From a bacterium 336/3 (GTDB taxonomy: Bacteria > Bacteroidota > Bacteroidia > Cytophagales > Thermonemataceae): a stretch of 64,000 nt of DNA. The notes under the pieces were generated by a model. It saw only the letters and a list, made by a program, of their open reading frames with translations. It ran no database searches and was not told the DNA's origin. Made by a program: the position numbers and the translations under genes. The DNA is taken from assembly GCA_001281695.1 (NCBI GenBank), contig LJIE01000001.1, positions 626,107 to 690,106 of the forward strand, written 5' to 3'. This document shows positions 1 through 64,000 of this stretch, one piece after another; positions within the stretch are counted from its first letter, which is position 1, and each line of letters opens with the position of its first letter.

Positions 1-1
1 T

Positions 2-346
2 AAGTTTTTAAAGTGGAAAGAAGAATTAGCCCCTTTGCAAAAATTGCTTAGACAAATGTTTTGGACTTATGCAGGCTATATTTTGGTTATTAATTTTTGC
101 TTCGGCTTGGTTTCTGTTTTTGGAGCAGTAGAATTACTAAACACTTCTTTTTTAGCGAAATGTGTGACATTTTTTATTGCAATATATTGGCTTGCAAGAG
201 TATTAATTCAATTTTTATACTTTGATAAAACAAATGCTCCAAAAGGCTGGTTCTTTACATTGGGCGAAATAGGTTTGGTAGGACTTTTTGTAATATTTAC
301 AGTTGTTTATGCACTTGCATTTTTATACAATTGCTCATGGATATAA
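2..346 (+). CDS. C-terminal part of a membrane protein, 5' end outside window
   Basis: The reading frame is open to the left edge, so the true start lies outside the window; the first TTG at 35 is probably not the start. The visible 114 residues contain three hydrophobic segments (around YILVINFCFGLVSVFG, CVTFFIAIYWLARVLI and LGEIGLVGLFVIFTVVYALA), joined by short polar loops. I do not recognise the family. The stop overlaps the ATG of the next gene by 10 bases, so the two are very probably co-transcribed, and the neighbour is a membrane O-acyltransferase. A helper or partner role is only a guess from this arrangement. Confidence 0.6.
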   Translation, partial: KFLKWKEELAPLQKLLRQMFWTYAGYILVINFCFGLVSVFGAVELLNTSFLAKCVTFFIAIYWLARVLIQFLYFDKTNAPKGWFFTLGEIGLVGLFVIFTVVYALAFLYNCSWI

Positions 347-1296
347 ATTTATTAATTCTAATTCTTTGGGGCATTTTTATTTGGGTAGCAGGGTATAGTA
401 TAGGTTTGTTATCTAACAAAAATATAAAAAGGAAAATTACATGGCTTTTGGCTATTCTTACAACTGTTGGTTCTATTGTGTTGAGTACAGAATTAAAGCC
501 TCTTTATCGAATGTTAGTGATAGTTTCTCTACAATTAGTGGCTATGAAACCAATTGTTTTAGTAGAAAGTTATCCACAAAAACCGAAACTTAATTTTATT
601 CAGTGGTCTGTCTTTGCTTTGGGCTGGTTTGGCATGAGACCTATACTTTTTGAAAAATTCAGAGGTGAATCGTTAAACAATACAACATATTTTTTTCTGA
701 AAGGATTTTCTAGAATTTTGGTAGGTGTAAGTTTGATTTTTACAGCAAATTTTATTTCATTAGAAATATTTGCAAATTTACTTCGACTTATAGGTTTGAG
801 CTTTATATTGCATTTTGGGATATTGAATATCAGTACAGGAGCATGGCGAAAAATGGGTGTAGATGTAAAAGAATTATTTATAGCTCCTTATCAATCAAAA
901 TCATTGAAAGAGTTTTGGGGAAAACGTTGGAACATGGCATTCTCCGAAATGACAGCTCTTATTGCATACAAACCTCTGAAAGCTAAAATGGGGATCAATA
1001 TAGCTATGTTTGTATCTTTCTTAATGTCTGGAATTTTACATGAAATAGCCATATCTTTTCCTGTAAGTGCTGGTTATGGCTTACCTTTGCTATATTTTCT
1101 GATTCATGGAATACTGATGTACTTGGAGAGTAAAATTTTATGGATAAAAAAGCTAATAGAACAGCCAATTTTATCACGTTTGTGGGTTTGTTTTTGGCTT
1201 ATTCTACCCATGCCCTTATTATTTCACGAAAAATTTATCAGGGAGGTAATAATGCCCCTCTGCAACTTGGTTTTAATGCTATTGAATTTGAGTTAA
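337..1296 (+). CDS. Wax-synthase-like membrane O-acyltransferase (MBOAT_2 type)
   Basis: A polytopic membrane protein of about 319 residues. Two hallmarks of the plant/bacterial wax synthase branch of membrane-bound O-acyltransferases are visible: FWGKRWN (about residues 193-199) and, in the next helix, SGILHE with the presumed catalytic His at about 235. Family members transfer an acyl group from acyl-CoA to a lipid or other alcohol; the substrate here cannot be read from sequence. I chose the ATG at 337 over the TTG at 331. It overlaps the end of the upstream membrane gene and is followed after 7 bases by tcdA. The family call is good; wax ester synthesis itself is an inference. Confidence 0.75.
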   Translation: MDINLLILILWGIFIWVAGYSIGLLSNKNIKRKITWLLAILTTVGSIVLSTELKPLYRMLVIVSLQLVAMKPIVLVESYPQKPKLNFIQWSVFALGWFGMRPILFEKFRGESLNNTTYFFLKGFSRILVGVSLIFTANFISLEIFANLLRLIGLSFILHFGILNISTGAWRKMGVDVKELFIAPYQSKSLKEFWGKRWNMAFSEMTALIAYKPLKAKMGINIAMFVSFLMSGILHEIAISFPVSAGYGLPLLYFLIHGILMYLESKILWIKKLIEQPILSRLWVCFWLILPMPLLFHEKFIREVIMPLCNLVLMLLNLS

Positions 1297-1303
1297 AATA
1301 TTT

Positions 1304-2023
1304 ATGATGAATTGGTTACAACGAAGTGAAGCCCTTGTTGGAGCAGAAACTATAGAAAAATTTAAAAATAAACATGTTCTTATAGCAGGACTTGGAGGAA
1401 TAGGCTCTTTTGCTGCTGAATATATTGCAAGAGCAGGAATAGGTACAATGACCATTATTGATGGAGATGTAGTAGAGGCTACTAATAGAAATAGACAATT
1501 ACCAGCTCTGATTAGCTCAGAAGGGCAAAGCAAAGCCAAATTGATGGCTCAGAGACTTTTAGATATTAATGCAGACTTGAAATTATATGTTCATGAAACT
1601 TATATTGTAGAGGAGAAAATTACTGAGATTCTGGATACTACAAAATACGATTATGTAATAGATGCCATTGATACCATCAGTCCAAAAGTATCATTGATAA
1701 AAAATTGCTTAAAACGAAAAATACCTATTGTGAGTGCTATGGGTGCAGGAGGAAAATTAGACCCTGAAAAAGTAAAAGTTGCCAATATTTATGATACTTT
1801 TAACTGTACTTTGGCTCAACAAGTACGAAAAACTCTTCGTAAATGGAAGATTAAAGGCAATTTTAAGACGGTATTTTCTACAGAGCTTCCTGATAAAACA
1901 AAAGTTCAACATGTTGAAGGAGCAAGGCATAAAAGATCTTATTTGGGAACAATTTCTTACATGCCTTCGTTATTTGGTTGCTTCTGTGCCTCTGTTGTAA
2001 TCAGAGATTTGATAAGCAAATAA
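1304..2023 (+). CDS. tcdA: tRNA threonylcarbamoyladenosine dehydratase (TcdA/CsdL), ThiF/E1 fold
   Basis: A 239-residue ThiF/MoeB/E1-like protein. The nucleotide-binding loop GLGGIGS lies at residues 29-35, the acidic residues of IIDGD at 51-55, and the NRNRQ motif that contacts ATP at 61-65. After these comes the DAIDT stretch and SAMGAGGKLDP, which is typical of TcdA and not of ThiF or MoeB. TcdA uses ATP to cyclise t6A at position 37 of ANN-decoding tRNAs to ct6A. The length fits the family. ATG codons at 1304 and 1307 are both possible starts. The 7-base gap after the acyltransferase suggests shared transcription without a functional link. Confidence 0.87.
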   Translation: MMNWLQRSEALVGAETIEKFKNKHVLIAGLGGIGSFAAEYIARAGIGTMTIIDGDVVEATNRNRQLPALISSEGQSKAKLMAQRLLDINADLKLYVHETYIVEEKITEILDTTKYDYVIDAIDTISPKVSLIKNCLKRKIPIVSAMGAGGKLDPEKVKVANIYDTFNCTLAQQVRKTLRKWKIKGNFKTVFSTELPDKTKVQHVEGARHKRSYLGTISYMPSLFGCFCASVVIRDLISK

Positions 2024-2064
2024 ATATATTGACTCATAAACCACTAAAAAAACTTAATTTTTAC

Positions 2065-2095
2065 TTGGCACTAATTCCTAAAATGTTTATCTTTC
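2065..2095 (+). promoter_or_regulatory. Candidate Bacteroidota promoter for the TPR gene
   Basis: CTTG (ending at 2067), a 20-bp spacer, then TATCTTTC at 2088-2095. This resembles the Bacteroidota pattern TTTG-N19-TAnnTTTG, with a C for the last G. It lies 40 bp before the ATG at 2136. Confidence 0.4.
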
Positions 2096-2135
2096 TTGTG
2101 TGAATAGTTAGGAAAAGTGCCAAAAACTGCAAGAT

Positions 2136-3533
2136 ATGGCTTTTAAAGATACGGAAAGAAACGATTTAATCAGGAAATTTGAAGGAATGCTTCGTAACAA
2201 AGAAACTGTACACTTTGCAGAGGATGCTTATGAAGATATTATTGCTTTTTATTCCGAAAAAGGTAAGTTTAAAGAAGCCTTAAAAGCTTGTAATATAGCT
2301 CTCACTCAATATCCTTTTTCTACAGATTTTAAATTAGAAAAAGCTCAACTACTTTTATATATAGGTAACTACGATCAAGCTCTTGAAATGATAGAATCTG
2401 TGGAAGTTTTACAGCCTTACGATTTAGATACTTGTTTGCTTAAATCCAATGCTTTATGTTTTTTAGGTAAATTTGATGAGGCTATTGAAACACTTGATAA
2501 AGTGCTTGAATTTCACCAAGAATCAGCTGATGAAATATATTTTAGTTTAGGCTTAGTCTATCAGAATTGGGGGAAACTAGAAGAAGCTGTTGAATGCTTC
2601 AAAGAAACAATTCTTAGAAATATCAGTCATGAACCAGCTACTTTTGAACTTACGTATGCTTTAGAAAGCTTAAATAAACTATCAGAAGGTGTTAAGTTTT
2701 ATGAAAAAATCATAGATAATGAGCCTTATAGCCATCTTGCATGGTATTATTTAGGAGAAATCCATGATAGAATGAGCAAACAGGCTGAAGCTCTCCAAGC
2801 GTTCGAATATGCTACACTCATCAAAGATGACTTTTCAGATGCTTATTTTGGTATGGGAACAGCCTATATGAATTTAGGAGAATATTTAAAAGCCAGAGAA
2901 GTTTTTCAGAAAGTTTTGGATATAGACCAAGATGAAGACCCTGAAACATATTGCCATTTGGCAGCTACTTATGAAAAATTGGGAAATTATCACCAGGCTA
3001 TCGAATATTATCGAAAAGCTATTCGTTCGGATGCTTTATGGGATGAAGCTTGGTATGGAGTAGGTTCGTGTTTGTATGCACAAGAAAAATGGTTTGAGGC
3101 TTTGAGTGTATTCAAGAAAGCAACTGAACTCAATCCTGATAATCCTACTTATTGGCTTGCCCTTGCAGATACAGAATACGAATTTGGAAATCTTTTTTCG
3201 GCAATTGATGCATATCAAAATGCAGCAGAATTGGACCCATTCAATGCAAATATTTGGCTAAACTGGTCTTTTGTTTATCATGAACAAGGTAATAGTGAGA
3301 AAGCCCTCAATGTAATTGAAGAAGGTTTGGAAGAATTACCTGATGACCCAAGTTTATTGTATCGCCAAATTGCATACTTGATGAGTATGGGAAGTTACAA
3401 AGAAGCTTTCAATCGCTTAGAAATAGCCTTAGCATTGCATTATGACCAACATATTCTTTTATATGATTTTTTTGATGATTTAGAAGTTCAAAAAGCTTTG
3501 TTTAAAATCATACAACAATATAAAGCCTTGTAA
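2136..3533 (+). CDS. Tetratricopeptide repeat protein
   Basis: A 465-residue protein built almost wholly of TPR units, roughly eleven helix-turn-helix repeats. Examples are the segments beginning DEIYFSLGLVYQNWGKLEEA, AWYYLGEIHDRMSKQAEALQ and TYCHLAATYEKLGNYHQAIE, with the usual W/L/G/Y/A/P spacing. No signal peptide, lipobox or membrane helix is seen, so it is probably a cytoplasmic scaffold for protein-protein contacts. Similar long TPR proteins are common in Bacteroidota; the partner is unknown. It stands alone, with its own promoter-like sequence upstream and another before mpl downstream. Confidence 0.88.
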   Translation: MAFKDTERNDLIRKFEGMLRNKETVHFAEDAYEDIIAFYSEKGKFKEALKACNIALTQYPFSTDFKLEKAQLLLYIGNYDQALEMIESVEVLQPYDLDTCLLKSNALCFLGKFDEAIETLDKVLEFHQESADEIYFSLGLVYQNWGKLEEAVECFKETILRNISHEPATFELTYALESLNKLSEGVKFYEKIIDNEPYSHLAWYYLGEIHDRMSKQAEALQAFEYATLIKDDFSDAYFGMGTAYMNLGEYLKAREVFQKVLDIDQDEDPETYCHLAATYEKLGNYHQAIEYYRKAIRSDALWDEAWYGVGSCLYAQEKWFEALSVFKKATELNPDNPTYWLALADTEYEFGNLFSAIDAYQNAAELDPFNANIWLNWSFVYHEQGNSEKALNVIEEGLEELPDDPSLLYRQIAYLMSMGSYKEAFNRLEIALALHYDQHILLYDFFDDLEVQKALFKIIQQYKAL

Positions 3534-3552
3534 AAAAACATTCGCTCTCAAA

Positions 3553-3583
3553 TTTGCACCCTATCCGAAAAAACTTATATTTG
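3553..3583 (+). promoter_or_regulatory. Bacteroidota-type promoter for mpl
   Basis: TTTG at 3553-3556, exactly 19 bp of spacer, then TATATTTG at 3576-3583. This fits the Bacteroidota housekeeping consensus (TTTG-N19-TAnnTTTG) fully. It lies 87 bp before the mpl start, leaving a leader of about 80 nt in which I see no recognisable regulatory structure. Confidence 0.65.
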
Positions 3584-3669
3584 CCCTTTATACTTGAAAA
3601 ATTCTTAACTTAGGCATGACAAAGCAAAATAAATATTGCTTGAGTATTTTGCACTTTTGAGACACAACA

Positions 3670-5046
3670 ATGAATAAAAAGATACATTTTATCGCTATTG
3701 GAGGAAGTGCCATGCACAATTTGGCATTGGCTCTTCAGACACAAGGCTATCAAATTACAGGTTCTGATGATGAAATATTCGAACCTTCACGCTCTCGCCT
3801 CGAAAAAGCAGGACTGTTGCCTAGTACAATGGGCTGGTTTCCTGAAAAAATAGATAAATCTATTGAATCCATCATTGTGGGTATGCATGCCCGAAAAGAT
3901 AATCCAGAGTTGGTCAGGGCTAGAGAACTCGAAATCCCTGTGTATTCATACGCAGAATATGTTTATTTGCAAAGTGTTGATAAGCAAAGAGTTGTAATAG
4001 CTGGTAGTCACGGAAAAACCACCATTACAGCTATGGTAATGCATGTTCTTAAATATCATAATCGTAACTTTGATTATTTGGTAGGGGCTAAAATAGATGG
4101 TTTTGATGTAATGGTGAAGTTAAGTGAAGATGCTCCACTAATTATTATTGAGGGAGATGAATATCCTGCTGCTCCAACAGCTCCTAAACCAAAGTTTTCC
4201 TATTACAAACACCATATAGGACTTGTAAGCGGGGTTGCTTGGGACCATATCAATGTCTATCCTTCTGAAAATGATTATGTAAGACAGTTTGAAAAATTTG
4301 CTGATTCAACTCCCAAAGGAGGAGCTTTGCTATATGATAGTGATGACTATATGGCTAATTTTTTGTGTGAAAAAGAAAGAGCAGATGTAGCGAATGTTCC
4401 TTATCAAGCTCATACTCATAAAGTAATTAATGGACAAACATATTTGGTTACCAAAGATAAGCAACAAATTTCTGTGATGGTTTTTGGAGAACATAATATG
4501 AAAAATATTAGTGGTGCAAAAGCTATTTGCGAAAAGTTATATATCAGTGAAACAAAATTTTATGAAGCAATTAGTAGTTTTAAAGGAGCTGCCAATCGGT
4601 TAGAACTTTTAGCCAAAAATGCTAATTGTGCAGTTTACAAAGATTTTGCCCACGCACCTTCCAAAGTAAAAGCCACTACAAAAGCTGTTAAAAAACTATA
4701 TCCAGAAAGAAAACTGATAGCATGTTTAGAGTTACACACATTTAGTAGCCTAAACAAGGAGTTTTTACCTCATTATAAACATACGCTTAATACTGCTGAT
4801 ATAGCAGTGGTATATTTCAATCCACATACCATTGAACATAAAAAATTGCCACCCATCAGTATTGATGAGATAAAAAAAGGTTTTGATAATCCTAATTTGC
4901 AAGTTTTTGAAAATGCTGAAGAGTTACAAAAGTTTTTAAAAGAGCAAAATTATCAGAATACCAATCTTTTATTGATGAGTTCGGGCAATTTTGCAAATAT
5001 GCCATTACAAGAGTTAGCCAATGATTTTACCCAAAATAATGGATAA
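3670..5046 (+). CDS. mpl: UDP-MurNAc:L-Ala-gamma-D-Glu-meso-DAP ligase (murein peptide ligase)
   Basis: A 458-residue Mur ligase. The N-terminal Rossmann-like domain starts IHFIAIGGSAMHNLA, the ATP-binding P-loop GSHGKTT is at residues 112-118, and the central domain has IIIEGDEYPAA and HINVYPS. The C-terminal domain has KDFAHAPSKVKATT. The EGDEY motif and overall length fit Mpl better than MurC. Mpl recycles peptidoglycan by joining the free tripeptide L-Ala-gamma-D-Glu-mDAP to UDP-MurNAc in the cytoplasm. A consensus promoter lies upstream, and the stop abuts the start of the exonuclease gene, so both are probably on one transcript. Confidence 0.83.
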   Translation: MNKKIHFIAIGGSAMHNLALALQTQGYQITGSDDEIFEPSRSRLEKAGLLPSTMGWFPEKIDKSIESIIVGMHARKDNPELVRARELEIPVYSYAEYVYLQSVDKQRVVIAGSHGKTTITAMVMHVLKYHNRNFDYLVGAKIDGFDVMVKLSEDAPLIIIEGDEYPAAPTAPKPKFSYYKHHIGLVSGVAWDHINVYPSENDYVRQFEKFADSTPKGGALLYDSDDYMANFLCEKERADVANVPYQAHTHKVINGQTYLVTKDKQQISVMVFGEHNMKNISGAKAICEKLYISETKFYEAISSFKGAANRLELLAKNANCAVYKDFAHAPSKVKATTKAVKKLYPERKLIACLELHTFSSLNKEFLPHYKHTLNTADIAVVYFNPHTIEHKKLPPISIDEIKKGFDNPNLQVFENAEELQKFLKEQNYQNTNLLLMSSGNFANMPLQELANDFTQNNG

Positions 5047-5050
5047 TTCT

Positions 5051-5854
5051 ATGAATTTACATCTGAAAAAACCTTTGGTGTTCTTTGATTTAGAGACAAC
5101 AGGTACTAACATTGCTAAAGATAGAATTGTAGAATATTCTTTTTTGAAGGTAATGCCTAATGGTACACAAACTACAAAAACTCAAAAAATAAACCCAGAA
5201 ATTCCTATCCCAATCTATACAAGTTTGATTCATGGGATTTATGATGAGGATATAAAAAATGCTCCAACATTCAAACAAGTTGCAAAAGAACTTGCTGTAT
5301 TTTTGGAAGGAGCAGATTTAGCAGGCTTCAATATTATTCGTTTTGATGTTCCTATGCTTGTAGAGGAGTTTTTGAGAAATAGTGTGGACTTTTCAATTAA
5401 TAATAGAAGATTAATAGATGCTCAAAAGATTTTTCATCTGATGGAGCCTCGTAATCTAAGTGCAGCTTATAAGTTTTATTGTGGTAAAACTCTTGAAGAT
5501 GCCCATACTGCTGAAGCAGATACACGAGCAACTTTTGAGGTTTTGCAAGCTCAAGTTCTTCATTATGAAGGCACAATGCTTAAAGATAAGACTGGAAAAG
5601 AATATATTCCTATCAAAAATGATATGGAGGCATTGCACCAAATTACAGCAGAAAAGATAGTAGATTTTGCAGGTACAATGGTATTAAATGAGAAGGGTAT
5701 AGAGGTGTTTAATATCGGAAAACATAAAGGAAAGCTTGTAACAGATGTACTCAAACAAGAACCCAATTATTATGACTGGTATCTAAAGGCAGATTTCCCT
5801 CTTGACTCCAAACGTAAACTCACAGAAATAAAACTTCGTTCTTTTAATACATAA
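5051..5854 (+). CDS. DnaQ-like 3'-5' exonuclease with C-terminal DUF3820-like segment
   Basis: An RNase T/DnaQ-type exonuclease. Exo I is FFDLETTG (Asp and Glu binding metal), Exo II is around LAGFNIIRFDVPML, and Exo III is DAHTAEADTRAT with the conserved His and Asp. The last 50 residues carry FNIGKHKGK and YYDWYLKADFP, like the small domain DUF3820 found beside such exonucleases. In-frame ATGs at 5021, 5039 and 5051 are possible; 5051 gives MNLHLKKPLVFF, a start that fits related proteins and does not overlap mpl. The substrate (proofreading, RNA trimming or repair) cannot be fixed. A terminator follows directly. Confidence 0.8.
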   Translation: MNLHLKKPLVFFDLETTGTNIAKDRIVEYSFLKVMPNGTQTTKTQKINPEIPIPIYTSLIHGIYDEDIKNAPTFKQVAKELAVFLEGADLAGFNIIRFDVPMLVEEFLRNSVDFSINNRRLIDAQKIFHLMEPRNLSAAYKFYCGKTLEDAHTAEADTRATFEVLQAQVLHYEGTMLKDKTGKEYIPIKNDMEALHQITAEKIVDFAGTMVLNEKGIEVFNIGKHKGKLVTDVLKQEPNYYDWYLKADFPLDSKRKLTEIKLRSFNT

Positions 5855-5877
5855 GGGTTAGTACTAACCCTTTTTTT
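5854..5877 (+). terminator. Rho-independent terminator
   Basis: A perfect 18-bp palindrome (AGGGTTAGT / ACTAACCCT, 5854-5871) runs into seven T residues. It ends the mpl-exonuclease unit. Confidence 0.8.
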
Positions 5878-5951
5878 ATTTGTAATATTTTATGAAGAAA
5901 TGATATAAGTTTTTATATTCAAAATGCGTTTGAATATTGAGTAACCTTTGT

Positions 5952-8342
5952 ATGTTTAAAAACTATTGGAAAATATCTTGGAGAAATTTACTAAAAAAGC
6001 CATTCTATACACTGATCAATATTTTAGGTTTGGCTATAGGAATGGCTGTAAGCTTACTCATTTTATTATATTTGGAAAAAGAGTTTTCTTATGATAGTAC
6101 TTGGGAAAAACCCATATTTCGTTTAGCTATTCAATATAAAACAGGTAAAGAAACTCGTAAAATTGCAGCAACAGAGCCTAACATTATTGCTACATTCCCA
6201 AAAGCATTTAAAGAAGTACAAAAAATAACAAGAATTTTGCCCACAGAAGGGACAATTGTTGCTTATCAAACAAAAAATAACTACTACAATGATATTTTTT
6301 TTGCTGATAGCTCATTCTTTGATATTTTCAATTATCAAGTTTTAAACGGCTCGATTAAAGGTGTTTTTGAGAATAAAGAAACCCCTGAAATCATACTGAC
6401 AAGTGAATTGGCTCAAGAAATTTTTGGTCAGGAGAACCCAATAGGAAAAAAAATACAACTCCGTACAACCAATGCCTTTAGTTATGATGGAGATTATACT
6501 GTAAAAGCGGTCATTCAAAATCCATATAAAACACATTTTTATTTTAAAGCTCTTATCTCATGGAATCATGAAGATAAGTTTGTTGGAGCTTCATGGGCTT
6601 ATACTTATTTCACATTTAAAGGTGATGTAAAGAAGGTTCGTAAAAATTGGGATGATTATTACAAAAATTACCTAAAACGTTATTTTCCCAATGAAGAAAT
6701 TTCTCTAAAACCTATTGTTCAACCCATTGAAAGCATACACCTGCAATCTCAACTCGACTCTGAAATATCTGCTAATGGAAATGAAAATTATTTATATCTA
6801 TTTTTCGGAATAGCCTTACTCATGATTACAGTTGCATGTATTAATTTTATCAATATTAGTACTGTTCGTTCTGTACAACGTATCAAAGAGTTTGGTATTC
6901 GTAAAATGCTGGGAGAGAATAAATTAGGAATTCTGATGCAATTGTTTATAGAAACAACAATACTTGTATTTATGGCATTTTGGGTTTCTTTATCATTTGC
7001 AGAACTTTTTTTCCCATTATTTAAAGAAGTATTAAACCAAGATTTATCTTTCAAAACACTCTATGAAAATAAATTCGTTATTTTTTGGATAGCTGTTTTT
7101 GTAAGTCTTACAGTTGTTTCAGGAGTTTATCCTATCTTTTATTTAACTAAAATACCAGCTCTCAATGCAATTAAAGGTATTGTTGAGAAAAAATATTATA
7201 GAGTATCTTTTAGAAAGACTCTGCTGGTTATTCAATTTGCTGTAACTTTAGTAATTATGGCAACAACATTGATGGTGACACGCCAGTTGTTGTACTTAAA
7301 AAGCAAAGATTTAGGTTTTGATAAAAAAGGTGTATTGGTGATACGACTGCCTAAAAATGAAGAAATTATAGAAAAACTTGATTCTCTGAAAAGTAAATTT
7401 ATGGAAAGTCCTGATATTTTTAAGGTAGCTAACGCTGCTGAAATGTTGGGAACAAACTTGATTTCTCAGTTCAGATTTGAGGTAGAACATCAAGGTAAAT
7501 ATAAAGAGGCTGTTATGGGTAGAATGTCAGTCAGTACAGATTTTATTGATGTTATGGGACTCGAAATAGTAGAGGGTAATAAATTTGAAGAAGCGGAAGA
7601 GCAAGAATATCAGCCTCTAATCATCAATGAAGCGACAGTCCAGTATCTAAAATGGAAAGACCCTATTGGTAAAAAGCTAATTATTAGTAGAGATGAAGAA
7701 GGAAACCCTTTGGTTGTTGGGCAAGTAGTTGGAGTTATTAAGAACTTCCATTTTAGCTCATTACATTCCAAAATAAACCCTTTGGTTCTGGTACAAAGTA
7801 ATCGGATAGGTAATTTGTTTTTGAGTATTGCTCCCAAACAAAAAAAAGAAGTAATTGAATATTTACATAAAATTTGGCAAGAGGAGCTTCCTGATGAGCC
7901 ATTTAATTATTTTTTCTTAAATGAAAATTATCAAAAACATTATATAGCAGAAGAAACATTGGCTAAGCTTTTGGTCTATTTTTCTTTACTAATGGTCTTG
8001 GTAGCTTCTTTAGGACTTTTAGGACTCTCTTTATTTGTTTCGGAGCTTCGCCTTAAAGAGATCGCCATTCGTAAAATGTTGGGAGCTGGCAAATGGTCAT
8101 TGATTTGGTTACTCTCCAAAGATTTTGTATACCTTATCTTTTTTGCTAATATCATTGCCATTCCAGTGGGTTATCACCTGATAAGTATATGGTTAAGAAA
8201 CTTCGCATATACAGCTACAATTGAATATCCTATATTTATTATTGCATTTATTCTAACACTTTTTGTAGCTCTTATGCCATTGTTGCTACAAGCTATTTTG
8301 AGAGTTTTTGTATCTCCTATTAAGGTTTTACAAGTTTCATAA
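5952..8342 (+). CDS. FtsX-family ABC transporter permease (MacB-like, two FtsX domains)
   Basis: About 796 residues from the ATG at 5952; a TTG at 5937 is less likely. A first helix (LINILGLAIGMAVSLLILLY) follows the family signature KISWRNLLKKPFYT. A large periplasmic MacB_PCD-like domain comes next, then an FtsX domain with three helices around residues 275-425 including VRSVQRIKEFGIRKMLG. A second periplasmic part and a second FtsX domain with RLKEIAIRKMLGAGKWS follow near the C-terminus. This eight-helix layout is that of Bacteroidota permeases for lipids, lipoproteins or peptides, or of mechanotransmission units. No ATPase gene is adjacent, so the partner must be elsewhere. The substrate is unknown. 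Confidence 0.87.
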   Translation: MFKNYWKISWRNLLKKPFYTLINILGLAIGMAVSLLILLYLEKEFSYDSTWEKPIFRLAIQYKTGKETRKIAATEPNIIATFPKAFKEVQKITRILPTEGTIVAYQTKNNYYNDIFFADSSFFDIFNYQVLNGSIKGVFENKETPEIILTSELAQEIFGQENPIGKKIQLRTTNAFSYDGDYTVKAVIQNPYKTHFYFKALISWNHEDKFVGASWAYTYFTFKGDVKKVRKNWDDYYKNYLKRYFPNEEISLKPIVQPIESIHLQSQLDSEISANGNENYLYLFFGIALLMITVACINFINISTVRSVQRIKEFGIRKMLGENKLGILMQLFIETTILVFMAFWVSLSFAELFFPLFKEVLNQDLSFKTLYENKFVIFWIAVFVSLTVVSGVYPIFYLTKIPALNAIKGIVEKKYYRVSFRKTLLVIQFAVTLVIMATTLMVTRQLLYLKSKDLGFDKKGVLVIRLPKNEEIIEKLDSLKSKFMESPDIFKVANAAEMLGTNLISQFRFEVEHQGKYKEAVMGRMSVSTDFIDVMGLEIVEGNKFEEAEEQEYQPLIINEATVQYLKWKDPIGKKLIISRDEEGNPLVVGQVVGVIKNFHFSSLHSKINPLVLVQSNRIGNLFLSIAPKQKKEVIEYLHKIWQEELPDEPFNYFFLNENYQKHYIAEETLAKLLVYFSLLMVLVASLGLLGLSLFVSELRLKEIAIRKMLGAGKWSLIWLLSKDFVYLIFFANIIAIPVGYHLISIWLRNFAYTATIEYPIFIIAFILTLFVALMPLLLQAILRVFVSPIKVLQVS

Positions 8343-8395
8343 TACTCAAACAATAAAAAAGTGTTTTTAGAGTTTTTGAATAAACTATTTATTTT

Positions 8396-9355
8396 ATGAA
8401 TGAATCTAATTTATTGCAAGTTGGGCTGGCTCAAATAGCTCCTGTTTGGCTTAATAAACTCAAAACTTTAGAAAAAATAAAAGAAGCAATTATAGAAGCT
8501 GCTCACAAAAAATGTGAGTTAGTAGTTTTTGGTGAAGGTTTACTCCCTGGATATCCTTTTTGGCTTGCCCTCACTAATGGAGCAGAATGGAATGCTTCCA
8601 TACAAAAAGAAATACATGCCCATTATATCCGAAATGCCATCCAAATAGAAACTAATGAACTTTCAGATGTTTGTAAGCTTGCTAAAGAACATAAAATCGC
8701 TATTTATTTAGGAATTATTGAAAGAGCTCATAATAGAGGAGGGCATAGTTTGTATTGCTCTTTGGTATATATCAATGAGTTTGGTGAAATAAAATCTGTA
8801 CATCGAAAATTGCAACCCACTTATGATGAGCGTCTTACATGGTCTCAAGGTGATGGAAATGGGTTGCAGGTACACCCACTCAAACAATTTACAGTAGGAG
8901 GGCTAAACTGTTGGGAAAACTGGATGCCTTTACCCCGAACAGCTCTATATGGTCTAGGTGAAAATTTACATATTGCTGTATGGCCTGGGAGCATTCGCAA
9001 TACACACGATATCACAAGATTTATAGCTAAAGAAGGTCGTTCTTTTGTAGTGTCAGTTTCAGCATTAATGAGAAAAGAAGATTTTCCTTTGGATACACCT
9101 CATATTGAAAAAATATTAGAAAATGCTCCTGATATACTCACTGATGGAGGTTCTTGTGTAGCTTCGCCAGATGGTGAATGGGTCTTAGAGCCTGTTGTAA
9201 ATCAGGAAGGTGTTTTTACAGCAATCTTAGATTTTAATAAAGTGTTAGAAGAAAGACAAAATTTTGATGCTGTGGGGCATTACTCACGTCCTGATGTGAC
9301 AAAGCTCATTGTAAACCGAGAAAGGCAGGCTATTGTACATTTTACTGAAAATTAA
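8396..9355 (+). CDS. Nitrilase-type carbon-nitrogen hydrolase
   Basis: A 319-residue nitrilase-superfamily enzyme with the Glu-Lys-Cys triad intact: E47 in FGEGLLPGYPFW, K138 in HRKLQPTYDE and C172 in LNCWENW. The context of each residue (GYPFW after Glu, PTYDERLTWSQGDG after Lys, CWENWMPL at Cys) is that of true nitrilases, which hydrolyse R-CN to acid and ammonia, not of amidases or N-carbamoylases. It is cytoplasmic. The substrate is not predictable. The DinB-like gene follows after 6 bases, so the two are probably co-transcribed. Confidence 0.85.
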   Translation: MNESNLLQVGLAQIAPVWLNKLKTLEKIKEAIIEAAHKKCELVVFGEGLLPGYPFWLALTNGAEWNASIQKEIHAHYIRNAIQIETNELSDVCKLAKEHKIAIYLGIIERAHNRGGHSLYCSLVYINEFGEIKSVHRKLQPTYDERLTWSQGDGNGLQVHPLKQFTVGGLNCWENWMPLPRTALYGLGENLHIAVWPGSIRNTHDITRFIAKEGRSFVVSVSALMRKEDFPLDTPHIEKILENAPDILTDGGSCVASPDGEWVLEPVVNQEGVFTAILDFNKVLEERQNFDAVGHYSRPDVTKLIVNRERQAIVHFTEN

Positions 9356-9361
9356 AAACTT

Positions 9362-9808
9362 ATGAATATTCAAACACTTCAAACTTTATTTCGAAGAGAT
9401 TTAGAAAAACTTAAATCGGAAATAGAACTTTATCAGAATGAGGCTACTATCTGGCTCATAGAACCAAATATTTCAAACTCAGCAGGGAATTTATGTTTGC
9501 ACTTAATAGGCAATTTGAACCATTTTATTGGGACTATTTTAGGAAAAACAGATTATGTAAGGAATAGAGAATTAGAATTCTCAGAAAAAAATGTGCCTAG
9601 AACCAAACTGACTGAACAGATTGAGAAAACCATAGAAGTTGTGGAGCAATCCTTATCAAAAGTGTCCGAAAATCAACTACAAGAAGAGTATCCTTTGGTT
9701 GTTTTGGGTAAAGCTACTTCTACACATTATTTTTTGTTTCACTTGATAGCTCATTTATCATATCATTTAGGTCAAATCAATTATCACCGAAGATTACTAG
9801 ATAAATAG
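9362..9808 (+). CDS. DinB/YfiT-like four-helix protein (DUF1572 type)
   Basis: A 148-residue protein with the DinB-superfamily pattern: one His in the second helix (LCLHLIGNLNHFIG) and a His cluster near the end (HLIAHLSYHLGQINYHRR) that would form the metal site. Members are small metal-binding four-helix bundles, some acting as thiol-dependent transferases or hydrolases; most have no known function. It follows the nitrilase closely and is the last (+) gene before the minus-strand accessory block. Confidence 0.75.
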   Translation: MNIQTLQTLFRRDLEKLKSEIELYQNEATIWLIEPNISNSAGNLCLHLIGNLNHFIGTILGKTDYVRNRELEFSEKNVPRTKLTEQIEKTIEVVEQSLSKVSENQLQEEYPLVVLGKATSTHYFLFHLIAHLSYHLGQINYHRRLLDK

Positions 9809-9864
9809 ATAAAAAATTTAGTTTTCTGCTACTGGTTATCAATTATATGAAGGAAGGGATTTTA

Positions 9865-9923
9865 CCCACTGAACTTCCTACAAAGCACAAAATACCTGCT
9901 TGTGTAGAGATGATGTTAGTGGG
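9865..9923. repeat. Long imperfect hairpin at a gene end, attC-like (candidate)
   Basis: The arms CCCACTGAAC..CTACAAAGCA (9865-9887) and TGCTTGTGTAG..GTTAGTGGG (9897-9923) are complementary with a few bulges around a 9-base centre. AAC and GTT sit near the outer ends, as in integron attC sites. It lies 35 bp after the stop of the DUF5367 gene, in the position of a cassette end. It could also be an unusual terminator; there is no strong T-run. Confidence 0.4.
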
Positions 9924-9957
9924 TTGTTGTTCTCTATTCCTTTTTTGGTTTATCGGT

Positions 9958-10341
9958 TCAGCTTCGTTTAATTTTAAAAAACCAATAAAAATACACTGTT
10001 ACAGTATTTATTGTAACTAGTAACCAAAATAGTGGAAATGTAAAAAAGCTTTCATAGCTACCGCCCTTTGGTATTTCTACAAATGGAACGGTAATTAAAG
10101 CATCAAGTATTATAGCCGTAACACTCATAATTGTTCCAGAAATAAGACCATGAACCTTGTTGCCATTTTTGTAGAAAATAGATGCCCCAAATAGTGCAAA
10201 TGGTATGATGAATATCGCTACAATGAGTGTCTGTTGATTCAATGAATCTTTAATTGTAGGGGTATAACCTAGAACGACGAATGTGATAAAAATAAATAGC
10301 CATATTAAGGCTCCTGTTAAAATTGCTCTAAAGTTTTTCAT
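9958..10341 (-). CDS. DUF5367-like four-helix membrane protein
   Basis: A 127-residue protein with four hydrophobic helices (about residues 8-26, 38-56, 66-84 and 100-120). It has the block ALITVPFVEIPKGGSYESFF between helices 3 and 4, which I associate with the DUF5367 family of Bacteroidota. Function is unknown. It is the last gene of a minus-strand set AraC regulator - NAD(P)H-binding protein - DUF5367, with 18 bases to the gene before it, so it is probably part of an AraC-controlled unit. Confidence 0.65.
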   Translation of the reverse strand: MKNFRAILTGALIWLFIFITFVVLGYTPTIKDSLNQQTLIVAIFIIPFALFGASIFYKNGNKVHGLISGTIMSVTAIILDALITVPFVEIPKGGSYESFFTFPLFWLLVTINTVTVYFYWFFKIKRS

Positions 10342-10359
10342 TTTATTTAGTAGTTTTGA

Positions 10360-10998
10360 TTAATAAGAAATACCTGTAATTTTACCTTGATAAGTGGTAG
10401 AAGTCAATTGAGTAACTAAGAAATCTGCTACATCTGCCTTTGAAATTTTAAGTTTTAAATTAGTATCTGTATATGGAAAACCATGCTTATAAATGCCAGT
10501 AAATGGTCCATTATCCATAGTGGCAGGTCTAATAATTGTCCAGTTTAAATTACTTTTTTTTATCAGACTTTCTTGTACGTGATGCTCTTTCAAGGTTTTC
10601 CTTAAAATAAATGGAATGATAAAGTATTTTGTAAAAAATGAAGCATTGTTCAACATCACAGCACTATCTCCAAATCCTAATGATGATTGGCATATCAAAC
10701 GAGATACACCATTTTCATTCATAGCTTTGATAATATTTTCTGTTCCAACAGACCGCAACTTTCCAGCCTTGAGAGCTGGTGCACCAAGGCAACAAATAAC
10801 TGCCTCTTGATTTTGCATTGCTGTTTGTAAAGAGGATAGTACCATGACATCACCTTGAATAACTTTTAGATTTGCATGAGAAATTTTAAAATTGTTGGGA
10901 TTACGAACAAATGCCGTTATATTATGTCCAAGGGCAAGAGCTTGTTTTACAACATATTGCCCAGTACCACCTGTCGCTCCGATAATGAGTAGTTTCAT
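10360..10998 (-). CDS. NAD(P)H-binding Rossmann protein (atypical SDR)
   Basis: About 212 residues from the ATG at 10998; a longer start at 11031 would add residues before the Rossmann fold. The N-terminus is LLIIGATGGTGQYV, the GxxGxxG motif of atypical short-chain dehydrogenases. Then come VIQGDVM, CCLGAPA, an active-site-like SSLGFG region and NWTIIRPATM. These features match NAD(P)H-binding proteins of the BVR-B/YwnB kind, which act as reductases or redox sensors. The YxxxK pair is absent. It lies 73 bases after the AraC gene and 18 bases before the DUF5367 gene. Confidence 0.78.
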   Translation of the reverse strand: MKLLIIGATGGTGQYVVKQALALGHNITAFVRNPNNFKISHANLKVIQGDVMVLSSLQTAMQNQEAVICCLGAPALKAGKLRSVGTENIIKAMNENGVSRLICQSSLGFGDSAVMLNNASFFTKYFIIPFILRKTLKEHHVQESLIKKSNLNWTIIRPATMDNGPFTGIYKHGFPYTDTNLKLKISKADVADFLVTQLTSTTYQGKITGISY

Positions 10999-11071
10999 AA
11001 TAAATTCTTTTTTGAATGAATAATGAAACAAAAATGCAGAGAATCTGGCTTAAGCGATTGTTTTAAAAGAA

Positions 11072-11950
11072 TTATGATTTGTTTGAAAAGAATTGTTGTC
11101 TGATTTCATTTGGTCGGACACCAAATTTGTTCTGAAAGGCATTAGAGAATGAACTTAAACTTTCATATCCAACAAACCAAGCCACCTCTTGTACAGTTTC
11201 GTTGGTAGTACTCAGCATTTCATAGGCTTTATTGAGACGTTCTTCCTGCAAAAACTTAAAAACAGGAACACCAAAAAGTTCTTTGAAATTTCTTTTGAGT
11301 TTGTTGTTATTAAGTCCGATAAGTTTAGATAGTTCACTTAAAGAAGGCGGACTTGAGATGTTATTTGCAATGATTTCTTTAGCCTTAAAAAGCTTTTCCT
11401 TATCTTTATTTGACACACTTTCTTTTTTATCGGAAGCAAGAAAGGCGAAAAAATGAGAGAGTAATTCTGTTATTTGGCTTTTTAAGAACATTCGTCTTGT
11501 GTTGCCTTTGTAATTAGTGGTTAATATTTTGTAAACAGCATTTTGCATGTTAGGTGTCATGTAAAACCTTGGACCTTCTACAAAGTCTGCCTTAGGGCTT
11601 AACAATTCTGGTAAAAAATCAGTAAAAATTTCCTGTTCTTCTTTGGGCAAATTTTGAAGTTTATTAAGTTTTGAAAAAATGCTTATAGATTGTAATGGTC
11701 TATTTGGACCAATTTTGTGAAAAAATTCTACTTTATTGTTGCCAAAAAAAGAAATAGCAATACCTGTTGTGTTGGTTATTATTTTTGTTTGATTTTGATG
11801 TTTAATTTCAAGCTCTACATTGCCAGAACCATAGAAAGCAAAACCTATAGCATCTCCATCAATGGCACATGATTGTACAATTGTTTTATCAGCGTTTGAT
11901 TGCTCAATTAATACTATGAAATTGTTAATTTCTATTATATCTGTTGTCAT
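11072..11950 (-). CDS. AraC-family transcriptional regulator
   Basis: A 292-residue protein with an N-terminal ligand/sensor half that I cannot assign. The C-terminal AraC DNA-binding domain (about residues 190-288) has helix-turn-helix one around SLSELSKLIGLNNNKLKRNF and helix-turn-helix two around VQEVAWFVGYESLSSFSNAF, then the family end FGVRPNEIRQQ. It is the first gene of the set leading to the NAD(P)H-binding and DUF5367 genes and may control them. Its start codon lies 7 bases from an attC-like hairpin, a close juxtaposition seen in cassette-like arrangements. Confidence 0.88.
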   Translation of the reverse strand: MTTDIIEINNFIVLIEQSNADKTIVQSCAIDGDAIGFAFYGSGNVELEIKHQNQTKIITNTTGIAISFFGNNKVEFFHKIGPNRPLQSISIFSKLNKLQNLPKEEQEIFTDFLPELLSPKADFVEGPRFYMTPNMQNAVYKILTTNYKGNTRRMFLKSQITELLSHFFAFLASDKKESVSNKDKEKLFKAKEIIANNISSPPSLSELSKLIGLNNNKLKRNFKELFGVPVFKFLQEERLNKAYEMLSTTNETVQEVAWFVGYESLSSFSNAFQNKFGVRPNEIRQQFFSNKS

Positions 11951-11956
11951 TTCGCT

Positions 11957-12069
11957 CCAACGTTTTGCAGTTTTTGGCGAAGTGGTAGAAATCGAAGTAC
12001 AAAATATTCAATCCAATAATTGTTGATGAATTTAGCACTAAACCCGCCATTTTGCCAAGCTGCTGTTAG
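11957..12069. repeat. attC-like imperfect inverted repeat between lipoprotein gene and AraC gene
   Basis: On the minus strand the stop codon of the lipoprotein gene is embedded in CTAACAGCAG, followed by CTTGGCAAAATGG. About 70 bases on, CCACTTCGCCAAAAACTGC and then CGTTGGAGCG occur. The two arms pair as GCAG..TTGGC.AA.TGG with a few bulges, and the ends carry TAAC and GTTGG, close to the R-boxes of integron attC sites. The AraC start codon follows at once. No integrase is in the window, so site identity is an inference. Confidence 0.45.
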
Positions 12070-12719
12070 TAGTTGTTTTTTATTTTATTTAAAGGAATCA
12101 TTATTTTATTTTCCCCAAACCATTCTCCCTCACCACCAACATAAACAATAAAATCGTTTTTAGATATTGTCCAAGTAATAACATAATTGCTCCCAGTTTT
12201 GTAAGCTAATAAATTTATATGTTTCTTATTTTTGATACCATACTTTTCAATATATGGAAAAAGCATCCTACGGTCAAAATTTGGTATTACTTGCTCTGGT
12301 TTGAGTCCTACAATTCCATTTTTTGATTTGTAACTTTGTTTTGGATTTATAACAACTGATTGATAAATAGTATCGGTTTTCAAATTTTCACGTGGTATTA
12401 AAGTGCGAAATTCAATGCTTAATATACTATCCGTTTTTAGTAAAATTTGATATTCTCCTGTAACTTCATCCTTTTTTATCTTCTTTTGTTCACAATTCTT
12501 TGCATAATATTCATGTTCAGGATATTCTTCCAAGACTTTATTTAGTCCAGACATTTTTTCTATATCTGCCAAGCCCTCTATTTCAGGATATGAAACTTTA
12601 ATTTGGCAATTATTTTTTGAAATGATTTTAGTTCGATTTATTATTTCATAATCATCATTTTTTGATTCACATCCATAAATAAAAAAGATAATTATAAATA
12701 TGTAACTCAGTGGTTTCAT
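12066..12719 (-). CDS. Lipoprotein of unknown function
   Basis: About 217 residues from the ATG at 12719, chosen because it gives a normal lipoprotein signal: KP, a hydrophobic stretch (YIFIIIFFIY) and the lipobox GC at about residue 17. The mature part is rich in Lys, Asn, Tyr and Ile, with no motif I recognise; it ends near YVGGEGEWFGENKI. It sits alone between a repeated leader element (12721-12750) and an attC-like hairpin that overlaps its stop codon. This layout resembles a single-gene cassette. No function can be given. Confidence 0.6.
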   Translation of the reverse strand: MKPLSYIFIIIFFIYGCESKNDDYEIINRTKIISKNNCQIKVSYPEIEGLADIEKMSGLNKVLEEYPEHEYYAKNCEQKKIKKDEVTGEYQILLKTDSILSIEFRTLIPRENLKTDTIYQSVVINPKQSYKSKNGIVGLKPEQVIPNFDRRMLFPYIEKYGIKNKKHINLLAYKTGSNYVITWTISKNDFIVYVGGEGEWFGENKIMIPLNKIKNNY

Positions 12720-12720
12720 A

Positions 12721-12750
12721 AAATAACTGCTAACACATAAATATACACAA
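12721..12750 (-). repeat. Leader element shared with the serine hydrolase gene at 14109 (copy 1)
   Basis: Read on the minus strand, TATATTTATG, two bases, TAGCAGT, one base, ATT. The same string with four or five mismatches occurs at 14135-14170. This copy lies directly before the ATG of the lipoprotein. It may hold a promoter -7 element (TATATTTA) plus a conserved leader. Confidence 0.5.
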
Positions 12751-12839
12751 TATATCAAACTTCATGGATATATCAAATTGTCAATATTTTATATGAAAAA
12801 CCATACAAAATACGAAAGTGCTAATTAAAATTATACAAA

Positions 12840-12867
12840 CAAAAAATCCCTGAAATTTCAGGGATTT
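12840..12867 (-). terminator. Rho-independent terminator of the serine hydrolase gene
   Basis: A perfect palindrome with arms AAATCCCTGAAA and TTTCAGGGATTT (12844-12867). On the minus strand it is followed by TTTTTTG-type T-rich sequence. It lies 70 bases past the stop of the gene at 12937-14109. Confidence 0.75.
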
Positions 12868-12936
12868 ATAGAAAAGATTTTTCCCAATTATATTATTTTT
12901 TAGTGTTAAATTATAGCGAGTGGTTCTTTTTCATTT

Positions 12937-14109
12937 TCAATATGCTTTTGCTAATGACGTGAAAATATTCCACCAGTCTGCTCTTCCTTCTTTCTTTCCA
13001 AGTCGAACAATTATCAATTTTTTTGTTGGATTAACATAAATGAACTGTCCCAATATACCTTCTGCCATAAAATCTTTGTCTGTGCTAAGCTTTATTTTTT
13101 CTTTTGTTGGGTTTTTTAAATTATAATTTTCTTTACGGAAATTATATAGAGCTGTAGGTAACCACCATTGATATTTATAAAATACTGCACCACCGTTTGT
13201 AGTATCAACTTCGGTTGATTCTTCAACCCATTTCTGAGAAATAATTTGTTTGTCGTTCCAGTTGCCATTATTTAGGTAAAGCCGTCCTATTTTGGCAAAG
13301 TCTTTTGCTCTTGCATTTAAACAGCAAAAAGTTTTCTCTAACCCATTCTTTTTTCTGTCAATGCTCCAAGATGCATCATATTCCATTCCAAGTGGTGTCC
13401 ATAGCTTTTCTTGTAAATATGAAGTAATTGTTTTACCCTTTAATGAACGCTCTAAAACTAAACCTAATAGTTGCGTATTGCCACTTACATATTCAAACTG
13501 TTTACCGGGTTCTCTTTTTAACTTCATTTTTCTAATTTCTTTTCTAAGATTAAGTCCATAATAAAATGAAGCTGCATCACCAAAAGGATTTATATAGCTT
13601 TCATTAAACTTAATACCAGAGGTCATTTGTAAAAGGTGTTTAATAGTTACTTTATCAAAACCATTTTTTTTTAATTCTGGAATATAGTTAGTGATTGGCT
13701 CGTCAACGGACTTTATTAAACCTTCGTCTATAGCACAACCAATTAAAATTGATGTAACAGATTTTGCCATTGAGAATGATGGAACAATACTTTGTTCGTC
13801 ATACCCTTTAAAATATTTTTCATATTGGATTGTATCGTTTCTAATAATTAAAAAGGCTACTGTCTTGTTATCATCAAGATATCTATCAAATGGAACACCG
13901 TTTAATTCTTTTGGAAATTTCCCTGAATTAGTAGTTTGAAAATTGAAAGGTGAAGTGTTGGCATTTAATGGTCTTGACTGAAATTTTTTATGGTCTTTTA
14001 TATCTGCAAAGTTGTAAAAAACAAATCGTCCCAACTGACAAGAAGTCAATAGTGTTGAAGCAATAATCATTAAAAATCCAAATCTAGGTATTTTAATTTG
14101 TCGTCCCAT
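12937..14109 (-). CDS. Serine hydrolase, beta-lactamase/penicillin-binding fold, lipoprotein
   Basis: A 390-residue class C beta-lactamase-like protein. It begins with a lipoprotein signal ending LTSC (C24), so it is probably anchored in the envelope. The nucleophile motif is S113-M-A-K116 in SFSMAKSVTS, and the second motif is around Y207 (FEYVSGN), where Tyr is kept but the usual YxN pattern is YVS. Members include D-aminopeptidases, esterases and 6-aminohexanoate dimer hydrolases; the substrate is unknown. It is one of three such genes within 5.5 kb. A promoter-like TTTTTG-N20-TATATTTA lies before it and a terminator after it. Confidence 0.8.
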   Translation of the reverse strand: MGRQIKIPRFGFLMIIASTLLTSCQLGRFVFYNFADIKDHKKFQSRPLNANTSPFNFQTTNSGKFPKELNGVPFDRYLDDNKTVAFLIIRNDTIQYEKYFKGYDEQSIVPSFSMAKSVTSILIGCAIDEGLIKSVDEPITNYIPELKKNGFDKVTIKHLLQMTSGIKFNESYINPFGDAASFYYGLNLRKEIRKMKLKREPGKQFEYVSGNTQLLGLVLERSLKGKTITSYLQEKLWTPLGMEYDASWSIDRKKNGLEKTFCCLNARAKDFAKIGRLYLNNGNWNDKQIISQKWVEESTEVDTTNGGAVFYKYQWWLPTALYNFRKENYNLKNPTKEKIKLSTDKDFMAEGILGQFIYVNPTKKLIIVRLGKKEGRADWWNIFTSLAKAY

Positions 14110-14134
14110 ATTTTTTATTTTGTTTTTTGTCCTG

Positions 14135-14170
14135 CTCTACAATGACTGCTACCTCATAAATATATCCAAT
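14135..14170 (-). repeat. Leader element shared with the lipoprotein gene at 12719 (copy 2)
   Basis: Minus strand: TATATTTATG, two bases, TAGCAGT, one base, ATT, about 23 of 27 bases identical to copy 1 at 12721-12750. It lies 26 bp before the ATG of the serine hydrolase at 14109. Confidence 0.5.
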
Positions 14171-14190
14171 CTCTCTCTTTTTGTCAAAAA
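14157..14190 (-). promoter_or_regulatory. Candidate promoter of the serine hydrolase at 14109
   Basis: Minus strand: TTTTTG (14190-14185), 20 bp, then TATATTTA (14164-14157). It matches the Bacteroidota promoter layout with the final G of TAnnTTTG replaced by A. It overlaps the repeated leader element. Confidence 0.45.
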
Positions 14191-14244
14191 ATAATATTAA
14201 AATCTACTTTTATCTGAGTATTACAATAATTAATGTTGGCGTTA

Positions 14245-15306
14245 CTATTTTACTAAGTTACTATTAATGACTATTTCTCTTATTTTTGATTCAAAATAGT
14301 AATGTACTTTACTATCAACATCATAACAATTTTGAAGAATAATGACATCTACATCTTTAGAAGGAATATAAAACTTAAATGATATAAAGCCAAGTCCTTT
14401 GCCACTGTGTCCTAAGTACCTAACATGAGTTTTATCACTTATTCTAAGTCCATAACCATAGCCAACTTTTTCATTACCAAAAGAGTCGTGTTGATTGGTA
14501 ATTTCGTAATTGGTCATTAACTTATAAGTTTCTGGTTTTAGTATTTTACCCTTATGAAGTTTACTATCCCAAGTATGTAAGTCAATGGCATTGGATATCA
14601 TACCTCCAGCAGGGATAAAGTTTGCCCAAGATTCAATGGTATAATTGAGTCTTTTGAAATTAAATAAGCTAACGGAATCTTTAGAAACCCAATATCCATT
14701 AATAAGTCCAAGATTAGGTTTATCTAATTCATAACAATAGCTATTGCTCATTTTCAACTCCTTGAAAAGACTATTGGCTACTTCTATAAATGTTTTACCT
14801 GTAACTTTTTCAATAATTGGTCTTAACAAACCATAACCAGAGTTGCTATAGTAATAATCTGTTCCAGGTTTGAAAGACAATGGTTTGGTAATATCTGTAA
14901 TTCCAGCAGTGTTGTTAAGCAGATGATGAACAGTGACTGTATCTGCCCAAGTTTGTTTGAAATCAGGCAAGTATTTCCTGATAGGGGTATGAAGGTCTAT
15001 CTTCCCTTTTTCAACCTCTCTTAAAATTATAACAGCTGTAATTTGTTTGCTATTAGACTGAATTCTGAAGTTGTCCTTTAATGTAAAAGGTGTTTTAGCT
15101 TCAAAATTTGAATAACCATATGTTTTCAAATACTTTGTTTTCCCTTTTTTTGTTATCCAAATAATGCCATTAAAACTTCTTGGATTTTTTATTTGTATTA
15201 AACTATCAATTTTGGCAGAATAGTCATCTTTCAACTGTCCATAACTATCACAGAAAATAAAAATGGATAAGAAAATAAAAGATAAAAATTTAGAATTTTT
15301 TTTCAT
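14245..15306 (-). CDS. Serine hydrolase, beta-lactamase fold, secreted
   Basis: A 353-residue protein with a signal peptide (hydrophobic FLSFIFLSIFIF, probable cleavage near SYGQ at 21-24). The motifs of the serine beta-lactamase/DD-peptidase fold are S84-N-S-K87, Y153-S-N155 in YYYSNSGYG, and a late GHSGKG in place of KTG. The protein is probably periplasmic. It could cleave peptides or esters; a real beta-lactamase role is not supported. The gene lies between another serine hydrolase and a LytS/LytTR pair, all on the minus strand. It is separated from the regulator gene by 125 bases that hold a nuoG-like remnant. Confidence 0.82.
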   Translation of the reverse strand: MKKNSKFLSFIFLSIFIFCDSYGQLKDDYSAKIDSLIQIKNPRSFNGIIWITKKGKTKYLKTYGYSNFEAKTPFTLKDNFRIQSNSKQITAVIILREVEKGKIDLHTPIRKYLPDFKQTWADTVTVHHLLNNTAGITDITKPLSFKPGTDYYYSNSGYGLLRPIIEKVTGKTFIEVANSLFKELKMSNSYCYELDKPNLGLINGYWVSKDSVSLFNFKRLNYTIESWANFIPAGGMISNAIDLHTWDSKLHKGKILKPETYKLMTNYEITNQHDSFGNEKVGYGYGLRISDKTHVRYLGHSGKGLGFISFKFYIPSKDVDVIILQNCYDVDSKVHYYFESKIREIVINSNLVK

Positions 15307-15369
15307 GAAAATACTACTTTAAGACTATTTGTGAGAATTATAAACGATATGAGAAGTGTTTTATTATTC

Positions 15370-15421
15370 AATAAAATTTACTTGTTGTGAATTTATATGA
15401 CTCTTCATATATCAATACAGA
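15370..15421 (-). repeat. Remnant copy of the nuoG 3' end (direct repeat, left copy)
   Basis: Bases 15370-15396 match 18534-18561 inside nuoG at 26 of 28 positions (core TTTACTTGTTGTGA). In the nuoG frame, the minus strand here reads SVLIYEESYKFTTSKFY-stop. NuoG ends SSLTYEES, then RLKNK, then LTTSKFLL. Both copies have the same orientation and bracket a 3.1-kb block, as left by an insertion at the nuoG 3' end or by a recombination. Confidence 0.6.
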
Positions 15422-15431
15422 TTTTTTTTGA

Positions 15432-16106
15432 TCATTTCTCAAGTTGTTTAAAAACTATTTGAGAAAACGAGTCACTAATAGGTATTTCATGTTCATCAAT
15501 AAAAATCATGTTACGGTCATAACGTTTTACTTTATCTAAATTCACAATGAAAGACTTATGTGTTTGAATAAATGTTTCTGGTAATTTTTCTATGGCTTGT
15601 TGTATCGTTTCTCTTCCTATTACTTTTTCATTTTCGCAATAATAAGTCATATAATTGCCATCTTTTTCCAAATACATTATTTTATCTGTTGTTATTCTAA
15701 ATGTTTCAAATCCGCTTTTTACGGAAATCCAACTTATATGAGTATCCTTCTTTTGAACTTTCTTAGGGAGTACCTTACTAATCGCTTGTGTAAATCTATC
15801 CAAACTGATGGGTTTTAGTAGGTAATCAACAGCCTCTACTTCATAGCTTTCAACAGCATACTCAGAATAAGCTGTTGTAAAAATTATTTTCATGTTTTTG
15901 GGAATCATTTTAGATAAAGAAATTCCAGAAATATGTGGCATATTGATGTCAAGAAAAATAATATCTACAGGCTCTTTAGAAATGTATTCAAAAGCCTTCA
16001 AACCATTTCTAAATGTAGCAACCAATTCAATAGTGCCAAAATGTTCCAAATAGTCTTTCAATAATTCAATAGCCTTGGGTTCATCATCTACTATAATCGC
16101 TCTCAT
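15432..16106 (-). CDS. LytTR-family response regulator
   Basis: A 224-residue protein. The receiver domain (1-115) has the acidic pair D7/D8, the phosphoacceptor D53 in IIFLDINMP and the Thr/Lys of FTTAYSEYA and LLKPI. The LytTR DNA-binding domain (about 125-222) has MYLEKDGNYMTYY and FIQTHKSFIVNLDKVKRYDR. LytTR domains bind paired direct repeats on one DNA face. Its start overlaps the kinase stop by 4 bases, so they form a two-gene operon. Three serine hydrolase genes surround the pair and are the obvious candidate targets. Confidence 0.93.
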   Translation of the reverse strand: MRAIIVDDEPKAIELLKDYLEHFGTIELVATFRNGLKAFEYISKEPVDIIFLDINMPHISGISLSKMIPKNMKIIFTTAYSEYAVESYEVEAVDYLLKPISLDRFTQAISKVLPKKVQKKDTHISWISVKSGFETFRITTDKIMYLEKDGNYMTYYCENEKVIGRETIQQAIEKLPETFIQTHKSFIVNLDKVKRYDRNMIFIDEHEIPISDSFSQIVFKQLEK

Positions 16107-17125
16107 TGGGTTTGAATGTTTAAGGTTACAATAAAATTCTCGTTTTGCTTAATAAGTAGTTGATGTTTGTTCGGGTAAATTAACTCTAATCGTTTACGAG
16201 TTGATTCAATACCTGTATTGTTACCCATTAAGTTTGGCATCATCACTTTATTTCTAATCTCAAAACTTATATTATTTTCTACACTCAAATCAAAATATAT
16301 ATCAATTACACTTGTTTGTTCAGGTTCTGTTCCATATTTAAATGCATTCTCAACAAAAGTGATATATAGACCAGGTTCTATCTTTTGGTTAATAAACTTC
16401 CCTTCTATATTCAAATTTACAACTATTTCATCTTCTGTAAATCGTAATTTTTGTAGTTCAATATAATTTTCTAGAAATGAAATCTCTTTTTGAATACTCA
16501 CTTTTTCAGATTGTGTTTCTTCAATTACATAACGCAACAACTGTGAAAGCCTCTCAAATGAATTTACCAACTTGAGATTTTCATGGGGTTTTACCATTGA
16601 GAGCAGATTGTTTAAGGCATTAAATAAAAAATGAGGTTGTAATTGATTACGAAGTAAAGTGAGTTCTGTTTGCTTTTTATCAAGGATTAGTTGTTGTTGT
16701 CGTTCATGATTTCGATATAATAACTTTGTAATGCTGTATGCAACTGAAATGGTAAAATAAAATGTAACTATTCCAAAAGCAATTGCTGATGGTAATGGTG
16801 GATGTTTGAAGCCAAAATCAAAGACAGTTATGAAGTAAGCAAACAAAATCCCCGTTCCAAAGATTAATAAAACAAAGAATACAGATTTTTTTTTGAGTTC
16901 ATGATGTTGCAATAACCATACTGTTGTATAAAAGATAATGGCTCCAATAGTTATGCAACTTAAAATTTGTAATATCAGCCCATTATTGCGAATAGTATGG
17001 ATTTTCTCTACACCTTCTACAATTCTCATATACTTCATCTGCACAGAAAAACTATTGGTAAGTAACCAGCCAGTAGTTAACCAAAAAATACTATGTAAAA
17101 TGATTTCTATAAAACGATTTTTCAT
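16103..17125 (-). CDS. LytS/YehU-type sensor histidine kinase
   Basis: A 340-residue kinase with four hydrophobic segments in the first 135 residues. The His_kinase (PF06580-type) motif LLRNQLQPHFLFNALNNLL has the phosphorylated H165, and a degenerate HATPase end contains FVENAFKYG. There is no recognisable extracellular sensor domain, so sensing is probably through the membrane part. It pairs with the overlapping LytTR regulator. The serine hydrolase at 17318 is divergently transcribed from a shared 192-bp region, which contains the inverted repeat ATCAC-N8-GTGAT (17175-17192). Confidence 0.92.
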   Translation of the reverse strand: MKNRFIEIILHSIFWLTTGWLLTNSFSVQMKYMRIVEGVEKIHTIRNNGLILQILSCITIGAIIFYTTVWLLQHHELKKKSVFFVLLIFGTGILFAYFITVFDFGFKHPPLPSAIAFGIVTFYFTISVAYSITKLLYRNHERQQQLILDKKQTELTLLRNQLQPHFLFNALNNLLSMVKPHENLKLVNSFERLSQLLRYVIEETQSEKVSIQKEISFLENYIELQKLRFTEDEIVVNLNIEGKFINQKIEPGLYITFVENAFKYGTEPEQTSVIDIYFDLSVENNISFEIRNKVMMPNLMGNNTGIESTRKRLELIYPNKHQLLIKQNENFIVTLNIQTQ

Positions 17126-17317
17126 GTTGTAAAAATAGTAATCTTATTTTTTTCTATGTAAAAGATGTTACCAAATCACCTTTTGATGTGATGAAAAGCT
17201 TAGAAAGATTAAAATCACTTTCTTTTTGGGTTTTATCCTTTCATATAGGGGAATGGTAACTCTGTTTCAAAAGAGAAAAAAAACATAGATACTTTTGAAT
17301 AAAAATTATAAAATAAA

Positions 17318-18454
17318 ATGAAAAAGCAAGCTTCAAAATTCTTTAGTCTTGCATTACTGGCAATCAGTTTGACTAGTAATGCACAAACAAATCAAGTCAG
17401 CGAAAAACAAATTGCGGATATTAACAATCTCATTGAGGATTTGTCTAATAAAGATGCATTTTCGGGGACAGTACTCATTGCTAAAGGTGATAAAATTATC
17501 TATCAAAAAGCTGTGGGTCTATCTAATAAAGAGCAAAACATGAAAAATAACATAGAAACCAAATTTAATATAGGCTCTATGAATAAAATGTTTACAGGTA
17601 TTGCAATAGCTCAATTGGCAGAAAAAAATAAATTACGCTATTCTGATAAAATAACAAGCTATTTGCCAAATCTTCCAAAAAAAATATTTGGTGACATAAC
17701 AATAGAGCAATTACTTACACATTCTTCTGGTACAGGCGATTTTTTTAGATTTCCAAGATTCGAGCAAATAGCAGATACTGCGAAAACAATCACTACCTAT
17801 GTAAATATTGGTCTTGAAGAGCCACTTTTATTTAAACCAGGAACAAAAGTCAGTTATAGCAATTATGGTTATATTTTATTAGGTGCTATTATTGAATCAG
17901 TATCAAAAATGAGCTATTATGACTATGTACGTCAAAACATTTTTGTAATAGCCAATATGAAAAATACTGATAGTTATGAAAGAAATAAAATACATGAAAA
18001 TTTTGCTATTGGTTATGCCAATCCACCACAAATGCCCAATGAAACACCTAAACTAAATAATAGAGAAAATAATACAAAAATACTAGAATTAAAAGGGAAT
18101 TCGGCGGGTGGAGGATATTCTACAGCAGTTGACTTTCATAAATTTTCACAAGCTTTATTAGCTAATAAATTAATAACATCAAAAACTTTAGGAATAGTTA
18201 CAACAGGGAAGGTAATATTATTTCCTGGAATGAAAGAAAGAAATTTACCAGAAATAAAATATGGTTACGGTTTTGGAGAGTCGTACAAAAATAATATTAG
18301 AATTATTGGACATACAGGTGGAGCACCTGGTGTAGATGCAGCAATGGAGATTTATCCAGATCTAGGATATACAGTTGTTGTTTTATCTAATTATGACAGA
18401 GCTACAATGCCAATAATGAAGTTTATTCAAGATGTTATTACACAAAATAAATAA
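17318..18454 (+). CDS. Serine hydrolase, beta-lactamase fold, secreted
   Basis: A 378-residue protein with a clear signal peptide (MKKQASKFFSLALLAI..SNAQ, cleavage near residue 23). It has S87-M-N-K90 in IGSMNKMFTG, Y180-S-N182 in VSYSNYGY and GHTGGAPG near the end as the third motif. It is probably periplasmic. This is the most canonical of the three related hydrolases here. It is transcribed away from the LytS/LytTR pair and lies inside the block flanked by nuoG 3'-end copies. Target regulation by that pair is likely from context but unproven. Confidence 0.85.
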   Translation: MKKQASKFFSLALLAISLTSNAQTNQVSEKQIADINNLIEDLSNKDAFSGTVLIAKGDKIIYQKAVGLSNKEQNMKNNIETKFNIGSMNKMFTGIAIAQLAEKNKLRYSDKITSYLPNLPKKIFGDITIEQLLTHSSGTGDFFRFPRFEQIADTAKTITTYVNIGLEEPLLFKPGTKVSYSNYGYILLGAIIESVSKMSYYDYVRQNIFVIANMKNTDSYERNKIHENFAIGYANPPQMPNETPKLNNRENNTKILELKGNSAGGGYSTAVDFHKFSQALLANKLITSKTLGIVTTGKVILFPGMKERNLPEIKYGYGFGESYKNNIRIIGHTGGAPGVDAAMEIYPDLGYTVVVLSNYDRATMPIMKFIQDVITQNK

Positions 18455-18485
18455 AAGAATACGAAGTGTTAAAAGTTTTAAATAT

Positions 18486-18509
18486 AAAAGCCCTGAATTC
18501 AGGGCTTTT
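18486..18509. terminator. Bidirectional terminator
   Basis: A perfect 24-bp palindrome with arms AAAAGCCCTGAA and TTCAGGGCTTTT. T-rich sequence lies on both sides, between the convergent serine hydrolase (+) and nuoG (-). Confidence 0.85.
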
Positions 18510-18511
18510 GG

Positions 18512-19594
18512 TTATTTTTTATCTTTATCGTTTAATAAAAATTTACTTGTTGTGAGTTTATTTTTCAAGCGAGATTCTTCATAAGTTAAACTGGAATCTT
18601 CTCTGGCATCATTGATTTTTTTGTATTCTTTGGCTGCTTGCTTAAAGCCAAAATCAGGGATAACCGTTTTTACACGCTTGTTTTGCATCATTACAGAGTG
18701 TCTACCTTGATCTGCAATACCCTCAATTGTCCAGTCAGAAGTTTGTTTTTTATCGAAACGGCAGGTATTACAGATAAATTCTTCGAGTTCCCCATAATGA
18801 TCTTTTCTACCTGTAACTCTTATAACTTCTTTTCCCTGATACCAAAGTGTTACTTTTCCAGAACATTTATCACAATCTCTGTGTGCATATACAGGTTTTG
18901 TAAACCATACACGACTCTTAAATCGGAAAGTTTTATCAGTTAAAGCACCTACAGGACAAACATCTATCACATTGCCCGAAAAATCATTATCAATAGCTTC
19001 GGCAATATAAGTACTGATTTCAGCTGCATCACCTCTGTTCAAAACTCCATGTACACGACCATTTGTAATTTGGTCTGCTGTGAATACACAACGATAACAC
19101 AAAATACAGCGAGTCATGTGGAGCTGGATTTTATCTCCAATGTCTATTTTATCAAAAGTTCTACGTTCAAACTCATAACGAGTAGCTTGTTTACCATGCT
19201 GATAACCCAAATCTTGTAAATGACATTCACCTGCTTGGTCGCAAATAGGGCAATCCAGAGGGTGATTAATCAATAAGAATTCAACTACGCCATCTCTTGC
19301 TTTTTGTACTTCCTCATTGACAGAGTTTTCTACAACCATTCCATCCATGACTGTCGTAATACACGAAGGAACGAGTTTAGGCATAGGGCGTGGGTCTTTG
19401 GTAGAACCTTGTGTAACTTTTACAATACAAGTACGACATTTACCACCTGAACCTTTCAGTTTTGTATAATAGCACATGGCTGGAGGTACAACTTCTCCAC
19501 CAATTTTTCGGGCTGCTTGCAAAATGGTAGTACCAGGCTCTACCTCAATGGTAACATTATCTATCGTAACTTTCAGAAGTGTGGGCTGTTCCAT
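18512..19594 (-). CDS. nuoG: NADH-quinone oxidoreductase subunit G, short form
   Basis: About 360 residues from the ATG at 19594 (MEQPTLLKV); upstream in-frame codons encode no plausible sequence. The N-terminal 2Fe-2S ferredoxin domain has C41, C53, C56 and C77. Then comes the His/Cys 4Fe-4S motif in HPLDCPICDQAGEC, two further cysteine clusters (CILCYRC, CPVGAL) and CDKC/CNTC. The large molybdopterin-like C-terminal domain of proteobacterial NuoG is missing, as is usual in Bacteroidota. It carries electrons in the peripheral arm of complex I. It is far from nuoI-N at 28-34 kb and follows hemW. Its last codons are duplicated at 15370-15421. Confidence 0.9.
   Translation of the reverse strand: MEQPTLLKVTIDNVTIEVEPGTTILQAARKIGGEVVPPAMCYYTKLKGSGGKCRTCIVKVTQGSTKDPRPMPKLVPSCITTVMDGMVVENSVNEEVQKARDGVVEFLLINHPLDCPICDQAGECHLQDLGYQHGKQATRYEFERRTFDKIDIGDKIQLHMTRCILCYRCVFTADQITNGRVHGVLNRGDAAEISTYIAEAIDNDFSGNVIDVCPVGALTDKTFRFKSRVWFTKPVYAHRDCDKCSGKVTLWYQGKEVIRVTGRKDHYGELEEFICNTCRFDKKQTSDWTIEGIADQGRHSVMMQNKRVKTVIPDFGFKQAAKEYKKINDAREDSSLTYEESRLKNKLTTSKFLLNDKDKK
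18534..18595 (-). repeat. Direct repeat, right copy: the end of nuoG itself
   Basis: This is the in-gene partner of the remnant at 15370-15421, at 26 of 28 identical bases in the core and in the same orientation. A 9-base, in-frame difference separates the two conserved parts. It marks the right edge of a block holding the LytS/LytTR pair and one serine hydrolase. Confidence 0.6.
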
Positions 19595-19763
19595 TCGTAT
19601 CTCTATTTTGAATGATTGCAAAATAAGTGTCTCATACCTCAAAACGTTTTGAGTAGAGTAAGTGTTTAAAAGTTTTGTCAATTTAAAGAAGATAGACAAA
19701 ACTACCAAAATAACTTAGGTTTAGTTGTAGAAATTTGAATATAAGTGGCTGTAAAACAGTGTT

Positions 19764-20894
19764 CTAAACTAGAAACAAATCAGAAGCTATTTGGTCTGCA
19801 AAAAATTTACCTTTGGAAGTAAGTTTAAACCCAATAGGGGAATTTTCTAGTAAGCCTTGACTTACATATTTCTCAAAAATATTTTTTTGCTTAGTTTCAA
19901 ACATTTGATGAGGAGCAATTTGCAAAACTCTTTCCCATGTACACCCCCATTGCGTCCTGAGTCCTGTAAGTAGATAGTCATTGAGTCTATCTTGCCACGA
20001 AAGCTCTTCTATTTCAAATGGAATAACTTGTTTTTCAATAGATTCAATGTATTTTGTATTATTACTAACATTATACTGTCTTGAAATATGATTGTATGAA
20101 TGTGCAGAAGGACCTATACCTAAATATTCGCCATCTTTCCAATAATTGCTGTTGTGGCGGGAATATGCTCCATTTTTTGCAAAATTTGAAATTTCATAAT
20201 GTTCAAAACTTGCACTTTGAAGTGTATCCATCAGTATTTGAAATTGCTCTGCAGCAAAACCATCATCAATGGGTGGCATGAATCCTTTCTGTAAACGACT
20301 GCCAAACACAGTTTTTGGTTCAATGGTCAAACTATAAGCCGAAATATGCGAAACGCCTAATGCAATGGCTTTTTCCAAATCTTTTTTCCAAATCAAATGA
20401 CTACTTGCAGGAATCGCATAAATTAAATCTATACTGATATTAGAAATCCCTTCATTTTGAGCCAAATGAACACAATTTTCAGCTTCTTGGCTGTTATGAG
20501 CTCTATGCAAAAACTGAAGATGGTTTTCTTCAAAACTCTGAATACCAATGCTTAAACGATTAATACCCAAATTTTTAAATATTTGTATATTCTCTAGGTT
20601 TAAATCATCTGGATTCGCCTCTAATGTAATTTCGGTGTGGCTGTCCCAAGTATAAATCTTACTAATTTGTTCAAAAGTTTTCTCAAGTTCTTTCTGAGAA
20701 AGCAAAGAAGGTGTGCCACCTCCAAAATAAATTGAATTTAAGTGTTTTCCTTTTAGATAATCCTGCTGAAATAAAATTTCTTGACCAATAGCATCCACCA
20801 ATTTTGATTTTAAACTAGTATTAGTACTGAAATGGAAATCGCAGTAATGACATGCTTGCTTACAAAATGGAATATGAATATAAAGAGCAGACAT
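19764..20894 (-). CDS. hemW: Radical SAM protein HemW (coproporphyrinogen III oxidase-like)
   Basis: A 376-residue protein starting MSALYIHIPFC. The radical-SAM cysteines are C11, C15 and C18 in CKQACHYCDF, the HemN/HemW type with Phe after CxYCD. Then come FGGGTPSLL (SAM binding), EANPDDL, RLSIGIQSF and GIGPSAHSY, and a C-terminal HemN domain. The four-residue N-terminal stretch before the cluster and the length fit HemW, a heme chaperone, better than HemN. It lies 6 bases after the sensor kinase gene, so it is probably on the same transcript. nuoG, 169 bases downstream, also needs redox cofactors, but a link is speculative. Confidence 0.85.
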   Translation of the reverse strand: MSALYIHIPFCKQACHYCDFHFSTNTSLKSKLVDAIGQEILFQQDYLKGKHLNSIYFGGGTPSLLSQKELEKTFEQISKIYTWDSHTEITLEANPDDLNLENIQIFKNLGINRLSIGIQSFEENHLQFLHRAHNSQEAENCVHLAQNEGISNISIDLIYAIPASSHLIWKKDLEKAIALGVSHISAYSLTIEPKTVFGSRLQKGFMPPIDDGFAAEQFQILMDTLQSASFEHYEISNFAKNGAYSRHNSNYWKDGEYLGIGPSAHSYNHISRQYNVSNNTKYIESIEKQVIPFEIEELSWQDRLNDYLLTGLRTQWGCTWERVLQIAPHQMFETKQKNIFEKYVSQGLLENSPIGFKLTSKGKFFADQIASDLFLV

Positions 20895-20900
20895 AGAGGG

Positions 20901-21992
20901 CTATTTGATAGCTAATTTAGTTTTATCTGAGGGTATTTGTTGCTCTTTAAGAACCGCTGAAGGAAATCGTTTAAGTTGCACTCTAAAAGTTGTACCTCTA
21001 TCCAATTTACTTTCTACATCAATTTTACCCTCATGTGCTTCTACAATTTGTTTCACAATAGCTAAACCAAGTCCACTACCACCTTTTTCTTTGGAACGGC
21101 TTTTTTCAACTCTATAAAAACGCTCAAAAATTCTTGTCAAATGCCTTTTAGGAATACCTGAACCATTATCTTCTACTTCAATAATGCAATAATCATGTGT
21201 TTGTAGAAGCCAAACTCTTACCATACCACCATCTTTACCATACTTGATTCCATTTTCAATCAAATTAATCAAGACTTGCTTGATACGAGAAGGGTCTGCC
21301 CAAATAGTACACTCTGGACTAGTTCTTTCATCAATTTCTAAAGAAATTTGGCGTTCAAGAGCTTTTTCTTCTAATTGTTCAAAAACTTCTTCTAAAATTA
21401 AATTCAAATGAGCTTCTCTAAATTGCATCGTAATGACACCAACTTCCATTTGTGAAAGTGTAATCAGATCTTGAACCAAATGGTCTAAACCATCTAAGCT
21501 TTTTGCAGCTTTTAATAAAAATTTATCTCGAACTTCTGGATCTTCTACAGCTCCATCAATCAGTGTATGAATAAAACCTTGAGCAGCAAAAATGGGGGTT
21601 TTGAGTTCATGAGAAACATCAGCAATAAACTCTTTCCTAAAAGCTTCTAATTGAACTAAATAGTCGATTTCTTGTTGCTTTTTAGAGGCATAATCATAAA
21701 GTTCTACATTGAGTTGCTCTAAGGGACTAGTTGCTAATGTAGAAAGACGATGTTTTGTGATTTTAAAATCTTTTTTTCTGATTTTGGCAAAGGAATGATA
21801 AATTTCATTGATTTCTCTGAAAACCAAAAACTCCAATGCAGCAACAAATAAGATGAAACAGGTAGCAAAAGAAAGTAAAAAATTGATAAGAAGCAACCAC
21901 CAAACAACCTCAAACAATGATAAAAAAAGAGTAGTAATGGTTGCTACTGAAATAGCTAAAGAAAAAGGTAAAACCTTAGATTTCCAATTCAT
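20901..21992 (-). CDS. PhoR-like sensor histidine kinase
   Basis: A 363-residue kinase. Two N-terminal helices (about 10-28 and 32-55) have almost no periplasmic loop between them. A short linker precedes the H-box EFIADVSHELKTPI (H128). The ATPase domain has N-box NLIENGIKYG, G1 DNGSGIP, F-box IFERFYRV and G2 GGSGLGLAIV. The lack of a periplasmic sensor is common in Bacteroidota PhoR-like kinases. It follows its regulator by 3 bases and precedes hemW by 6. Confidence 0.92.
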   Translation of the reverse strand: MNWKSKVLPFSLAISVATITTLFLSLFEVVWWLLLINFLLSFATCFILFVAALEFLVFREINEIYHSFAKIRKKDFKITKHRLSTLATSPLEQLNVELYDYASKKQQEIDYLVQLEAFRKEFIADVSHELKTPIFAAQGFIHTLIDGAVEDPEVRDKFLLKAAKSLDGLDHLVQDLITLSQMEVGVITMQFREAHLNLILEEVFEQLEEKALERQISLEIDERTSPECTIWADPSRIKQVLINLIENGIKYGKDGGMVRVWLLQTHDYCIIEVEDNGSGIPKRHLTRIFERFYRVEKSRSKEKGGSGLGLAIVKQIVEAHEGKIDVESKLDRGTTFRVQLKRFPSAVLKEQQIPSDKTKLAIK

Positions 21993-21995
21993 TAT

Positions 21996-22688
21996 TTAAT
22001 CATTAGTAGAAAACTTATAACCTACACCCTTTACAGTTTTGATGTAGCCTTCACCTAATTTTTCTCTGAGTTTTCGGATGTGTACATCAACTGTTCTTGC
22101 AAGTACATAAACATCTGTTCCCCAAATACTTTGTAATAAATCATCTCTTGAATAAACTCTTTCAGGGGTTTGAGCTAAAAAATAAAGAAGTTCAAACTCT
22201 TTGCGAGGCATCTCAAAAACTTGTTCACCTTGTGTAACAGTATAGCTCTTTCTATCAATGACCAAATCACTGATAGTAATGGAATCCTCAGATTTTGTTT
22301 TCTTGTTTTCTCTTCTAAATATTGCTGAAATGCGACTCATCAAAGCTCTGGGTTTAATAGGCTTTACGATATAGTCGTCAGCACCAATGTCAAAAGCAGC
22401 AACTTCCGAATACTCTTCCGAGCGTGCTGTAAGAAAAATTATATAAGTTTCTGCAAGTTCTGATGTTTCTTTGATAATTCGGCTTGCCTCTATACCATCT
22501 AATTGAGGCATCATAATATCCATTAAAATAAGGTTAGGTAGGAAATTAATGGCCTTTTCAACGGCATCTTTCCCATTCTGAGCTGTTTTGACCTCATAAC
22601 CTTCTTTTTTGAGATTGTATTGTAGCATCTCAACAATATCTTGGTCGTCGTCCGCAATAAGAATGCGTTGGTTAGGTTTTGAACTCAT
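21996..22688 (-). CDS. OmpR/PhoB-family response regulator
   Basis: A 230-residue protein. The receiver has D13-D15, phosphoacceptor D57 in LILMDIMMP, T/K positions in IIFLTARS and DYIVKPI. The winged-helix DNA-binding domain (about 130-228) contains ELLYFLAQTPERVYSRDDLL, YVLARTVDVHIRKLREKLG and IKTVKGVGYKF. It is the first gene of regulator-kinase-hemW and is divergent from aat. OmpR-type proteins bind direct repeats; TTAC repeated at a 9-bp offset within 22782-22794 is one candidate site, but this is weak. Confidence 0.93.
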   Translation of the reverse strand: MSSKPNQRILIADDDQDIVEMLQYNLKKEGYEVKTAQNGKDAVEKAINFLPNLILMDIMMPQLDGIEASRIIKETSELAETYIIFLTARSEEYSEVAAFDIGADDYIVKPIKPRALMSRISAIFRRENKKTKSEDSITISDLVIDRKSYTVTQGEQVFEMPRKEFELLYFLAQTPERVYSRDDLLQSIWGTDVYVLARTVDVHIRKLREKLGEGYIKTVKGVGYKFSTND

Positions 22689-22781
22689 AGTAATATAATT
22701 TTAAAACAAAATTAAGTATAAAATCACTTGAAAAAAATTTTTTGCAGAAACTTAACATTCAATTTATATTTAAGTCATAAA

Positions 22782-22801
22782 TTACGTAGGTTACAACGTA
22801 A
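22782..22801. promoter_or_regulatory. Inverted repeat in the divergent regulator/aat intergenic region
   Basis: TTACGT (22782-22787), 8 bp, ACGTAA (22796-22801), set between the divergently transcribed OmpR-type regulator and aat. It is a possible operator or protein-binding site. There is no T-run, so it is not a terminator. Confidence 0.3.
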
Positions 22802-22859
22802 GTTTTTGTAAGAAAAATCATATCTTCATTTATTCAAATAATTTATAAATTAGTATTCA

Positions 22860-23552
22860 ATGTCTTATTATTTTCTTGGAGATGAATTATATTTTCCGCC
22901 TGTTACCAGAGCAAGTTCTGAAGGAGTGGTGGCTATAGGTGGAGATTTATCTGAAGAAAGATTGTTATTAGCTTATCAATCAGGTATTTTTCCTTGGTTT
23001 TCGGATGGTGAGCCTATTATTTGGTGGTCGCCTGACCCTCGTTTTGTGTTATATCCTCAGAATGTTAAAGTTTCAAAAAGTATGCAACAACTATTTCGTA
23101 AAAATACTTTTGAGGTAACATTTGATAAAAGTTTTGAACAGGTAATTCTAAACTGTAAAAAGATAAAACGAGAAGGACAAAATGGTACGTGGATTACAGA
23201 TGATATGGTGGCAGCTTATTGCTCATTGCATCAAAAAGGCTTTGCTCATTCGGTAGAAGTTTGGCAATCAGGAGTTTTAGTGGGGGGACTTTATGGACTT
23301 TCCTTAGGGGATAGCTTTTTTGGAGAATCTATGTTTGCAAAAGTAAGCAATGCATCCAAATATGGTTTTATTGCTTTGGTTAATGCTTTAGAAAAAAAAG
23401 GATTCAATCTTGTTGATTGTCAGGTGCATACAGAACACTTGGAAAGTCTTGGAGCTGAATACATCCCTAGAAAAAAATTCTTAGAATCTCTCAAAAAATC
23501 TCTCCAAAAAGAAACATTGCAAGGAAATTGGGGTGAATTACTTACAAACTAA
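22860..23552 (+). CDS. aat: Leucyl/phenylalanyl-tRNA-protein transferase
   Basis: A 230-residue protein with the signature of Aat: FPPVTRASSEGVVAIGGDLS near the start, GIFPWFSDGEPIIWWSPDPR, FDKSFEQVI, NGTWITDDM, GGLYGLSLGDSFFGESMF, and LVDCQVHTEHLESLGA near the end. It transfers Leu or Phe from aminoacyl-tRNA to N-terminal Arg/Lys of proteins, feeding them to ClpAP through the N-degron pathway. Length equals that of the family. The start ATG at 22860 gives MSYYFLGDELYFPP. It is monocistronic or read through into the next gene, which has its own promoter. Confidence 0.96.
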   Translation: MSYYFLGDELYFPPVTRASSEGVVAIGGDLSEERLLLAYQSGIFPWFSDGEPIIWWSPDPRFVLYPQNVKVSKSMQQLFRKNTFEVTFDKSFEQVILNCKKIKREGQNGTWITDDMVAAYCSLHQKGFAHSVEVWQSGVLVGGLYGLSLGDSFFGESMFAKVSNASKYGFIALVNALEKKGFNLVDCQVHTEHLESLGAEYIPRKKFLESLKKSLQKETLQGNWGELLTN

Positions 23553-23553
23553 C

Positions 23554-23585
23554 TTTTGAGAAGCCAAATAGTCTTTGTATTTTTG
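23554..23585 (+). promoter_or_regulatory. Bacteroidota-type promoter for the OstA-like gene
   Basis: TTTTG ending at 23558, exactly 19 bp, then TATTTTTG at 23578-23585, a full consensus match. It begins directly after the aat stop codon and lies 32 bp before the ATG at 23618. Confidence 0.65.
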
Positions 23586-23617
23586 CATTTTGGTAATGTT
23601 TTTGCTTTTGGGTCTGC

Positions 23618-25465
23618 ATGGAAAATCAAACACTTCGTTTTTTTAAATATACAACACTGATAATCTTAATGTTATCAGCTCATATACTTTTTGCCCAAAA
23701 AACTAAACCCAATAAAAAACAACAACGCCAACCCGAAAGTGTGATTGAAAAAGACACATTTCGTTATCAGAAACTCCCTTATGATACTGTAAAATATGAA
23801 AAAGGAGATATGATAGAACTTTTGAGTGGGGCAAGTTATGGTGAAGTGATTGGTGGTGATAGTTTGGTAAGAGTTGTTGGAAGAAATATTACGTTCAAAC
23901 AAGGTAATCGTTTCATTTTCTGTGATTCAGCATACTTTTATCCTCGAAAAAACTTTGTAAAGGCTATGGGTAATGTACAAATTGCGGAAGAGGGTGCATC
24001 TACCATTTCAGCCAAAACAATGGATTTTGATGCCAATTCTGGTACACTGATGGCAAGAGGGGATGCAAATTTTACAAAAGACCAAACAAACCTCAGAGCT
24101 CCAGCCATAGACTATAATATCAATTCCAAAATTGCATATTATTTTGGAAATGGTACCATGACAGACGGAAAGAATCAGCTTTCCAGTGAATCAGGATCTT
24201 ACGATACAGGTACAAAAAACTTATTTGCTCGTAAAAATGTAAAGGCAAAAGGTGCGACAGATGATGGACAATCGTATGAAATAGCCAGTGATACACTCCA
24301 ATACAATGATGGTAACAAACTCATGAATTGGAAAGGGAAAAATGCTAAAATTACGACCAAAGATGGTGTAATTGAGTCGGATGAGGGAGAATTCAATACC
24401 AAAACAAAGAAATCAAAGTTAAAAGGAAAGAAAAATGTAGTTGAGAATACTGAATATCGTTTCAAAGGAGACTTTTTGGACTATGATCAAATACAAGGTT
24501 CGGGCTATGCCAAAGGAAATGCAGAAATTTTCTCTAAAAAAGATAATATTATTATCAATGCTCAAGAAGGCAAATTCAATGGAAAGCAGGGGATAAGCCG
24601 TTTTTATGGTGGGCGGGCATATATGCGTATGATTGGCGAAGACAAAGATACACTTTGGGTGGTTGCAGACACCCTCGTTTCGATAGGCTCAAAAATGAAA
24701 GATAAAAATGAAAAACAAACCAAACAAGATAGCATCAGAGAAGCAAAAGAACCCAAGATGATGTTTGCATATCATAATGTAAAAGTCTATAAAAGTGATT
24801 TACAGGGTATATGTGATTCTTTGGTGTATAATATGAAAGATTCTGTGGTTCGTTTCTACAAAGAGCCTGTTATGTGGAATGCGGGTAATCAGATATCAGC
24901 AGATTCTTTGGATATTTTGAATAAGAATAATAAACCCCATAAAATACTTTTGAGAGAGAATGCATTTGTAATTTCTAAGGACAGTGTAGGAAACTATAAC
25001 CAAATGAAAGGCAAATACATAGATGCTTTACTGAAAGATGGAAAAATGGATAAGGTATTTGTAACTGGTAATGCAGAAACTATTTACTTTCAGCTCAAAG
25101 AAGATAAAAGCCTGATTGGTATGTATAAAATTATTTGTGGAAGTGTAAAAGCAGAATTTGAATTGGGCAAAGAACTTTCTGATGTTACATTTTATAACCA
25201 AATTAATGGTGATTTGGTACCTCCACATGAGTTACAAGAAGGTAGCAAACGTTTGCCGGGGTTCTTGTGGCAAAATGAGTTAAGACCTACAAGGAAAAAT
25301 ATTTTGGATGCTCCCAAACCTCGTTTGAAAGTTGCAGTAGAAAAAGAAAAATCTGATAAAAAACCTGAAAATAATACAAAACAGCCTAAAAAAACTGAAG
25401 AAGACTCTAAGAAAAAAGAAGGAAGGAAAAATTTAGGAGCAACCAAACTAACAGGAGAAAAATAG
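23618..25465 (+). CDS. OstA/LptA-like periplasmic protein, probable LPS transport
   Basis: A 615-residue protein with a signal peptide (LIILMLSAHILFAQ, cleavage near residue 27). The body is a series of OstA/LptA-type beta-jellyroll repeats, for example AMGNVQIAEEGASTISAKTM, DANSGTLMARGDANF, IAYYFGNGTM and GSGYAKGNAEIFSKKDN. The tail is Lys/Glu-rich and disordered. LptA-type proteins bridge the periplasm and carry lipopolysaccharide to LptD. It is much longer than proteobacterial LptA, as is common in Bacteroidota, where OstA-like proteins carry extra repeats. No other lpt gene lies nearby. Confidence 0.8.
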   Translation: MENQTLRFFKYTTLIILMLSAHILFAQKTKPNKKQQRQPESVIEKDTFRYQKLPYDTVKYEKGDMIELLSGASYGEVIGGDSLVRVVGRNITFKQGNRFIFCDSAYFYPRKNFVKAMGNVQIAEEGASTISAKTMDFDANSGTLMARGDANFTKDQTNLRAPAIDYNINSKIAYYFGNGTMTDGKNQLSSESGSYDTGTKNLFARKNVKAKGATDDGQSYEIASDTLQYNDGNKLMNWKGKNAKITTKDGVIESDEGEFNTKTKKSKLKGKKNVVENTEYRFKGDFLDYDQIQGSGYAKGNAEIFSKKDNIIINAQEGKFNGKQGISRFYGGRAYMRMIGEDKDTLWVVADTLVSIGSKMKDKNEKQTKQDSIREAKEPKMMFAYHNVKVYKSDLQGICDSLVYNMKDSVVRFYKEPVMWNAGNQISADSLDILNKNNKPHKILLRENAFVISKDSVGNYNQMKGKYIDALLKDGKMDKVFVTGNAETIYFQLKEDKSLIGMYKIICGSVKAEFELGKELSDVTFYNQINGDLVPPHELQEGSKRLPGFLWQNELRPTRKNILDAPKPRLKVAVEKEKSDKKPENNTKQPKKTEEDSKKKEGRKNLGATKLTGEK

Positions 25466-25496
25466 TTTCAAAATACAAAGCATTTTCTTATTTTTA
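25466..25496 (+). promoter_or_regulatory. Candidate promoter for 3-hydroxyanthranilate dioxygenase gene
   Basis: TTTC at 25466-25469, 19 bp, then TATTTTTA at 25489-25496. One mismatch in each box from the Bacteroidota consensus. It lies 24 bp before the ATG. Confidence 0.4.
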
Positions 25497-25519
25497 GACG
25501 GTAATAAAACAACAAGAAA

Positions 25520-26047
25520 ATGACTAAAATTAATGTTCATAATCTGGTAAAATGGATAGAAGAGAATAAGGATTCTTTACAACCTCCTGTTTGCAATAAG
25601 GAAGTGTACCCTGGTGGCGATATGATTATAATGGTAGTGGGTGGTCCTAATCTTAGAAAAGATTATCATTACAACGAAACTCCAGAATTCTTCTATCAGG
25701 TAAAAGGTGATATGGTACTGAAAATTGTTGAGAATGGAGAGTTTAAAGACATAGAAATTAAAGAAGGTGAAATATATCTCCTCAATGCTAAAATCCCCCA
25801 TTCGCCTCAACGCCCAGCAGGTACAGTAGGTTTGGTAATAGAAGAACGTCGTAAACCTCAAGATACGGATGGATTCCAATGGTATTGCGATAATTGTGGA
25901 AATAAACTCTATGATGAGTACTTTAAACTCACCAATATCGAAAAGCAACTTCCTGAAACATTTGCAAAGTTTAATAACAATACAGCATTGCATAAATGCA
26001 GTAAATGTGGGCATGTTTTACAAGTACCTGCTAAAATAGTTAAATAA
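25520..26047 (+). CDS. nbaC: 3-Hydroxyanthranilate 3,4-dioxygenase
   Basis: A 175-residue cupin. The catalytic iron ligands H50, E56 and H94 lie in YHYNETPEFF and IPHSPQRPAGT, one residue lower than in well-studied enzymes. Substrate-binding residues R46, R98 and E109 are present. The C-terminal rubredoxin-like iron site of bacterial forms has C123, C126, C160 and C163 (CDNCG and CSKCG). It opens the ring of 3-hydroxyanthranilate to give the precursor of quinolinate, either for NAD synthesis from tryptophan or for degradation. No other kynurenine-pathway gene is in the window. Confidence 0.88.
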   Translation: MTKINVHNLVKWIEENKDSLQPPVCNKEVYPGGDMIIMVVGGPNLRKDYHYNETPEFFYQVKGDMVLKIVENGEFKDIEIKEGEIYLLNAKIPHSPQRPAGTVGLVIEERRKPQDTDGFQWYCDNCGNKLYDEYFKLTNIEKQLPETFAKFNNNTALHKCSKCGHVLQVPAKIVK

Positions 26048-26119
26048 AAGAGTAATAATTATTCATAATTTAATGTTTTACAGTTATTATAACTTACTCA
26101 CTTTTAGATTAAAATTTAT

Positions 26120-26413
26120 ATGACAGGAATTATAGGAACTATATTAGCTCTTTCAATACCTATTGTTGCGATTCTAGGTAGCTATTATGTAAAACTCAAA
26201 CAAATGGAATTAGATAAAAGCAAGGTTTCTGATAAAGATTTAGACATATTAAAACAAGTCTCCAAAGAAAATGAAGCTTTAAAGCAACGTGTAGAAAACT
26301 TAGAGCAAATTATCACAAGTCTAGACAAAGATTTATTGGCTTTAAAACCTCATAATAACAATGATGATTTAGCAAAACAAGTGGCAGAATTGGTTAAAAA
26401 ACTAAAAGATTGA
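26120..26413 (+). CDS. Small PspB-like membrane protein with coiled coil
   Basis: A 97-residue protein with one N-terminal helix (IIGTILALSIPIVAILGSYYV) followed by a charged coiled-coil segment (DLDILKQVSKENEALKQRVENL and onwards). This is the layout of phage shock protein B: an N-terminal helix, then a cytoplasmic coiled coil with EAL..RVENLE. Homology to PspB cannot be shown from sequence inspection; the resemblance may be of architecture only. It is 28 bases before a DUF2254 membrane protein and probably co-transcribed with it. Confidence 0.6.
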   Translation: MTGIIGTILALSIPIVAILGSYYVKLKQMELDKSKVSDKDLDILKQVSKENEALKQRVENLEQIITSLDKDLLALKPHNNNDDLAKQVAELVKKLKD

Positions 26414-26441
26414 TGTTTTTTGAACAATAATAAACAAAAAC

Positions 26442-27884
26442 ATGAGCCTCAAAAACAAAGAAGCCTTAAAAGATGCTCTTGGGCTTTTTAAGGCAAATAC
26501 ATTTAAAGTAATTTATATTGTACTCATTTTTACAGTAGTACTTACATTTACCACAAAAGCTAATTTTCTTATTAAAACTGATAAAGCAGGCTACATAGAT
26601 GCATTAAATCTACTTGCTAGTCTGCTTGCAAGTATAGTAGCAACCGTATATTCCATCACAATTGTTGCTTTACAATTGGCATCAACACAATTTTCTCCTC
26701 GTATTCTCAGATATTTTTTATCTAACAATCCTTATACACAGATTACGTTGGGTATATTTTTGGGTTGGGTAGTGTACTGTTTATTACTTAAATTTTGGCT
26801 CATTGATGCCATACCTCCTGAACAATCAGTAGTTCCTGATTCGATGAAGCCCATTTTAAATCTGGGAATTTATGGTTGCATTTGTTTGATAGGAGTTGTA
26901 CTTCCTCATTTTATTGTAACCATTGCAGAAAGTATCAATGCAGCTTCTATTACTCGGAAAATTACCTTACATACGCTTCATGAGGTTCAAATAGCTCAAA
27001 AAACTTGGCAACATCAAGAAGAAACGAAAGAAAGACCTCAACATACAAACAAAATAGCAATCAAAAGCGAAAATTTTGGATATTTAAGAAGCCTTAATAT
27101 CGAAAAACTTAGAAAAATAGCTAATCAGTACCCTCAAATAGATTTTATAGAGCAAATAAATGATGTAGGAAGTTTTATTCAAAAAGATGTAGAAATAGCA
27201 TATATAGCTCTCAATGCTCCTATCCCTGAAATCAAAAAAATAGAAAACCAAATAAGAAAACAGTTTGATATTGGAAAATTCAGAAGCTATCGTCAAGATA
27301 TTCACTTTGGTTTAAGGCAACTTGTAGATATTGCACTCAAAGCCATTTCTCCAGCAGTCAATGACCCCACTACTGCCATTAATTGTTTGGATTATCTTGG
27401 AGAAATTATCAGAGAAATTATGGAAGCTGGAATGCCATCTGTTGGATTTACTAAATGGAAAGGAGAGAAAGTATATCTGAATGAAGCAAGTTTTGATAGA
27501 GTTGTCAATCAGGCTTTTGACCAAATTTATCATTACGGCAAAAATGATTTTGCTGTAACTGCAAGGCTGATAGATACTATTAGAAAAGTAATACCCTTTG
27601 CATTAAAAATAAACTATTTAGATGTTTTTGCAGATGAAATTTTAGAAGTAGGACTTGACTTTTCTTACCAATATCAGAATGGGAATCTCAAACATGTTCA
27701 TAGCCAAGAACAATTGATGAGAATATTCAAAATTACACTTAAAACTATACAAACATTAGAGGAGCAATATAGGCATTTAGATAAAAATGATTATGAAGGT
27801 AAAGAGAAACTTCAGTCACTAAGAAATAAATGTCTCAAAAATATAGAAGAAATTAAAAAAATAGGAGATGATATGACACTATAA
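26442..27884 (+). CDS. DUF2254 family membrane protein
   Basis: A 480-residue protein with four hydrophobic segments in the first 170 residues. The signature SITIVALQLASTQFSPRILRYFL lies between the second and third segments and is typical of DUF2254. The cytoplasmic C-terminal half carries AISPAVNDPTTAINCLDYLG, another conserved block of this family. Function is unknown. It follows the small PspB-like protein; a joint envelope role is only suggested by spacing. It ends at a bidirectional terminator shared with nuoN. Confidence 0.85.
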   Translation: MSLKNKEALKDALGLFKANTFKVIYIVLIFTVVLTFTTKANFLIKTDKAGYIDALNLLASLLASIVATVYSITIVALQLASTQFSPRILRYFLSNNPYTQITLGIFLGWVVYCLLLKFWLIDAIPPEQSVVPDSMKPILNLGIYGCICLIGVVLPHFIVTIAESINAASITRKITLHTLHEVQIAQKTWQHQEETKERPQHTNKIAIKSENFGYLRSLNIEKLRKIANQYPQIDFIEQINDVGSFIQKDVEIAYIALNAPIPEIKKIENQIRKQFDIGKFRSYRQDIHFGLRQLVDIALKAISPAVNDPTTAINCLDYLGEIIREIMEAGMPSVGFTKWKGEKVYLNEASFDRVVNQAFDQIYHYGKNDFAVTARLIDTIRKVIPFALKINYLDVFADEILEVGLDFSYQYQNGNLKHVHSQEQLMRIFKITLKTIQTLEEQYRHLDKNDYEGKEKLQSLRNKCLKNIEEIKKIGDDMTL

Positions 27885-27916
27885 AAGAAAAATCCCCTAT
27901 TTGGGGATTTTCTTTT
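27883..27916. terminator. Bidirectional terminator between DUF2254 gene and nuoN
   Basis: The arms AAAAGAAAAATCCCC and GGGGATTTTCTTTT pair with one bulged A. A-rich sequence on one side and T-rich on the other serve both convergent genes. Confidence 0.8.
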
Positions 27917-27928
27917 ATATAAATTTTC

Positions 27929-29329
27929 TTATTTGAAAAGTCCAAAAATTGTGTCAGGTAGTAAACCCAAAACAACAGTAAGAATAGTACCTATCAAAAG
28001 GGCAACAATATAGGGTGTTGATACCTCTATTTTTGTATCTGTATCTTTTTTGTGAGGCTCTTTCAGATACATAGCTATAATTACCTTGAAGTAGTAATAC
28101 AAACCCACAGCAGACATTAAAGCTGCAATGACCATTGCCCAATACATTCCTCTTTCAAAAGCACTAATAAAAATCCAAAGTTTACCAAAAAAGCCTGATG
28201 TAAGAGGAATTCCTGCCAAAGAAAGCATCGAAATAGTCATCACTAAGGCTAAAAATGGATTCGATTTTGCCAAACCATTAAAGCTATTGTATTCTTCATT
28301 ATGGTTTTTTGCTGAAACAAGCATCAGTACACCAAAAGCACAAACAGTTGCCAAAGAATAAGACAATGAGTAAAATAAAATTGCAGAAGAACTTCTTTCA
28401 TTAAAGGCTGTAACAGCTAATAATAAATATCCTGCATGTGAAATACTCGAATATGCCATCATTCTTTTAAAACTCTGTTGATAAACAGCAGTTAAATTTC
28501 CTACAACAATCGTCAAGACAGATAAAGTAATAAAACCAGTTTGCCAATAACCATAAACTGCTCCAAAAGAAGAAGATAACAATTTGAAAAGAGCAGCAAA
28601 ACCAGCCGTTTTTACAATCGTGGACATAAATGTTGTGAAAAGCGTAGGAGCTCCATCATATACATCTGGCGTCCAGAAATGGAAAGGAGCAATAGAAACT
28701 TTAAACAACATGCCAACCAAAGTAAACATCAAACCCAAATACAACATGGGAGAAATATTTTGAGTGCTGGCTACATATTCTTGTATTTTAGATAAAGAAA
28801 AACCACCAGTTGCTCCATACAACAAAGCTACACCAAACAAGAAAATACCTGTTGCAAAAGAGCCTTGTAAAAAGTATTTCATGGCAGCTTCATTAGAACG
28901 ATTGTTTCGTTTATTTGCACCTGTAAGCACATACATAGAAATAGAAAGAATTTCAATACCCACAAACAACATCAATAAACTTTCATAGCTCACCATCATC
29001 ACGGCACCTACAAGCGAGAAAAGTAATATTGCATAATATTCGGCTGGTTGTGCTTCTTTATCCTGAATATAATTCTGAGATAAAGGCATAATAAGGAAGG
29101 CTGTAAATAATAAAACGGCTGTAAAAAGAACACTTGTTTTATCGGTAGCCATCATTCCTTTATTGATAGAAGCTCCAAAATCAAGAGGATTACTCCACTC
29201 AACCAAATTTGCTCCAAAAGTAATGAGAACAAATAAAATAGCTCCTACAAAAAGAATTTGTCTATTTTTGAGAAATCCCAAGAATAAATTAGCAATACCA
29301 AATACAGATAAAAGTAATATAGATAGCAT
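27929..29329 (-). CDS. nuoN: NADH-quinone oxidoreductase subunit N
   Basis: A 466-residue Mrp-type proton-channel subunit of complex I, with about 14 helices. Conserved features include LLMLFVGIEILSISMYVLTG (the key Glu of helix 5), FKVSIAPFHFWTPDVYDGAP (lysine and loop of helix 7), KRMMAYSSISHAGYLLLA (lysine of helix 10) and SLAGIPLTSGFFGKLWIF. It is inserted in the inner membrane and takes part in proton translocation. It is the last gene of nuoI-J-K-L-M-N, 87 bases after nuoM, and ends at a terminator. Confidence 0.95.
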   Translation of the reverse strand: MLSILLLSVFGIANLFLGFLKNRQILFVGAILFVLITFGANLVEWSNPLDFGASINKGMMATDKTSVLFTAVLLFTAFLIMPLSQNYIQDKEAQPAEYYAILLFSLVGAVMMVSYESLLMLFVGIEILSISMYVLTGANKRNNRSNEAAMKYFLQGSFATGIFLFGVALLYGATGGFSLSKIQEYVASTQNISPMLYLGLMFTLVGMLFKVSIAPFHFWTPDVYDGAPTLFTTFMSTIVKTAGFAALFKLLSSSFGAVYGYWQTGFITLSVLTIVVGNLTAVYQQSFKRMMAYSSISHAGYLLLAVTAFNERSSSAILFYSLSYSLATVCAFGVLMLVSAKNHNEEYNSFNGLAKSNPFLALVMTISMLSLAGIPLTSGFFGKLWIFISAFERGMYWAMVIAALMSAVGLYYYFKVIIAMYLKEPHKKDTDTKIEVSTPYIVALLIGTILTVVLGLLPDTIFGLFK

Positions 29330-29416
29330 TTGTATCTTTATGTTTTAATGTTTTAAATCAACTTTATTTTTTGTTCTTCTCCAAAGAGTTCAATACTTGT
29401 TCTGATTTTATATTTC

Positions 29417-30910
29417 TTATTTATTAATTTTAGAAATTACAAAATCTAATAACTCTTTGGTTGCTGGTTCTGAAAGCCTTATAAATATGTTTGGGGCTAT
29501 ACCCATCACCATCACCAATAGAGCAATGGGAACAAGCACCAATGCTTCTGTAAATGTTACATCTTTAAATTCAGCAGTTTGAAGAGTTTTTTCTCCAAAC
29601 ATAACTCCTTGAAACATTCTGAGCATATAAACAGCCCCAAAAATGAGTGTAGAACCAGCCAATATCCCTACAGTAATAGCAATTGCCAAAGGCATAATTG
29701 CAAAATTGAGATAAGTAAATTTAAAAATCCCTATCAAAAGCATAAACTCACCCACAAAGCCATTGGTAAGAGGCAATCCGACACTTCCAAGCATAATAAT
29801 AGCAAATAAAACAGTCAGAACTGGTGCGGATTGTGTAATACCACCCAAATCAGCTAAATTGCGAGTACCTGTTCTTCTTTGGATAATATCTACTACAAAA
29901 AACAGTCCTACCACATTGATACCATGAGCAAGCATTTGTATCATAGCCCCTTGTAAGCCTACATGATTGAAAGCAAAAATCCCTGCAACCATTAAGCCCA
30001 CATGCGAAAATGAAGAATAAGCTAACAAACGTTTAATATCTTTCTGTTGAATAGCGATGATAGCTCCATAAACCAATCCTATAATAGACAATGTCATTAC
30101 AAGGGTTGAATTATCCCATACAGCAGTAGGCGTAGTAGGGAGTAACCAACGAATAACACTATAAATACCCATTTTCAGCATAATGCCTGATAAAAGCATG
30201 GTAGCTGGAGTAGGAGAAATAGTGTAAGTATCTGGCTGCCAAGTATGAAAGGGGAAAATAGGCATTTTAATAGCAAAGGCAATAAATAAACCTATAAACA
30301 CAATATATTGTGTGTCTTTTGATAAACCTAAAGCATAAAAAGCTTGTATTTCATCAGAATGACTACCAGGTGTTTGCATATACATATACACCAAAGCAAT
30401 CAGCATGAGTAAACTTCCAAATACAGTATAAATGAAAAACTTAAATGTTACTCTGATACGATTTTCACCACCCCAAACAGCAGCTAAGAAATATACAGGA
30501 ATCAATGCACCTTCCCAAAATAGATAATAAGCAAAAGCACCTTGAGCTGTAAATACCCCAACCAAAGAGGCTTGCATCAGGAGAATTAGACCATAAAATA
30601 CATGGGGCTTCTCATATTTGGTTTCAAATGCCGAAAGGATAATGAATGGTACTAATAAAACTGTTAGAATTACAGGTAAAATGCCAATTCCATCGATTCC
30701 TAAATGAAAATTTATACCAGCAGAAGGTATCCATGCAAAATTGCTTTCAAATTGGAGTTTTCCCAATGGGTCAAATTTTGTGAGCAGATATATTCCAAAA
30801 ACAAGTTCTAAACAGCTAAAAAGCAATGCAATACGTTTTGCCTGTTCATTACGAATAAAGAATACAATCAAACTCGCTATTAATGGAATGAGTACTAACC
30901 AGAGTGTCAT
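29417..30910 (-). CDS. nuoM: NADH-quinone oxidoreductase subunit M
   Basis: A 497-residue Mrp-type antiporter-like subunit of complex I. The signatures are AYYLFWEGALIPVYFLAAVWGG (helix 5 Glu), IKMPIFPFHTWQPDTYTISPTPATML (in two overlapping conserved parts), KRLLAYSSFSHVGLMVAGIFAFN and GLPLTNGFVGEFMLL. It is a proton pump subunit in the inner membrane. It lies 45 bases after nuoL and 87 before nuoN, which fits a single transcript. Confidence 0.95.
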   Translation of the reverse strand: MTLWLVLIPLIASLIVFFIRNEQAKRIALLFSCLELVFGIYLLTKFDPLGKLQFESNFAWIPSAGINFHLGIDGIGILPVILTVLLVPFIILSAFETKYEKPHVFYGLILLMQASLVGVFTAQGAFAYYLFWEGALIPVYFLAAVWGGENRIRVTFKFFIYTVFGSLLMLIALVYMYMQTPGSHSDEIQAFYALGLSKDTQYIVFIGLFIAFAIKMPIFPFHTWQPDTYTISPTPATMLLSGIMLKMGIYSVIRWLLPTTPTAVWDNSTLVMTLSIIGLVYGAIIAIQQKDIKRLLAYSSFSHVGLMVAGIFAFNHVGLQGAMIQMLAHGINVVGLFFVVDIIQRRTGTRNLADLGGITQSAPVLTVLFAIIMLGSVGLPLTNGFVGEFMLLIGIFKFTYLNFAIMPLAIAITVGILAGSTLIFGAVYMLRMFQGVMFGEKTLQTAEFKDVTFTEALVLVPIALLVMVMGIAPNIFIRLSEPATKELLDFVISKINK

Positions 30911-30955
30911 AATTTAAAAATATATAGTATCCTAAAAGATTCTCAAAAACGATAA

Positions 30956-32893
30956 TTACTTGTATATAAATAAGTTAAATGCTATCCAAATAACAGCACC
31001 TATTACAATTGCAAAAAGATATACGCCAATACTACCTGTTTGTAATTTTCTAAAAGCATTGCCCAAACCTTTTACGATTTGTCCAACACCTTCTACAACC
31101 AAATCCACAAAAACTTCAAACGATTCACCTAAAAACTTAGAGAAAGCTAAAATAGGCTTTACAAATACTGCATTGTAAAGTTCATCTACATAATATTTAT
31201 TTGCCAATACCTTTCCGATACCTTGTTGTTCTGCTTCTGGTTTAGGAATGGTACGATTAGAAACAAATTTAACATAGGCAAAAATAATAGCAATAATAGC
31301 AACTACAACCGAAACACCCATCAACAAATACTCTGTACTATGTGATAGATGAGCATGATTAAACAACTGTGGATTGAGTTTCTGTGATGTAGCAAATAAA
31401 GGTGCCATAAATTTAGCTAACCAATTAGCATCTTTTGCAAAAACTTCTGGAATACCTATCAAACCACCACCAATTGAAAGAATAGCAAGAAGCATCAAAG
31501 GCAAGGTAATAGAAATAGGAGATTCGTGTAAATGATGATGTTGTTCTTCTGTCCCTCTGAATTCTCCTAAAAATGTTAAGAAAAATAATCTAAACATATA
31601 AAAGGATGTCATAGCGGAGCCTGCAACCCCCAAAACCCACAATACAGGGCTTTTTTGATATAAATGCATTAAAATTTCATCTTTAGAAAAGAAACCTGCA
31701 AATGGGGGAATACCCGAAATGGCTAAAGTAGCAACTAAAAATGTAATAAATGTAATAGGCATGTATTTTCGTAAACCACCCATATTTCTGATGTCTTGCT
31801 CATGATGTAGAGCATGAATTACGCTACCAGCACCCAAGAACAACAAGGCTTTGAAAAATGCGTGTGTAATCACATGGAACATACCAGAAGTATAAGAAGC
31901 TACTCCCAAAGCCATAAACATATAACCTAACTGACTCACAGTAGAGTATGCCAATACTTTTTTAATATCATTTTGGAAAATACCAATAGAAGCTGCTAAT
32001 AAGGCTGTTACCAAAGCTATGACTAAAACAATATCCAATGTAGCAGGAGCCAAACTATACAAAAAGTTAGAACGAACAACCATATAAATACCAGCCGTAA
32101 CCATGGTTGCAGCATGTATAAGTGCAGATACAGGTGTAGGACCTGCCATCGCATCAGGAAGCCAAGTATAAAGAGGAACTTGAGCAGATTTACCCATAGC
32201 TCCTACAAATAATAAGATAGTGATTGTTACTACTTGCCAAGCACCTACTTTATATGGGTTTGTTTCTGCACCCAAAAATGTTTCAATATCTTTATATTCT
32301 GAAGAGCCAAAAAAGATAAAAATCAGAAATACACCTAAAATTAGTCCCAAATCACCAATTCTATTCATTACAAAAGCTTTTTGAGCAGCAGCATTATAAG
32401 GTCTGTTTTTGTTCCAAAAACCAATGAGTAAGAACGAACACAATCCAACACCTTCCCAGCCAATAAACATAATCATATAGTTGCTACCCATAATAAGAGC
32501 AAGCATTGAGAACATAAACAGGTTTAAGTATGCCATAAACTTGCCATAGCCTTCATCTTCACCCATATAACCTGCTGAATATACATGGATAAGCGTTCCT
32601 ACTCCTGTAACAAACGAGAGCATGATGAGAGAAAGCTGGTCAATGAGTAAGGAAAAAGAAATTTTAATATCATGAATGGAAATCCAGTCTGCATATACAA
32701 ATGTCATGGCTTTAGAGCCACTACTTTGAAATTTTCCGAATAATATTAAAGTAATGATGAAAGAAGCAAGTGGCATTGCCACTGCTACTATGCCAACCAA
32801 AGATTTTGGTAGTCGTTTAAAGCCTAATCCATTGATTAAGAAACCAATGAAAGGCAAAAGTAATGCAAGTAAAGCTAAAGTCTTATTATCCAT
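30956..32893 (-). CDS. nuoL: NADH-quinone oxidoreductase subunit L
   Basis: A 645-residue subunit of complex I. The channel core has MFIGWEGVGLCSFLLIGFW, SAQVPLYTWLPDAMAGPTPVSALIHAATMV (as consecutive motifs), KKVLAYSTVSQLGYMFMALG and GIPPFAGFFSKDEIL. The C-terminus continues with the long amphipathic region that forms the lateral helix HL, and a final membrane anchor (VYLFAIVIGAVIWIAFNLFIY). Length fits the family. It lies between nuoK and nuoM with short gaps. Confidence 0.96.
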   Translation of the reverse strand: MDNKTLALLALLLPFIGFLINGLGFKRLPKSLVGIVAVAMPLASFIITLILFGKFQSSGSKAMTFVYADWISIHDIKISFSLLIDQLSLIMLSFVTGVGTLIHVYSAGYMGEDEGYGKFMAYLNLFMFSMLALIMGSNYMIMFIGWEGVGLCSFLLIGFWNKNRPYNAAAQKAFVMNRIGDLGLILGVFLIFIFFGSSEYKDIETFLGAETNPYKVGAWQVVTITILLFVGAMGKSAQVPLYTWLPDAMAGPTPVSALIHAATMVTAGIYMVVRSNFLYSLAPATLDIVLVIALVTALLAASIGIFQNDIKKVLAYSTVSQLGYMFMALGVASYTSGMFHVITHAFFKALLFLGAGSVIHALHHEQDIRNMGGLRKYMPITFITFLVATLAISGIPPFAGFFSKDEILMHLYQKSPVLWVLGVAGSAMTSFYMFRLFFLTFLGEFRGTEEQHHHLHESPISITLPLMLLAILSIGGGLIGIPEVFAKDANWLAKFMAPLFATSQKLNPQLFNHAHLSHSTEYLLMGVSVVVAIIAIIFAYVKFVSNRTIPKPEAEQQGIGKVLANKYYVDELYNAVFVKPILAFSKFLGESFEVFVDLVVEGVGQIVKGLGNAFRKLQTGSIGVYLFAIVIGAVIWIAFNLFIYK

Positions 32894-32930
32894 TTTTTTG
32901 TGGTATTGCAGTTATAAACAAGCAACAATC

Positions 32931-33251
32931 TTAGTACTTAATTTTATTGAGTTGTCCAATATCTACTGAACGAGTATTTCTATAAATCATAACAATAATA
33001 GCAAGACCAACAGCTACTTCAGCAGCAGCTACAGCCATAATAAAAAATACAAAAACTTGCCCTGACGCATCACCTTTATATGCTGAAAAAGCAATAAATA
33101 ACATATTAACTGCATTGAGCATGAGCTCTACACACATAAAAATAATAAGAACATTTTTACGAGTAAGTACCCCAATTACTCCTATACAAAACAATGTAGA
33201 AGCTAAAATAATAAAGTATTCGAGAGGGATTTTGGTTATGATTTCAGGCAT
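32931..33251 (-). CDS. nuoK: NADH-quinone oxidoreductase subunit K
   Basis: A 106-residue protein with three helices, starting MPEIITKIPLEYFII. The conserved acidic residues of this MnhC-like subunit are visible in IFMCVELMLNAVNMLF (helix 2 Glu) and VAAAEVAVGLAIIV (helix 3 Glu); both are needed for proton coupling. It lies between nuoJ and nuoL with 37-base gaps on each side. Confidence 0.95.
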   Translation of the reverse strand: MPEIITKIPLEYFIILASTLFCIGVIGVLTRKNVLIIFMCVELMLNAVNMLFIAFSAYKGDASGQVFVFFIMAVAAAEVAVGLAIIVMIYRNTRSVDIGQLNKIKY

Positions 33252-33288
33252 GATATTGCTACAATTTTAATCTATAAAAAATGTTTTA

Positions 33289-33807
33289 TTAAAAATTTCT
33301 TTCTCCACCTTCTCTTTTACCCAGCATAACAGCACCGACCATCGCAGCCAAGAAAAGAATAGAAGCCAATTCAAATGGTAATAGAAAATCGTTGTATAAA
33401 ACTTTTCCTAAATTTTCTACTAAACCAATATCTCCTTTGACATTGCTTTGTATTTTGTAAGGTTCTAAAGTTTTTAAAGAAGCAATAATGACCAAAAGTA
33501 ATAATCCTCCAGAAATAACAGCGGCAAATTGTAAAACTTTTGGTTTGGCAGGTGGTTCTGTTTCTCTTTTTAAGTTCAAAAACATGATTACAAATAAGAA
33601 AAGAACCATAATAGCTCCTGCATACACTATAATATTTACAACTGCCAAAAATTGAGCATTGAGCAATATATATTGTCCTGTAAGAGCAAAGAAAACAATA
33701 ATTAAATATAAAACACTATGAATAGGATTTTTAGAGAATACCACCATTAAGGCAGAGAGAATAGCTACAAAGCTTAGGAAGTAAAACAAATTCTCTGATA
33801 ATGACAT
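33289..33807 (-). CDS. nuoJ: NADH-quinone oxidoreductase subunit J
   Basis: A 172-residue protein with five helices. Conserved stretches are KNPIHSVLYLIIVFFALTGQYILL, read as two motifs, and VNIIVYAGAIMVLFLFVIMFLN, which holds the pi-bulge helix 3 (VYAGAIMVLF). The end AAMVGAVMLGKREGG is typical of NuoJ. It is a membrane-arm subunit. A 125-base gap separates it from nuoI, the longest gap within this cluster, with no hairpin that I can see. Confidence 0.94.
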   Translation of the reverse strand: MSLSENLFYFLSFVAILSALMVVFSKNPIHSVLYLIIVFFALTGQYILLNAQFLAVVNIIVYAGAIMVLFLFVIMFLNLKRETEPPAKPKVLQFAAVISGGLLLLVIIASLKTLEPYKIQSNVKGDIGLVENLGKVLYNDFLLPFELASILFLAAMVGAVMLGKREGGERNF

Positions 33808-33932
33808 AAGATGTTTGTTTGATGTTGTGGAGGTAAAGATATAAAAAAAGTATTGAGTGTAGAGAATTGAGCAAATAGTTTTTTTAATAGAACACTTTTA
33901 TCGCTCCTAATTCTACATACCAATACATTACA

Positions 33933-34427
33933 CTATTTTTTTAAAGGTTCTACTAATTTATCTTTTCCAAAGATAACTTCATTTCTATTGGTAAAAGCAG
34001 GTGCTATCACATCATTTTGCAAGAAAATAGCTTCTTTGGGACATGCTTCTTCACAAAGACCACAAAAAATGCAACGCAACATATTGATTTCATACACAGA
34101 GGCATATTTTTCTTCTCTGTACAAATGTGCTTCTTCTTTGGTTCTTTCAGAAGCGACCATACTAATAGCTTCTGCGGGACATGCCAAAGCACAAAGACCA
34201 CAAGCTGTACATCTTTCTCGGCCTTCTTCATCTCTTTTTAAGATATGCAAACCTCTAAAAACAGGAGACATAGGTCGTTGTTGTTCAGGGTATTGTAAAG
34301 TAGGCTTCTTTCTAAAAAAATGGCTTATAGTAATTCCCAAACCTGTTGCAATGGCAGGCAAATATATTTTTTCTGCAAAAGTCATCTTTTTATTACTGAC
34401 TTGTTTTGCTCGATTGGTAAGTCTCAT
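33933..34427 (-). CDS. nuoI: NADH-quinone oxidoreductase subunit I
   Basis: A 164-residue protein with two 4Fe-4S ferredoxin motifs: CTACGLCALACP and, about 45 residues later, CIFCGLCEEACP. The N-terminal part includes the hydrophobic/amphipathic membrane-contact region and GLHILKRDEEGRERC. It passes electrons to cluster N2 near the quinone site. It is the first gene of the cluster; nuoH, which normally precedes it, is not in the window. The region upstream holds the divergent metal efflux operon. Confidence 0.94.
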   Translation of the reverse strand: MRLTNRAKQVSNKKMTFAEKIYLPAIATGLGITISHFFRKKPTLQYPEQQRPMSPVFRGLHILKRDEEGRERCTACGLCALACPAEAISMVASERTKEEAHLYREEKYASVYEINMLRCIFCGLCEEACPKEAIFLQNDVIAPAFTNRNEVIFGKDKLVEPLKK

Positions 34428-34583
34428 ATTGCTTCACTTATTAGGTGTACTAAAGTTCAATACTAAAAAATTAACCAGAAAACAAAAGTATTGTTTTTTT
34501 TATTTCAAAAAAACTTCGGTGATTCAAATATAGAAAAATTGCCCTCAAATATCCAAGTATTTTTTTACAGCATTGAATTTAGC

Positions 34584-34614
34584 TTGTTTCTAAACAAGTT
34601 TTATCATAATTTTG
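34584..34614 (+). promoter_or_regulatory. Candidate promoter of the metal efflux operon
   Basis: TTG at 34584-34586, 20 bp, then TAATTTTG at 34607-34614, a full match to TAnnTTTG. The ATG of the first gene is at 34624, so the transcript would have only a few leader bases. No clear metal-regulator palindrome is seen. Confidence 0.5.
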
Positions 34615-34623
34615 TAGTGCTTA

Positions 34624-35016
34624 ATGAAACATATATCTACTATATTACTAAGTTTATGGATAACCATAATTAGCCTTTTTCCAAAGACTGATGTTTGTTA
34701 TTTAGTAGATATACCAACATTGGTAGAGCATTACCAAGAGCATCAAAAACAAGATAATCTTTCCTTTTGGCAGTTTATGGTCATGCACTATACAAATTCT
34801 GAGCATAAAAGTCAGAAGCATGAAAAACATAAACACTTACCTTTTCAGCATCATCATGTAGAATGTTGTAGTGTGTTAGCTTTAGAAATTAAAAGCTTAC
34901 ACATTGATAAGTATTATGGTCTGTTTGTAGAAAAAACTATAATATTCCCTAATAAACAAGACCTATATCATTACCAACCCTTAAAAGGAATTTTTCAGCC
35001 CCCTAAATATAGTTAG
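34624..35016 (+). CDS. Small secreted His-rich protein at the head of a metal efflux operon
   Basis: A 130-residue protein with an N-terminal hydrophobic segment (ISTILLSLWITIISLFP) that could be a signal peptide or anchor. The middle part is His-rich, including HYQEHQ, HKSQKHEKHKH and FQHHHVECC, which suggests binding of a transition metal in the periplasm. I have no named family for it, but similar small proteins stand before CusA/CzcA-type pumps in Bacteroidota. It lies 67 bases before the pump gene. A metal sensor, chaperone or sponge are all possible. Confidence 0.6.
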   Translation: MKHISTILLSLWITIISLFPKTDVCYLVDIPTLVEHYQEHQKQDNLSFWQFMVMHYTNSEHKSQKHEKHKHLPFQHHHVECCSVLALEIKSLHIDKYYGLFVEKTIIFPNKQDLYHYQPLKGIFQPPKYS

Positions 35017-35083
35017 TACAATCCTTAATAGAGATTTAGAAACATCTACAATCTCATTCTTTTACTAACTAAAATTCTATTCC

Positions 35084-38000
35084 ATGTTAGATAACATTAT
35101 CGGGTTTTCAATCCGTAATAAAATCGTTGTTGGGGTTGCTGTACTGGCTTTAGTGATTTGGGGGAGCTATTCTCTAACACAAATACCTATTGATGCTGTT
35201 CCTGATATTACCAATAATCAAGTACAAGTAATTACACAATCACCTCAATTTTCAGCTCAAGAAGTTGAGCAGTTTATTACTGCTCCTTTGGAGATGTCTT
35301 TTGCAAATTTGCAAGAGGTAGAAGAAATACGTTCTATTTCCCGATTTGGACTTTCTGTAATTACGATTGTGTTCAAAGAAGAAATGGATATTTATACAGC
35401 TCGCCAGCTTATTACAGAAAAAATAAAATTGGCAGAAAAAGATATACCTAGTTCAATGGGGCAACCTTTTTTAGCACCTATTTCTACGGGACTGGGCGAG
35501 ATATATCAATATGTAATACATCCTAAAAAAGGTTATGAAAACCGATATAACTCACAAGATTTAAGAACGATTCAAGATTGGATTGTAAAAAGGCGTTTGG
35601 CTGGCACTGAGGGTGTTGTAGAGGTTAGTAGTTTTGGTGGAAATGTCAAACAGTATGAAGTTGCAATCCAAACAGAGCAATTGAGAGCATACGAACTAAC
35701 CATTACAGACGTTTTTGAGGCATTGCATCAAAATAATGAAAATACTGGAGGAAGCTATATTGAAAAGCAAGGACAAGCGTATTTTATTAGAACAGAAGGT
35801 TTTGTAAAAACACTTGCTGATATTGAAAATATTGTTATCAAAAATATGTCAAATGGAATGCCTATTCTGATTAAAAATGTGGCTCAAGTTCATTTTGGCA
35901 ATGCAATTCGTTATGGAGCCATGACTCAAGATGGCAAAGGCGAAGTGGTAGGTGGTATTGTGATGATGCTCAAAGGAGCTAATTCTGCTCAAGTGATAGC
36001 AAAAGTAAATGAAAGAATCATACAGATTCAAAAAACTTTGCCTGAAGGTTTGGTGATAGAACCTTTTTTAGATAGAACACACCTTGTAAACAAAGCTATT
36101 TTTACAGTTTCAGAAAATCTTGCTTTGGGTGGGCTAATCGTTGTTTTTGTCCTGATTCTCTTTTTAGGAAACTTGAGAGCTGGTTTTGTAGTAGCAAGTG
36201 TCATCCCTTTAGCTTTGCTTTTTACACTTTCAATGATGAATCTTTTTGGGATTTCAGCAAACCTGATGAGTTTAGGAGCAATAGATTTTGGTTTGGTGGT
36301 AGATGGGGCTGTTATTATTGTAGAAGCAATTTTACATTACTTACATAGTCATCCACCAGACAAATATCATCAAGGGTTCAGTTATGAAATAACGCAACAA
36401 CAAATGAATGATAATGTCTTCTCTGCAACAAAAAAAATTAGACAGTCTGCTGCATTTGGAGAAATTATTATTTTAATGGTTTATTTGCCTATTTTATCAC
36501 TTTCTGGTGTAGAAGGGAAAATGTTTAAGCCAATGGCTCAGGCAGTTAGCTTTGCAATATTGGGAGCATTTATTTTATCTCTTACGTATGTTCCCATGAT
36601 GTCATCTTGGGCTTTGAGTAAAAAAATTAGCCTTAAGCCTAATTTTTCAGACAAAATGATGGTAAAGATAAGCAGATTTTATAAACCTCTTATTATTTGG
36701 GCTTTAAGAAAGAAAGGAATCGTTTTAGGACTTACAGCCATAGGTTTGATTGCTTCTTTTATACTTTTTGCTCGGTTGGGGGGAGAGTTTATCCCTGAAT
36801 TGGATGAAGGGGATTTTGCTATTGAAACTCGGCTCAAAACAGGAACATCTCTTTCCGAAACTATTAGAATATCCACAGAATCAGAAAGAATTCTTCTCAA
36901 ATTTCCTGAAGTAAAAACTGTGGTATCTAAAATAGGCTCTTCAGAGATACCCACAGACCCAATGCCCATTGAAGCCAATGATTTGATGGTAATTTTAAAA
37001 GATAAATCAGAATGGAAAACTGCCGAAACAAAAGAAGAACTTGCTGAAAAAATGAATGATGCTCTTCAGGAAAGCATTATAGGGGTAAGCTTCGATTTTC
37101 AACAACCTATTCAAATGCGATTCAACGAACTCATGACAGGGGTAAAGTCAGATATTGCACTGAAAATCTATGGAGATAATTTAGATATATTGACCAAAAA
37201 AGCAGAGCAAACTAGTCGTTTACTTCATAAAATTAAAGGAATCGTAGATATAAAAGTAGAACAAGTATTGGGATTGCCACAAATGGTAATTCAATATGAT
37301 AGAAATAAAATAGCTCAATATGGCTTGAATATAGCACAATTGAATCAGGTTGTGAGAGCCTCTTTTGCAGGAGAAGTTGCAGGAGTTGTGTTTGAAGGAG
37401 AAAAACGTTTTGATTTGGTTATCAGATTGGCAGAAATACAAAGGAATAACATCGAAAACCTAAAAAATCTTTATATAAAATCTGCCAATGGCACATATAT
37501 TAGATTAGAAGAAGTAGCGAAAATAGGCTATCAGCCTGCTCCTGTACAAGTTTCGAGAGAAAACACCAAAAGAAGAATTGTAATAGGTGCAAATGTGAGA
37601 GGCAGAGATGTAGAAAGTGTGGTAAAAGAGATGCAAAAAATCTTTGAACAGAAAAAAATTAAACTGCCTATTGGTTATTATGTGGAATATGGTGGGCAAT
37701 TTGAAAATTTGGAAAAAGGCAAACAAAGATTGATGATAGCAGTGCCTATTGCATTGGGTTTGATATTTTTATTGTTATATTTCACTTTTCATTCAATCAA
37801 ACAGGCTATTCTTATTTTTACGGCTATTCCACTTTCTGCAATAGGTGGTATTGTAGCCCTTTGGCTAAGAAATATGCCTTTTAGTATTTCGGCAGGAGTT
37901 GGTTTTATTGCTTTGTTTGGAGTAGCAGTTTTAAACGGAATTGTTTTGATAGGCTATTTCAATCAATTACAAAAAGAAGGATATAAAAATGTAAATAGAA

Positions 38001-39415
38001 GAGTTTTAATAGGTGTTTTTGTGAGATTAAGACCTGTATTGATGACTGCTTCTGTAGCTAGTTTAGGTTTTTTGCCAATGGCAATATCTTCTTCGGCTGG
38101 TGCTGAAGTACAAAGACCTCTTGCAACAGTAGTAATTGGAGGACTTTTGTCTGCTACATTCCTGACACTGATAGTTTTACCTATTTTATACATTATCTTT
38201 GAACAAAAACTTACTGTTATGAAAGATTTATCAAAAACAGCCTTGATGCTTATGTGTTTTGTGTTTTCAAGCCAGATAACTTTTGCACAAAAAACAGTTA
38301 CATTGAATCAGGCTTTGGATATTGCAGAAAAGCAGAGTCTGATTTTACAAACAAAAGAATTGGAGATAGCCTATCAAAAAAGCTTAAAACCTACTTTCTT
38401 TAAACCTGCCAAAACTTTATTTGAGTTTCAGTATGGACAAATTAATATACTGACAAAGCGAGATTATTCTTTTCAGGTTACACAAATGTTTTCCCCACCC
38501 AAAGTCTATACCGAACAAAAAAGACTTGCTCAAAACAAGATAAATTATAGTCAGAAAGATTTTGAATGGCAAAAAAAACAGCTCGTTTATGAAATAAAGA
38601 AGCTTTATTATGAAGGACTTGTCTTAAATAGAAAAATGCAACTCCTGAAAAATAAAAAATCTATGTATGAAAAACTTGTGAAATCGGCAAAAGTAAAACA
38701 TGAAACGGGAGAAACGCATTTGTTAGATAAGATTAGTGCAGAAACTTATTTTAAAGAAATTATCCAACAAATTAATGCTTCTGAAATAGACATATTACAA
38801 CATCAATATGCTCTTGCTTTGCTGCTCAATACGCAAGAAATGATTACTTGGGACACTACAGCCTCTTTTAAACTCAATATTTTGGATACTACTAAAATTA
38901 GTAATGAAAATATGTGGGTAAATCTCTGGAAAATGCAAAAAGATATTGCATCTCAAGAAACAAAAGTAGCCAAAGCCAATCGCCAACCCGACTGGAAATT
39001 AGCCTATTATGGTATGTCTATCGAAAATCAATCTTTGGCACAAGTTTATCAGTTAGGTTTTGCTTTGCCACTTTTTAATAAAGGTTATAAAGCTGATATA
39101 CAGGCATCCAAAGTAAAAGAAAGAATAGCAGAAATAGAATATCAGTATCAAAAGCAGGTTTATAATATTGAAGTAAAAACACTTCTTGCTGAAATAGAAA
39201 AGCAAATGTTTATTTTAGGACATTATGAAAAAGATGCTTTATCACAAGCAGAATTGATTTTTCAGAATGTAGGAAAGAGTTATCAGTTAGGAGAAATAGA
39301 CTATACTACTTTCGTGCAAAATAGCTTACAAGCTTGGCAAATTCAAACCAATTATCTTGACGAAGTCAATTTGTATAACCAAGCGATTTTACGTTTAGAA
39401 TTGTTAAAACCTTAA
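35084..39415 (+). CDS. CusA/CzcA-type heavy-metal RND pump fused to TolC-like outer-membrane factor
   Basis: A 1443-residue fusion. Residues 1-1045 form a complete heavy-metal RND transporter: IPIDAVPDITNNQVQ near the start, the proton-relay helix DFGLVVDGAVIIVE (D401, D407, E414), GGEFIPELDEGD and a second membrane half. From about residue 1046 an internal signal-peptide-like stretch (MKDLSKTALMLMCFVF and SSQITFAQ) leads into about 400 residues of OEP/TolC repeats (VTLNQALDIAEK, QLGFALPLFNKGYKADI). The pump expels metal cations such as Cu, Ag, Zn, Co or Cd using the proton gradient; the ion is unknown. Such fusions occur in Bacteroidota. The adaptor gene is at 39934. Confidence 0.9.
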   Translation: MLDNIIGFSIRNKIVVGVAVLALVIWGSYSLTQIPIDAVPDITNNQVQVITQSPQFSAQEVEQFITAPLEMSFANLQEVEEIRSISRFGLSVITIVFKEEMDIYTARQLITEKIKLAEKDIPSSMGQPFLAPISTGLGEIYQYVIHPKKGYENRYNSQDLRTIQDWIVKRRLAGTEGVVEVSSFGGNVKQYEVAIQTEQLRAYELTITDVFEALHQNNENTGGSYIEKQGQAYFIRTEGFVKTLADIENIVIKNMSNGMPILIKNVAQVHFGNAIRYGAMTQDGKGEVVGGIVMMLKGANSAQVIAKVNERIIQIQKTLPEGLVIEPFLDRTHLVNKAIFTVSENLALGGLIVVFVLILFLGNLRAGFVVASVIPLALLFTLSMMNLFGISANLMSLGAIDFGLVVDGAVIIVEAILHYLHSHPPDKYHQGFSYEITQQQMNDNVFSATKKIRQSAAFGEIIILMVYLPILSLSGVEGKMFKPMAQAVSFAILGAFILSLTYVPMMSSWALSKKISLKPNFSDKMMVKISRFYKPLIIWALRKKGIVLGLTAIGLIASFILFARLGGEFIPELDEGDFAIETRLKTGTSLSETIRISTESERILLKFPEVKTVVSKIGSSEIPTDPMPIEANDLMVILKDKSEWKTAETKEELAEKMNDALQESIIGVSFDFQQPIQMRFNELMTGVKSDIALKIYGDNLDILTKKAEQTSRLLHKIKGIVDIKVEQVLGLPQMVIQYDRNKIAQYGLNIAQLNQVVRASFAGEVAGVVFEGEKRFDLVIRLAEIQRNNIENLKNLYIKSANGTYIRLEEVAKIGYQPAPVQVSRENTKRRIVIGANVRGRDVESVVKEMQKIFEQKKIKLPIGYYVEYGGQFENLEKGKQRLMIAVPIALGLIFLLLYFTFHSIKQAILIFTAIPLSAIGGIVALWLRNMPFSISAGVGFIALFGVAVLNGIVLIGYFNQLQKEGYKNVNRRVLIGVFVRLRPVLMTASVASLGFLPMAISSSAGAEVQRPLATVVIGGLLSATFLTLIVLPILYIIFEQKLTVMKDLSKTALMLMCFVFSSQITFAQKTVTLNQALDIAEKQSLILQTKELEIAYQKSLKPTFFKPAKTLFEFQYGQINILTKRDYSFQVTQMFSPPKVYTEQKRLAQNKINYSQKDFEWQKKQLVYEIKKLYYEGLVLNRKMQLLKNKKSMYEKLVKSAKVKHETGETHLLDKISAETYFKEIIQQINASEIDILQHQYALALLLNTQEMITWDTTASFKLNILDTTKISNENMWVNLWKMQKDIASQETKVAKANRQPDWKLAYYGMSIENQSLAQVYQLGFALPLFNKGYKADIQASKVKERIAEIEYQYQKQVYNIEVKTLLAEIEKQMFILGHYEKDALSQAELIFQNVGKSYQLGEIDYTTFVQNSLQAWQIQTNYLDEVNLYNQAILRLELLKP

Positions 39416-39428
39416 AACCTAAAAAATT

Positions 39429-39923
39429 ATGAATGCAGCACATTTTCATTTGGTTGTAAACCATTTACCTATTATAGTACCTATCATAGGGCTTTTGGTG
39501 ATGTTAGGTGGTCTGATACTCAAGTCAGAAGTTATAAAAAGAACAGCTTATGCCATATTTATACTGGGAGCTATTGCTACAGTACCAGCTTTTGTTTCAG
39601 GAGAAGGAGCTGAAGAAGTTTTAGAAAAAATGCAAGATGTAAGCCACAAACTAATCCATGAACACGAAGAAAAAGCAGAAACATTTGCTTTGCTCTCTTA
39701 TGTATTGGGGCTAATAGCTATTGTAGGTTTATGGTCAAACTGGAAAAAGAAAGGTTTTGCCTCTGTAATTAGCTATATTACAGTTGTTTTTAGTTTGGTT
39801 GTATTGTTTTTTGCAAAGCAAACAGGTACTTCAGGTGGAGAAATTAGACATCCTGAAATTAGAACAGAACAGTCTAATAATCAAATAGAAAAGAAAATTG
39901 AAAAAGAAGTAGATGATGATTAA
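39429..39923 (+). CDS. Four-helix membrane protein in the metal efflux operon (DUF2231-like)
   Basis: A 164-residue membrane protein with four hydrophobic segments. It begins MNAAHFHLVVNHLPIIVPIIG; His residues HFHxxxNHLP near the first helix resemble DUF2231-like and related proteins with possible metal or heme contacts. The tail is charged (EVDDD). It lies 13 bases after the pump gene and overlaps the region upstream of the adaptor, so it is part of the operon. Its role is unknown; the His pairs facing the membrane surface suggest metal handling. Confidence 0.65.
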   Translation: MNAAHFHLVVNHLPIIVPIIGLLVMLGGLILKSEVIKRTAYAIFILGAIATVPAFVSGEGAEEVLEKMQDVSHKLIHEHEEKAETFALLSYVLGLIAIVGLWSNWKKKGFASVISYITVVFSLVVLFFAKQTGTSGGEIRHPEIRTEQSNNQIEKKIEKEVDDD

Positions 39924-39933
39924 TTTAAAAATT

Positions 39934-41070
39934 ATGAAAACAAATATATGGATTGTGATGATGGGATTGGGCATATTTTATAGTTGTAAAAATGAACCAG
40001 TTATCTCTAAAGAAAAAAAAATAGATTCTATACCCGTTGTAGAAGTAAATGCCAAACAAATGCAGACAATGGGCATAGAACTTGAAAGCCTACAAGAACA
40101 AACTATGAGCGACTTCGTTTTAGCCAATGGTATCATAGATGTTCCACCAGAAAGTAGAGCTGTGGTAACTGCAAAAATGGAGGGTTTTGTGAAACACTCC
40201 AACTTACTTATTGGAGATTATATTTCTCAAGGACAGGTACTTACAGTTTTAGAAACACCTCGTCTCATTATGCTACAAGAGGATTATTTGACTGCTAAAA
40301 ACCAAATCATTTTTTTACAACAAGAATTTGACAGGCAGACAAAACTTTCTTTAGAAGATGTAGGGGCAAAGAAAAATCTACAAAAGATAGCTTCTGAACT
40401 CCAAATGGCAAAAATAAAATTAGCAAGTTTAGAAAAACAGTTGCAATTTATTGGCTTGAATGCAAATGGCATTGGCATAAATAATATTTCTTCGCAGTTT
40501 TCGGTGGTTTCTCCTATTTCTGGCTATATTAAAAATATCTATATAGCAAAAGGACAAAGTGTATTACCAGAAACAGTTCTTTTTGAAGTTACAAGTAAAG
40601 AACACTTACATGTAGAACTTCAAGTTTTTGAAAAGGATATTTCAAAAATAAAAAAAGGACAAAAGGTTTATTTTCAAAGCCCTAACCTTGGTAGTCAAAC
40701 TTTTGAAGGAGATGTATTTTTGATAGGGCAAAGTTTTGATAGTCAGACAAAAACTGTGAATATTCATGTGCATTTTGAAGAGAAAAATACGCCATTTTTG
40801 CCAAATATGTATATCAATGCCCGAATTGCTGTAGGTGAAAGTAAAGTATTGGCAATTGCTGAAGAAGCTGTGGTTCAAGAAGGTGATGAAAGTTTGATTT
40901 TTTATACAACAGATAAAAAACATTTTTATCCAACTCCTATTAAAATAAAAAACAGAGAGGCAGGACTTGTGGCTTTTGAGTTTATCAAACAAGTTCCACC
41001 ATCAGCTTGGATAGTAAAGAAAGGAGCAAACTTTTTACAAGCTGCTACTGAGCCAGCCGAAGAAGAATAA
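39934..41070 (+). CDS. RND efflux periplasmic adaptor (CusB/CzcB type), lipoprotein
   Basis: About 378 residues from the ATG at 39934, chosen over 39913 because it gives a lipoprotein signal (IWIVMMGLGIFYSC). The membrane-fusion layout is clear: a beta-barrel part (AVVTAKMEGFVKHSNLLIGDYISQGQ, in separate motifs), a lipoyl/coiled-coil hairpin rich in Gln and Leu, then VVSPISGYIKNIYIAKGQSV and the barrel VELQVFEKDISKIKKGQ. It joins the CusA-type pump to the outer-membrane factor, which is here fused to the pump. A strong terminator follows 4 bases after the stop. Confidence 0.87.
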   Translation: MKTNIWIVMMGLGIFYSCKNEPVISKEKKIDSIPVVEVNAKQMQTMGIELESLQEQTMSDFVLANGIIDVPPESRAVVTAKMEGFVKHSNLLIGDYISQGQVLTVLETPRLIMLQEDYLTAKNQIIFLQQEFDRQTKLSLEDVGAKKNLQKIASELQMAKIKLASLEKQLQFIGLNANGIGINNISSQFSVVSPISGYIKNIYIAKGQSVLPETVLFEVTSKEHLHVELQVFEKDISKIKKGQKVYFQSPNLGSQTFEGDVFLIGQSFDSQTKTVNIHVHFEEKNTPFLPNMYINARIAVGESKVLAIAEEAVVQEGDESLIFYTTDKKHFYPTPIKIKNREAGLVAFEFIKQVPPSAWIVKKGANFLQAATEPAEEE

Positions 41071-41073
41071 AGT

Positions 41074-41105
41074 ATAGCCAAGAATGAAGATTCTTGGCTA
41101 TTTTG
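41074..41105. terminator. Terminator of the metal efflux operon
   Basis: Perfect 12-bp arms ATAGCCAAGAAT (41074-41085) and ATTCTTGGCTAT (41090-41101) enclose a 4-base loop, followed by TTTGTTTT. The convergent minus-strand gene ends at 41108, so it may work both ways. Confidence 0.85.
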
Positions 41106-41107
41106 TT

Positions 41108-41719
41108 TTAAAATTCTCCTTTGAAGTTTTGAGTTTTTCCATCAGGGCTTGTTAGTTTCCAATATCTTTCATACTCAATTTCAATTTCTTCAATTTTGTA
41201 TTTACCTTCTTTGTTTGGGATGGTAACAATATATTTGTTTTTATCTTCATCTTTTTCTAAAATAGTGAACTCAGCTTCTTCAATACTTCCTAAACCTCTG
41301 AAAAACATACGAATATCAGTTTGGTTATTCACTTTATTCCAAACATATTTTACAGCAATATAATCTACAACAGGCTTTTTGCTAAAATCTACCCAATAAT
41401 TTCTATTTTGATAGATACGAGTCTTCCCTGAGGCAAATTTGAGTTGAATATCTGTTCCTTTATTGGAAAGTATGGCAGTTTCTTTGGTTGGCAATACAAC
41501 TGAAACTATTTTTTGTTTCAAAGGGTCACCTACAATTTTTAAGGTTTTGGGTTCACCTGAATCATTATCTGTAATGTAACGAGCATCTGTACCCAAAGGT
41601 GTAGGTATCCAAATCAGGCGTTCTCTGATGCCTGTTTTGGGATGAATGTAATAATAATTTTGAGCCACAACAACACTTATTTGTAGAAATAAGATACTTA
41701 ATAACAAGAGTTTTTTCAT
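41108..41719 (-). CDS. Secreted protein of unknown function, paralogue of the next gene
   Basis: About 203 residues from the ATG at 41719, which gives a signal peptide (MKKLLLLSILFLQISVVVAQ). The mature start NYYYIHPKTGIRERL is identical in the gene just upstream at 41739. Other shared blocks are GDPLKQ, KFASGKTRIYQ, YWVDFSKKP, VDYIA and FRGLG. No known domain is recognised. The two genes are a tandem duplication, about 40 percent alike by eye, on the minus strand, convergent with the efflux operon. They are probably exported to the periplasm or the outside. Confidence 0.7.
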   Translation of the reverse strand: MKKLLLLSILFLQISVVVAQNYYYIHPKTGIRERLIWIPTPLGTDARYITDNDSGEPKTLKIVGDPLKQKIVSVVLPTKETAILSNKGTDIQLKFASGKTRIYQNRNYWVDFSKKPVVDYIAVKYVWNKVNNQTDIRMFFRGLGSIEEAEFTILEKDEDKNKYIVTIPNKEGKYKIEEIEIEYERYWKLTSPDGKTQNFKGEF

Positions 41720-41738
41720 GATTTTTTTGTTGAATGTT

Positions 41739-42335
41739 TCAATAGAGTTCATATATAAAAATTTGTTTCTTGCCATTTGGATGTATTAAAATCATATCTT
41801 CTTTTGAAATAATCTGGTAAATACCTTCCATATTAGGTATAACAATCTGATAAGTACCTTCTATTTTATCCTCTGCTAAAATAATACATTTTACCTCCTT
41901 TCTTAATCCCAAACCCCTAAAATATATATCTATATCTTCTTCTTTTTGATAAACTCTATCAAATGCAATATAATCCACAAAGGGTTTGTTGGTTGTATCT
42001 ACCCAACATTGCCTGCTTTTATAAATTCTTTTTTTCCCTGATGCAAACTTGATTTCAATATCATCCCCCTTTTCAGTTAAAATAGCTTTTCCATAATTGG
42101 GTAAAAAAATAGTAGTAGCATATTGTTTTAAAGGATCACCCAAATATTCAATTTTCTTGGCGTCACCAGTTTCATAATCAGTTTTATAAGTAGCATACGT
42201 ACCTATGGGTGTGGGTGTCCAATGAAGCCTTTCTCGAATACCTGTTTTGGGATGAATGTAATAATAGTTTTGAGCAAAAATATTAGTAGTAAAACTAAAC
42301 CAAAAAAACACCCAAATAATACAATGTAGAATCAT
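41739..42335 (-). CDS. Secreted protein of unknown function, tandem paralogue
   Basis: About 198 residues from the ATG at 42335; an ATG at 42368 would add 11 residues. The signal peptide ends near TTNIFAQ and the mature protein begins NYYYIHPKTGIRERL, the same as its neighbour. Shared blocks are PIGTYATYKTD, GDPLKQ, KFASGKKRIY, WVDTTNKPFVDYIAFD and FRGLGL. Differences are spread through the rest, so the duplication is not recent. The two genes are separated by 19 bases and are probably one transcript. Function is unknown. Confidence 0.68.
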   Translation of the reverse strand: MILHCIIWVFFWFSFTTNIFAQNYYYIHPKTGIRERLHWTPTPIGTYATYKTDYETGDAKKIEYLGDPLKQYATTIFLPNYGKAILTEKGDDIEIKFASGKKRIYKSRQCWVDTTNKPFVDYIAFDRVYQKEEDIDIYFRGLGLRKEVKCIILAEDKIEGTYQIVIPNMEGIYQIISKEDMILIHPNGKKQIFIYELY

Positions 42336-42399
42336 AGTAAAGGCAATTTTACTAAAAATAGTAATCAAAAACTATACAAATTTTGATTGCAATCAAAAT

Positions 42400-42430
42400 T
42401 TTGTTTTTGCTTGAAAAAAACTTACATTTG
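42400..42430 (+). promoter_or_regulatory. Bacteroidota-type promoter of the class A penicillin-binding protein gene
   Basis: TTTTG ending at 42403, 19 bp, then TACATTTG at 42423-42430, a consensus match. The start codon at 42446 lies 15 bases after the box, so the leader would be under 12 nt. Confidence 0.55.
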
Positions 42431-42445
42431 CTCAAAAAAAGTACT

Positions 42446-44728
42446 ATGATAAAACTTGAAAAAGGTAAATATACCAAGATAATCCGTTGGATTTGGATTA
42501 GCTTTGTTTTTGGGACATTATTTGCTTTCTTATTTATTTGGGCAATTACAATTGACTTTTTAGGCTTATTTGGTGGTATGCCCAGCTTGAAAGCCCTTGA
42601 GAATCCTAAAAGTGAACAAGCATCAGAAATTTATACTGCTGATGGTAAACTTATGGGGAAATACTTTACAATAGATAGACAACCTATCGAATTTGAGGAA
42701 ATTTCTCCTTATGTAATCAATGCTCTTATTGCCACAGAAGATGTACGTTTTGAGCAACATGCTGGAATTGATGCCAAAGCTGTTGGTAGAGCACTCTTCA
42801 AGATGGGAGGTGCTGGTGGAGGTAGTACACTTACACAACAGTTAGCCAAAAACCTTTTTGATACAAGAGGTAAAGAAAATAGAGGAGCTCTTTCAAAAAT
42901 CCCATATTTGGGTTTAGGCATTGTTAAACTAAAGGAATGGATTACAGCCGTTCGTTTGGAAAGAAGTTATACCAAAAAAGAGATTATTACGATGTACCTA
43001 AATGAATGTGGATTTGGACATAATGCTTTTGGTATTCAGGCAGCAGCTAAAACTTATTTTAATAAAAACGCCTCAGACTTAAATCTGATTGAGGCTGCAA
43101 TGCTTGTAGGAATGTTACAAGCTCCCAGTACGTACGACCCTGTCAATCCTGAAAAACAAAAAGCTGTTATTGAAAGACGCAATACAGTTTTAGGGCAATT
43201 GAAAAATTATAAATTTATTACAGAAGAAGACTTTGAGAAGTATAAAAATGAACCTATCAAATTAAACTACCATCCCCAAGATAATAGTGAAGGGGTTGCT
43301 CCTTATTTCCGTAATGAGGCTTTCAAAGAGGTTATTAGATGGGTAATAGAAAAAGGCTATGCAAGAAATGAAAAAGAAGCAAAAGAGTATATTTATACAG
43401 CAGGTTTAAGAATTTATACAACCATAGATAGCAAAGTGCAGGCTCATGCCGAAGCAGCTATGGAAGAGCACATGAAAGACAAACAAAGAAGATTTTATGC
43501 TCACTGGAAAGCCATAGGCAGAAACCCTTGGGTTGATGATTATGGAAGAGAAAAAGTAGGTTATATTGAACAAAATGCTAAAAGAACAATCTTGTACAAA
43601 CAGCTACAAGCTAAATATGGTAAAGATGAAAAAGCCATTTTTAATGAATTTAATAAACCCAAACAAATGCGTGTGTTTACATGGGCTGGTGAAAAAGATA
43701 CAGTGATGAGTCCAATGGATTCTATACGCCATTATAAACACTTCTTACAAATTGGAATGATGTCTATAGAACCCAAAACAGGGCATATCAAGGCTTGGGT
43801 AGGAGGTATTAACTATCGTCACTTCCAATATGACCAAGTAAGGCAAGGTAGGCATCAGCCAGGCTCTACATTCAAACCTATTGTATATGCAGCTGCCATA
43901 GATGTGGGTTATACACCTTGTCATAAAATGCCTGACGTTCCTGTTATATTCCCTGGCTGGATTCCCAAACAAGATGGTGGATATTCTGGTGGAATGTATC
44001 CTCTGCGTAAAGCGATGGGTTTCTCTATCAATACCATTGCAGCAGGGATTACCAAAGAAATTGGAGTAAATGCTGTGAGACGTTATGCTAAAGAATTGGG
44101 TGTTGAAACAGAATTACCTCAAGTGGCTTCAATTTGTTTGGGTTCGCATGCAATGCCTATGTACGACTTATTAGGAGCTTATACAGTGTTTCCTAATAGA
44201 GGCTATCATAACAAACAAATGATGATTACGAAAATTACAGATAAGAATGGTAAAGTTTTAGAAGAATTTGCTCCACAAATCAGAGAGGTTATGAGTGAGA
44301 AAAAAGCTTATATGATGGTTGATATGCTTATGGCAGGTACTGAAAAAGGTGGAACTTCTGCTGCTTTACATGGTTATCCTATTCTTTTTGCCAATAAAAA
44401 CCAAATTGGAGGAAAAACAGGTACTACACAAAACCAAGCTGATGCCCTGTATGTAGGTGTAACACAAGACCTTATCACAGGTGTTTGGGTTGGTGGTGAT
44501 GACAAAGCTGTTCGTTTCTTGAGTATGTACGAAGGGCAAGGAGCAGTACTTGCTTTGCCAGCATTTGCATATTTTATGCGTAGAATTTATGGTGATCAGA
44601 CATTGCCTTACAAACAGAGACCTTTCGAAAAGCCTGCAAACTTCGATTTAGATGAGTTAGATTGTGCTAAGATGGATGCTAATATTGAAAAAGTTGGGGA
44701 TGATTATAAGAAAAAGAAAAATAGATAG
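42446..44728 (+). CDS. Class A penicillin-binding protein (PBP1A-like): glycosyltransferase plus transpeptidase
   Basis: About 760 residues from the ATG at 42446; earlier in-frame codons encode no conserved sequence. An N-terminal membrane helix (about 12-40) precedes a GT51 glycosyltransferase with catalytic E98 (ATEDVRFEQHAGID), GGGSTLTQQLAKNL and ERSYTKKEIITMYLNE. The transpeptidase domain has S474-T-F-K477 (PGSTFKPIVY), SIN in GFSINTIAAG and KTGTTQ. All catalytic motifs are canonical. It polymerises and cross-links peptidoglycan. It has its own promoter, and a lipoprotein gene and an FtsI-like gene follow on the same strand. Confidence 0.92.
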   Translation: MIKLEKGKYTKIIRWIWISFVFGTLFAFLFIWAITIDFLGLFGGMPSLKALENPKSEQASEIYTADGKLMGKYFTIDRQPIEFEEISPYVINALIATEDVRFEQHAGIDAKAVGRALFKMGGAGGGSTLTQQLAKNLFDTRGKENRGALSKIPYLGLGIVKLKEWITAVRLERSYTKKEIITMYLNECGFGHNAFGIQAAAKTYFNKNASDLNLIEAAMLVGMLQAPSTYDPVNPEKQKAVIERRNTVLGQLKNYKFITEEDFEKYKNEPIKLNYHPQDNSEGVAPYFRNEAFKEVIRWVIEKGYARNEKEAKEYIYTAGLRIYTTIDSKVQAHAEAAMEEHMKDKQRRFYAHWKAIGRNPWVDDYGREKVGYIEQNAKRTILYKQLQAKYGKDEKAIFNEFNKPKQMRVFTWAGEKDTVMSPMDSIRHYKHFLQIGMMSIEPKTGHIKAWVGGINYRHFQYDQVRQGRHQPGSTFKPIVYAAAIDVGYTPCHKMPDVPVIFPGWIPKQDGGYSGGMYPLRKAMGFSINTIAAGITKEIGVNAVRRYAKELGVETELPQVASICLGSHAMPMYDLLGAYTVFPNRGYHNKQMMITKITDKNGKVLEEFAPQIREVMSEKKAYMMVDMLMAGTEKGGTSAALHGYPILFANKNQIGGKTGTTQNQADALYVGVTQDLITGVWVGGDDKAVRFLSMYEGQGAVLALPAFAYFMRRIYGDQTLPYKQRPFEKPANFDLDELDCAKMDANIEKVGDDYKKKKNR

Positions 44729-44826
44729 TATTTCAATAAGAAAATTACTGCTTTCATAAAATTTGATGAAAGCAAACAAAAATAAAACGTATTTTTGTTT
44801 AGATTTAAACCTTAAAAAACAAAAAT

Positions 44827-45321
44827 ATGAAAAAAGTATTTTCTTATTGTAGCTTATTTGTAATGTTATTTTTGTTTACAGCATGTCCTTATTCAGCTGA
44901 ATTTGCTTTAAATGAACCCAATGAAAAGATAAAAAATGAGTACTTAGGTACTTGGGGAGAAGAATCGCAGTTTGAAAATGCTCCTTATTATGTTATTACT
45001 AAGCTAACAGATAAAACTTATCAGTTTGAAAAGAATGAATACAGCGATACTGATAAAGCTTATAAGAAAACAATATTGACAGGACATTTTACAAAACTTG
45101 GTAATGTAAACTTCTTGAATTTAAAAGATAACTCAGAAGATAAATATTATTTTCATAAAGTAGAACTTTCTGCTGATAAGAAGCAGTTTGTTATTTATGA
45201 AGTAACAGATAATATTGATGAGAAATTTAGTAATGCAAGTGATTTAAAAGTATTTTTTGATAAAAATAAAGACTTGAGTTTTTTCTATAACCGAGACGAA
45301 AAGAAATATAACAAAAAATAA
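44827..45321 (+). CDS. Small lipoprotein of unknown function
   Basis: A 164-residue protein with a lipoprotein signal (VFSYCSLFVMLFLFTAC; lipid-modified Cys at about residue 20). The mature part has alternating polar and aromatic residues (YLGTWGEESQFE, PYYVITKLTDKTYQFEKNE, KYYFHKVELSADKKQFVIYEV), which suggest a small beta-barrel or lipocalin-like fold, but I do not recognise a family. It has its own TATTTTTG box at 44790-44797 and a strong terminator after the stop, so it is probably monocistronic despite lying between two penicillin-binding protein genes. Confidence 0.7.
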   Translation: MKKVFSYCSLFVMLFLFTACPYSAEFALNEPNEKIKNEYLGTWGEESQFENAPYYVITKLTDKTYQFEKNEYSDTDKAYKKTILTGHFTKLGNVNFLNLKDNSEDKYYFHKVELSADKKQFVIYEVTDNIDEKFSNASDLKVFFDKNKDLSFFYNRDEKKYNKK

Positions 45322-45324
45322 ATG

Positions 45325-45347
45325 AAAGGGCTAAAAGCCCTTTTTTT
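45325..45347 (+). terminator. Rho-independent terminator
   Basis: Perfect arms AAAGGGCT (45325-45332) and AGCCCTTT (45336-45343), a 3-base loop and a run of seven T. It ends 6 bases before the next start codon. Confidence 0.85.
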
Positions 45348-45352
45348 AGGCA

Positions 45353-47464
45353 ATGAATATAAAAAAATCTATACTACTACGCATCAGAATAGCCTTCTTA
45401 GCTATATCGCTAATATCTATTGTATCCATTATTAGAATCTGGGTTTTACAACAAGGTAAATGGGAAGAAAAATTTGCTAAACGTGATATTCGTTTTCGTA
45501 AAATACCATCCCAAAGAGGAAACATCTATGCTACTGATGGAAGCCTCTTGGCTACTTCTATGCCTTATTATAAAGTAGCGATAGACCCTACAATTCCTGA
45601 CAGTAGTGATTTTAAAAAAGGTATAGACACATTAGCACGAAAACTATCTGATTTCTTTCAGGAAGGAACTCCAACAGCATATAAAAATGATATAATAAAG
45701 GCTAGAAGGGCTAAAAAGAGATTTATTTATCTAAGTAATAAACGCATTGACTATCAGGCAAAACAGGTAATGTCTGAATGGACTTTATTTAGACCTGAAA
45801 AAGCATCTAAAGATAAAAAAGCAAGAAGAGGAATGGTGATATTTGAGCCTGAATACCAAAGATTTAAGCCTTTTGGTATGCTTGCTGCTCGTACTTTAGG
45901 TTATATTAGTGATGATGCAGGTGTGGGTTTAGAATATGCGTTCAATAAACAATTGGCAGGAAGAACAGGACAAGCATTGTTTCAAAGAATCTCAGGGGGA
46001 AATTGGGTTCCTTATAACAAAGGCTCTTACATAGAACCCGAAGATGGATTAGATATTCATACAACATTAGATATAAATATTCAGGATGTCGCACAAGATG
46101 CTTTAAGTGAGGCTGTTATAGAAAATGAAGCAGATTTTGGCTGTGTAGTAGTGATGGAAGTTGCCACGGGAGAAATCAAAGCTTTGGCTAATTTGGGTAG
46201 AAACGAAGACGGTTCTTATACAGAAAATTATAATTATGCCATTGGAGATAGAGGTAGCACTGACCCTGGCTCTGTTTTTAAATTAGCATCTATGATGGCT
46301 TTGTTGGAGGATAAAGCTGTGAAAGTTACAGATTATGTAGATACAGAAGATGGTATAAAAGATTTTTATGGCGTAAGACTTAATGATGTAAAAAAAGGAG
46401 GCTTTGGAACAATCACAGTACAAAGAATGTTTGAAGTGTCTTCAAGTATTGGGATAGCCAAATTGGTAAATGATAGATTCAAACAAACACCCATAAAGTT
46501 TATTGAATACCTTCAAAAGTTTGGGTTAAATACTCCTTTAGATTTCCAAATGGCAGGTGAAGCAAAGCCATATATCAAAACACCTCAAGACCCTACTTGG
46601 AGTGCTACATCACTTCCTTGGATGTCAATTGGTTATGAAACAAGGATTTCACCTCTTCAAATGTTGGCGTTTTATAATGCTGTTGCTAATAATGGGAAAA
46701 TGGTACAACCAATTATCGTTAAATCTATCAGAAATGCAGATGAGGTAGTTCAGGATTTTCAGACAATCATACTCAAAGAAAAAATCTGTTCAGATAGTAC
46801 AATTATGCTTCTGAAGATGCTTTTGGAGGGTGTGGTAGAACGTGGTACAGCTAAACTTGCAAGAAATAATCTTTACAAAATAGCAGGAAAAACAAGTACA
46901 TCTCAAAAATTTAAGAATGGAAAATATGTAAAAGCATATCATACTTCTTTTGCAGGATTTTTTCCTTCTCAAAAGCCGAAATACAGTTGTATTGTGGTTA
47001 TAGATAACCCAAGAGGTGAACGCCAATTTGGTGGTGATGTAGCTGCTCCAGTTTTTAAGAAAGTAGCAGATAAACTTTTTTATCAGGATATAGAACTACA
47101 AAGAAGTCTCAGTTTGGGAGGCTTACCCAATAACAATTTCGTTTCAACACAAGTACCGGCTTATGCACCTATACTCAAGCAAGCTTATCATGTTTTAGGT
47201 ATTTCTCCACAAAGCATTGACACCACTGCTGAATGGACAAAGGCTAATTTTAACCCTGATGCTTCTATTAACTTGCAAAAAGCAGACGTAAAAAAAGGTT
47301 TTATGCCTAATTTGAAAGGTTACAGCCTCAGAGATGCTCTTTTTATTCTTGAAAACAGAGGCGTAAAAGTAAAAGTAGAAGGGCAAGGCAAAGTCTATCA
47401 ACAATCTGTACGCCCAGGGCGTGGGATTGGTATTGGTGATAAAGTTACACTGAAATTAAGGTAA
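45353..47464 (+). CDS. ftsI: Class B penicillin-binding protein (FtsI/PBP3-like) with PASTA domain
   Basis: A 703-residue protein: one N-terminal helix (IAFLAISLISIVSIIRIWVL), a PBP dimer domain with RFRKIPSQRGNIYATDGSLLA (as two motifs), a transpeptidase domain and a C-terminal PASTA unit (MPNLKGYSLRDALFILENRG). The nucleophile motif S307-V-F-K310 is normal. The second motif reads S363-S-S365 where Asn is expected, and the third K513-T-S515 where Gly is expected, followed by T516. Family members make septal peptidoglycan with FtsW. The gene is not within a dcw cluster here. It could be a second, specialised FtsI copy. Confidence 0.78.
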   Translation: MNIKKSILLRIRIAFLAISLISIVSIIRIWVLQQGKWEEKFAKRDIRFRKIPSQRGNIYATDGSLLATSMPYYKVAIDPTIPDSSDFKKGIDTLARKLSDFFQEGTPTAYKNDIIKARRAKKRFIYLSNKRIDYQAKQVMSEWTLFRPEKASKDKKARRGMVIFEPEYQRFKPFGMLAARTLGYISDDAGVGLEYAFNKQLAGRTGQALFQRISGGNWVPYNKGSYIEPEDGLDIHTTLDINIQDVAQDALSEAVIENEADFGCVVVMEVATGEIKALANLGRNEDGSYTENYNYAIGDRGSTDPGSVFKLASMMALLEDKAVKVTDYVDTEDGIKDFYGVRLNDVKKGGFGTITVQRMFEVSSSIGIAKLVNDRFKQTPIKFIEYLQKFGLNTPLDFQMAGEAKPYIKTPQDPTWSATSLPWMSIGYETRISPLQMLAFYNAVANNGKMVQPIIVKSIRNADEVVQDFQTIILKEKICSDSTIMLLKMLLEGVVERGTAKLARNNLYKIAGKTSTSQKFKNGKYVKAYHTSFAGFFPSQKPKYSCIVVIDNPRGERQFGGDVAAPVFKKVADKLFYQDIELQRSLSLGGLPNNNFVSTQVPAYAPILKQAYHVLGISPQSIDTTAEWTKANFNPDASINLQKADVKKGFMPNLKGYSLRDALFILENRGVKVKVEGQGKVYQQSVRPGRGIGIGDKVTLKLR

Positions 47465-47568
47465 TTTGAATGATGAGTTATAAGTAGTAAATCTGAAATT
47501 TTTATAAAAAACTGATAATAAGGTATTTGTTTCAGATAAACACAATTTCTAAAAAAATCTTAATTTTT

Positions 47569-47596
47569 TTGTAACCACTTCCAAAGTAGTGTTGTC
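47569..47596 (+). promoter_or_regulatory. Candidate ECF-sigma promoter before the DUF6249-sigma operon
   Basis: TTGTAACC (47569-47576) is followed, 18 bases after its AAC, by GTC within GTTGTC (47591-47596). ECF promoters often have AAC in the -35 and CGTC/GTC in the -10. Its place 38 bp before the operon suggests autoregulation by the ECF factor encoded there. Confidence 0.4.
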
Positions 47597-47633
47597 AAAG
47601 GCTGTAGATGTTCAACTTTAAAATATTACAGTC

Positions 47634-47978
47634 ATGGAAGCAATATTAGTTCCTATCAGCATGTTTGCCACAGTTTTTGGAGTTTTGTATATGCACTATA
47701 CTACTCGCCATAAAGAAAGAATAGCCCTTATTGAAAAAGGTACTGATGCTTCAGTATTTTATCCATCAGATAAACAAAAAGAAAAGAAATTTTATAGCCT
47801 ACAATTTGGTATATTGGCTGTATGTATTGGATTTGGTATTCTAATGGGAAATATTCTACACCAAAATTTAGGTATGAAAGATGAAGTAGCCTATAACTCA
47901 ATGATATTTTTGATGGGAGGTATAGGATTGATAGTATTCCACGTTATCAATTTGAAACAACAAAATTCTAATAAATAA
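47634..47978 (+). CDS. DUF6249-like small membrane protein
   Basis: A 114-residue protein with three hydrophobic segments (ILVPISMFATVFGVLYM, LQFGILAVCIGFGILMG, SMIFLMGGIGLIVFHVI). The loop HKERIALIEKGTD is the mark of DUF6249 proteins, which often precede ECF sigma genes in Bacteroidota. Function is unknown. It lies 13 bases before the sigma factor gene, so they are very probably one operon; a role in sensing or anti-sigma control is an inference from this. Confidence 0.72.
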   Translation: MEAILVPISMFATVFGVLYMHYTTRHKERIALIEKGTDASVFYPSDKQKEKKFYSLQFGILAVCIGFGILMGNILHQNLGMKDEVAYNSMIFLMGGIGLIVFHVINLKQQNSNK

Positions 47979-47991
47979 CTTTTTTGGGCAA

Positions 47992-48585
47992 ATGACCTCA
48001 CAAGAAGAAAGTGCCTATATAACGGCAGTGTTGGAGGGCAACACTCAGGCTTATGCTTATCTTATCAATAAGCATAAAAGCCTAGTATATAGTCTATGCC
48101 TAAAAATTACAAAAAATAAAGAAGATGCTGAAGAAGTGGCACAAGATGTGTTCTTAAAAGCATATCAGCAACTCAATACTTTTAAAAGAGATTCTAAATT
48201 TGCAACTTGGCTTTACAGAATTGCATACAATACATCTCTCAATAAAATAAAGCGAAAAAAAGTGTGGCAAGAGTCTATTCACCAAGATGACGAAGACCAC
48301 CCTACACTTCAAATTGAAGATACTACTTTTGAAAACCAATTTGATTTACTCAATTTGGCAGAAAAAAGAAAATATATTCAAATAGCTATGCAAGCTCTAT
48401 CGGAGCAAGATGCTGTGATTATTACACTTTTTTACTTTGCAGAACACAATTTGGAAGAAATAGCAGAAGTAACGGGCATAGACAAAAATAACGTAAAAAT
48501 AAAGCTTCACAGGGCAAGAAAGAAACTCTATAATGAACTTTCTTGTTTATTACCAAAAAAAGAACTTGAAACTCTAATAGGCTAA
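47992..48585 (+). CDS. RNA polymerase ECF sigma factor
   Basis: A 197-residue sigma-70 family protein. Region 2 (about 20-90) contains EDAEEVAQDVFLKAYQQ and FKRDSKFATWLYRIAYNTSLNKIKRKK. Region 4 (about 130-185) contains LSEQDAVIITLFYFAEHNLEEIAEVTGIDKNNVKIKLHRARKKL as a run of conserved motifs. It is the RpoE-like type that is usually held by a membrane anti-sigma factor. The next gene, 4 bases on, has a membrane helix pair and fits that role. An AAC/GTC promoter-like pair before the operon suggests that it activates itself. Confidence 0.93.
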   Translation: MTSQEESAYITAVLEGNTQAYAYLINKHKSLVYSLCLKITKNKEDAEEVAQDVFLKAYQQLNTFKRDSKFATWLYRIAYNTSLNKIKRKKVWQESIHQDDEDHPTLQIEDTTFENQFDLLNLAEKRKYIQIAMQALSEQDAVIITLFYFAEHNLEEIAEVTGIDKNNVKIKLHRARKKLYNELSCLLPKKELETLIG

Positions 48586-48589
48586 GGTT

Positions 48590-49024
48590 ATGGAAACATT
48601 CAATTCGTTTCAGGAAGAAAAAAATAAAAAAGAAGAACTCGCCACAGAATCTAAATGGATTCATAAAGTGATGGAAGAAGAAAAAACATGGACTTTGGAT
48701 GAACCTTCTATATTGTTCACAGCCAATATCATGGATAAAATCAAAACCAAACAACGCCCTGTTTTTCATAAAGGCATAATTTGGTTATTTGGAGGTGTTT
48801 GGGCTGTTATTTTTGTGGTGGCTATTGGACAAGCGATTCCTAAATTAAAACCTATTAGTTGGGAATTACCAAGTTTGAATTTTAGTAAATTATCAGAATT
48901 CTTTAGTTTTGAAGTAAATGCATCTCTTCTGATGCTTGCCAATATGATTATAGCAGTTTGGGTATTTTTTATTATTCAGCGTTTCTTGCAAAGCAGAAGC
49001 GATAAGAAAATCTCAAAAGCATAA
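48590..49024 (+). CDS. Putative membrane-bound anti-sigma partner
   Basis: A 144-residue protein. An N-terminal cytoplasmic part (about 55 residues, Glu/Lys-rich, with KVMEEEKTWTLDEPS) is followed by two hydrophobic segments (IIWLFGGVWAVIFVVAIG and LLMLANMIIAVWVFFIIQRF). It has no zinc-binding anti-sigma motif (HxxxCxxC), so the anti-sigma role is inferred only from the 4-base gap after the ECF factor and the overall layout. A strong terminator follows 5 bases after the stop. Confidence 0.6.
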   Translation: METFNSFQEEKNKKEELATESKWIHKVMEEEKTWTLDEPSILFTANIMDKIKTKQRPVFHKGIIWLFGGVWAVIFVVAIGQAIPKLKPISWELPSLNFSKLSEFFSFEVNASLLMLANMIIAVWVFFIIQRFLQSRSDKKISKA

Positions 49025-49029
49025 AAACG

Positions 49030-49055
49030 AAGCCTCTTTTTCAAGAGGCTTTTTT
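49030..49055 (+). terminator. Rho-independent terminator of the ECF operon
   Basis: Arms AAGCCTCTT (49030-49038) and AAGAGGCTT (49043-49051) with a 4-base loop and a T-run. Confidence 0.85.
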
Positions 49056-49087
49056 ATTTCTGTAAAAAGATATACTTTGGTGGATAA

Positions 49088-49879
49088 ATGCTTATTATGC
49101 AAATACATCATCAATATATCATACTTACAGGAGCTGCTTCAGGTATTGGAAAGGAGTTGTTGAGTTTACTTTCTCAATACAAGTGTCATATTTTAGCTGT
49201 AGACTTGAACGAAATTCTATTAAATGAAACTGTTTTAAATATTTCAAACCCACAAGCTCAAATCAGAAGCTATAAAGCAGATTTAAGTACTCAAATTGAT
49301 AATAGTACTTTATTTGAGTATGCATTGCAAATATTCCCTCAAATAGACATTTTTATAGCCAATGCAGGCTTTGCTTATTACGAAAAGTTGGATACTCCCA
49401 ATTGGGAACGTATGGAAAAAATATATCAGGTTAATGTATTTTCTCCTATTTATAGTTTACTCAAAATGAGAGAAATCAATCAAGAAAAGGAATATTATGT
49501 TTGTATGACGGCCTCTGCTATGGCAAAAATGGGTTTGGCTGGTTATGCTCTCTATGGATCCACAAAAGCTGCTTTGGATAGATTTGCTGACTCCTATAGA
49601 TATGAAATGAATGATAAAGGTGTTTTAGGGCTGATTTATCCTATTGCTACTAAAACTAATTTCTTTGAAAAAGCAGGAAATGCTCCTGTGCTTTTCCCTT
49701 CTCAAACATCTCAAAGAGTAGCTAAAGCAATTTTAAAAGGAATATTAAAAAATAAAAAGAGTATAATTCCCTCCAAAATATTTTGGTTTTCGCATATTTT
49801 AAGTTTTATACAAGAGTGGCTCAATAAACCTTATCAGTTTTACACAAACAAAAAATTTAAACAAAAATACTCTAAATGA
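49088..49879 (+). CDS. Short-chain dehydrogenase/reductase
   Basis: A 263-residue classical SDR. Cofactor binding TGAASGIG near residue 15, structural ANAGF, catalytic Ser in MTASAMAKMG, and YxxxK in YALYGSTKAALDRF. It ends with a basic tail. The substrate cannot be predicted; the pattern is that of the broad SDR family acting on lipid or sugar-type alcohols. ATGs at 49088 and 49097 are both possible starts. It is separate from the next SDR by 115 bases containing a consensus promoter, so they are not one operon. Confidence 0.85.
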   Translation: MLIMQIHHQYIILTGAASGIGKELLSLLSQYKCHILAVDLNEILLNETVLNISNPQAQIRSYKADLSTQIDNSTLFEYALQIFPQIDIFIANAGFAYYEKLDTPNWERMEKIYQVNVFSPIYSLLKMREINQEKEYYVCMTASAMAKMGLAGYALYGSTKAALDRFADSYRYEMNDKGVLGLIYPIATKTNFFEKAGNAPVLFPSQTSQRVAKAILKGILKNKKSIIPSKIFWFSHILSFIQEWLNKPYQFYTNKKFKQKYSK

Positions 49880-49918
49880 GCTAAATTAATGTAGAAGGAT
49901 AAGATTTTACAGAAAAAG

Positions 49919-49949
49919 TTTGGCTTTCAAAGGCTTTTCGCTATTTTTA
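49919..49949 (+). promoter_or_regulatory. Bacteroidota-type promoter of the 3-hydroxybutyrate dehydrogenase gene
   Basis: TTTG at 49919-49922, 19 bp, then TATTTTTA at 49942-49949 (one base from consensus). It lies 46 bp before the ATG. Confidence 0.55.
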
Positions 49950-49994
49950 AACTAAAGAATAAAACCTTTTCAAACTTTAAAAACAGTATTTATT

Positions 49995-50789
49995 ATGGCA
50001 AACGGAAAAAGTGCACTCGTAACAGGTAGTTCTAGTGGTATAGGTTTAGGTATAGCAACATCATTGGCTCAGGCTGGCTACAATATTATGTTTAATGGTT
50101 TGGCTAGAAACGATGATGAAAAAAATGCAGCAGAAAAAATAGCAAAAGAAGTTGGTGAAAAATATGGTGTAAAAACCCTTTTTAGCCCAGCAAACATGAT
50201 GAAAGGTGAAGAAATCAGAGCTATGGTAGCTCTTGCTGAACAAACTTTTGGAAGTGTGGATGTTCTTGTAAACAATGCTGGTATTCAGTTTGTATCACCT
50301 ATTGAAGATTTTCCTGAAGAAAAATGGGATGCTATCATTGCCATCAATCTTACAGCAGCTTTTCATACAAGCAAAGCAGTTTGGAAAGGTATGAAAGCAA
50401 GAGGTTTTGGTAGAATTATCAACCTTACATCTGCTCATGCTTTACAAGCGTCAGAATTTAAGTCTGCATATGTGGCTTCTAAGCATGGTGTAACAGGTTT
50501 AACAAAAACTTTGGCTTTAGAAGGTGCTGTTTGTGGTATTACATGTAATGCTATTTGTCCAGGTTATGTACTTACACCACTTGTAGAAGGGCAAATTCCT
50601 GACCAAATGAAAGCTCATAACATGACTCGTGAAGAGGTTATCCAAAAAGTAATGTTGTATAAGCATGCAATCAAAGATTTTGTAACAGTAGAACAATTAG
50701 GAGATTTAGCTGTATTCTTGGCTTCTGATTCTGCAAAATTAATTACAGGAGTATCTATACCTGTAGACGGTGGTTGGTCTGCTCAATAA
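49995..50789 (+). CDS. bdhA: 3-Hydroxybutyrate dehydrogenase (SDR)
   Basis: A 264-residue SDR: TGSSSGIG near the start, VLVNNAGIQFVSPIEDFPEE, WDAIIAINLTAAFHTSKA, INLTSAHALQAS, catalytic YVASKHG, then GITCNAICPGYVLTPLVEGQI and DGGWSAQ at the end. The blocks NAGIQ, SAHxLxAS, CNAICPGxVLTPLVExQI and the terminal DGGW(S/T)AQ are those of 3-hydroxybutyrate dehydrogenase rather than FabG. It converts 3-hydroxybutyrate and NAD to acetoacetate. The CoA-transferase A subunit at 55605 acts on the product. A terminator follows the stop. Confidence 0.83.
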   Translation: MANGKSALVTGSSSGIGLGIATSLAQAGYNIMFNGLARNDDEKNAAEKIAKEVGEKYGVKTLFSPANMMKGEEIRAMVALAEQTFGSVDVLVNNAGIQFVSPIEDFPEEKWDAIIAINLTAAFHTSKAVWKGMKARGFGRIINLTSAHALQASEFKSAYVASKHGVTGLTKTLALEGAVCGITCNAICPGYVLTPLVEGQIPDQMKAHNMTREEVIQKVMLYKHAIKDFVTVEQLGDLAVFLASDSAKLITGVSIPVDGGWSAQ

Positions 50790-50813
50790 TATTTTTATAA
50801 TTTTTAAAATATT

Positions 50814-50844
50814 CCTCCATAGATTTAACCTATGGAGGTTTTTT
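50814..50844 (+). terminator. Rho-independent terminator
   Basis: Arms CCTCCATAG (50814-50822) and CTATGGAGG (50830-50838), a 7-base loop and six T residues. Confidence 0.85.
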
Positions 50845-50924
50845 ATTGTCTATTTGTGTGTATATATACAAAAAAAAGTATAATTTCGTTTTTATAGAGT
50901 AAGTAAAGAACATTTGAGGTATTC

Positions 50925-52997
50925 ATGGATAAAAGTACATTGATTTTTCCCTATTCAGCTTGGTGGATGTTGGCGTGTCTGTTGGCAGGAGGTGTATATG
51001 CTTTTGTATTGTATTGGCGAGATACATATTTTGATAAAAAAATACGCTATACTTTAGCCATTTTAAGGACACTAGTAGTGAGTATAGTTGCTTTTTTGCT
51101 ATTAGCACCTGTTTTGAGAAGTGTTAGAAATAATACAGAAAAACCTTCTGTGGTAATTGCTTTGGATAATTCTCAATCCATGACACTCACCCAAGATAGC
51201 AATCAAAGAAAACAGTGGCTTACTGAATTAGAAAAAATAAAAAACAAGTTGGAAGGTGAAGATATTGAAGTAAACCTTCAAACATTTGATAATGAGGAAA
51301 ATTTAAAGAAAGTTCGTTTTAAAACCCCAAGTTCCGATTTAGGTAAATTGCTTTCTACAATTAATAATAATTATGAAAATAGACATTTAGATAAAATTGT
51401 ACTAATTTCAGATGGTATTCATAATCAAGGTGTTGCTCCAGAATTTTTAAATATTAATGTGCCAGTTTATACAGTTGGGCTTGGAGATACTACTATTCGT
51501 AAAGATTTAGCAGTTCAGGCTGTATTTTTTAATAAATTGGCTTATTTAGGAAATAAATTCCCCATAGTAGCCGAAATCAAAAACAATGGATTTGAAGAGA
51601 GAACAGTCAATGTGTCTTTGCTCCAAAATGGAGCGACTGTTGCCAGCCAAACTGTAAGACTCAGAAAAGAGGATATTTCGGAAGTAGATTTTCTTGTACA
51701 AGCCAACCAGAAAGGTATCCAACGTTATACAGTAGCTGTAGAAGTATTAGAAGGTGAATGGACTGCTCAAAACAATGCCAGAGATGCCATTGTAGAAGTA
51801 ATTGATGGAAAAGAAAAAATACTTTTACTTGCTTCAGCTCCTCATCCTGATATAAAAGCATTGAGAAGCATTATTGAAAAAAATGAAAATTATAGTTTTG
51901 AAGCCCTTGTAGCAGGTACAGGACAGCCCAAAGAAGAACGTTACGATTTGATTATAGCTTATCAGGTTCCTGATATGTCAGGAGCTGTAAATGCTGTTTT
52001 AGAGAGTTTTATCAAAAAAGATGTACCTGTTTTCTATATTTTAGGAGAAAGTAGCGATTTGAATAAATTTACACAATTAAATAGTGTATTGAATTTAAAA
52101 GGGCGTTCAGGAGATATTGATGAGGTATTTGCTTCGTTAAATGGTACATTTTCTAAATTTAATTTAGATACTGAAAAGTTAAGATTACTAGCTAAAATGC
52201 CTCCATTACTTGTTCCTTATGGTGACTATGGCTTTAAAACTTCTGTAGAAACAGTTTTATATCAGAATATAGGCAGATTGCAAACCAAAAAGCCATTACT
52301 TGCTTTGCTTATGGGAAAAGCAAATAAATCGGCAGTGCTTGCAGGTGAGGGGCTTTGGCAATGGCGTTTGGAAGAATTTGACCTTACAGATAGAAATGAT
52401 GTGGTGGATGAGCTATTTCTGAAAGTAATCCAGTTCTTATCTTCTAAAGAAGACAAACGTAAATTCAGAATTTATACAACTAACAACGAATATCTTGATT
52501 TTGAAAGAGTTGTGTTTGAAGCAGAAGCTTACAATGAACTATATGAAAAACTTTCTAACGTGAAAGTAAGTTTGAGCCTTCAAGATGAAAAAGGGAAAAA
52601 TTACAACTATAATTTTACCATTACAGGTGGAACAACCAAATTTGAAGTATCTAATCTACCCAAAGGTATATACAAATATACAGCTACTGCTGATATTCTA
52701 GGGAAAACAGAAAAAGCTTCAGGAGAGTTTGTTATCAAAGATTTACAACTCGAAACGCTTACCAGTACAGCAGATTTTGGACTGCTGAGAAAGGTATCTC
52801 AAAATACAAAAGGCAAGTTCTTTAAAATCAATGAATTAGCTCAATTAGAAAAAGAGCTTTTAAGCACCAAAAAACCTAATATTATTCATTCATCTGAGGA
52901 ACTTTTGGAAATAATCCATATCAAATGGATATTTTTCCTAATTGTGTTTTTGGTGAGTGTGGAATGGTTTTTGAGAAAATTCTTGGGGAGCTATTAA
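50925..52997 (+). CDS. VWA-domain membrane protein
   Basis: A 690-residue protein with two N-terminal helices (about 11-32 and 44-62). A von Willebrand factor A domain follows, whose metal site D81-N-S83-Q-S85 is complete (VVIALDNSQSMT), with LVLISDG-type IVLISDGIHNQG further on. Then come a CARDB-like beta domain, a glutamine amidotransferase-like part (LLLASAPHPDIKALRSIIE, IIAYQVPD) and a last helix (WIFFLIVFLVSVEWFLRKF). Such proteins resemble BatA/BatB-type or YegL-like aerotolerance factors of Bacteroidota, but the exact function is unknown. The ends of the protein lie in the membrane and the rest faces the periplasm. Confidence 0.75.
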   Translation: MDKSTLIFPYSAWWMLACLLAGGVYAFVLYWRDTYFDKKIRYTLAILRTLVVSIVAFLLLAPVLRSVRNNTEKPSVVIALDNSQSMTLTQDSNQRKQWLTELEKIKNKLEGEDIEVNLQTFDNEENLKKVRFKTPSSDLGKLLSTINNNYENRHLDKIVLISDGIHNQGVAPEFLNINVPVYTVGLGDTTIRKDLAVQAVFFNKLAYLGNKFPIVAEIKNNGFEERTVNVSLLQNGATVASQTVRLRKEDISEVDFLVQANQKGIQRYTVAVEVLEGEWTAQNNARDAIVEVIDGKEKILLLASAPHPDIKALRSIIEKNENYSFEALVAGTGQPKEERYDLIIAYQVPDMSGAVNAVLESFIKKDVPVFYILGESSDLNKFTQLNSVLNLKGRSGDIDEVFASLNGTFSKFNLDTEKLRLLAKMPPLLVPYGDYGFKTSVETVLYQNIGRLQTKKPLLALLMGKANKSAVLAGEGLWQWRLEEFDLTDRNDVVDELFLKVIQFLSSKEDKRKFRIYTTNNEYLDFERVVFEAEAYNELYEKLSNVKVSLSLQDEKGKNYNYNFTITGGTTKFEVSNLPKGIYKYTATADILGKTEKASGEFVIKDLQLETLTSTADFGLLRKVSQNTKGKFFKINELAQLEKELLSTKKPNIIHSSEELLEIIHIKWIFFLIVFLVSVEWFLRKFLGSY

Positions 52998-53031
52998 GGA
53001 AAGACTTTTTATTAGATAAAAAATAAAAACT

Positions 53032-53060
53032 AAGTAAGCCAAAACTTTGGCTTACTTTTT
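53032..53060 (+). terminator. Rho-independent terminator
   Basis: Arms AAGTAAGCCA and TGGCTTACTT (53032-53041 and 53048-53057) with a 6-base loop and a T-run. Its T-run overlaps the -33 box of the next promoter. Confidence 0.8.
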
Positions 53061-53088
53061 GTGTCTTATGTCTAATTATTTATACTTC
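53056..53088 (+). promoter_or_regulatory. Candidate promoter overlapping the preceding terminator
   Basis: TTTTTG ending at 53061, 19 bp, then TATACTTC at 53081-53088. The spacing is as expected; two bases of the -7 box differ from TAnnTTTG. It lies 25 bp before the next ATG. Confidence 0.4.
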
Positions 53089-53113
53089 GTAAATACTCAA
53101 TAAATCCCACCCA

Positions 53114-54658
53114 ATGTCCCGTAAAACATTCTTACAACCATTATTTTTAGTAATACTCACATTACTACACAACGTATTTTTTTGGGAAGAAGATTTAGGA
53201 CTCAATGGTTTCTTGTTTGGTAATTTGATTTTGTTTGCTACTATTTATTTGTACTGCCCAAGACCTTATACTCAATTTTTAAAAACAAAACCCTTAATTT
53301 TACTTTTTGTTTTGGGTACATTTCTGATGAACTGTGTTTTGCTTTATCATAATACCCTCAACAGTAAAATTACATGGATACTCTCGCTAACAGCTACGAT
53401 TGCTTACCTACAAAACCATAAACTCAAGCAACTTTTCAATGCTTGGATTTTCTTTTATATTAATCTAGTAAGTTCTCTAAAATACCTGCTACCTACTCTA
53501 TCAGACAATTTTAAAGGTCTTTCACCAAAATCTAAGAAGCTAAAAACCTATAATCGAAAAATGGGTTTGTTGGTTGTTCCTATTATCATTTTTATTATTT
53601 TCTATGGCATTTTTCTGTTTGCTAATCCTGTATTTGCTTCTTATAACGAGAAGTTTTTAGATAATCTTATAGAGTTTTTTGCTCATTTCTTTGAAAATAT
53701 TTCATTTGCTCGATTACTATTTGGTTTTTTGGGACTTTTACTTGTAAGTAGCTTTATCTATAGATGGAAAATAGACACTACCTTTGCTCAAACATCTATA
53801 CCTGATAAATTTCAGATAGAACGCAGACCAAATAAACTCCAAATAGGAAGACTATTCAAAACATTAGACCTCAAAAATGAAGCACAAATAGCCATGCTAA
53901 CGATTGGGTCTGTGAATGTGTTACTGTTGGTTATCAATTTTATAGATATTCGCTTTCTTTGGTTTGGTTTTGAACCTTCTACAGATGTAAGGCTTGCAAA
54001 ATTAGTTCATGAAGGGACTTATATACTCATTTTCAGTATATTACTTTCTATGGGGATTTTGTTTTACTATTTTCGACAGAATCTCAATTTCTATACTCGT
54101 AATAAATTTCTCCAGAAAATAGCTTATTTATGGTTATTTCAGAATGGTATTTTATTAATCTCAGTCCTATTACGATGCTATTATTATATACAAGAACATG
54201 GACTTGCTTACAAACGTATTGGCGTAATTTTATTCCTGATACTTACTCTGATAGGCTTGGTTTCTGTATATCACAAAATAAAAGCTAAAAAAACAGCTTA
54301 TTATTTATTGCATATCAATTCTATTGCGTTATATATTTTGTTATTGTTTACAAGTTTTATGAATTGGGATGTATTGATAGTTTCATTTAATTTTAACCAT
54401 CCTAATCTAAACAAAGGAAGCATTGATATTCCTTTTATGCTTAGCAGGTCTCATAGTACTATTCCTATTGTACAAGCTAATGCACATAAGTTAGATATGA
54501 CTGCTGAAGCTAAAAGTGAATACTACTCTGGTCTAATAAGTCGTAAAAATAGATTAGATAATCAAAAAGAGGAGTTTGTGAATTACTACAAAAAACTTTC
54601 ATGGTTATCTTGGAACTACACTTCTGATAAAGTATATGAACAATTATTGAAAAAGTAA
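53114..54658 (+). CDS. DUF4173-type polytopic membrane protein
   Basis: A 514-residue protein with about 12 hydrophobic segments. Blocks I associate with DUF4173/DUF4153 are VRLAKLVHEGTYILIFSILLSMG, QNGILLISVLLRCYYYIQEHGLAYKRIGV (as separate motifs) and MNWDVLIVSFNFNHPN near the end. The last 80 residues are cytoplasmic or periplasmic, with no motif. Function is unknown. It is not obviously linked to its neighbours. Confidence 0.7.
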   Translation: MSRKTFLQPLFLVILTLLHNVFFWEEDLGLNGFLFGNLILFATIYLYCPRPYTQFLKTKPLILLFVLGTFLMNCVLLYHNTLNSKITWILSLTATIAYLQNHKLKQLFNAWIFFYINLVSSLKYLLPTLSDNFKGLSPKSKKLKTYNRKMGLLVVPIIIFIIFYGIFLFANPVFASYNEKFLDNLIEFFAHFFENISFARLLFGFLGLLLVSSFIYRWKIDTTFAQTSIPDKFQIERRPNKLQIGRLFKTLDLKNEAQIAMLTIGSVNVLLLVINFIDIRFLWFGFEPSTDVRLAKLVHEGTYILIFSILLSMGILFYYFRQNLNFYTRNKFLQKIAYLWLFQNGILLISVLLRCYYYIQEHGLAYKRIGVILFLILTLIGLVSVYHKIKAKKTAYYLLHINSIALYILLLFTSFMNWDVLIVSFNFNHPNLNKGSIDIPFMLSRSHSTIPIVQANAHKLDMTAEAKSEYYSGLISRKNRLDNQKEEFVNYYKKLSWLSWNYTSDKVYEQLLKK

Positions 54659-54728
54659 AATTTAAGTATGCTTCTGGTGAGCATAAAGTGGTTTTAAGAA
54701 AGTTTTTAGGTCTTATTAGAAAATATTC

Positions 54729-55559
54729 CTAAGACTTTTTTAGAGAAATATAAAAAATTAGGAATAAAGATATTAGAAAAAGGCTGAAGAATAATGAGTT
54801 TGCTGGAAAATTAAAATGTTCTTTGGTATTAATAAGTTTACCATTGTCATCATAATACTTCCAAATTCCAGTTCTTTCGCCTCTATTAAAATTACCCTCA
54901 CTCTCAAGTTTATGATTGAGTCTGTAATATTTATGAATACCTTGTTCAACTGGTTCTAAATGTCCCATTAAACCACCACTGTATTCAAAAACCCAACAAT
55001 TTAAATGAGTTTCATTTTCTGGGGCATACAAAGGAGCTTCACAGTAACTATCTTCTCTTTCTTTCTTTTCCAAGAAATAATGAACCTTAGGGGATATATT
55101 TATTTTTTGTAGAGAATAATCTTTATACTCTATAATACCAGATATTTTGATGGAAGATGCTTGAAATTCAATATTGAAGGAATCTAAGGATGTTTTCAGA
55201 GAACAATGTTGTGCATTATGTGTTAAGTCAGCAACATGGTCTGGAAAAGATTGAGCTACTTCTTCAATATTAGAAGAATCTAAAATTATATGAAACCCAT
55301 TTCTGAAAGAACCCTTAAAAGGTTTAGTTAATATAAGAGATTCTAAAATTTGATTTTCATTGAAAATAAGAGAAATTCCATTATCATAACGTAAGGTGTT
55401 AAATGTTAAAAAACCCTTGCCTAAAACTTGTTCTGCATCGTAGGTTGTAGAATATCCAAATTTTAGTTTTTCTAATCCCCAAGCATCTTGAAAACAGTTT
55501 TGGGAAAAAGAATAATGATAAATCAATAAATGAAATATTAAAATATACTTGAATAACAT
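54729..55559 (-). CDS. Secreted protein with MORN-like motif and C-terminal anchor
   Basis: A 276-residue protein with an N-terminal signal (YILIFHLLIYHYSFSQ). Near the end there is a MORN/YwqK-like repeat unit (EGNFNRGERTGIWKYYDDNGKL) and then a final hydrophobic segment (SLFFSLFLISLFLIFYISL) that could anchor it. The rest has no recognisable domain; it contains four or five Cys, suggesting a periplasmic protein. Function is unknown. It lies 45 bases after the stop of the CoA-transferase gene, but a terminator-like hairpin separates them. Confidence 0.65.
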   Translation of the reverse strand: MLFKYILIFHLLIYHYSFSQNCFQDAWGLEKLKFGYSTTYDAEQVLGKGFLTFNTLRYDNGISLIFNENQILESLILTKPFKGSFRNGFHIILDSSNIEEVAQSFPDHVADLTHNAQHCSLKTSLDSFNIEFQASSIKISGIIEYKDYSLQKINISPKVHYFLEKKEREDSYCEAPLYAPENETHLNCWVFEYSGGLMGHLEPVEQGIHKYYRLNHKLESEGNFNRGERTGIWKYYDDNGKLINTKEHFNFPANSLFFSLFLISLFLIFYISLKKS

Positions 55560-55561
55560 AG

Positions 55562-55596
55562 AAAAAGGAAACCTCTTCTAGATATTGAAGAGGTTT
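55562..55596 (-). terminator. Rho-independent terminator of scoA
   Basis: Minus strand: arms AAACCTCTTC (55596-55587) and GAAGAGGTTT (55578-55569) with an 8-base loop, followed by CC and TTTTT. It lies just after the scoA stop at 55605. Confidence 0.75.
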
Positions 55597-55604
55597 TTAT
55601 ATTA

Positions 55605-56300
55605 CTATTTCTTTACAGTTCTTTGTTCAATGCGTTTTTCGTAGTTCGAACCCTGATACAAATAATCTACATAAATACCTGAAGTATGGATTTGGTTAGG
55701 GTCTAGAGTGCCTGCGGGTACAATTTCTTCTACTTCAACAATAGTAACTTTTCCTGCTGTTGCCATCATAGGGTTAAAATTTCTGGCTGTTCCCTGATAA
55801 ACCAAGTTTCCTGCTGTATCAGCTTTCCAAGCTTTTACAAGAGCAAAATCAGCTTTGAGCCAGCGTTCCATCAAATATAATTTACCATCAAATTCTCTAA
55901 CTTCTTTTCCTTCGGCAACTTCTGTACCTACACCAGCAGGTGTAAAAAATGCAGGAATACCAGCACCACCTGCCCTGATACGCTCAGCAAGTGTACCTTG
56001 TGGCAACAATTCTACTTCAAGTTCTCCGCTTAATAATTGTCTTTCAAACTCCTCATTTTCACCAACATACGAAGAAATCATTTTCTTTACTTGTCTTGTT
56101 TTCAAAAGCAAGCCAATTCCAAAATCATCTACACCTGCATTATTAGAGATACAAGTAAGGTTTTTTACACCACTCTTGAGTAAAGCAGTAATACTATGCT
56201 CTGGAATTCCACATAAACCGAAGCCTCCAAGCATAAGAGTAGCTCCATCAGGTATTTGTTTAATGACTGCGTCTAAATCGGTGATTACTTTGTTTATCAT
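55605..56300 (-). CDS. scoA: 3-Oxoacid CoA-transferase subunit A
   Basis: A 231-residue subunit with the type I CoA-transferase features [12 protein letters not shown] (residues about 22-33), [56 protein letters not shown], read here as several conserved motifs, and [26 protein letters not shown]. It joins CoA from succinyl-CoA to acetoacetate together with subunit B. Subunit B (scoB), which normally follows directly, is absent next to this gene. The 3-hydroxybutyrate dehydrogenase gene is 5 kb away, so acetoacetate use is supported by two genes in the window. Confidence 0.88.
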
Positions 56301-56403
56301 AAAATTCTGTAATTATCTTATAATTTTGAAGTTAGACAAATATACAAACAAAAGTCTAATAATCTAAAGAAATTGTATCTTTGTACAATTTGTAGAATTG
56401 AAT

Positions 56404-57975
56404 ATGAAACAAACCCTAGACTTTGTTGTAAGCCCCGAAATAGGCTTTGATACAGATAATTTACATCAATTTTTAAAAGAGAAATTACAAATTTCAGATC
56501 ATGCTTTTATTCGTTTAGAACGCCGTTCTATTGATGCTCGTTCTAAGCAAGTGAAAGTAAATATCAAGGTTTCTATTTATGAAAATGAACAAGCTGAACC
56601 ACTTGGTAATTTCGAAAAAAACTATCAGGATGTAAGTAAAAAACCTCAAGTAATTGTAGTGGGGGCTGGACCAGCAGGCATGTTTGCTGCTTTAAGACTC
56701 ATCGAATTAGGAATTAAGCCAATCGTAATTGAAAGAGGAAAAGATGTTCAAGCCCGAAGAAGAGATTTAGCAGCCATCAATAAAGACCATGTAGTCAATA
56801 ATAACAGTAATTATTGTTTTGGAGAAGGAGGGGCAGGTACATACTCCGATGGGAAATTATATACTCGTTCCAATAAAAGAGGAGATATTCGCAGAATTTT
56901 GGAAATTTTGGTAGCTCATGGGGCAAAAGAAGAAATACTCATAGAAGCTCACCCACATATTGGTACAAACAAACTCCCTAAGATTGTAGCAGATCTTCGA
57001 GAAAGTATCATCAAGGCTGGTGGAGAAGTTCATTTCGAAACCAAAGTTGTAGATTTTATCTTAGAAGGAAATTCTATAAAAGGTGTAGTAGGTGAAAAAC
57101 AGACTACTACACAAGAGTTTATAGGAATAGGCGTAATTTTAGCGACAGGACACTCAGCAAGAGATATATTTGAGCTTTTGCACAAAAAAAATGTTTTTAT
57201 CCAAAATAAACCTTTTGCATTGGGTGTACGAATAGAGCATCCACAACAAATCATAGATTCAATCCAGTATCATTGTGAACAGAGAGGGCAATATTTGCCA
57301 CCTGCATCTTATAGTCTAGTAGAGCAGGTAAAATACAAAGGTGTTGAGAAAGGAGTATTTTCATTTTGTATGTGTCCAGGGGGCTTTATTGTGCCATCGG
57401 CTACTGAACAAGGTGAGGTAGTTGTAAATGGTATGTCTCCATCTCGAAGAGATGGCAGATTTGCCAATTCTGGAATGGTTGTAGCTGTTGATGAGTTAGA
57501 TTGGAAGCCTTTTGAGAGTTTTGGAGTACTTGCAGCTCTTGAGTTTCAGAAAAATATAGAAAAAATAGCTTGTCAGATAGGTGGAAACACCCAGATTGCT
57601 CCTGCTCAAAGAGTTGTAGATTTTGCGGAAAAAAAAGTATCTAAAAGTCTTTTAGATACATCCTATCAACCAGGGCTTGTATCAGTAGATCTTCGAGAAG
57701 TTTTGCCTGAACAAATTGCTTTCCGACTGCAAGAAGGGTTAAAATCTTTTGGCAAAAAGATGAAAGGTTACTTTACCAATGAAGCCCAATTAATAGGTGT
57801 AGAAAGTAGAACATCTTCGCCAGTAAGCATTCCAAGAGATAAAATGAGTTATGAGCATACGCAAATAAAAGGTTTATTTCCTTGTGGTGAAGGGGCTGGT
57901 TATGCAGGAGGCATTATGTCTGCAGCTATGGATGGAGAGAGATGTGCCGAAAAATTGGCAGAATTGTATGGGTAA
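56404..57975 (+). CDS. FAD-dependent dehydrogenase (COG2509 family)
   Basis: About 523 residues from the ATG at 56404 (a TTG at 56398 is the alternative). The N-terminal 80 residues are the small domain of this family, followed by VIVVGAGPAGMFAALRLIELG (dinucleotide-binding Gly at about 87, 89 and 92), then YCFGEGGAGTYSDGKLYTR and further on FPCGEGAGYAGGIMSAAMDG, both typical of these uncharacterised flavoproteins. The enzyme probably uses FAD and NAD(P); its substrate is unknown. The preceding TATCTTTG (56376-56383) may be its -7 box. It converges with the LytTR regulator gene, with one base between the stops. Confidence 0.83.
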   Translation: MKQTLDFVVSPEIGFDTDNLHQFLKEKLQISDHAFIRLERRSIDARSKQVKVNIKVSIYENEQAEPLGNFEKNYQDVSKKPQVIVVGAGPAGMFAALRLIELGIKPIVIERGKDVQARRRDLAAINKDHVVNNNSNYCFGEGGAGTYSDGKLYTRSNKRGDIRRILEILVAHGAKEEILIEAHPHIGTNKLPKIVADLRESIIKAGGEVHFETKVVDFILEGNSIKGVVGEKQTTTQEFIGIGVILATGHSARDIFELLHKKNVFIQNKPFALGVRIEHPQQIIDSIQYHCEQRGQYLPPASYSLVEQVKYKGVEKGVFSFCMCPGGFIVPSATEQGEVVVNGMSPSRRDGRFANSGMVVAVDELDWKPFESFGVLAALEFQKNIEKIACQIGGNTQIAPAQRVVDFAEKKVSKSLLDTSYQPGLVSVDLREVLPEQIAFRLQEGLKSFGKKMKGYFTNEAQLIGVESRTSSPVSIPRDKMSYEHTQIKGLFPCGEGAGYAGGIMSAAMDGERCAEKLAELYG

Positions 57976-57976
57976 T

Positions 57977-58759
57977 TTAAGTTTTACTGCCAATTTCTAA
58001 CCATTGCTGAAAAATAGGGCTTTTTTCTCGACTGACAATCACTTCTTCTGTGGATGTTGGCTCTAACTCTAATTTGAGTTTTCCATGAAAATACTGATGA
58101 ATTTTGCTAATAGACTCTACAGAGGCAATAAATTGGCGATTCAACCTGAAAAAATGAGTAGGATTCAATAAGTCTTCTAACTCTTCAAGGGTATAATCTA
58201 CCAGAAATTGTTTTCCTTCTTTGGAAATCAAACAAACCATTTTATTGGTTGAGTAGAAATAAGCAATCTGCTCTTGGGCAATAGGGATGAGTTGTTCTTG
58301 ATGTTTTACCAAAAAACGTTGTTGATAACTCTTGGTTTTTTGCTGACTAATTTCTTGTAATAATGATGCTATTTTTGTACTATAATCTTGATTTTCAGTT
58401 TTATTGAAAAGTTCTTTGTACTTTTTGTAAGCTTGGATAAGCTCTTCTTGCTTAATAGGTTTTAATAAATAATCTATGCTTTTTACTTTGAAGGCTCTGA
58501 TAGCGTATTCATCGTAAGAAGTTGTAAAAATAATAGGTGTATGAATAACTACTTGTTCAAAAATCTTAAAGCTAAGCCCGTCTGAGAGTTGTATATCAGA
58601 GAAAATTAAATCTATTTGAGGTTTTGAATTCAGAAATTCAATAGAATTCTCAATGCTATCCAAAGATGCAATAATTTCAGTGTCACCCAATGTCAGAATC
58701 ATTTTGCTTAATCGTTCAGCAGCAGGATACTCATCTTCTATCAGAAGTATTTTGGTCAT
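57977..58759 (-). CDS. LytTR-family response regulator
   Basis: A 260-residue protein. The receiver has D9/E10 in LLIEDE, phosphoacceptor D55 in LIFSDIQLSDG, TTSYDEYAIRAF and LLKPIKQEEL. The LytTR domain (about 155-258) has IAYFYSTNKMVCLIS and FFRLNRQFIASVESISKI. Its start overlaps the kinase stop by 4 bases. It is the last gene of a minus-strand set that begins with a TonB-dependent receptor, in front of which lie half-sites spaced by 21 bp, a spacing that LytTR dimers use. Self-regulation of the receptor is the simplest reading. Confidence 0.93.
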   Translation of the reverse strand: MTKILLIEDEYPAAERLSKMILTLGDTEIIASLDSIENSIEFLNSKPQIDLIFSDIQLSDGLSFKIFEQVVIHTPIIFTTSYDEYAIRAFKVKSIDYLLKPIKQEELIQAYKKYKELFNKTENQDYSTKIASLLQEISQQKTKSYQQRFLVKHQEQLIPIAQEQIAYFYSTNKMVCLISKEGKQFLVDYTLEELEDLLNPTHFFRLNRQFIASVESISKIHQYFHGKLKLELEPTSTEEVIVSREKSPIFQQWLEIGSKT

Positions 58760-59772
58760 AGCAAAGGTATTTCAACTCTAAAAAAATCTTGATTTTTTTC
58801 TATAAAAATGTCTTTTTTGCTCAACAAGGCATAACGATTCTTTATATTTTCTAATCCTACTTTTGTAGATTTATAAAAAGTTTTTTTCTCCTGTAAATTA
58901 TTTTGTACAGCCAAAATATTGTCATCAGCAAAAATATCAATCATTAAGGGCTTATCCTTAGAAATAATATTGTGTTTGATAGCATTTTCAACAAGCATTT
59001 GCAAGCTCAAAGGAGCTATTTTTTTCTGTAAAATTTCTGGAGCAATATGTTTTTCAAGTTGTATATTTTCTCTGAAACGAACTTTATTGAGATACATATA
59101 AGCATCCACAAAATCCATCTCTTCTTGAAGAGTTACCATATCTTTTTGCTTACTAACAAGAACATAACGATAAACATCTGCCAGTTTTTCTAAATATTTT
59201 TGAGCTTCTTGATTGGTTTCATCTATCAAAAAACTCAAGGTGTTTAAGCTATTGAATAAAAAATGAGGGTCTAATTGGTTTTTAAGCGACTCTAACTGCG
59301 ATTGAACATTAGCTCTTGCCAAAGCCTCAGCCTTTTGGATGCCAGCTTTCCAAGACTGAAAAAAGAAAACACTTTCATAAATAAGAGTAACAATAATAGT
59401 AGGTATAAGCCCAATGGCAAGCCCAACCCAAATATTGGGTTTTGCACTTTCAGGCTTAATAACTCTACAAAATAAATCTAATAAAATGGTAATCAGAGAA
59501 GTATAAAGCAAAGAGAAAATAGTTTGGGTAATCAATCTTTGCTTAGTTTGCTCGAAACTTGGGTATTTTTCTATCAAAAAATGCATGATTTTCCTTAAGC
59601 CTTCCCAAATAAAAAAAGTATTTAGGAAAGCTATTAACAAACCCCATATGGCGTCAGATGAAAAGAAAACTTTATCATTCCAATGATAAGCAATATTGAT
59701 ACTCAGGCTAATAGTCGGTATTCCTATTAGTCTGGCTTTCAGATCGTTGATATGTGCTTTGGGTGAATTCAC
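58756..59772 (-). CDS. LytS/YehU-type sensor histidine kinase
   Basis: A 338-residue kinase with four membrane segments in the first 140 residues. The His_kinase motif LESLKNQLDPHFLFNSLNTLS has H170, and the end holds MLVENAIKHN and VGLENIKNRYALL. There is no extracellular sensor domain, so the signal may come through the membrane part or from partner proteins in the operon. It overlaps the regulator gene by 4 bases and lies 50 bases after the NmrA-like gene. Confidence 0.92.
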   Translation of the reverse strand: MNSPKAHINDLKARLIGIPTISLSINIAYHWNDKVFFSSDAIWGLLIAFLNTFFIWEGLRKIMHFLIEKYPSFEQTKQRLITQTIFSLLYTSLITILLDLFCRVIKPESAKPNIWVGLAIGLIPTIIVTLIYESVFFFQSWKAGIQKAEALARANVQSQLESLKNQLDPHFLFNSLNTLSFLIDETNQEAQKYLEKLADVYRYVLVSKQKDMVTLQEEMDFVDAYMYLNKVRFRENIQLEKHIAPEILQKKIAPLSLQMLVENAIKHNIISKDKPLMIDIFADDNILAVQNNLQEKKTFYKSTKVGLENIKNRYALLSKKDIFIEKNQDFFRVEIPLL

Positions 59773-59822
59773 GATGTTTTTATTATAATATTAAAGATAT
59801 AAAATAATCTTAATAAAAACTA

Positions 59823-60683
59823 TTAACCTCTTATAGAAGTTTCAAAATCTTGGTTTTCAAATAAATCACTCCAAGTTTTTTCAGCATAATAATGTTCTTT
59901 GTCGTTTTCAAAATAGTTAAATAAAGCTGACAGTACTTTTAACTTAGAACTAAAAAGACTCAAAAATTTTATCATTCCTAATGGAGTAGATTGAATTTTG
60001 AGAGAAGGATTTTGTTTTTTAAGTTTCACAAAAACATCTTCATAAGTTTGGAGGTTTCTACCTTGTACAGCATAATGCTGGTTAAAAGCTTTTGGGTTGT
60101 CAATAGCTGAAACGACCAAATTGCTGTAATCCTCCAAATTTGTCCAATATTGAGTTACAGGCTTCCCAATCCATTGTATAGTATTGTTTTTTACATTGAA
60201 AAGCATACTATCTTCAAAAGAACTGGGATAAAAAATTGTAAAAGGAATAGAAGAGGATTCAATAAACTGATTTCCTTTTCTTTTGATTTCGTTTGGAAAA
60301 AAATAAGTTTTTAAATGTGTAGCCAATGGATAAGCTCCCAAAGCAGAAATCTTGATAATTTGCTCAATTCCTGCAAGTTCTGCTGCTTCTACAATATTCT
60401 TAATGCCTTCTCTTTCTTCGTAAAAAGACAGTTTGGTATTTAAGGTTTCTGTACTTAAATTGATATAAACCACCTGACAACCTTTAAACGCTTTTATAAG
60501 GCTGTTGATGTCTTCTAAATTGGCTTGTACTATTTCTATACTTTCTGGGAGTTTAGTACGTGCAAGGAGAGTATTTCTACTAATAGCTCTCACCGAAAAG
60601 CCTTTTTGAACCATTTTTTGTGCAACTGGTAAACCTAATCTGCCTGTTGCTCCGATAAACGCAATTTTAGTGTGATTTTTCAT
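59823..60683 (-). CDS. NmrA-like NAD(P)H-binding protein (atypical SDR)
   Basis: A 286-residue protein with the Rossmann motif IAFIGATGRLGLPV at the start (GxxGxxG), then AISRNTLLARTKLPESIEIV, VVYINLST and IIKISALGAYP. The C-terminal half has IPFTIFYPSSF, as in NmrA/HSCARG-type proteins, which often act as NAD(P) redox sensors instead of enzymes. The active-site YxxxK pair is not conserved. It lies in the receptor-kinase operon, 20 bases after the seven-helix protein, so it could be a cytoplasmic effector or sensor of the same system. Confidence 0.8.
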   Translation of the reverse strand: MKNHTKIAFIGATGRLGLPVAQKMVQKGFSVRAISRNTLLARTKLPESIEIVQANLEDINSLIKAFKGCQVVYINLSTETLNTKLSFYEEREGIKNIVEAAELAGIEQIIKISALGAYPLATHLKTYFFPNEIKRKGNQFIESSSIPFTIFYPSSFEDSMLFNVKNNTIQWIGKPVTQYWTNLEDYSNLVVSAIDNPKAFNQHYAVQGRNLQTYEDVFVKLKKQNPSLKIQSTPLGMIKFLSLFSSKLKVLSALFNYFENDKEHYYAEKTWSDLFENQDFETSIRG

Positions 60684-60703
60684 ACATGTAGTATTTGAAA
60701 TGT

Positions 60704-61462
60704 TTAAAATCTAAAGAATGCTTTTGCTTGTAAGGCTTGTATAAGTGTGTAAGCTGTGAAGCCAAAATAAAGAATACTCGCACCAATGGTTAAAGAAGTA
60801 TTTCTCAAAAAATAAAATGAAAGAAGAGGAAGTATTTGTATAGCATGCATACCAAAAAAATGTGATACTCGTAAGTCTCCATATTTCAGACTCCATCCTA
60901 AAATGGGTAAACTTCTGCCTTCATGTACTGCTCCGACTGTATGAGTAAGCCTCGAACCCATTACAAATCCTTCCAAAGAAAAAATAACAAACATGACAAG
61001 GCTTAATCTGATTGCCCACACATAATAATTGGGTAATTCTGGAAATGTATTTTGAAAAAATAAAAAAGCAATGTAAGCTGTATAAATACTAACGGCTGTA
61101 GCAGCTATTGCCATCATACTATACATAAACGAATAAAAGGGGGTACCTACATTGAAATGAGATGTTTTTCCTCTAAAAGCCTGTAATGTAATATACACAA
61201 TCTCAAAACCTAATAAGATAATAACAGCCCAACTGAATCTGGATGTATTAAATTGTGGTAAATAAGAGCAAAACCAAGCCATCGTCCAGCTATAAAAAAA
61301 TGTTGATGCTGCAAATTTAAAAGGCTTAAACCATGCGTTTGTACCATTTACTTGTGTGCTGGAAGTGTAAGAAAGTATTAAAAACAAACAGGCTAAAACC
61401 AAACATACTATTCCAAATACAAATAACTCTATATTTCGATACTTTAATTCTTGTAAAAACAT
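60704..61462 (-). CDS. Seven-helix membrane protein of unknown function
   Basis: A 252-residue protein with seven hydrophobic segments by inspection (about residues 13-33, 46-64, 78-95, 110-132, 146-166, 197-216 and 222-240). Notable polar or charged blocks are NAWFKPFKFAAS near helix 2, AVHEGRSLPILGWSLKYGDLRVSHFFGMHAIQ between helices 5 and 6 (given as a region; His and Asp are conserved-looking) and a basic N-terminus. I do not recognise the family. In the operon it stands between the TonB-dependent receptor and the NmrA-like and LytS proteins, so an inner-membrane transport or signalling role is suggested by context only. Confidence 0.7.
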   Translation of the reverse strand: MFLQELKYRNIELFVFGIVCLVLACLFLILSYTSSTQVNGTNAWFKPFKFAASTFFYSWTMAWFCSYLPQFNTSRFSWAVIILLGFEIVYITLQAFRGKTSHFNVGTPFYSFMYSMMAIAATAVSIYTAYIAFLFFQNTFPELPNYYVWAIRLSLVMFVIFSLEGFVMGSRLTHTVGAVHEGRSLPILGWSLKYGDLRVSHFFGMHAIQILPLLSFYFLRNTSLTIGASILYFGFTAYTLIQALQAKAFFRF

Positions 61463-61477
61463 AGTTTTAGAGTGTTT

Positions 61478-61500
61478 AGAAGGAGCTATAAGCCCCTTCT
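61478..61500 (-). promoter_or_regulatory. Intercistronic hairpin after the receptor gene
   Basis: Minus strand: arms AGAAGGGGCT (61500-61491) and AGCTCCTTCT (61487-61478) with a 3-base loop; one G-T pair in DNA becomes G-U in RNA. There is no T-run, so a complete terminator is unlikely. It may limit or stabilise messages between the receptor and the downstream genes. Confidence 0.45.
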
Positions 61501-61502
61501 GG

Positions 61503-63872
61503 TTAGAAAGTATATCTTACAAATGGTACAGGGAAGAAACCTTGCTGATATTGATTCACCAATGCATTGGTTCTTCTATTGTAAGTCTGCTGGAAAATAT
61601 TTTGATTGTTGGTTAGGTTTTGTAAATCCAAAGAAAACTCTAAACTGCTCTTTTTGTAGTCTTTACGGTAACCAACCTTTATATCAGTTCTAAAATAAGG
61701 TGTTTGGCGAACTGAATAAGCTTTTTCGTTGTCATAAATGGCTTCACCAGCACTTTTTGATGCTTCAATATTTAGAGGTGTGAAAAACCTACCCCCAACA
61801 GTACTCACCTTGATATTCGCAATCAAAACATTATTTTTACGTAATTTCCACTCTTTGCCTGCTAGTACATTGAGTACATAATTGGTATTGAAAGCTGTAT
61901 TGCGTTCTATGCCATCACTACCTTTGTATTTAGAGTCAAAAATAGAACCCGTAATCAGGAAATAATAATTGTTTTTGAAAGAACGCTCTATAGTCATCTC
62001 TACTCCATAATTATAGCCTGTACCATTGTTTACAAGGCTATCTTGCTCCACAGGGGCAAAATCAGCTCCTGTATTGAGTGTAGAAAATGAAGTGGCTCTT
62101 TGCTCTACAGGAATATCAAACAAAGATTGATAATAAGCCTCTGCTCTGAAGACCAACTTATCAGCAAGATTATTTTCATAACCCAATACAGCATGATGAC
62201 TGCGTGTAAAATCTAAATCTTTGTTGGTGTAAGTAACTCCTTGAGCTGTTGGAGTGATTACATAAGAACTATAAATACTCTGAATTTGACTATGCAATCC
62301 ATAACCAATACTCAATGATTGTTTAGGAGTAACCAAATATTTTAATCCTACACGAGGCTCTACTATATGCTGATTATTCAGGCTATAATGTTGCCAATGA
62401 GCACCTGTATTGAGTGTAAGAGATGGACTGAAACGATGTTTCCATTGTACATACCCTTGAGAAAGTGTCGTATTGTCTTCAATATCAATTCTGACAGCCT
62501 CCGCTACACCTCCACCAAAAATATCCTTGTTAAAAAGATTAAAGTTTAAAAAATCTACGTTTACCCCAGCTTGAAAGCTGTTTTTAGCATTCAATTTGTG
62601 ATTGATTGTGAAAACGGTTGCATATTTTTGGGTAGAAAATTTGGCTTCTCCGTTTCTAAACTCCTCTCTTGTAATAACACTAATAGAATCACCTAAAAAT
62701 CTCTGTTCTGTACCCATAATACCAAACGTGAGTTTAGCAAATGTTTTAGGGCTGATTTGATGTTCGTAGCTTGCTCCTAAAATGCCTGTTTTGAAGTTTA
62801 CAATAGTATTAGAATTCTCATCACCAAATAAATTATTTTTGGTAGTATCTTCTTTGTTACCCAAGAAACTTACATCACTCATCCCTGCAAGACTAAACAA
62901 CGTGAATTTCCCTTTTTTACCAACAGGTAGATTGATTTTTAAGTTAATATCCTGATAGTTAGGGGTTGCATTGCCTGTTCCAAAATTGATGCCCAAAGTG
63001 TTGAAAAGAGAAAGTGTAGAATAACGATAATTGATTAGAAAAGAACCTTTATAATTTTTAGAAAAAGGTCCTTCTGCACCTACTTCAAAACCATTGAAAC
63101 CAATTTGCCCTACAAATTCGTGTTTATCAGTATTTCCATCTCTCAGGCGTAAATCAAATACACCAGCACTGGCGTTACCATATTGAGCAGGAAAAGCACT
63201 TGTGATAAAATCAGATTTTGCCAAAACGTTGTTATTGAGCATACTTACTGGACCACCAGTTGTCCCAAAAGCTGAAAAGTGATTGGGATTAGGAATGTTT
63301 AAACCTTCCATTTGCCAAAGCATGCCAGTAGGGGAGTTTCCACGTACCACAATATCATTTCTGGAGTCATTACCTGAAATAACACCTGCATAATTGGCTG
63401 CCATACGGCTTGGGTCACCCAAAGCACCTGCATAGCGTTTCGTCTCTTCTGTATTGAACGACCTAGCACTTAACGTAGTGTATTCGTTATTGGTTACAGA
63501 ACCATCTTTGGTTCTGTCATAAGAAACTGTAATAGATTCAATTTCAGATAAATCTTCTTGTAAGTCAGCATTTAGATAAACTTCTTTACCTGCTGTTACC
63601 ATAATATCAGCAAAAGTTTTTTCTTCATAACCTGTAAAGGATATTTTAAAAGTCTGTCTGCCCAAAGGAACATTTTCTATTTTGAAATAGCCTTGTTCAT
63701 CTGAAACTGCTCCTTTTTTGAGCGTATCAGAGCCAATCAGTTGCACTAAAACACCTGCAAGAGGCTGTTTTGAGGCTTCATCAATAATTCTGCCTTTTAC
63801 AGTTTGGGTGTTTTGAGAATAGCCTATCAAAAGTATCAACCAAAACAAAAGTGTAGTCCAAATCTTTTTCAT
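61503..63872 (-). CDS. TonB-dependent receptor with carboxypeptidase-like N-domain
   Basis: About 789 residues from the ATG at 63872, which gives a signal peptide (TLLFWLILLIGYSQ). A carboxypeptidase-regulatory-like domain follows (VKGRIIDEASKQPLAGVLVQ), then the plug (SFNTEETKRYAGALGDPSRMAANYAGV, as two motifs, and DIVVRGNSPTGMLWQMEGL) and a 22-strand outer-membrane barrel. It ends VPFVRYTF with a terminal Phe, as in barrels recognised by Bam. No SusD partner is adjacent and no iron box is seen, so the ligand is unknown. It heads the unit with the LytS/LytTR system. Confidence 0.88.
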   Translation of the reverse strand: MKKIWTTLLFWLILLIGYSQNTQTVKGRIIDEASKQPLAGVLVQLIGSDTLKKGAVSDEQGYFKIENVPLGRQTFKISFTGYEEKTFADIMVTAGKEVYLNADLQEDLSEIESITVSYDRTKDGSVTNNEYTTLSARSFNTEETKRYAGALGDPSRMAANYAGVISGNDSRNDIVVRGNSPTGMLWQMEGLNIPNPNHFSAFGTTGGPVSMLNNNVLAKSDFITSAFPAQYGNASAGVFDLRLRDGNTDKHEFVGQIGFNGFEVGAEGPFSKNYKGSFLINYRYSTLSLFNTLGINFGTGNATPNYQDINLKINLPVGKKGKFTLFSLAGMSDVSFLGNKEDTTKNNLFGDENSNTIVNFKTGILGASYEHQISPKTFAKLTFGIMGTEQRFLGDSISVITREEFRNGEAKFSTQKYATVFTINHKLNAKNSFQAGVNVDFLNFNLFNKDIFGGGVAEAVRIDIEDNTTLSQGYVQWKHRFSPSLTLNTGAHWQHYSLNNQHIVEPRVGLKYLVTPKQSLSIGYGLHSQIQSIYSSYVITPTAQGVTYTNKDLDFTRSHHAVLGYENNLADKLVFRAEAYYQSLFDIPVEQRATSFSTLNTGADFAPVEQDSLVNNGTGYNYGVEMTIERSFKNNYYFLITGSIFDSKYKGSDGIERNTAFNTNYVLNVLAGKEWKLRKNNVLIANIKVSTVGGRFFTPLNIEASKSAGEAIYDNEKAYSVRQTPYFRTDIKVGYRKDYKKSSLEFSLDLQNLTNNQNIFQQTYNRRTNALVNQYQQGFFPVPFVRYTF

Positions 63873-63938
63873 AAAAATTATGTTTAGATGTTTGAACAAA
63901 TTTGTGGGTTATCACTGAATCTAAAAATGTAAAACTTA

Positions 63939-63985
63939 CCGAACCGTATAAACTCTGCCCCGAACCGTAAAAATTAGAAACCGAA
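63939..63985. promoter_or_regulatory. 21-bp-phased direct repeats, candidate LytTR sites before the TonB receptor gene
   Basis: CCGAACCGTA at 63939-63948 and again at 63960-63969, and CCGAA at 63981-63985: starts are spaced exactly 21 bp, two helical turns. On the minus strand the half-site reads TACGGTTCGG. A -7-like TACATTTT (63931-63924) lies 8 bp downstream in the receptor direction. The spacing is that used by LytTR dimers such as AgrA, and a LytTR gene is in the same operon. Confidence 0.6.
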
Positions 63986-64000
63986 AAAAAATGATAGATT

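Follow-up and report, generated by a model that had tools for sequence, protein, structure and literature searches.

Foreign DNA bordering a chromosomal gene is described, in the sources closest to our case, in two settings. The dusA islands are genomic islands integrated in a protein-coding gene; there the gene borders the foreign DNA, a direct repeat lies at both edges, and the integrase sits at the gene's 5′ end (PMC4482086). In homology-facilitated illegitimate recombination (HFIR), one side of the foreign DNA is joined through homology, the other usually through a microhomology of 3–10 bp; HFIR usually deletes target DNA, which counts against invoking it here, and most clones inspected in an E. 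coli test instead had part of the target gene duplicated, being single-crossover products (PMC3240628). A further source concerns duplications of 100–900 kb and is only loosely related (PMC3784515).

How does the present locus compare? In the window, the whole stretch of 64,000 nucleotides that was analysed, a small regulatory block lies between the intact 3′ end of nuoG and a remnant of that end. Like the dusA islands (PMC4482086), it combines a protein gene bordering what is very probably foreign DNA with a direct repeat at both edges; unlike them, it has no integrase among the ORFs scanned, measures only 3 kb, and occupies no recurring site. Like the HFIR and single-crossover products (PMC3240628), it may consist of foreign DNA joined by homology on one side and microhomology on the other, and part of the target gene is duplicated; unlike them, it is seen as an end product alone, with no matching deletion seen. 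The features are as follows.

15360–15434, minus strand: nuoG 3′-end remnant of about 75 bases, with a 9-base in-frame gap and nothing that corresponds to the nuoG stop codon (alignments, shuffles)
15432–16106, minus strand: LytTR response regulator gene, whose stop codon is the edge of similarity to other genomes (Pfam, alignments)
16103–17125, minus strand: LytS-type histidine kinase gene, PF06580 (Pfam, homologues)
17126–17317, no strand assigned: divergent intergenic region, the presumed control region, about 74% identical to that of genome G065
17318–18454, plus strand: serine hydrolase gene, PF00144 (Pfam, homologues)
18485–18510, plus strand: palindromic terminator-like stem between the hydrolase gene and nuoG, followed by a plus-strand T-run (1 found, 1.2 expected in shuffles)
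18512–19708, minus strand: nuoG, intact, short-form NADH-quinone oxidoreductase subunit G (longest ORF from 19708; protein used from 19600)
18524–18613, minus strand: 3′ part of nuoG with a counterpart in the remnant (local alignment to the remnant)

The 3′ End of nuoG Is Present Twice

An earlier note, made from the letters of the window, had claimed that two copies of the nuoG 3′ end, in the same orientation, bracket the block. They are where it placed them: when about 600 bases on each side of the module are compared, 15360–15396 matches 18524–18561 over 38 columns at 86.8% identity (E = 3.7e-7), with an ungapped 24-nt core in which one base differs. The nuoG end reaches a local score of 49 at 15.3 kb, the next best in the window on both strands being 37; none of 20 Markov-random sequences of 64 kb, scanned on one strand, scores above 33. 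A 22-base core, allowing up to 3 mismatches, matches twice in the window where shuffles lead one to expect 0.01; in the 4.7 Mb genome it is exact at these two places only, with one 3-mismatch match elsewhere and none for the backwards pattern used as control. The decisive evidence lies outside the core: the match continues upstream in the nuoG frame (NDQKKSVLIYEESYK versus INDAREDSSLTYEESRLKNK), with a protein score that 0 of 19,858 control stretches reach.

Chance similarity in AT-rich DNA has two points in its favour. The same upstream extension is weak as DNA (80 of 4,958 controls reach it), and when the whole 64 kb is compared with itself, the pair ranks no higher than joint third by score among direct repeats (E = 0.005), two other repeats scoring equal; this modest rank is due to the AT-richness of the sequence. 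Against the in-frame score, the shuffle expectation and the distance to the next best match, these points carry so little that chance is refuted for practical purposes, and the duplication is real.

Homology begins at about 15360, reaches as far as the lytTR stop codon (15432–15434) and ends 9 bases before the nuoG stop. The 9-base in-frame gap that had been noticed between the copies is genuine, and it was the remnant that lost these bases, since the genus mates G001 and G002 have the full form of nuoG; an extra 1-nt gap follows TTSKF, and the remnant is not a gene. Its core is better conserved than its 5′ part (2 of 25 positions differ versus 9 of 24; P = 0.018). In the 5′ part, 6 of 8 residues match nuoG while only 15 of 24 bases do, a pattern with P = 0.0007–0.0014 if all changes arose by decay of the remnant, and one that is expected if two nuoG ends diverged while functional. 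With four of the nine differences taken as silent changes on the nuoG side, P rises to 0.05, which leaves the case for a donor nuoG weak. The pattern is thus a hint, not proof, that two nuoG ends met at this locus after a period of divergence in which both were still functional.

Two simpler origins of the remnant were rejected. It is not native sequence following lytTR: the corresponding stretches at seven other loci score 15–23 against the remnant, nuoG 49 (scored against the nuoG end, the same stretches reach 16–30). Nor was the whole block duplicated in tandem: the hydrolase gene past the remnant (14245–15306, minus strand) is reversed relative to the nuoG end, and its product is only 31% identical to the block hydrolase. 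Just past the remnant, at 12937–15306, lie two further PF00144 serine hydrolase genes, making three of the family within 5.5 kb.

A Regulatory Module of Patchy Distribution

The contents of the block are as had been read from the open reading frames: Pfam finds a PF06580 kinase, a regulator with Response_reg and LytTR domains, and a PF00144 serine hydrolase. Against the NCBIfam models of named beta-lactamases, the last stays far under the cut-offs, its best score being 72 of 415 bits, and it is therefore not given that name. The divergent intergenic region (17126–17317) aligns with those of G065, G084 and G489 and contains conserved blocks around TGATGAAA, CACTTTCTTT and TACTTTTG, which are candidates for a LytTR operator and a Bacteroidota-type promoter. 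Judging solely by conserved gene order, its presumed role is to respond to a signal from the envelope and to control the neighbouring hydrolase of the module. An Rfam scan of 12–20 kb gave zero matches. Elsewhere in the same genome (L163, G000:C1:2118001-2137900, positions 7810–13360), a LytTR/LytS pair faces a row of three divergently oriented serine hydrolase genes; the layout is the same, and the hydrolases, 24–32% identical to that of the window, are distant paralogues.

Close relatives of the module are rare and scattered. Among 241 genomes from the order, 10 have the kinase (E ≤ 1e-40), its own included, with the best matches, at 74%, in G065 and G084; the hydrolase (E ≤ 1e-50) occurs in 4 of the 241, again with its own. 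At these thresholds, both are absent from the seven other genomes of the family (G001–G007, one of them 81% complete). At the level of the class, the kinase (E ≤ 1e-60) is found in 5 of 395 genomes, its own among them. Weaker hydrolase homologues are present in all 8 family genomes, so the absence holds for this hydrolase subfamily.

The nearest relatives lie far away. G065 and G084 belong to other families and also carry the trio in divergent arrangement; identities of hydrolase, kinase and LytTR regulator are 68, 73 and 85% to G065 and 72, 64 and 79% to G084. In G489 the hydrolase is 71% identical, the kinase matches in two pieces (69 and 49%), and so does the regulator (89 and 76%). HemW, by comparison, is 58–60% identical between this genome and its genus mates, and 53, 50 and 45% identical to G065, G084 and G489; nuoG is 67% identical to that of G084. 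At 64–85%, the module thus resembles its counterparts in distant families more than an ordinary protein resembles its counterpart in a genus mate. Composition does not clearly set the block apart (29.4% G+C; neighbouring stretches 28.9, 32.5 and 33.7%). From its relatives and their distribution, the block between the nuoG copies is very probably transferred DNA; among the origins that the earlier note had listed, a transferred segment is well supported, while an element integrating at the 3′ end of a gene is not demonstrated.

Divergent trios of the same kind were examined at seven other loci (G065, G084, G105, G489, G485, G601 and G556), a set that leaves out six weaker kinase matches of 31–40% (G049, G059, G119, G178, G202 and G215). 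They vary in detail: in G084 two ORFs separate the hydrolase gene from that of the kinase, and a small one lies between the kinase and regulator genes; in G489 the frames of kinase and regulator are broken. A second copy in G105 (L161), an eighth locus, is a broken kinase/LytTR pair without a hydrolase, and G197 has a hydrolase of 38% identity without an adjacent kinase/regulator pair. None of the other module loci adjoins nuoG. Kinase relatives occur on 21 plasmids, every one below 60% identity; on viral contigs, 15 pattern stretches were found, with no LytTR relative and no nuoG core. A literature search combining LytTR, serine hydrolase and histidine kinase in Bacteroidetes yielded, in the texts as accessible, hydrolase classification only.

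The Edges of the Block

Where does the module end? DNA similarity to G065 covers positions 15434–18464 of the window, from the lytTR stop codon to 10 bases past the hydrolase gene, and similarity to G489 covers 15450–18454; the genes flanking the module in both genomes differ from those here. The regulator retains the C-terminal end of its G065 and G084 homologues, and on this side similarity to other genomes stops at the lytTR stop codon, where the nuoG remnant starts. Non-coding DNA would drop out of alignments at such divergence, so a sharp edge alone proves little; the telling point is that the edge of the module coincides with the remnant. On the other side, the hydrolase gene and the nuoG stop lie 57 bases apart, with the terminator-like stem in between.

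Flanking direct repeats on the same strand were sought at 8 module loci, within about 600 bases outside each module end (800 on one side in G105). They are strong at two, and of unrelated kinds: the nuoG end in the window, and in G105 (E = 1.7e-16) a repeat that is not a gene end and recurs at 4 places in its genome, plus further related copies. G065 has a match of 24 bases (E = 0.001), 315 bases past the lytTR stop; at the other five loci E is at least 0.05. With strong repeats at only 2 of 8 loci, a rule that the module always carries a duplicated gene end is unsupported.

Other features were seen around these loci. The G084 locus is flanked by an AT-rich inverted match (68 columns, 70.6%, E = 4.5e-5); a tRNA-Gly/Leu/Gly cluster (L159, 16765–17141) lies about 157 bases from one end of its module, and two tRNA-Val genes (L159, 7228–7477) lie on the other side. 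In G485, a short ORF directly after the lytTR stop codon (L169, 1581–1943) has a motif that makes it read like the end of a putative IS630-type transposase.

nuoG and Its Neighbourhood

The nuoG next to the block is the single nuoG in the genome. Its top NCBIfam match is TIGR01973 (NuoG), at 289.5 of 470 bits a partial profile match below the cut-off; HemW, encoded beside it, is above its own. Gene order differs strongly inside the genus. Here nuoG adjoins hemW (18512–20894); in G001 and G002, where the nuoG neighbourhood is complete, nuoG has other neighbours and shows no synteny, and next to hemW another gene occupies the place that nuoG takes here. In G003, the third genus mate, the contig breaks off inside nuoG. 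The changed neighbours of nuoG and hemW in G001 and G002 indicate that the region has been rearranged in further ways too. Neither an empty site nor nuoG followed by the module was found among the genomes examined. Since synteny at nuoG is lost in two genus mates and the contig is broken in the third, we infer the event here and do not polarise it directly.

How May the Module Have Reached nuoG?

On balance we favour, by a modest preference, an imported 3.0-kb module joined to the nuoG end by recombination without an integrase, displacing the resident nuoG end. The module, with its hydrolase gene and divergent kinase and LytTR genes, would have come from another Bacteroidota lineage, on a linear fragment or a circle that bore a nuoG end beside it. 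On one side, homologous recombination inside nuoG would have left an intact gene; on the other, at the lytTR stop codon, an illegitimate join, or a single crossover of the circle, would have connected the module to the resident nuoG about 33 codons ahead of its stop. The resident 3′ end would thereby have been displaced and then have decayed into the remnant. This route would need general recombination and no integrase, and either HFIR or a single crossover would explain at once why the gene is intact, why foreign DNA lies beside it and why its end is copied. AATGAT is common to nuoG and the lytTR/remnant junction, with an offset of 3 bases between the two (P about 0.003 for a motif chosen after seeing the sequence). 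What is observed is that the nuoG end is duplicated, that the module is patchily distributed and that its edge coincides with the remnant; which way the transfer went, that the donor DNA carried a nuoG end, and how the DNA recombined, we infer.

If, instead, nuoG or its end was duplicated in the genome first and the module later entered the second copy, most of which was lost in the process, the same final structure would result, and the loss of synteny with the genus mates attests that rearrangements did occur here. This order of events is unlikely: two separate steps would be needed, the join would have to fall by coincidence exactly at the stop codon of lytTR, and the genome has only one nuoG, the remainder of a second copy having left no trace. 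Similarly doubtful is a decayed or trans-mobilised integrative element whose attachment site is the nuoG 3′ end and whose att sites are the two copies, its integrase being lost or encoded elsewhere. A direct repeat of the nuoG 3′ end at both block edges is as expected of elements that integrate at gene 3′ ends, and so is the arrangement of an intact gene on one side and a gene-end copy, with its 24-base core, on the other. The earlier note saw no integrase, and indeed there is none among the 18 ORFs between 5.9 and 29.3 kb scanned with Pfam; a tyrosine-recombinase profile has 11 matches in the genome and none in the window. Those 11 stretches could supply a recombinase from elsewhere, but they say little, as the profile finds matches in 14 of 14 control genomes. 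The other module loci are not at nuoG, 6 of the 8 loci tested have no strong flanking repeat, and no viral relative was found. A site-specific element has geometry alone in its favour. A literature search found no genomic island with nuoG as integration site.

Might the trio behave like a cassette that a trans-acting recombinase has spread among Bacteroidota, with the nuoG end as a secondary site of that machinery? We consider this highly improbable. What brings it to mind is G105, in which direct repeats, each an imperfect palindrome, flank a related trio; the stop codon of lytTR there belongs to one of these repeats. These repeats are about 130–170 bases long, start like GCTAACAA and end like AACGTTGGC, and stand head to tail between the genes of L160 (3198–3346, 6156–6282, 7497–7665 and 11607–11750; a second type at 1770–1934 and 12176–12330); others are in L187 (466–598, 3775–3911 and 12195–12320). 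They seem to resemble integron attC sites. Searches of the integron literature, in the texts as accessible, met no description of them. The integron-integrase profile TIGR02249 is above its cut-off in 0 of 6 genomes; it gives matches in 14 of 14 controls and is therefore uninformative as to integrons.

Implications

The locus is real and is explained in outline, and the phenomenon is of a known kind. It resembles the trace that a small regulatory module would leave on entering a chromosome without an integrase, the respiratory gene nuoG apparently having stayed intact because its end was duplicated. Remnants of gene ends at the edges of foreign blocks can be counted across genomes, which would give the frequency of such events. 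For the organism, the gain is modest: one additional two-component system and its presumed target enzyme.
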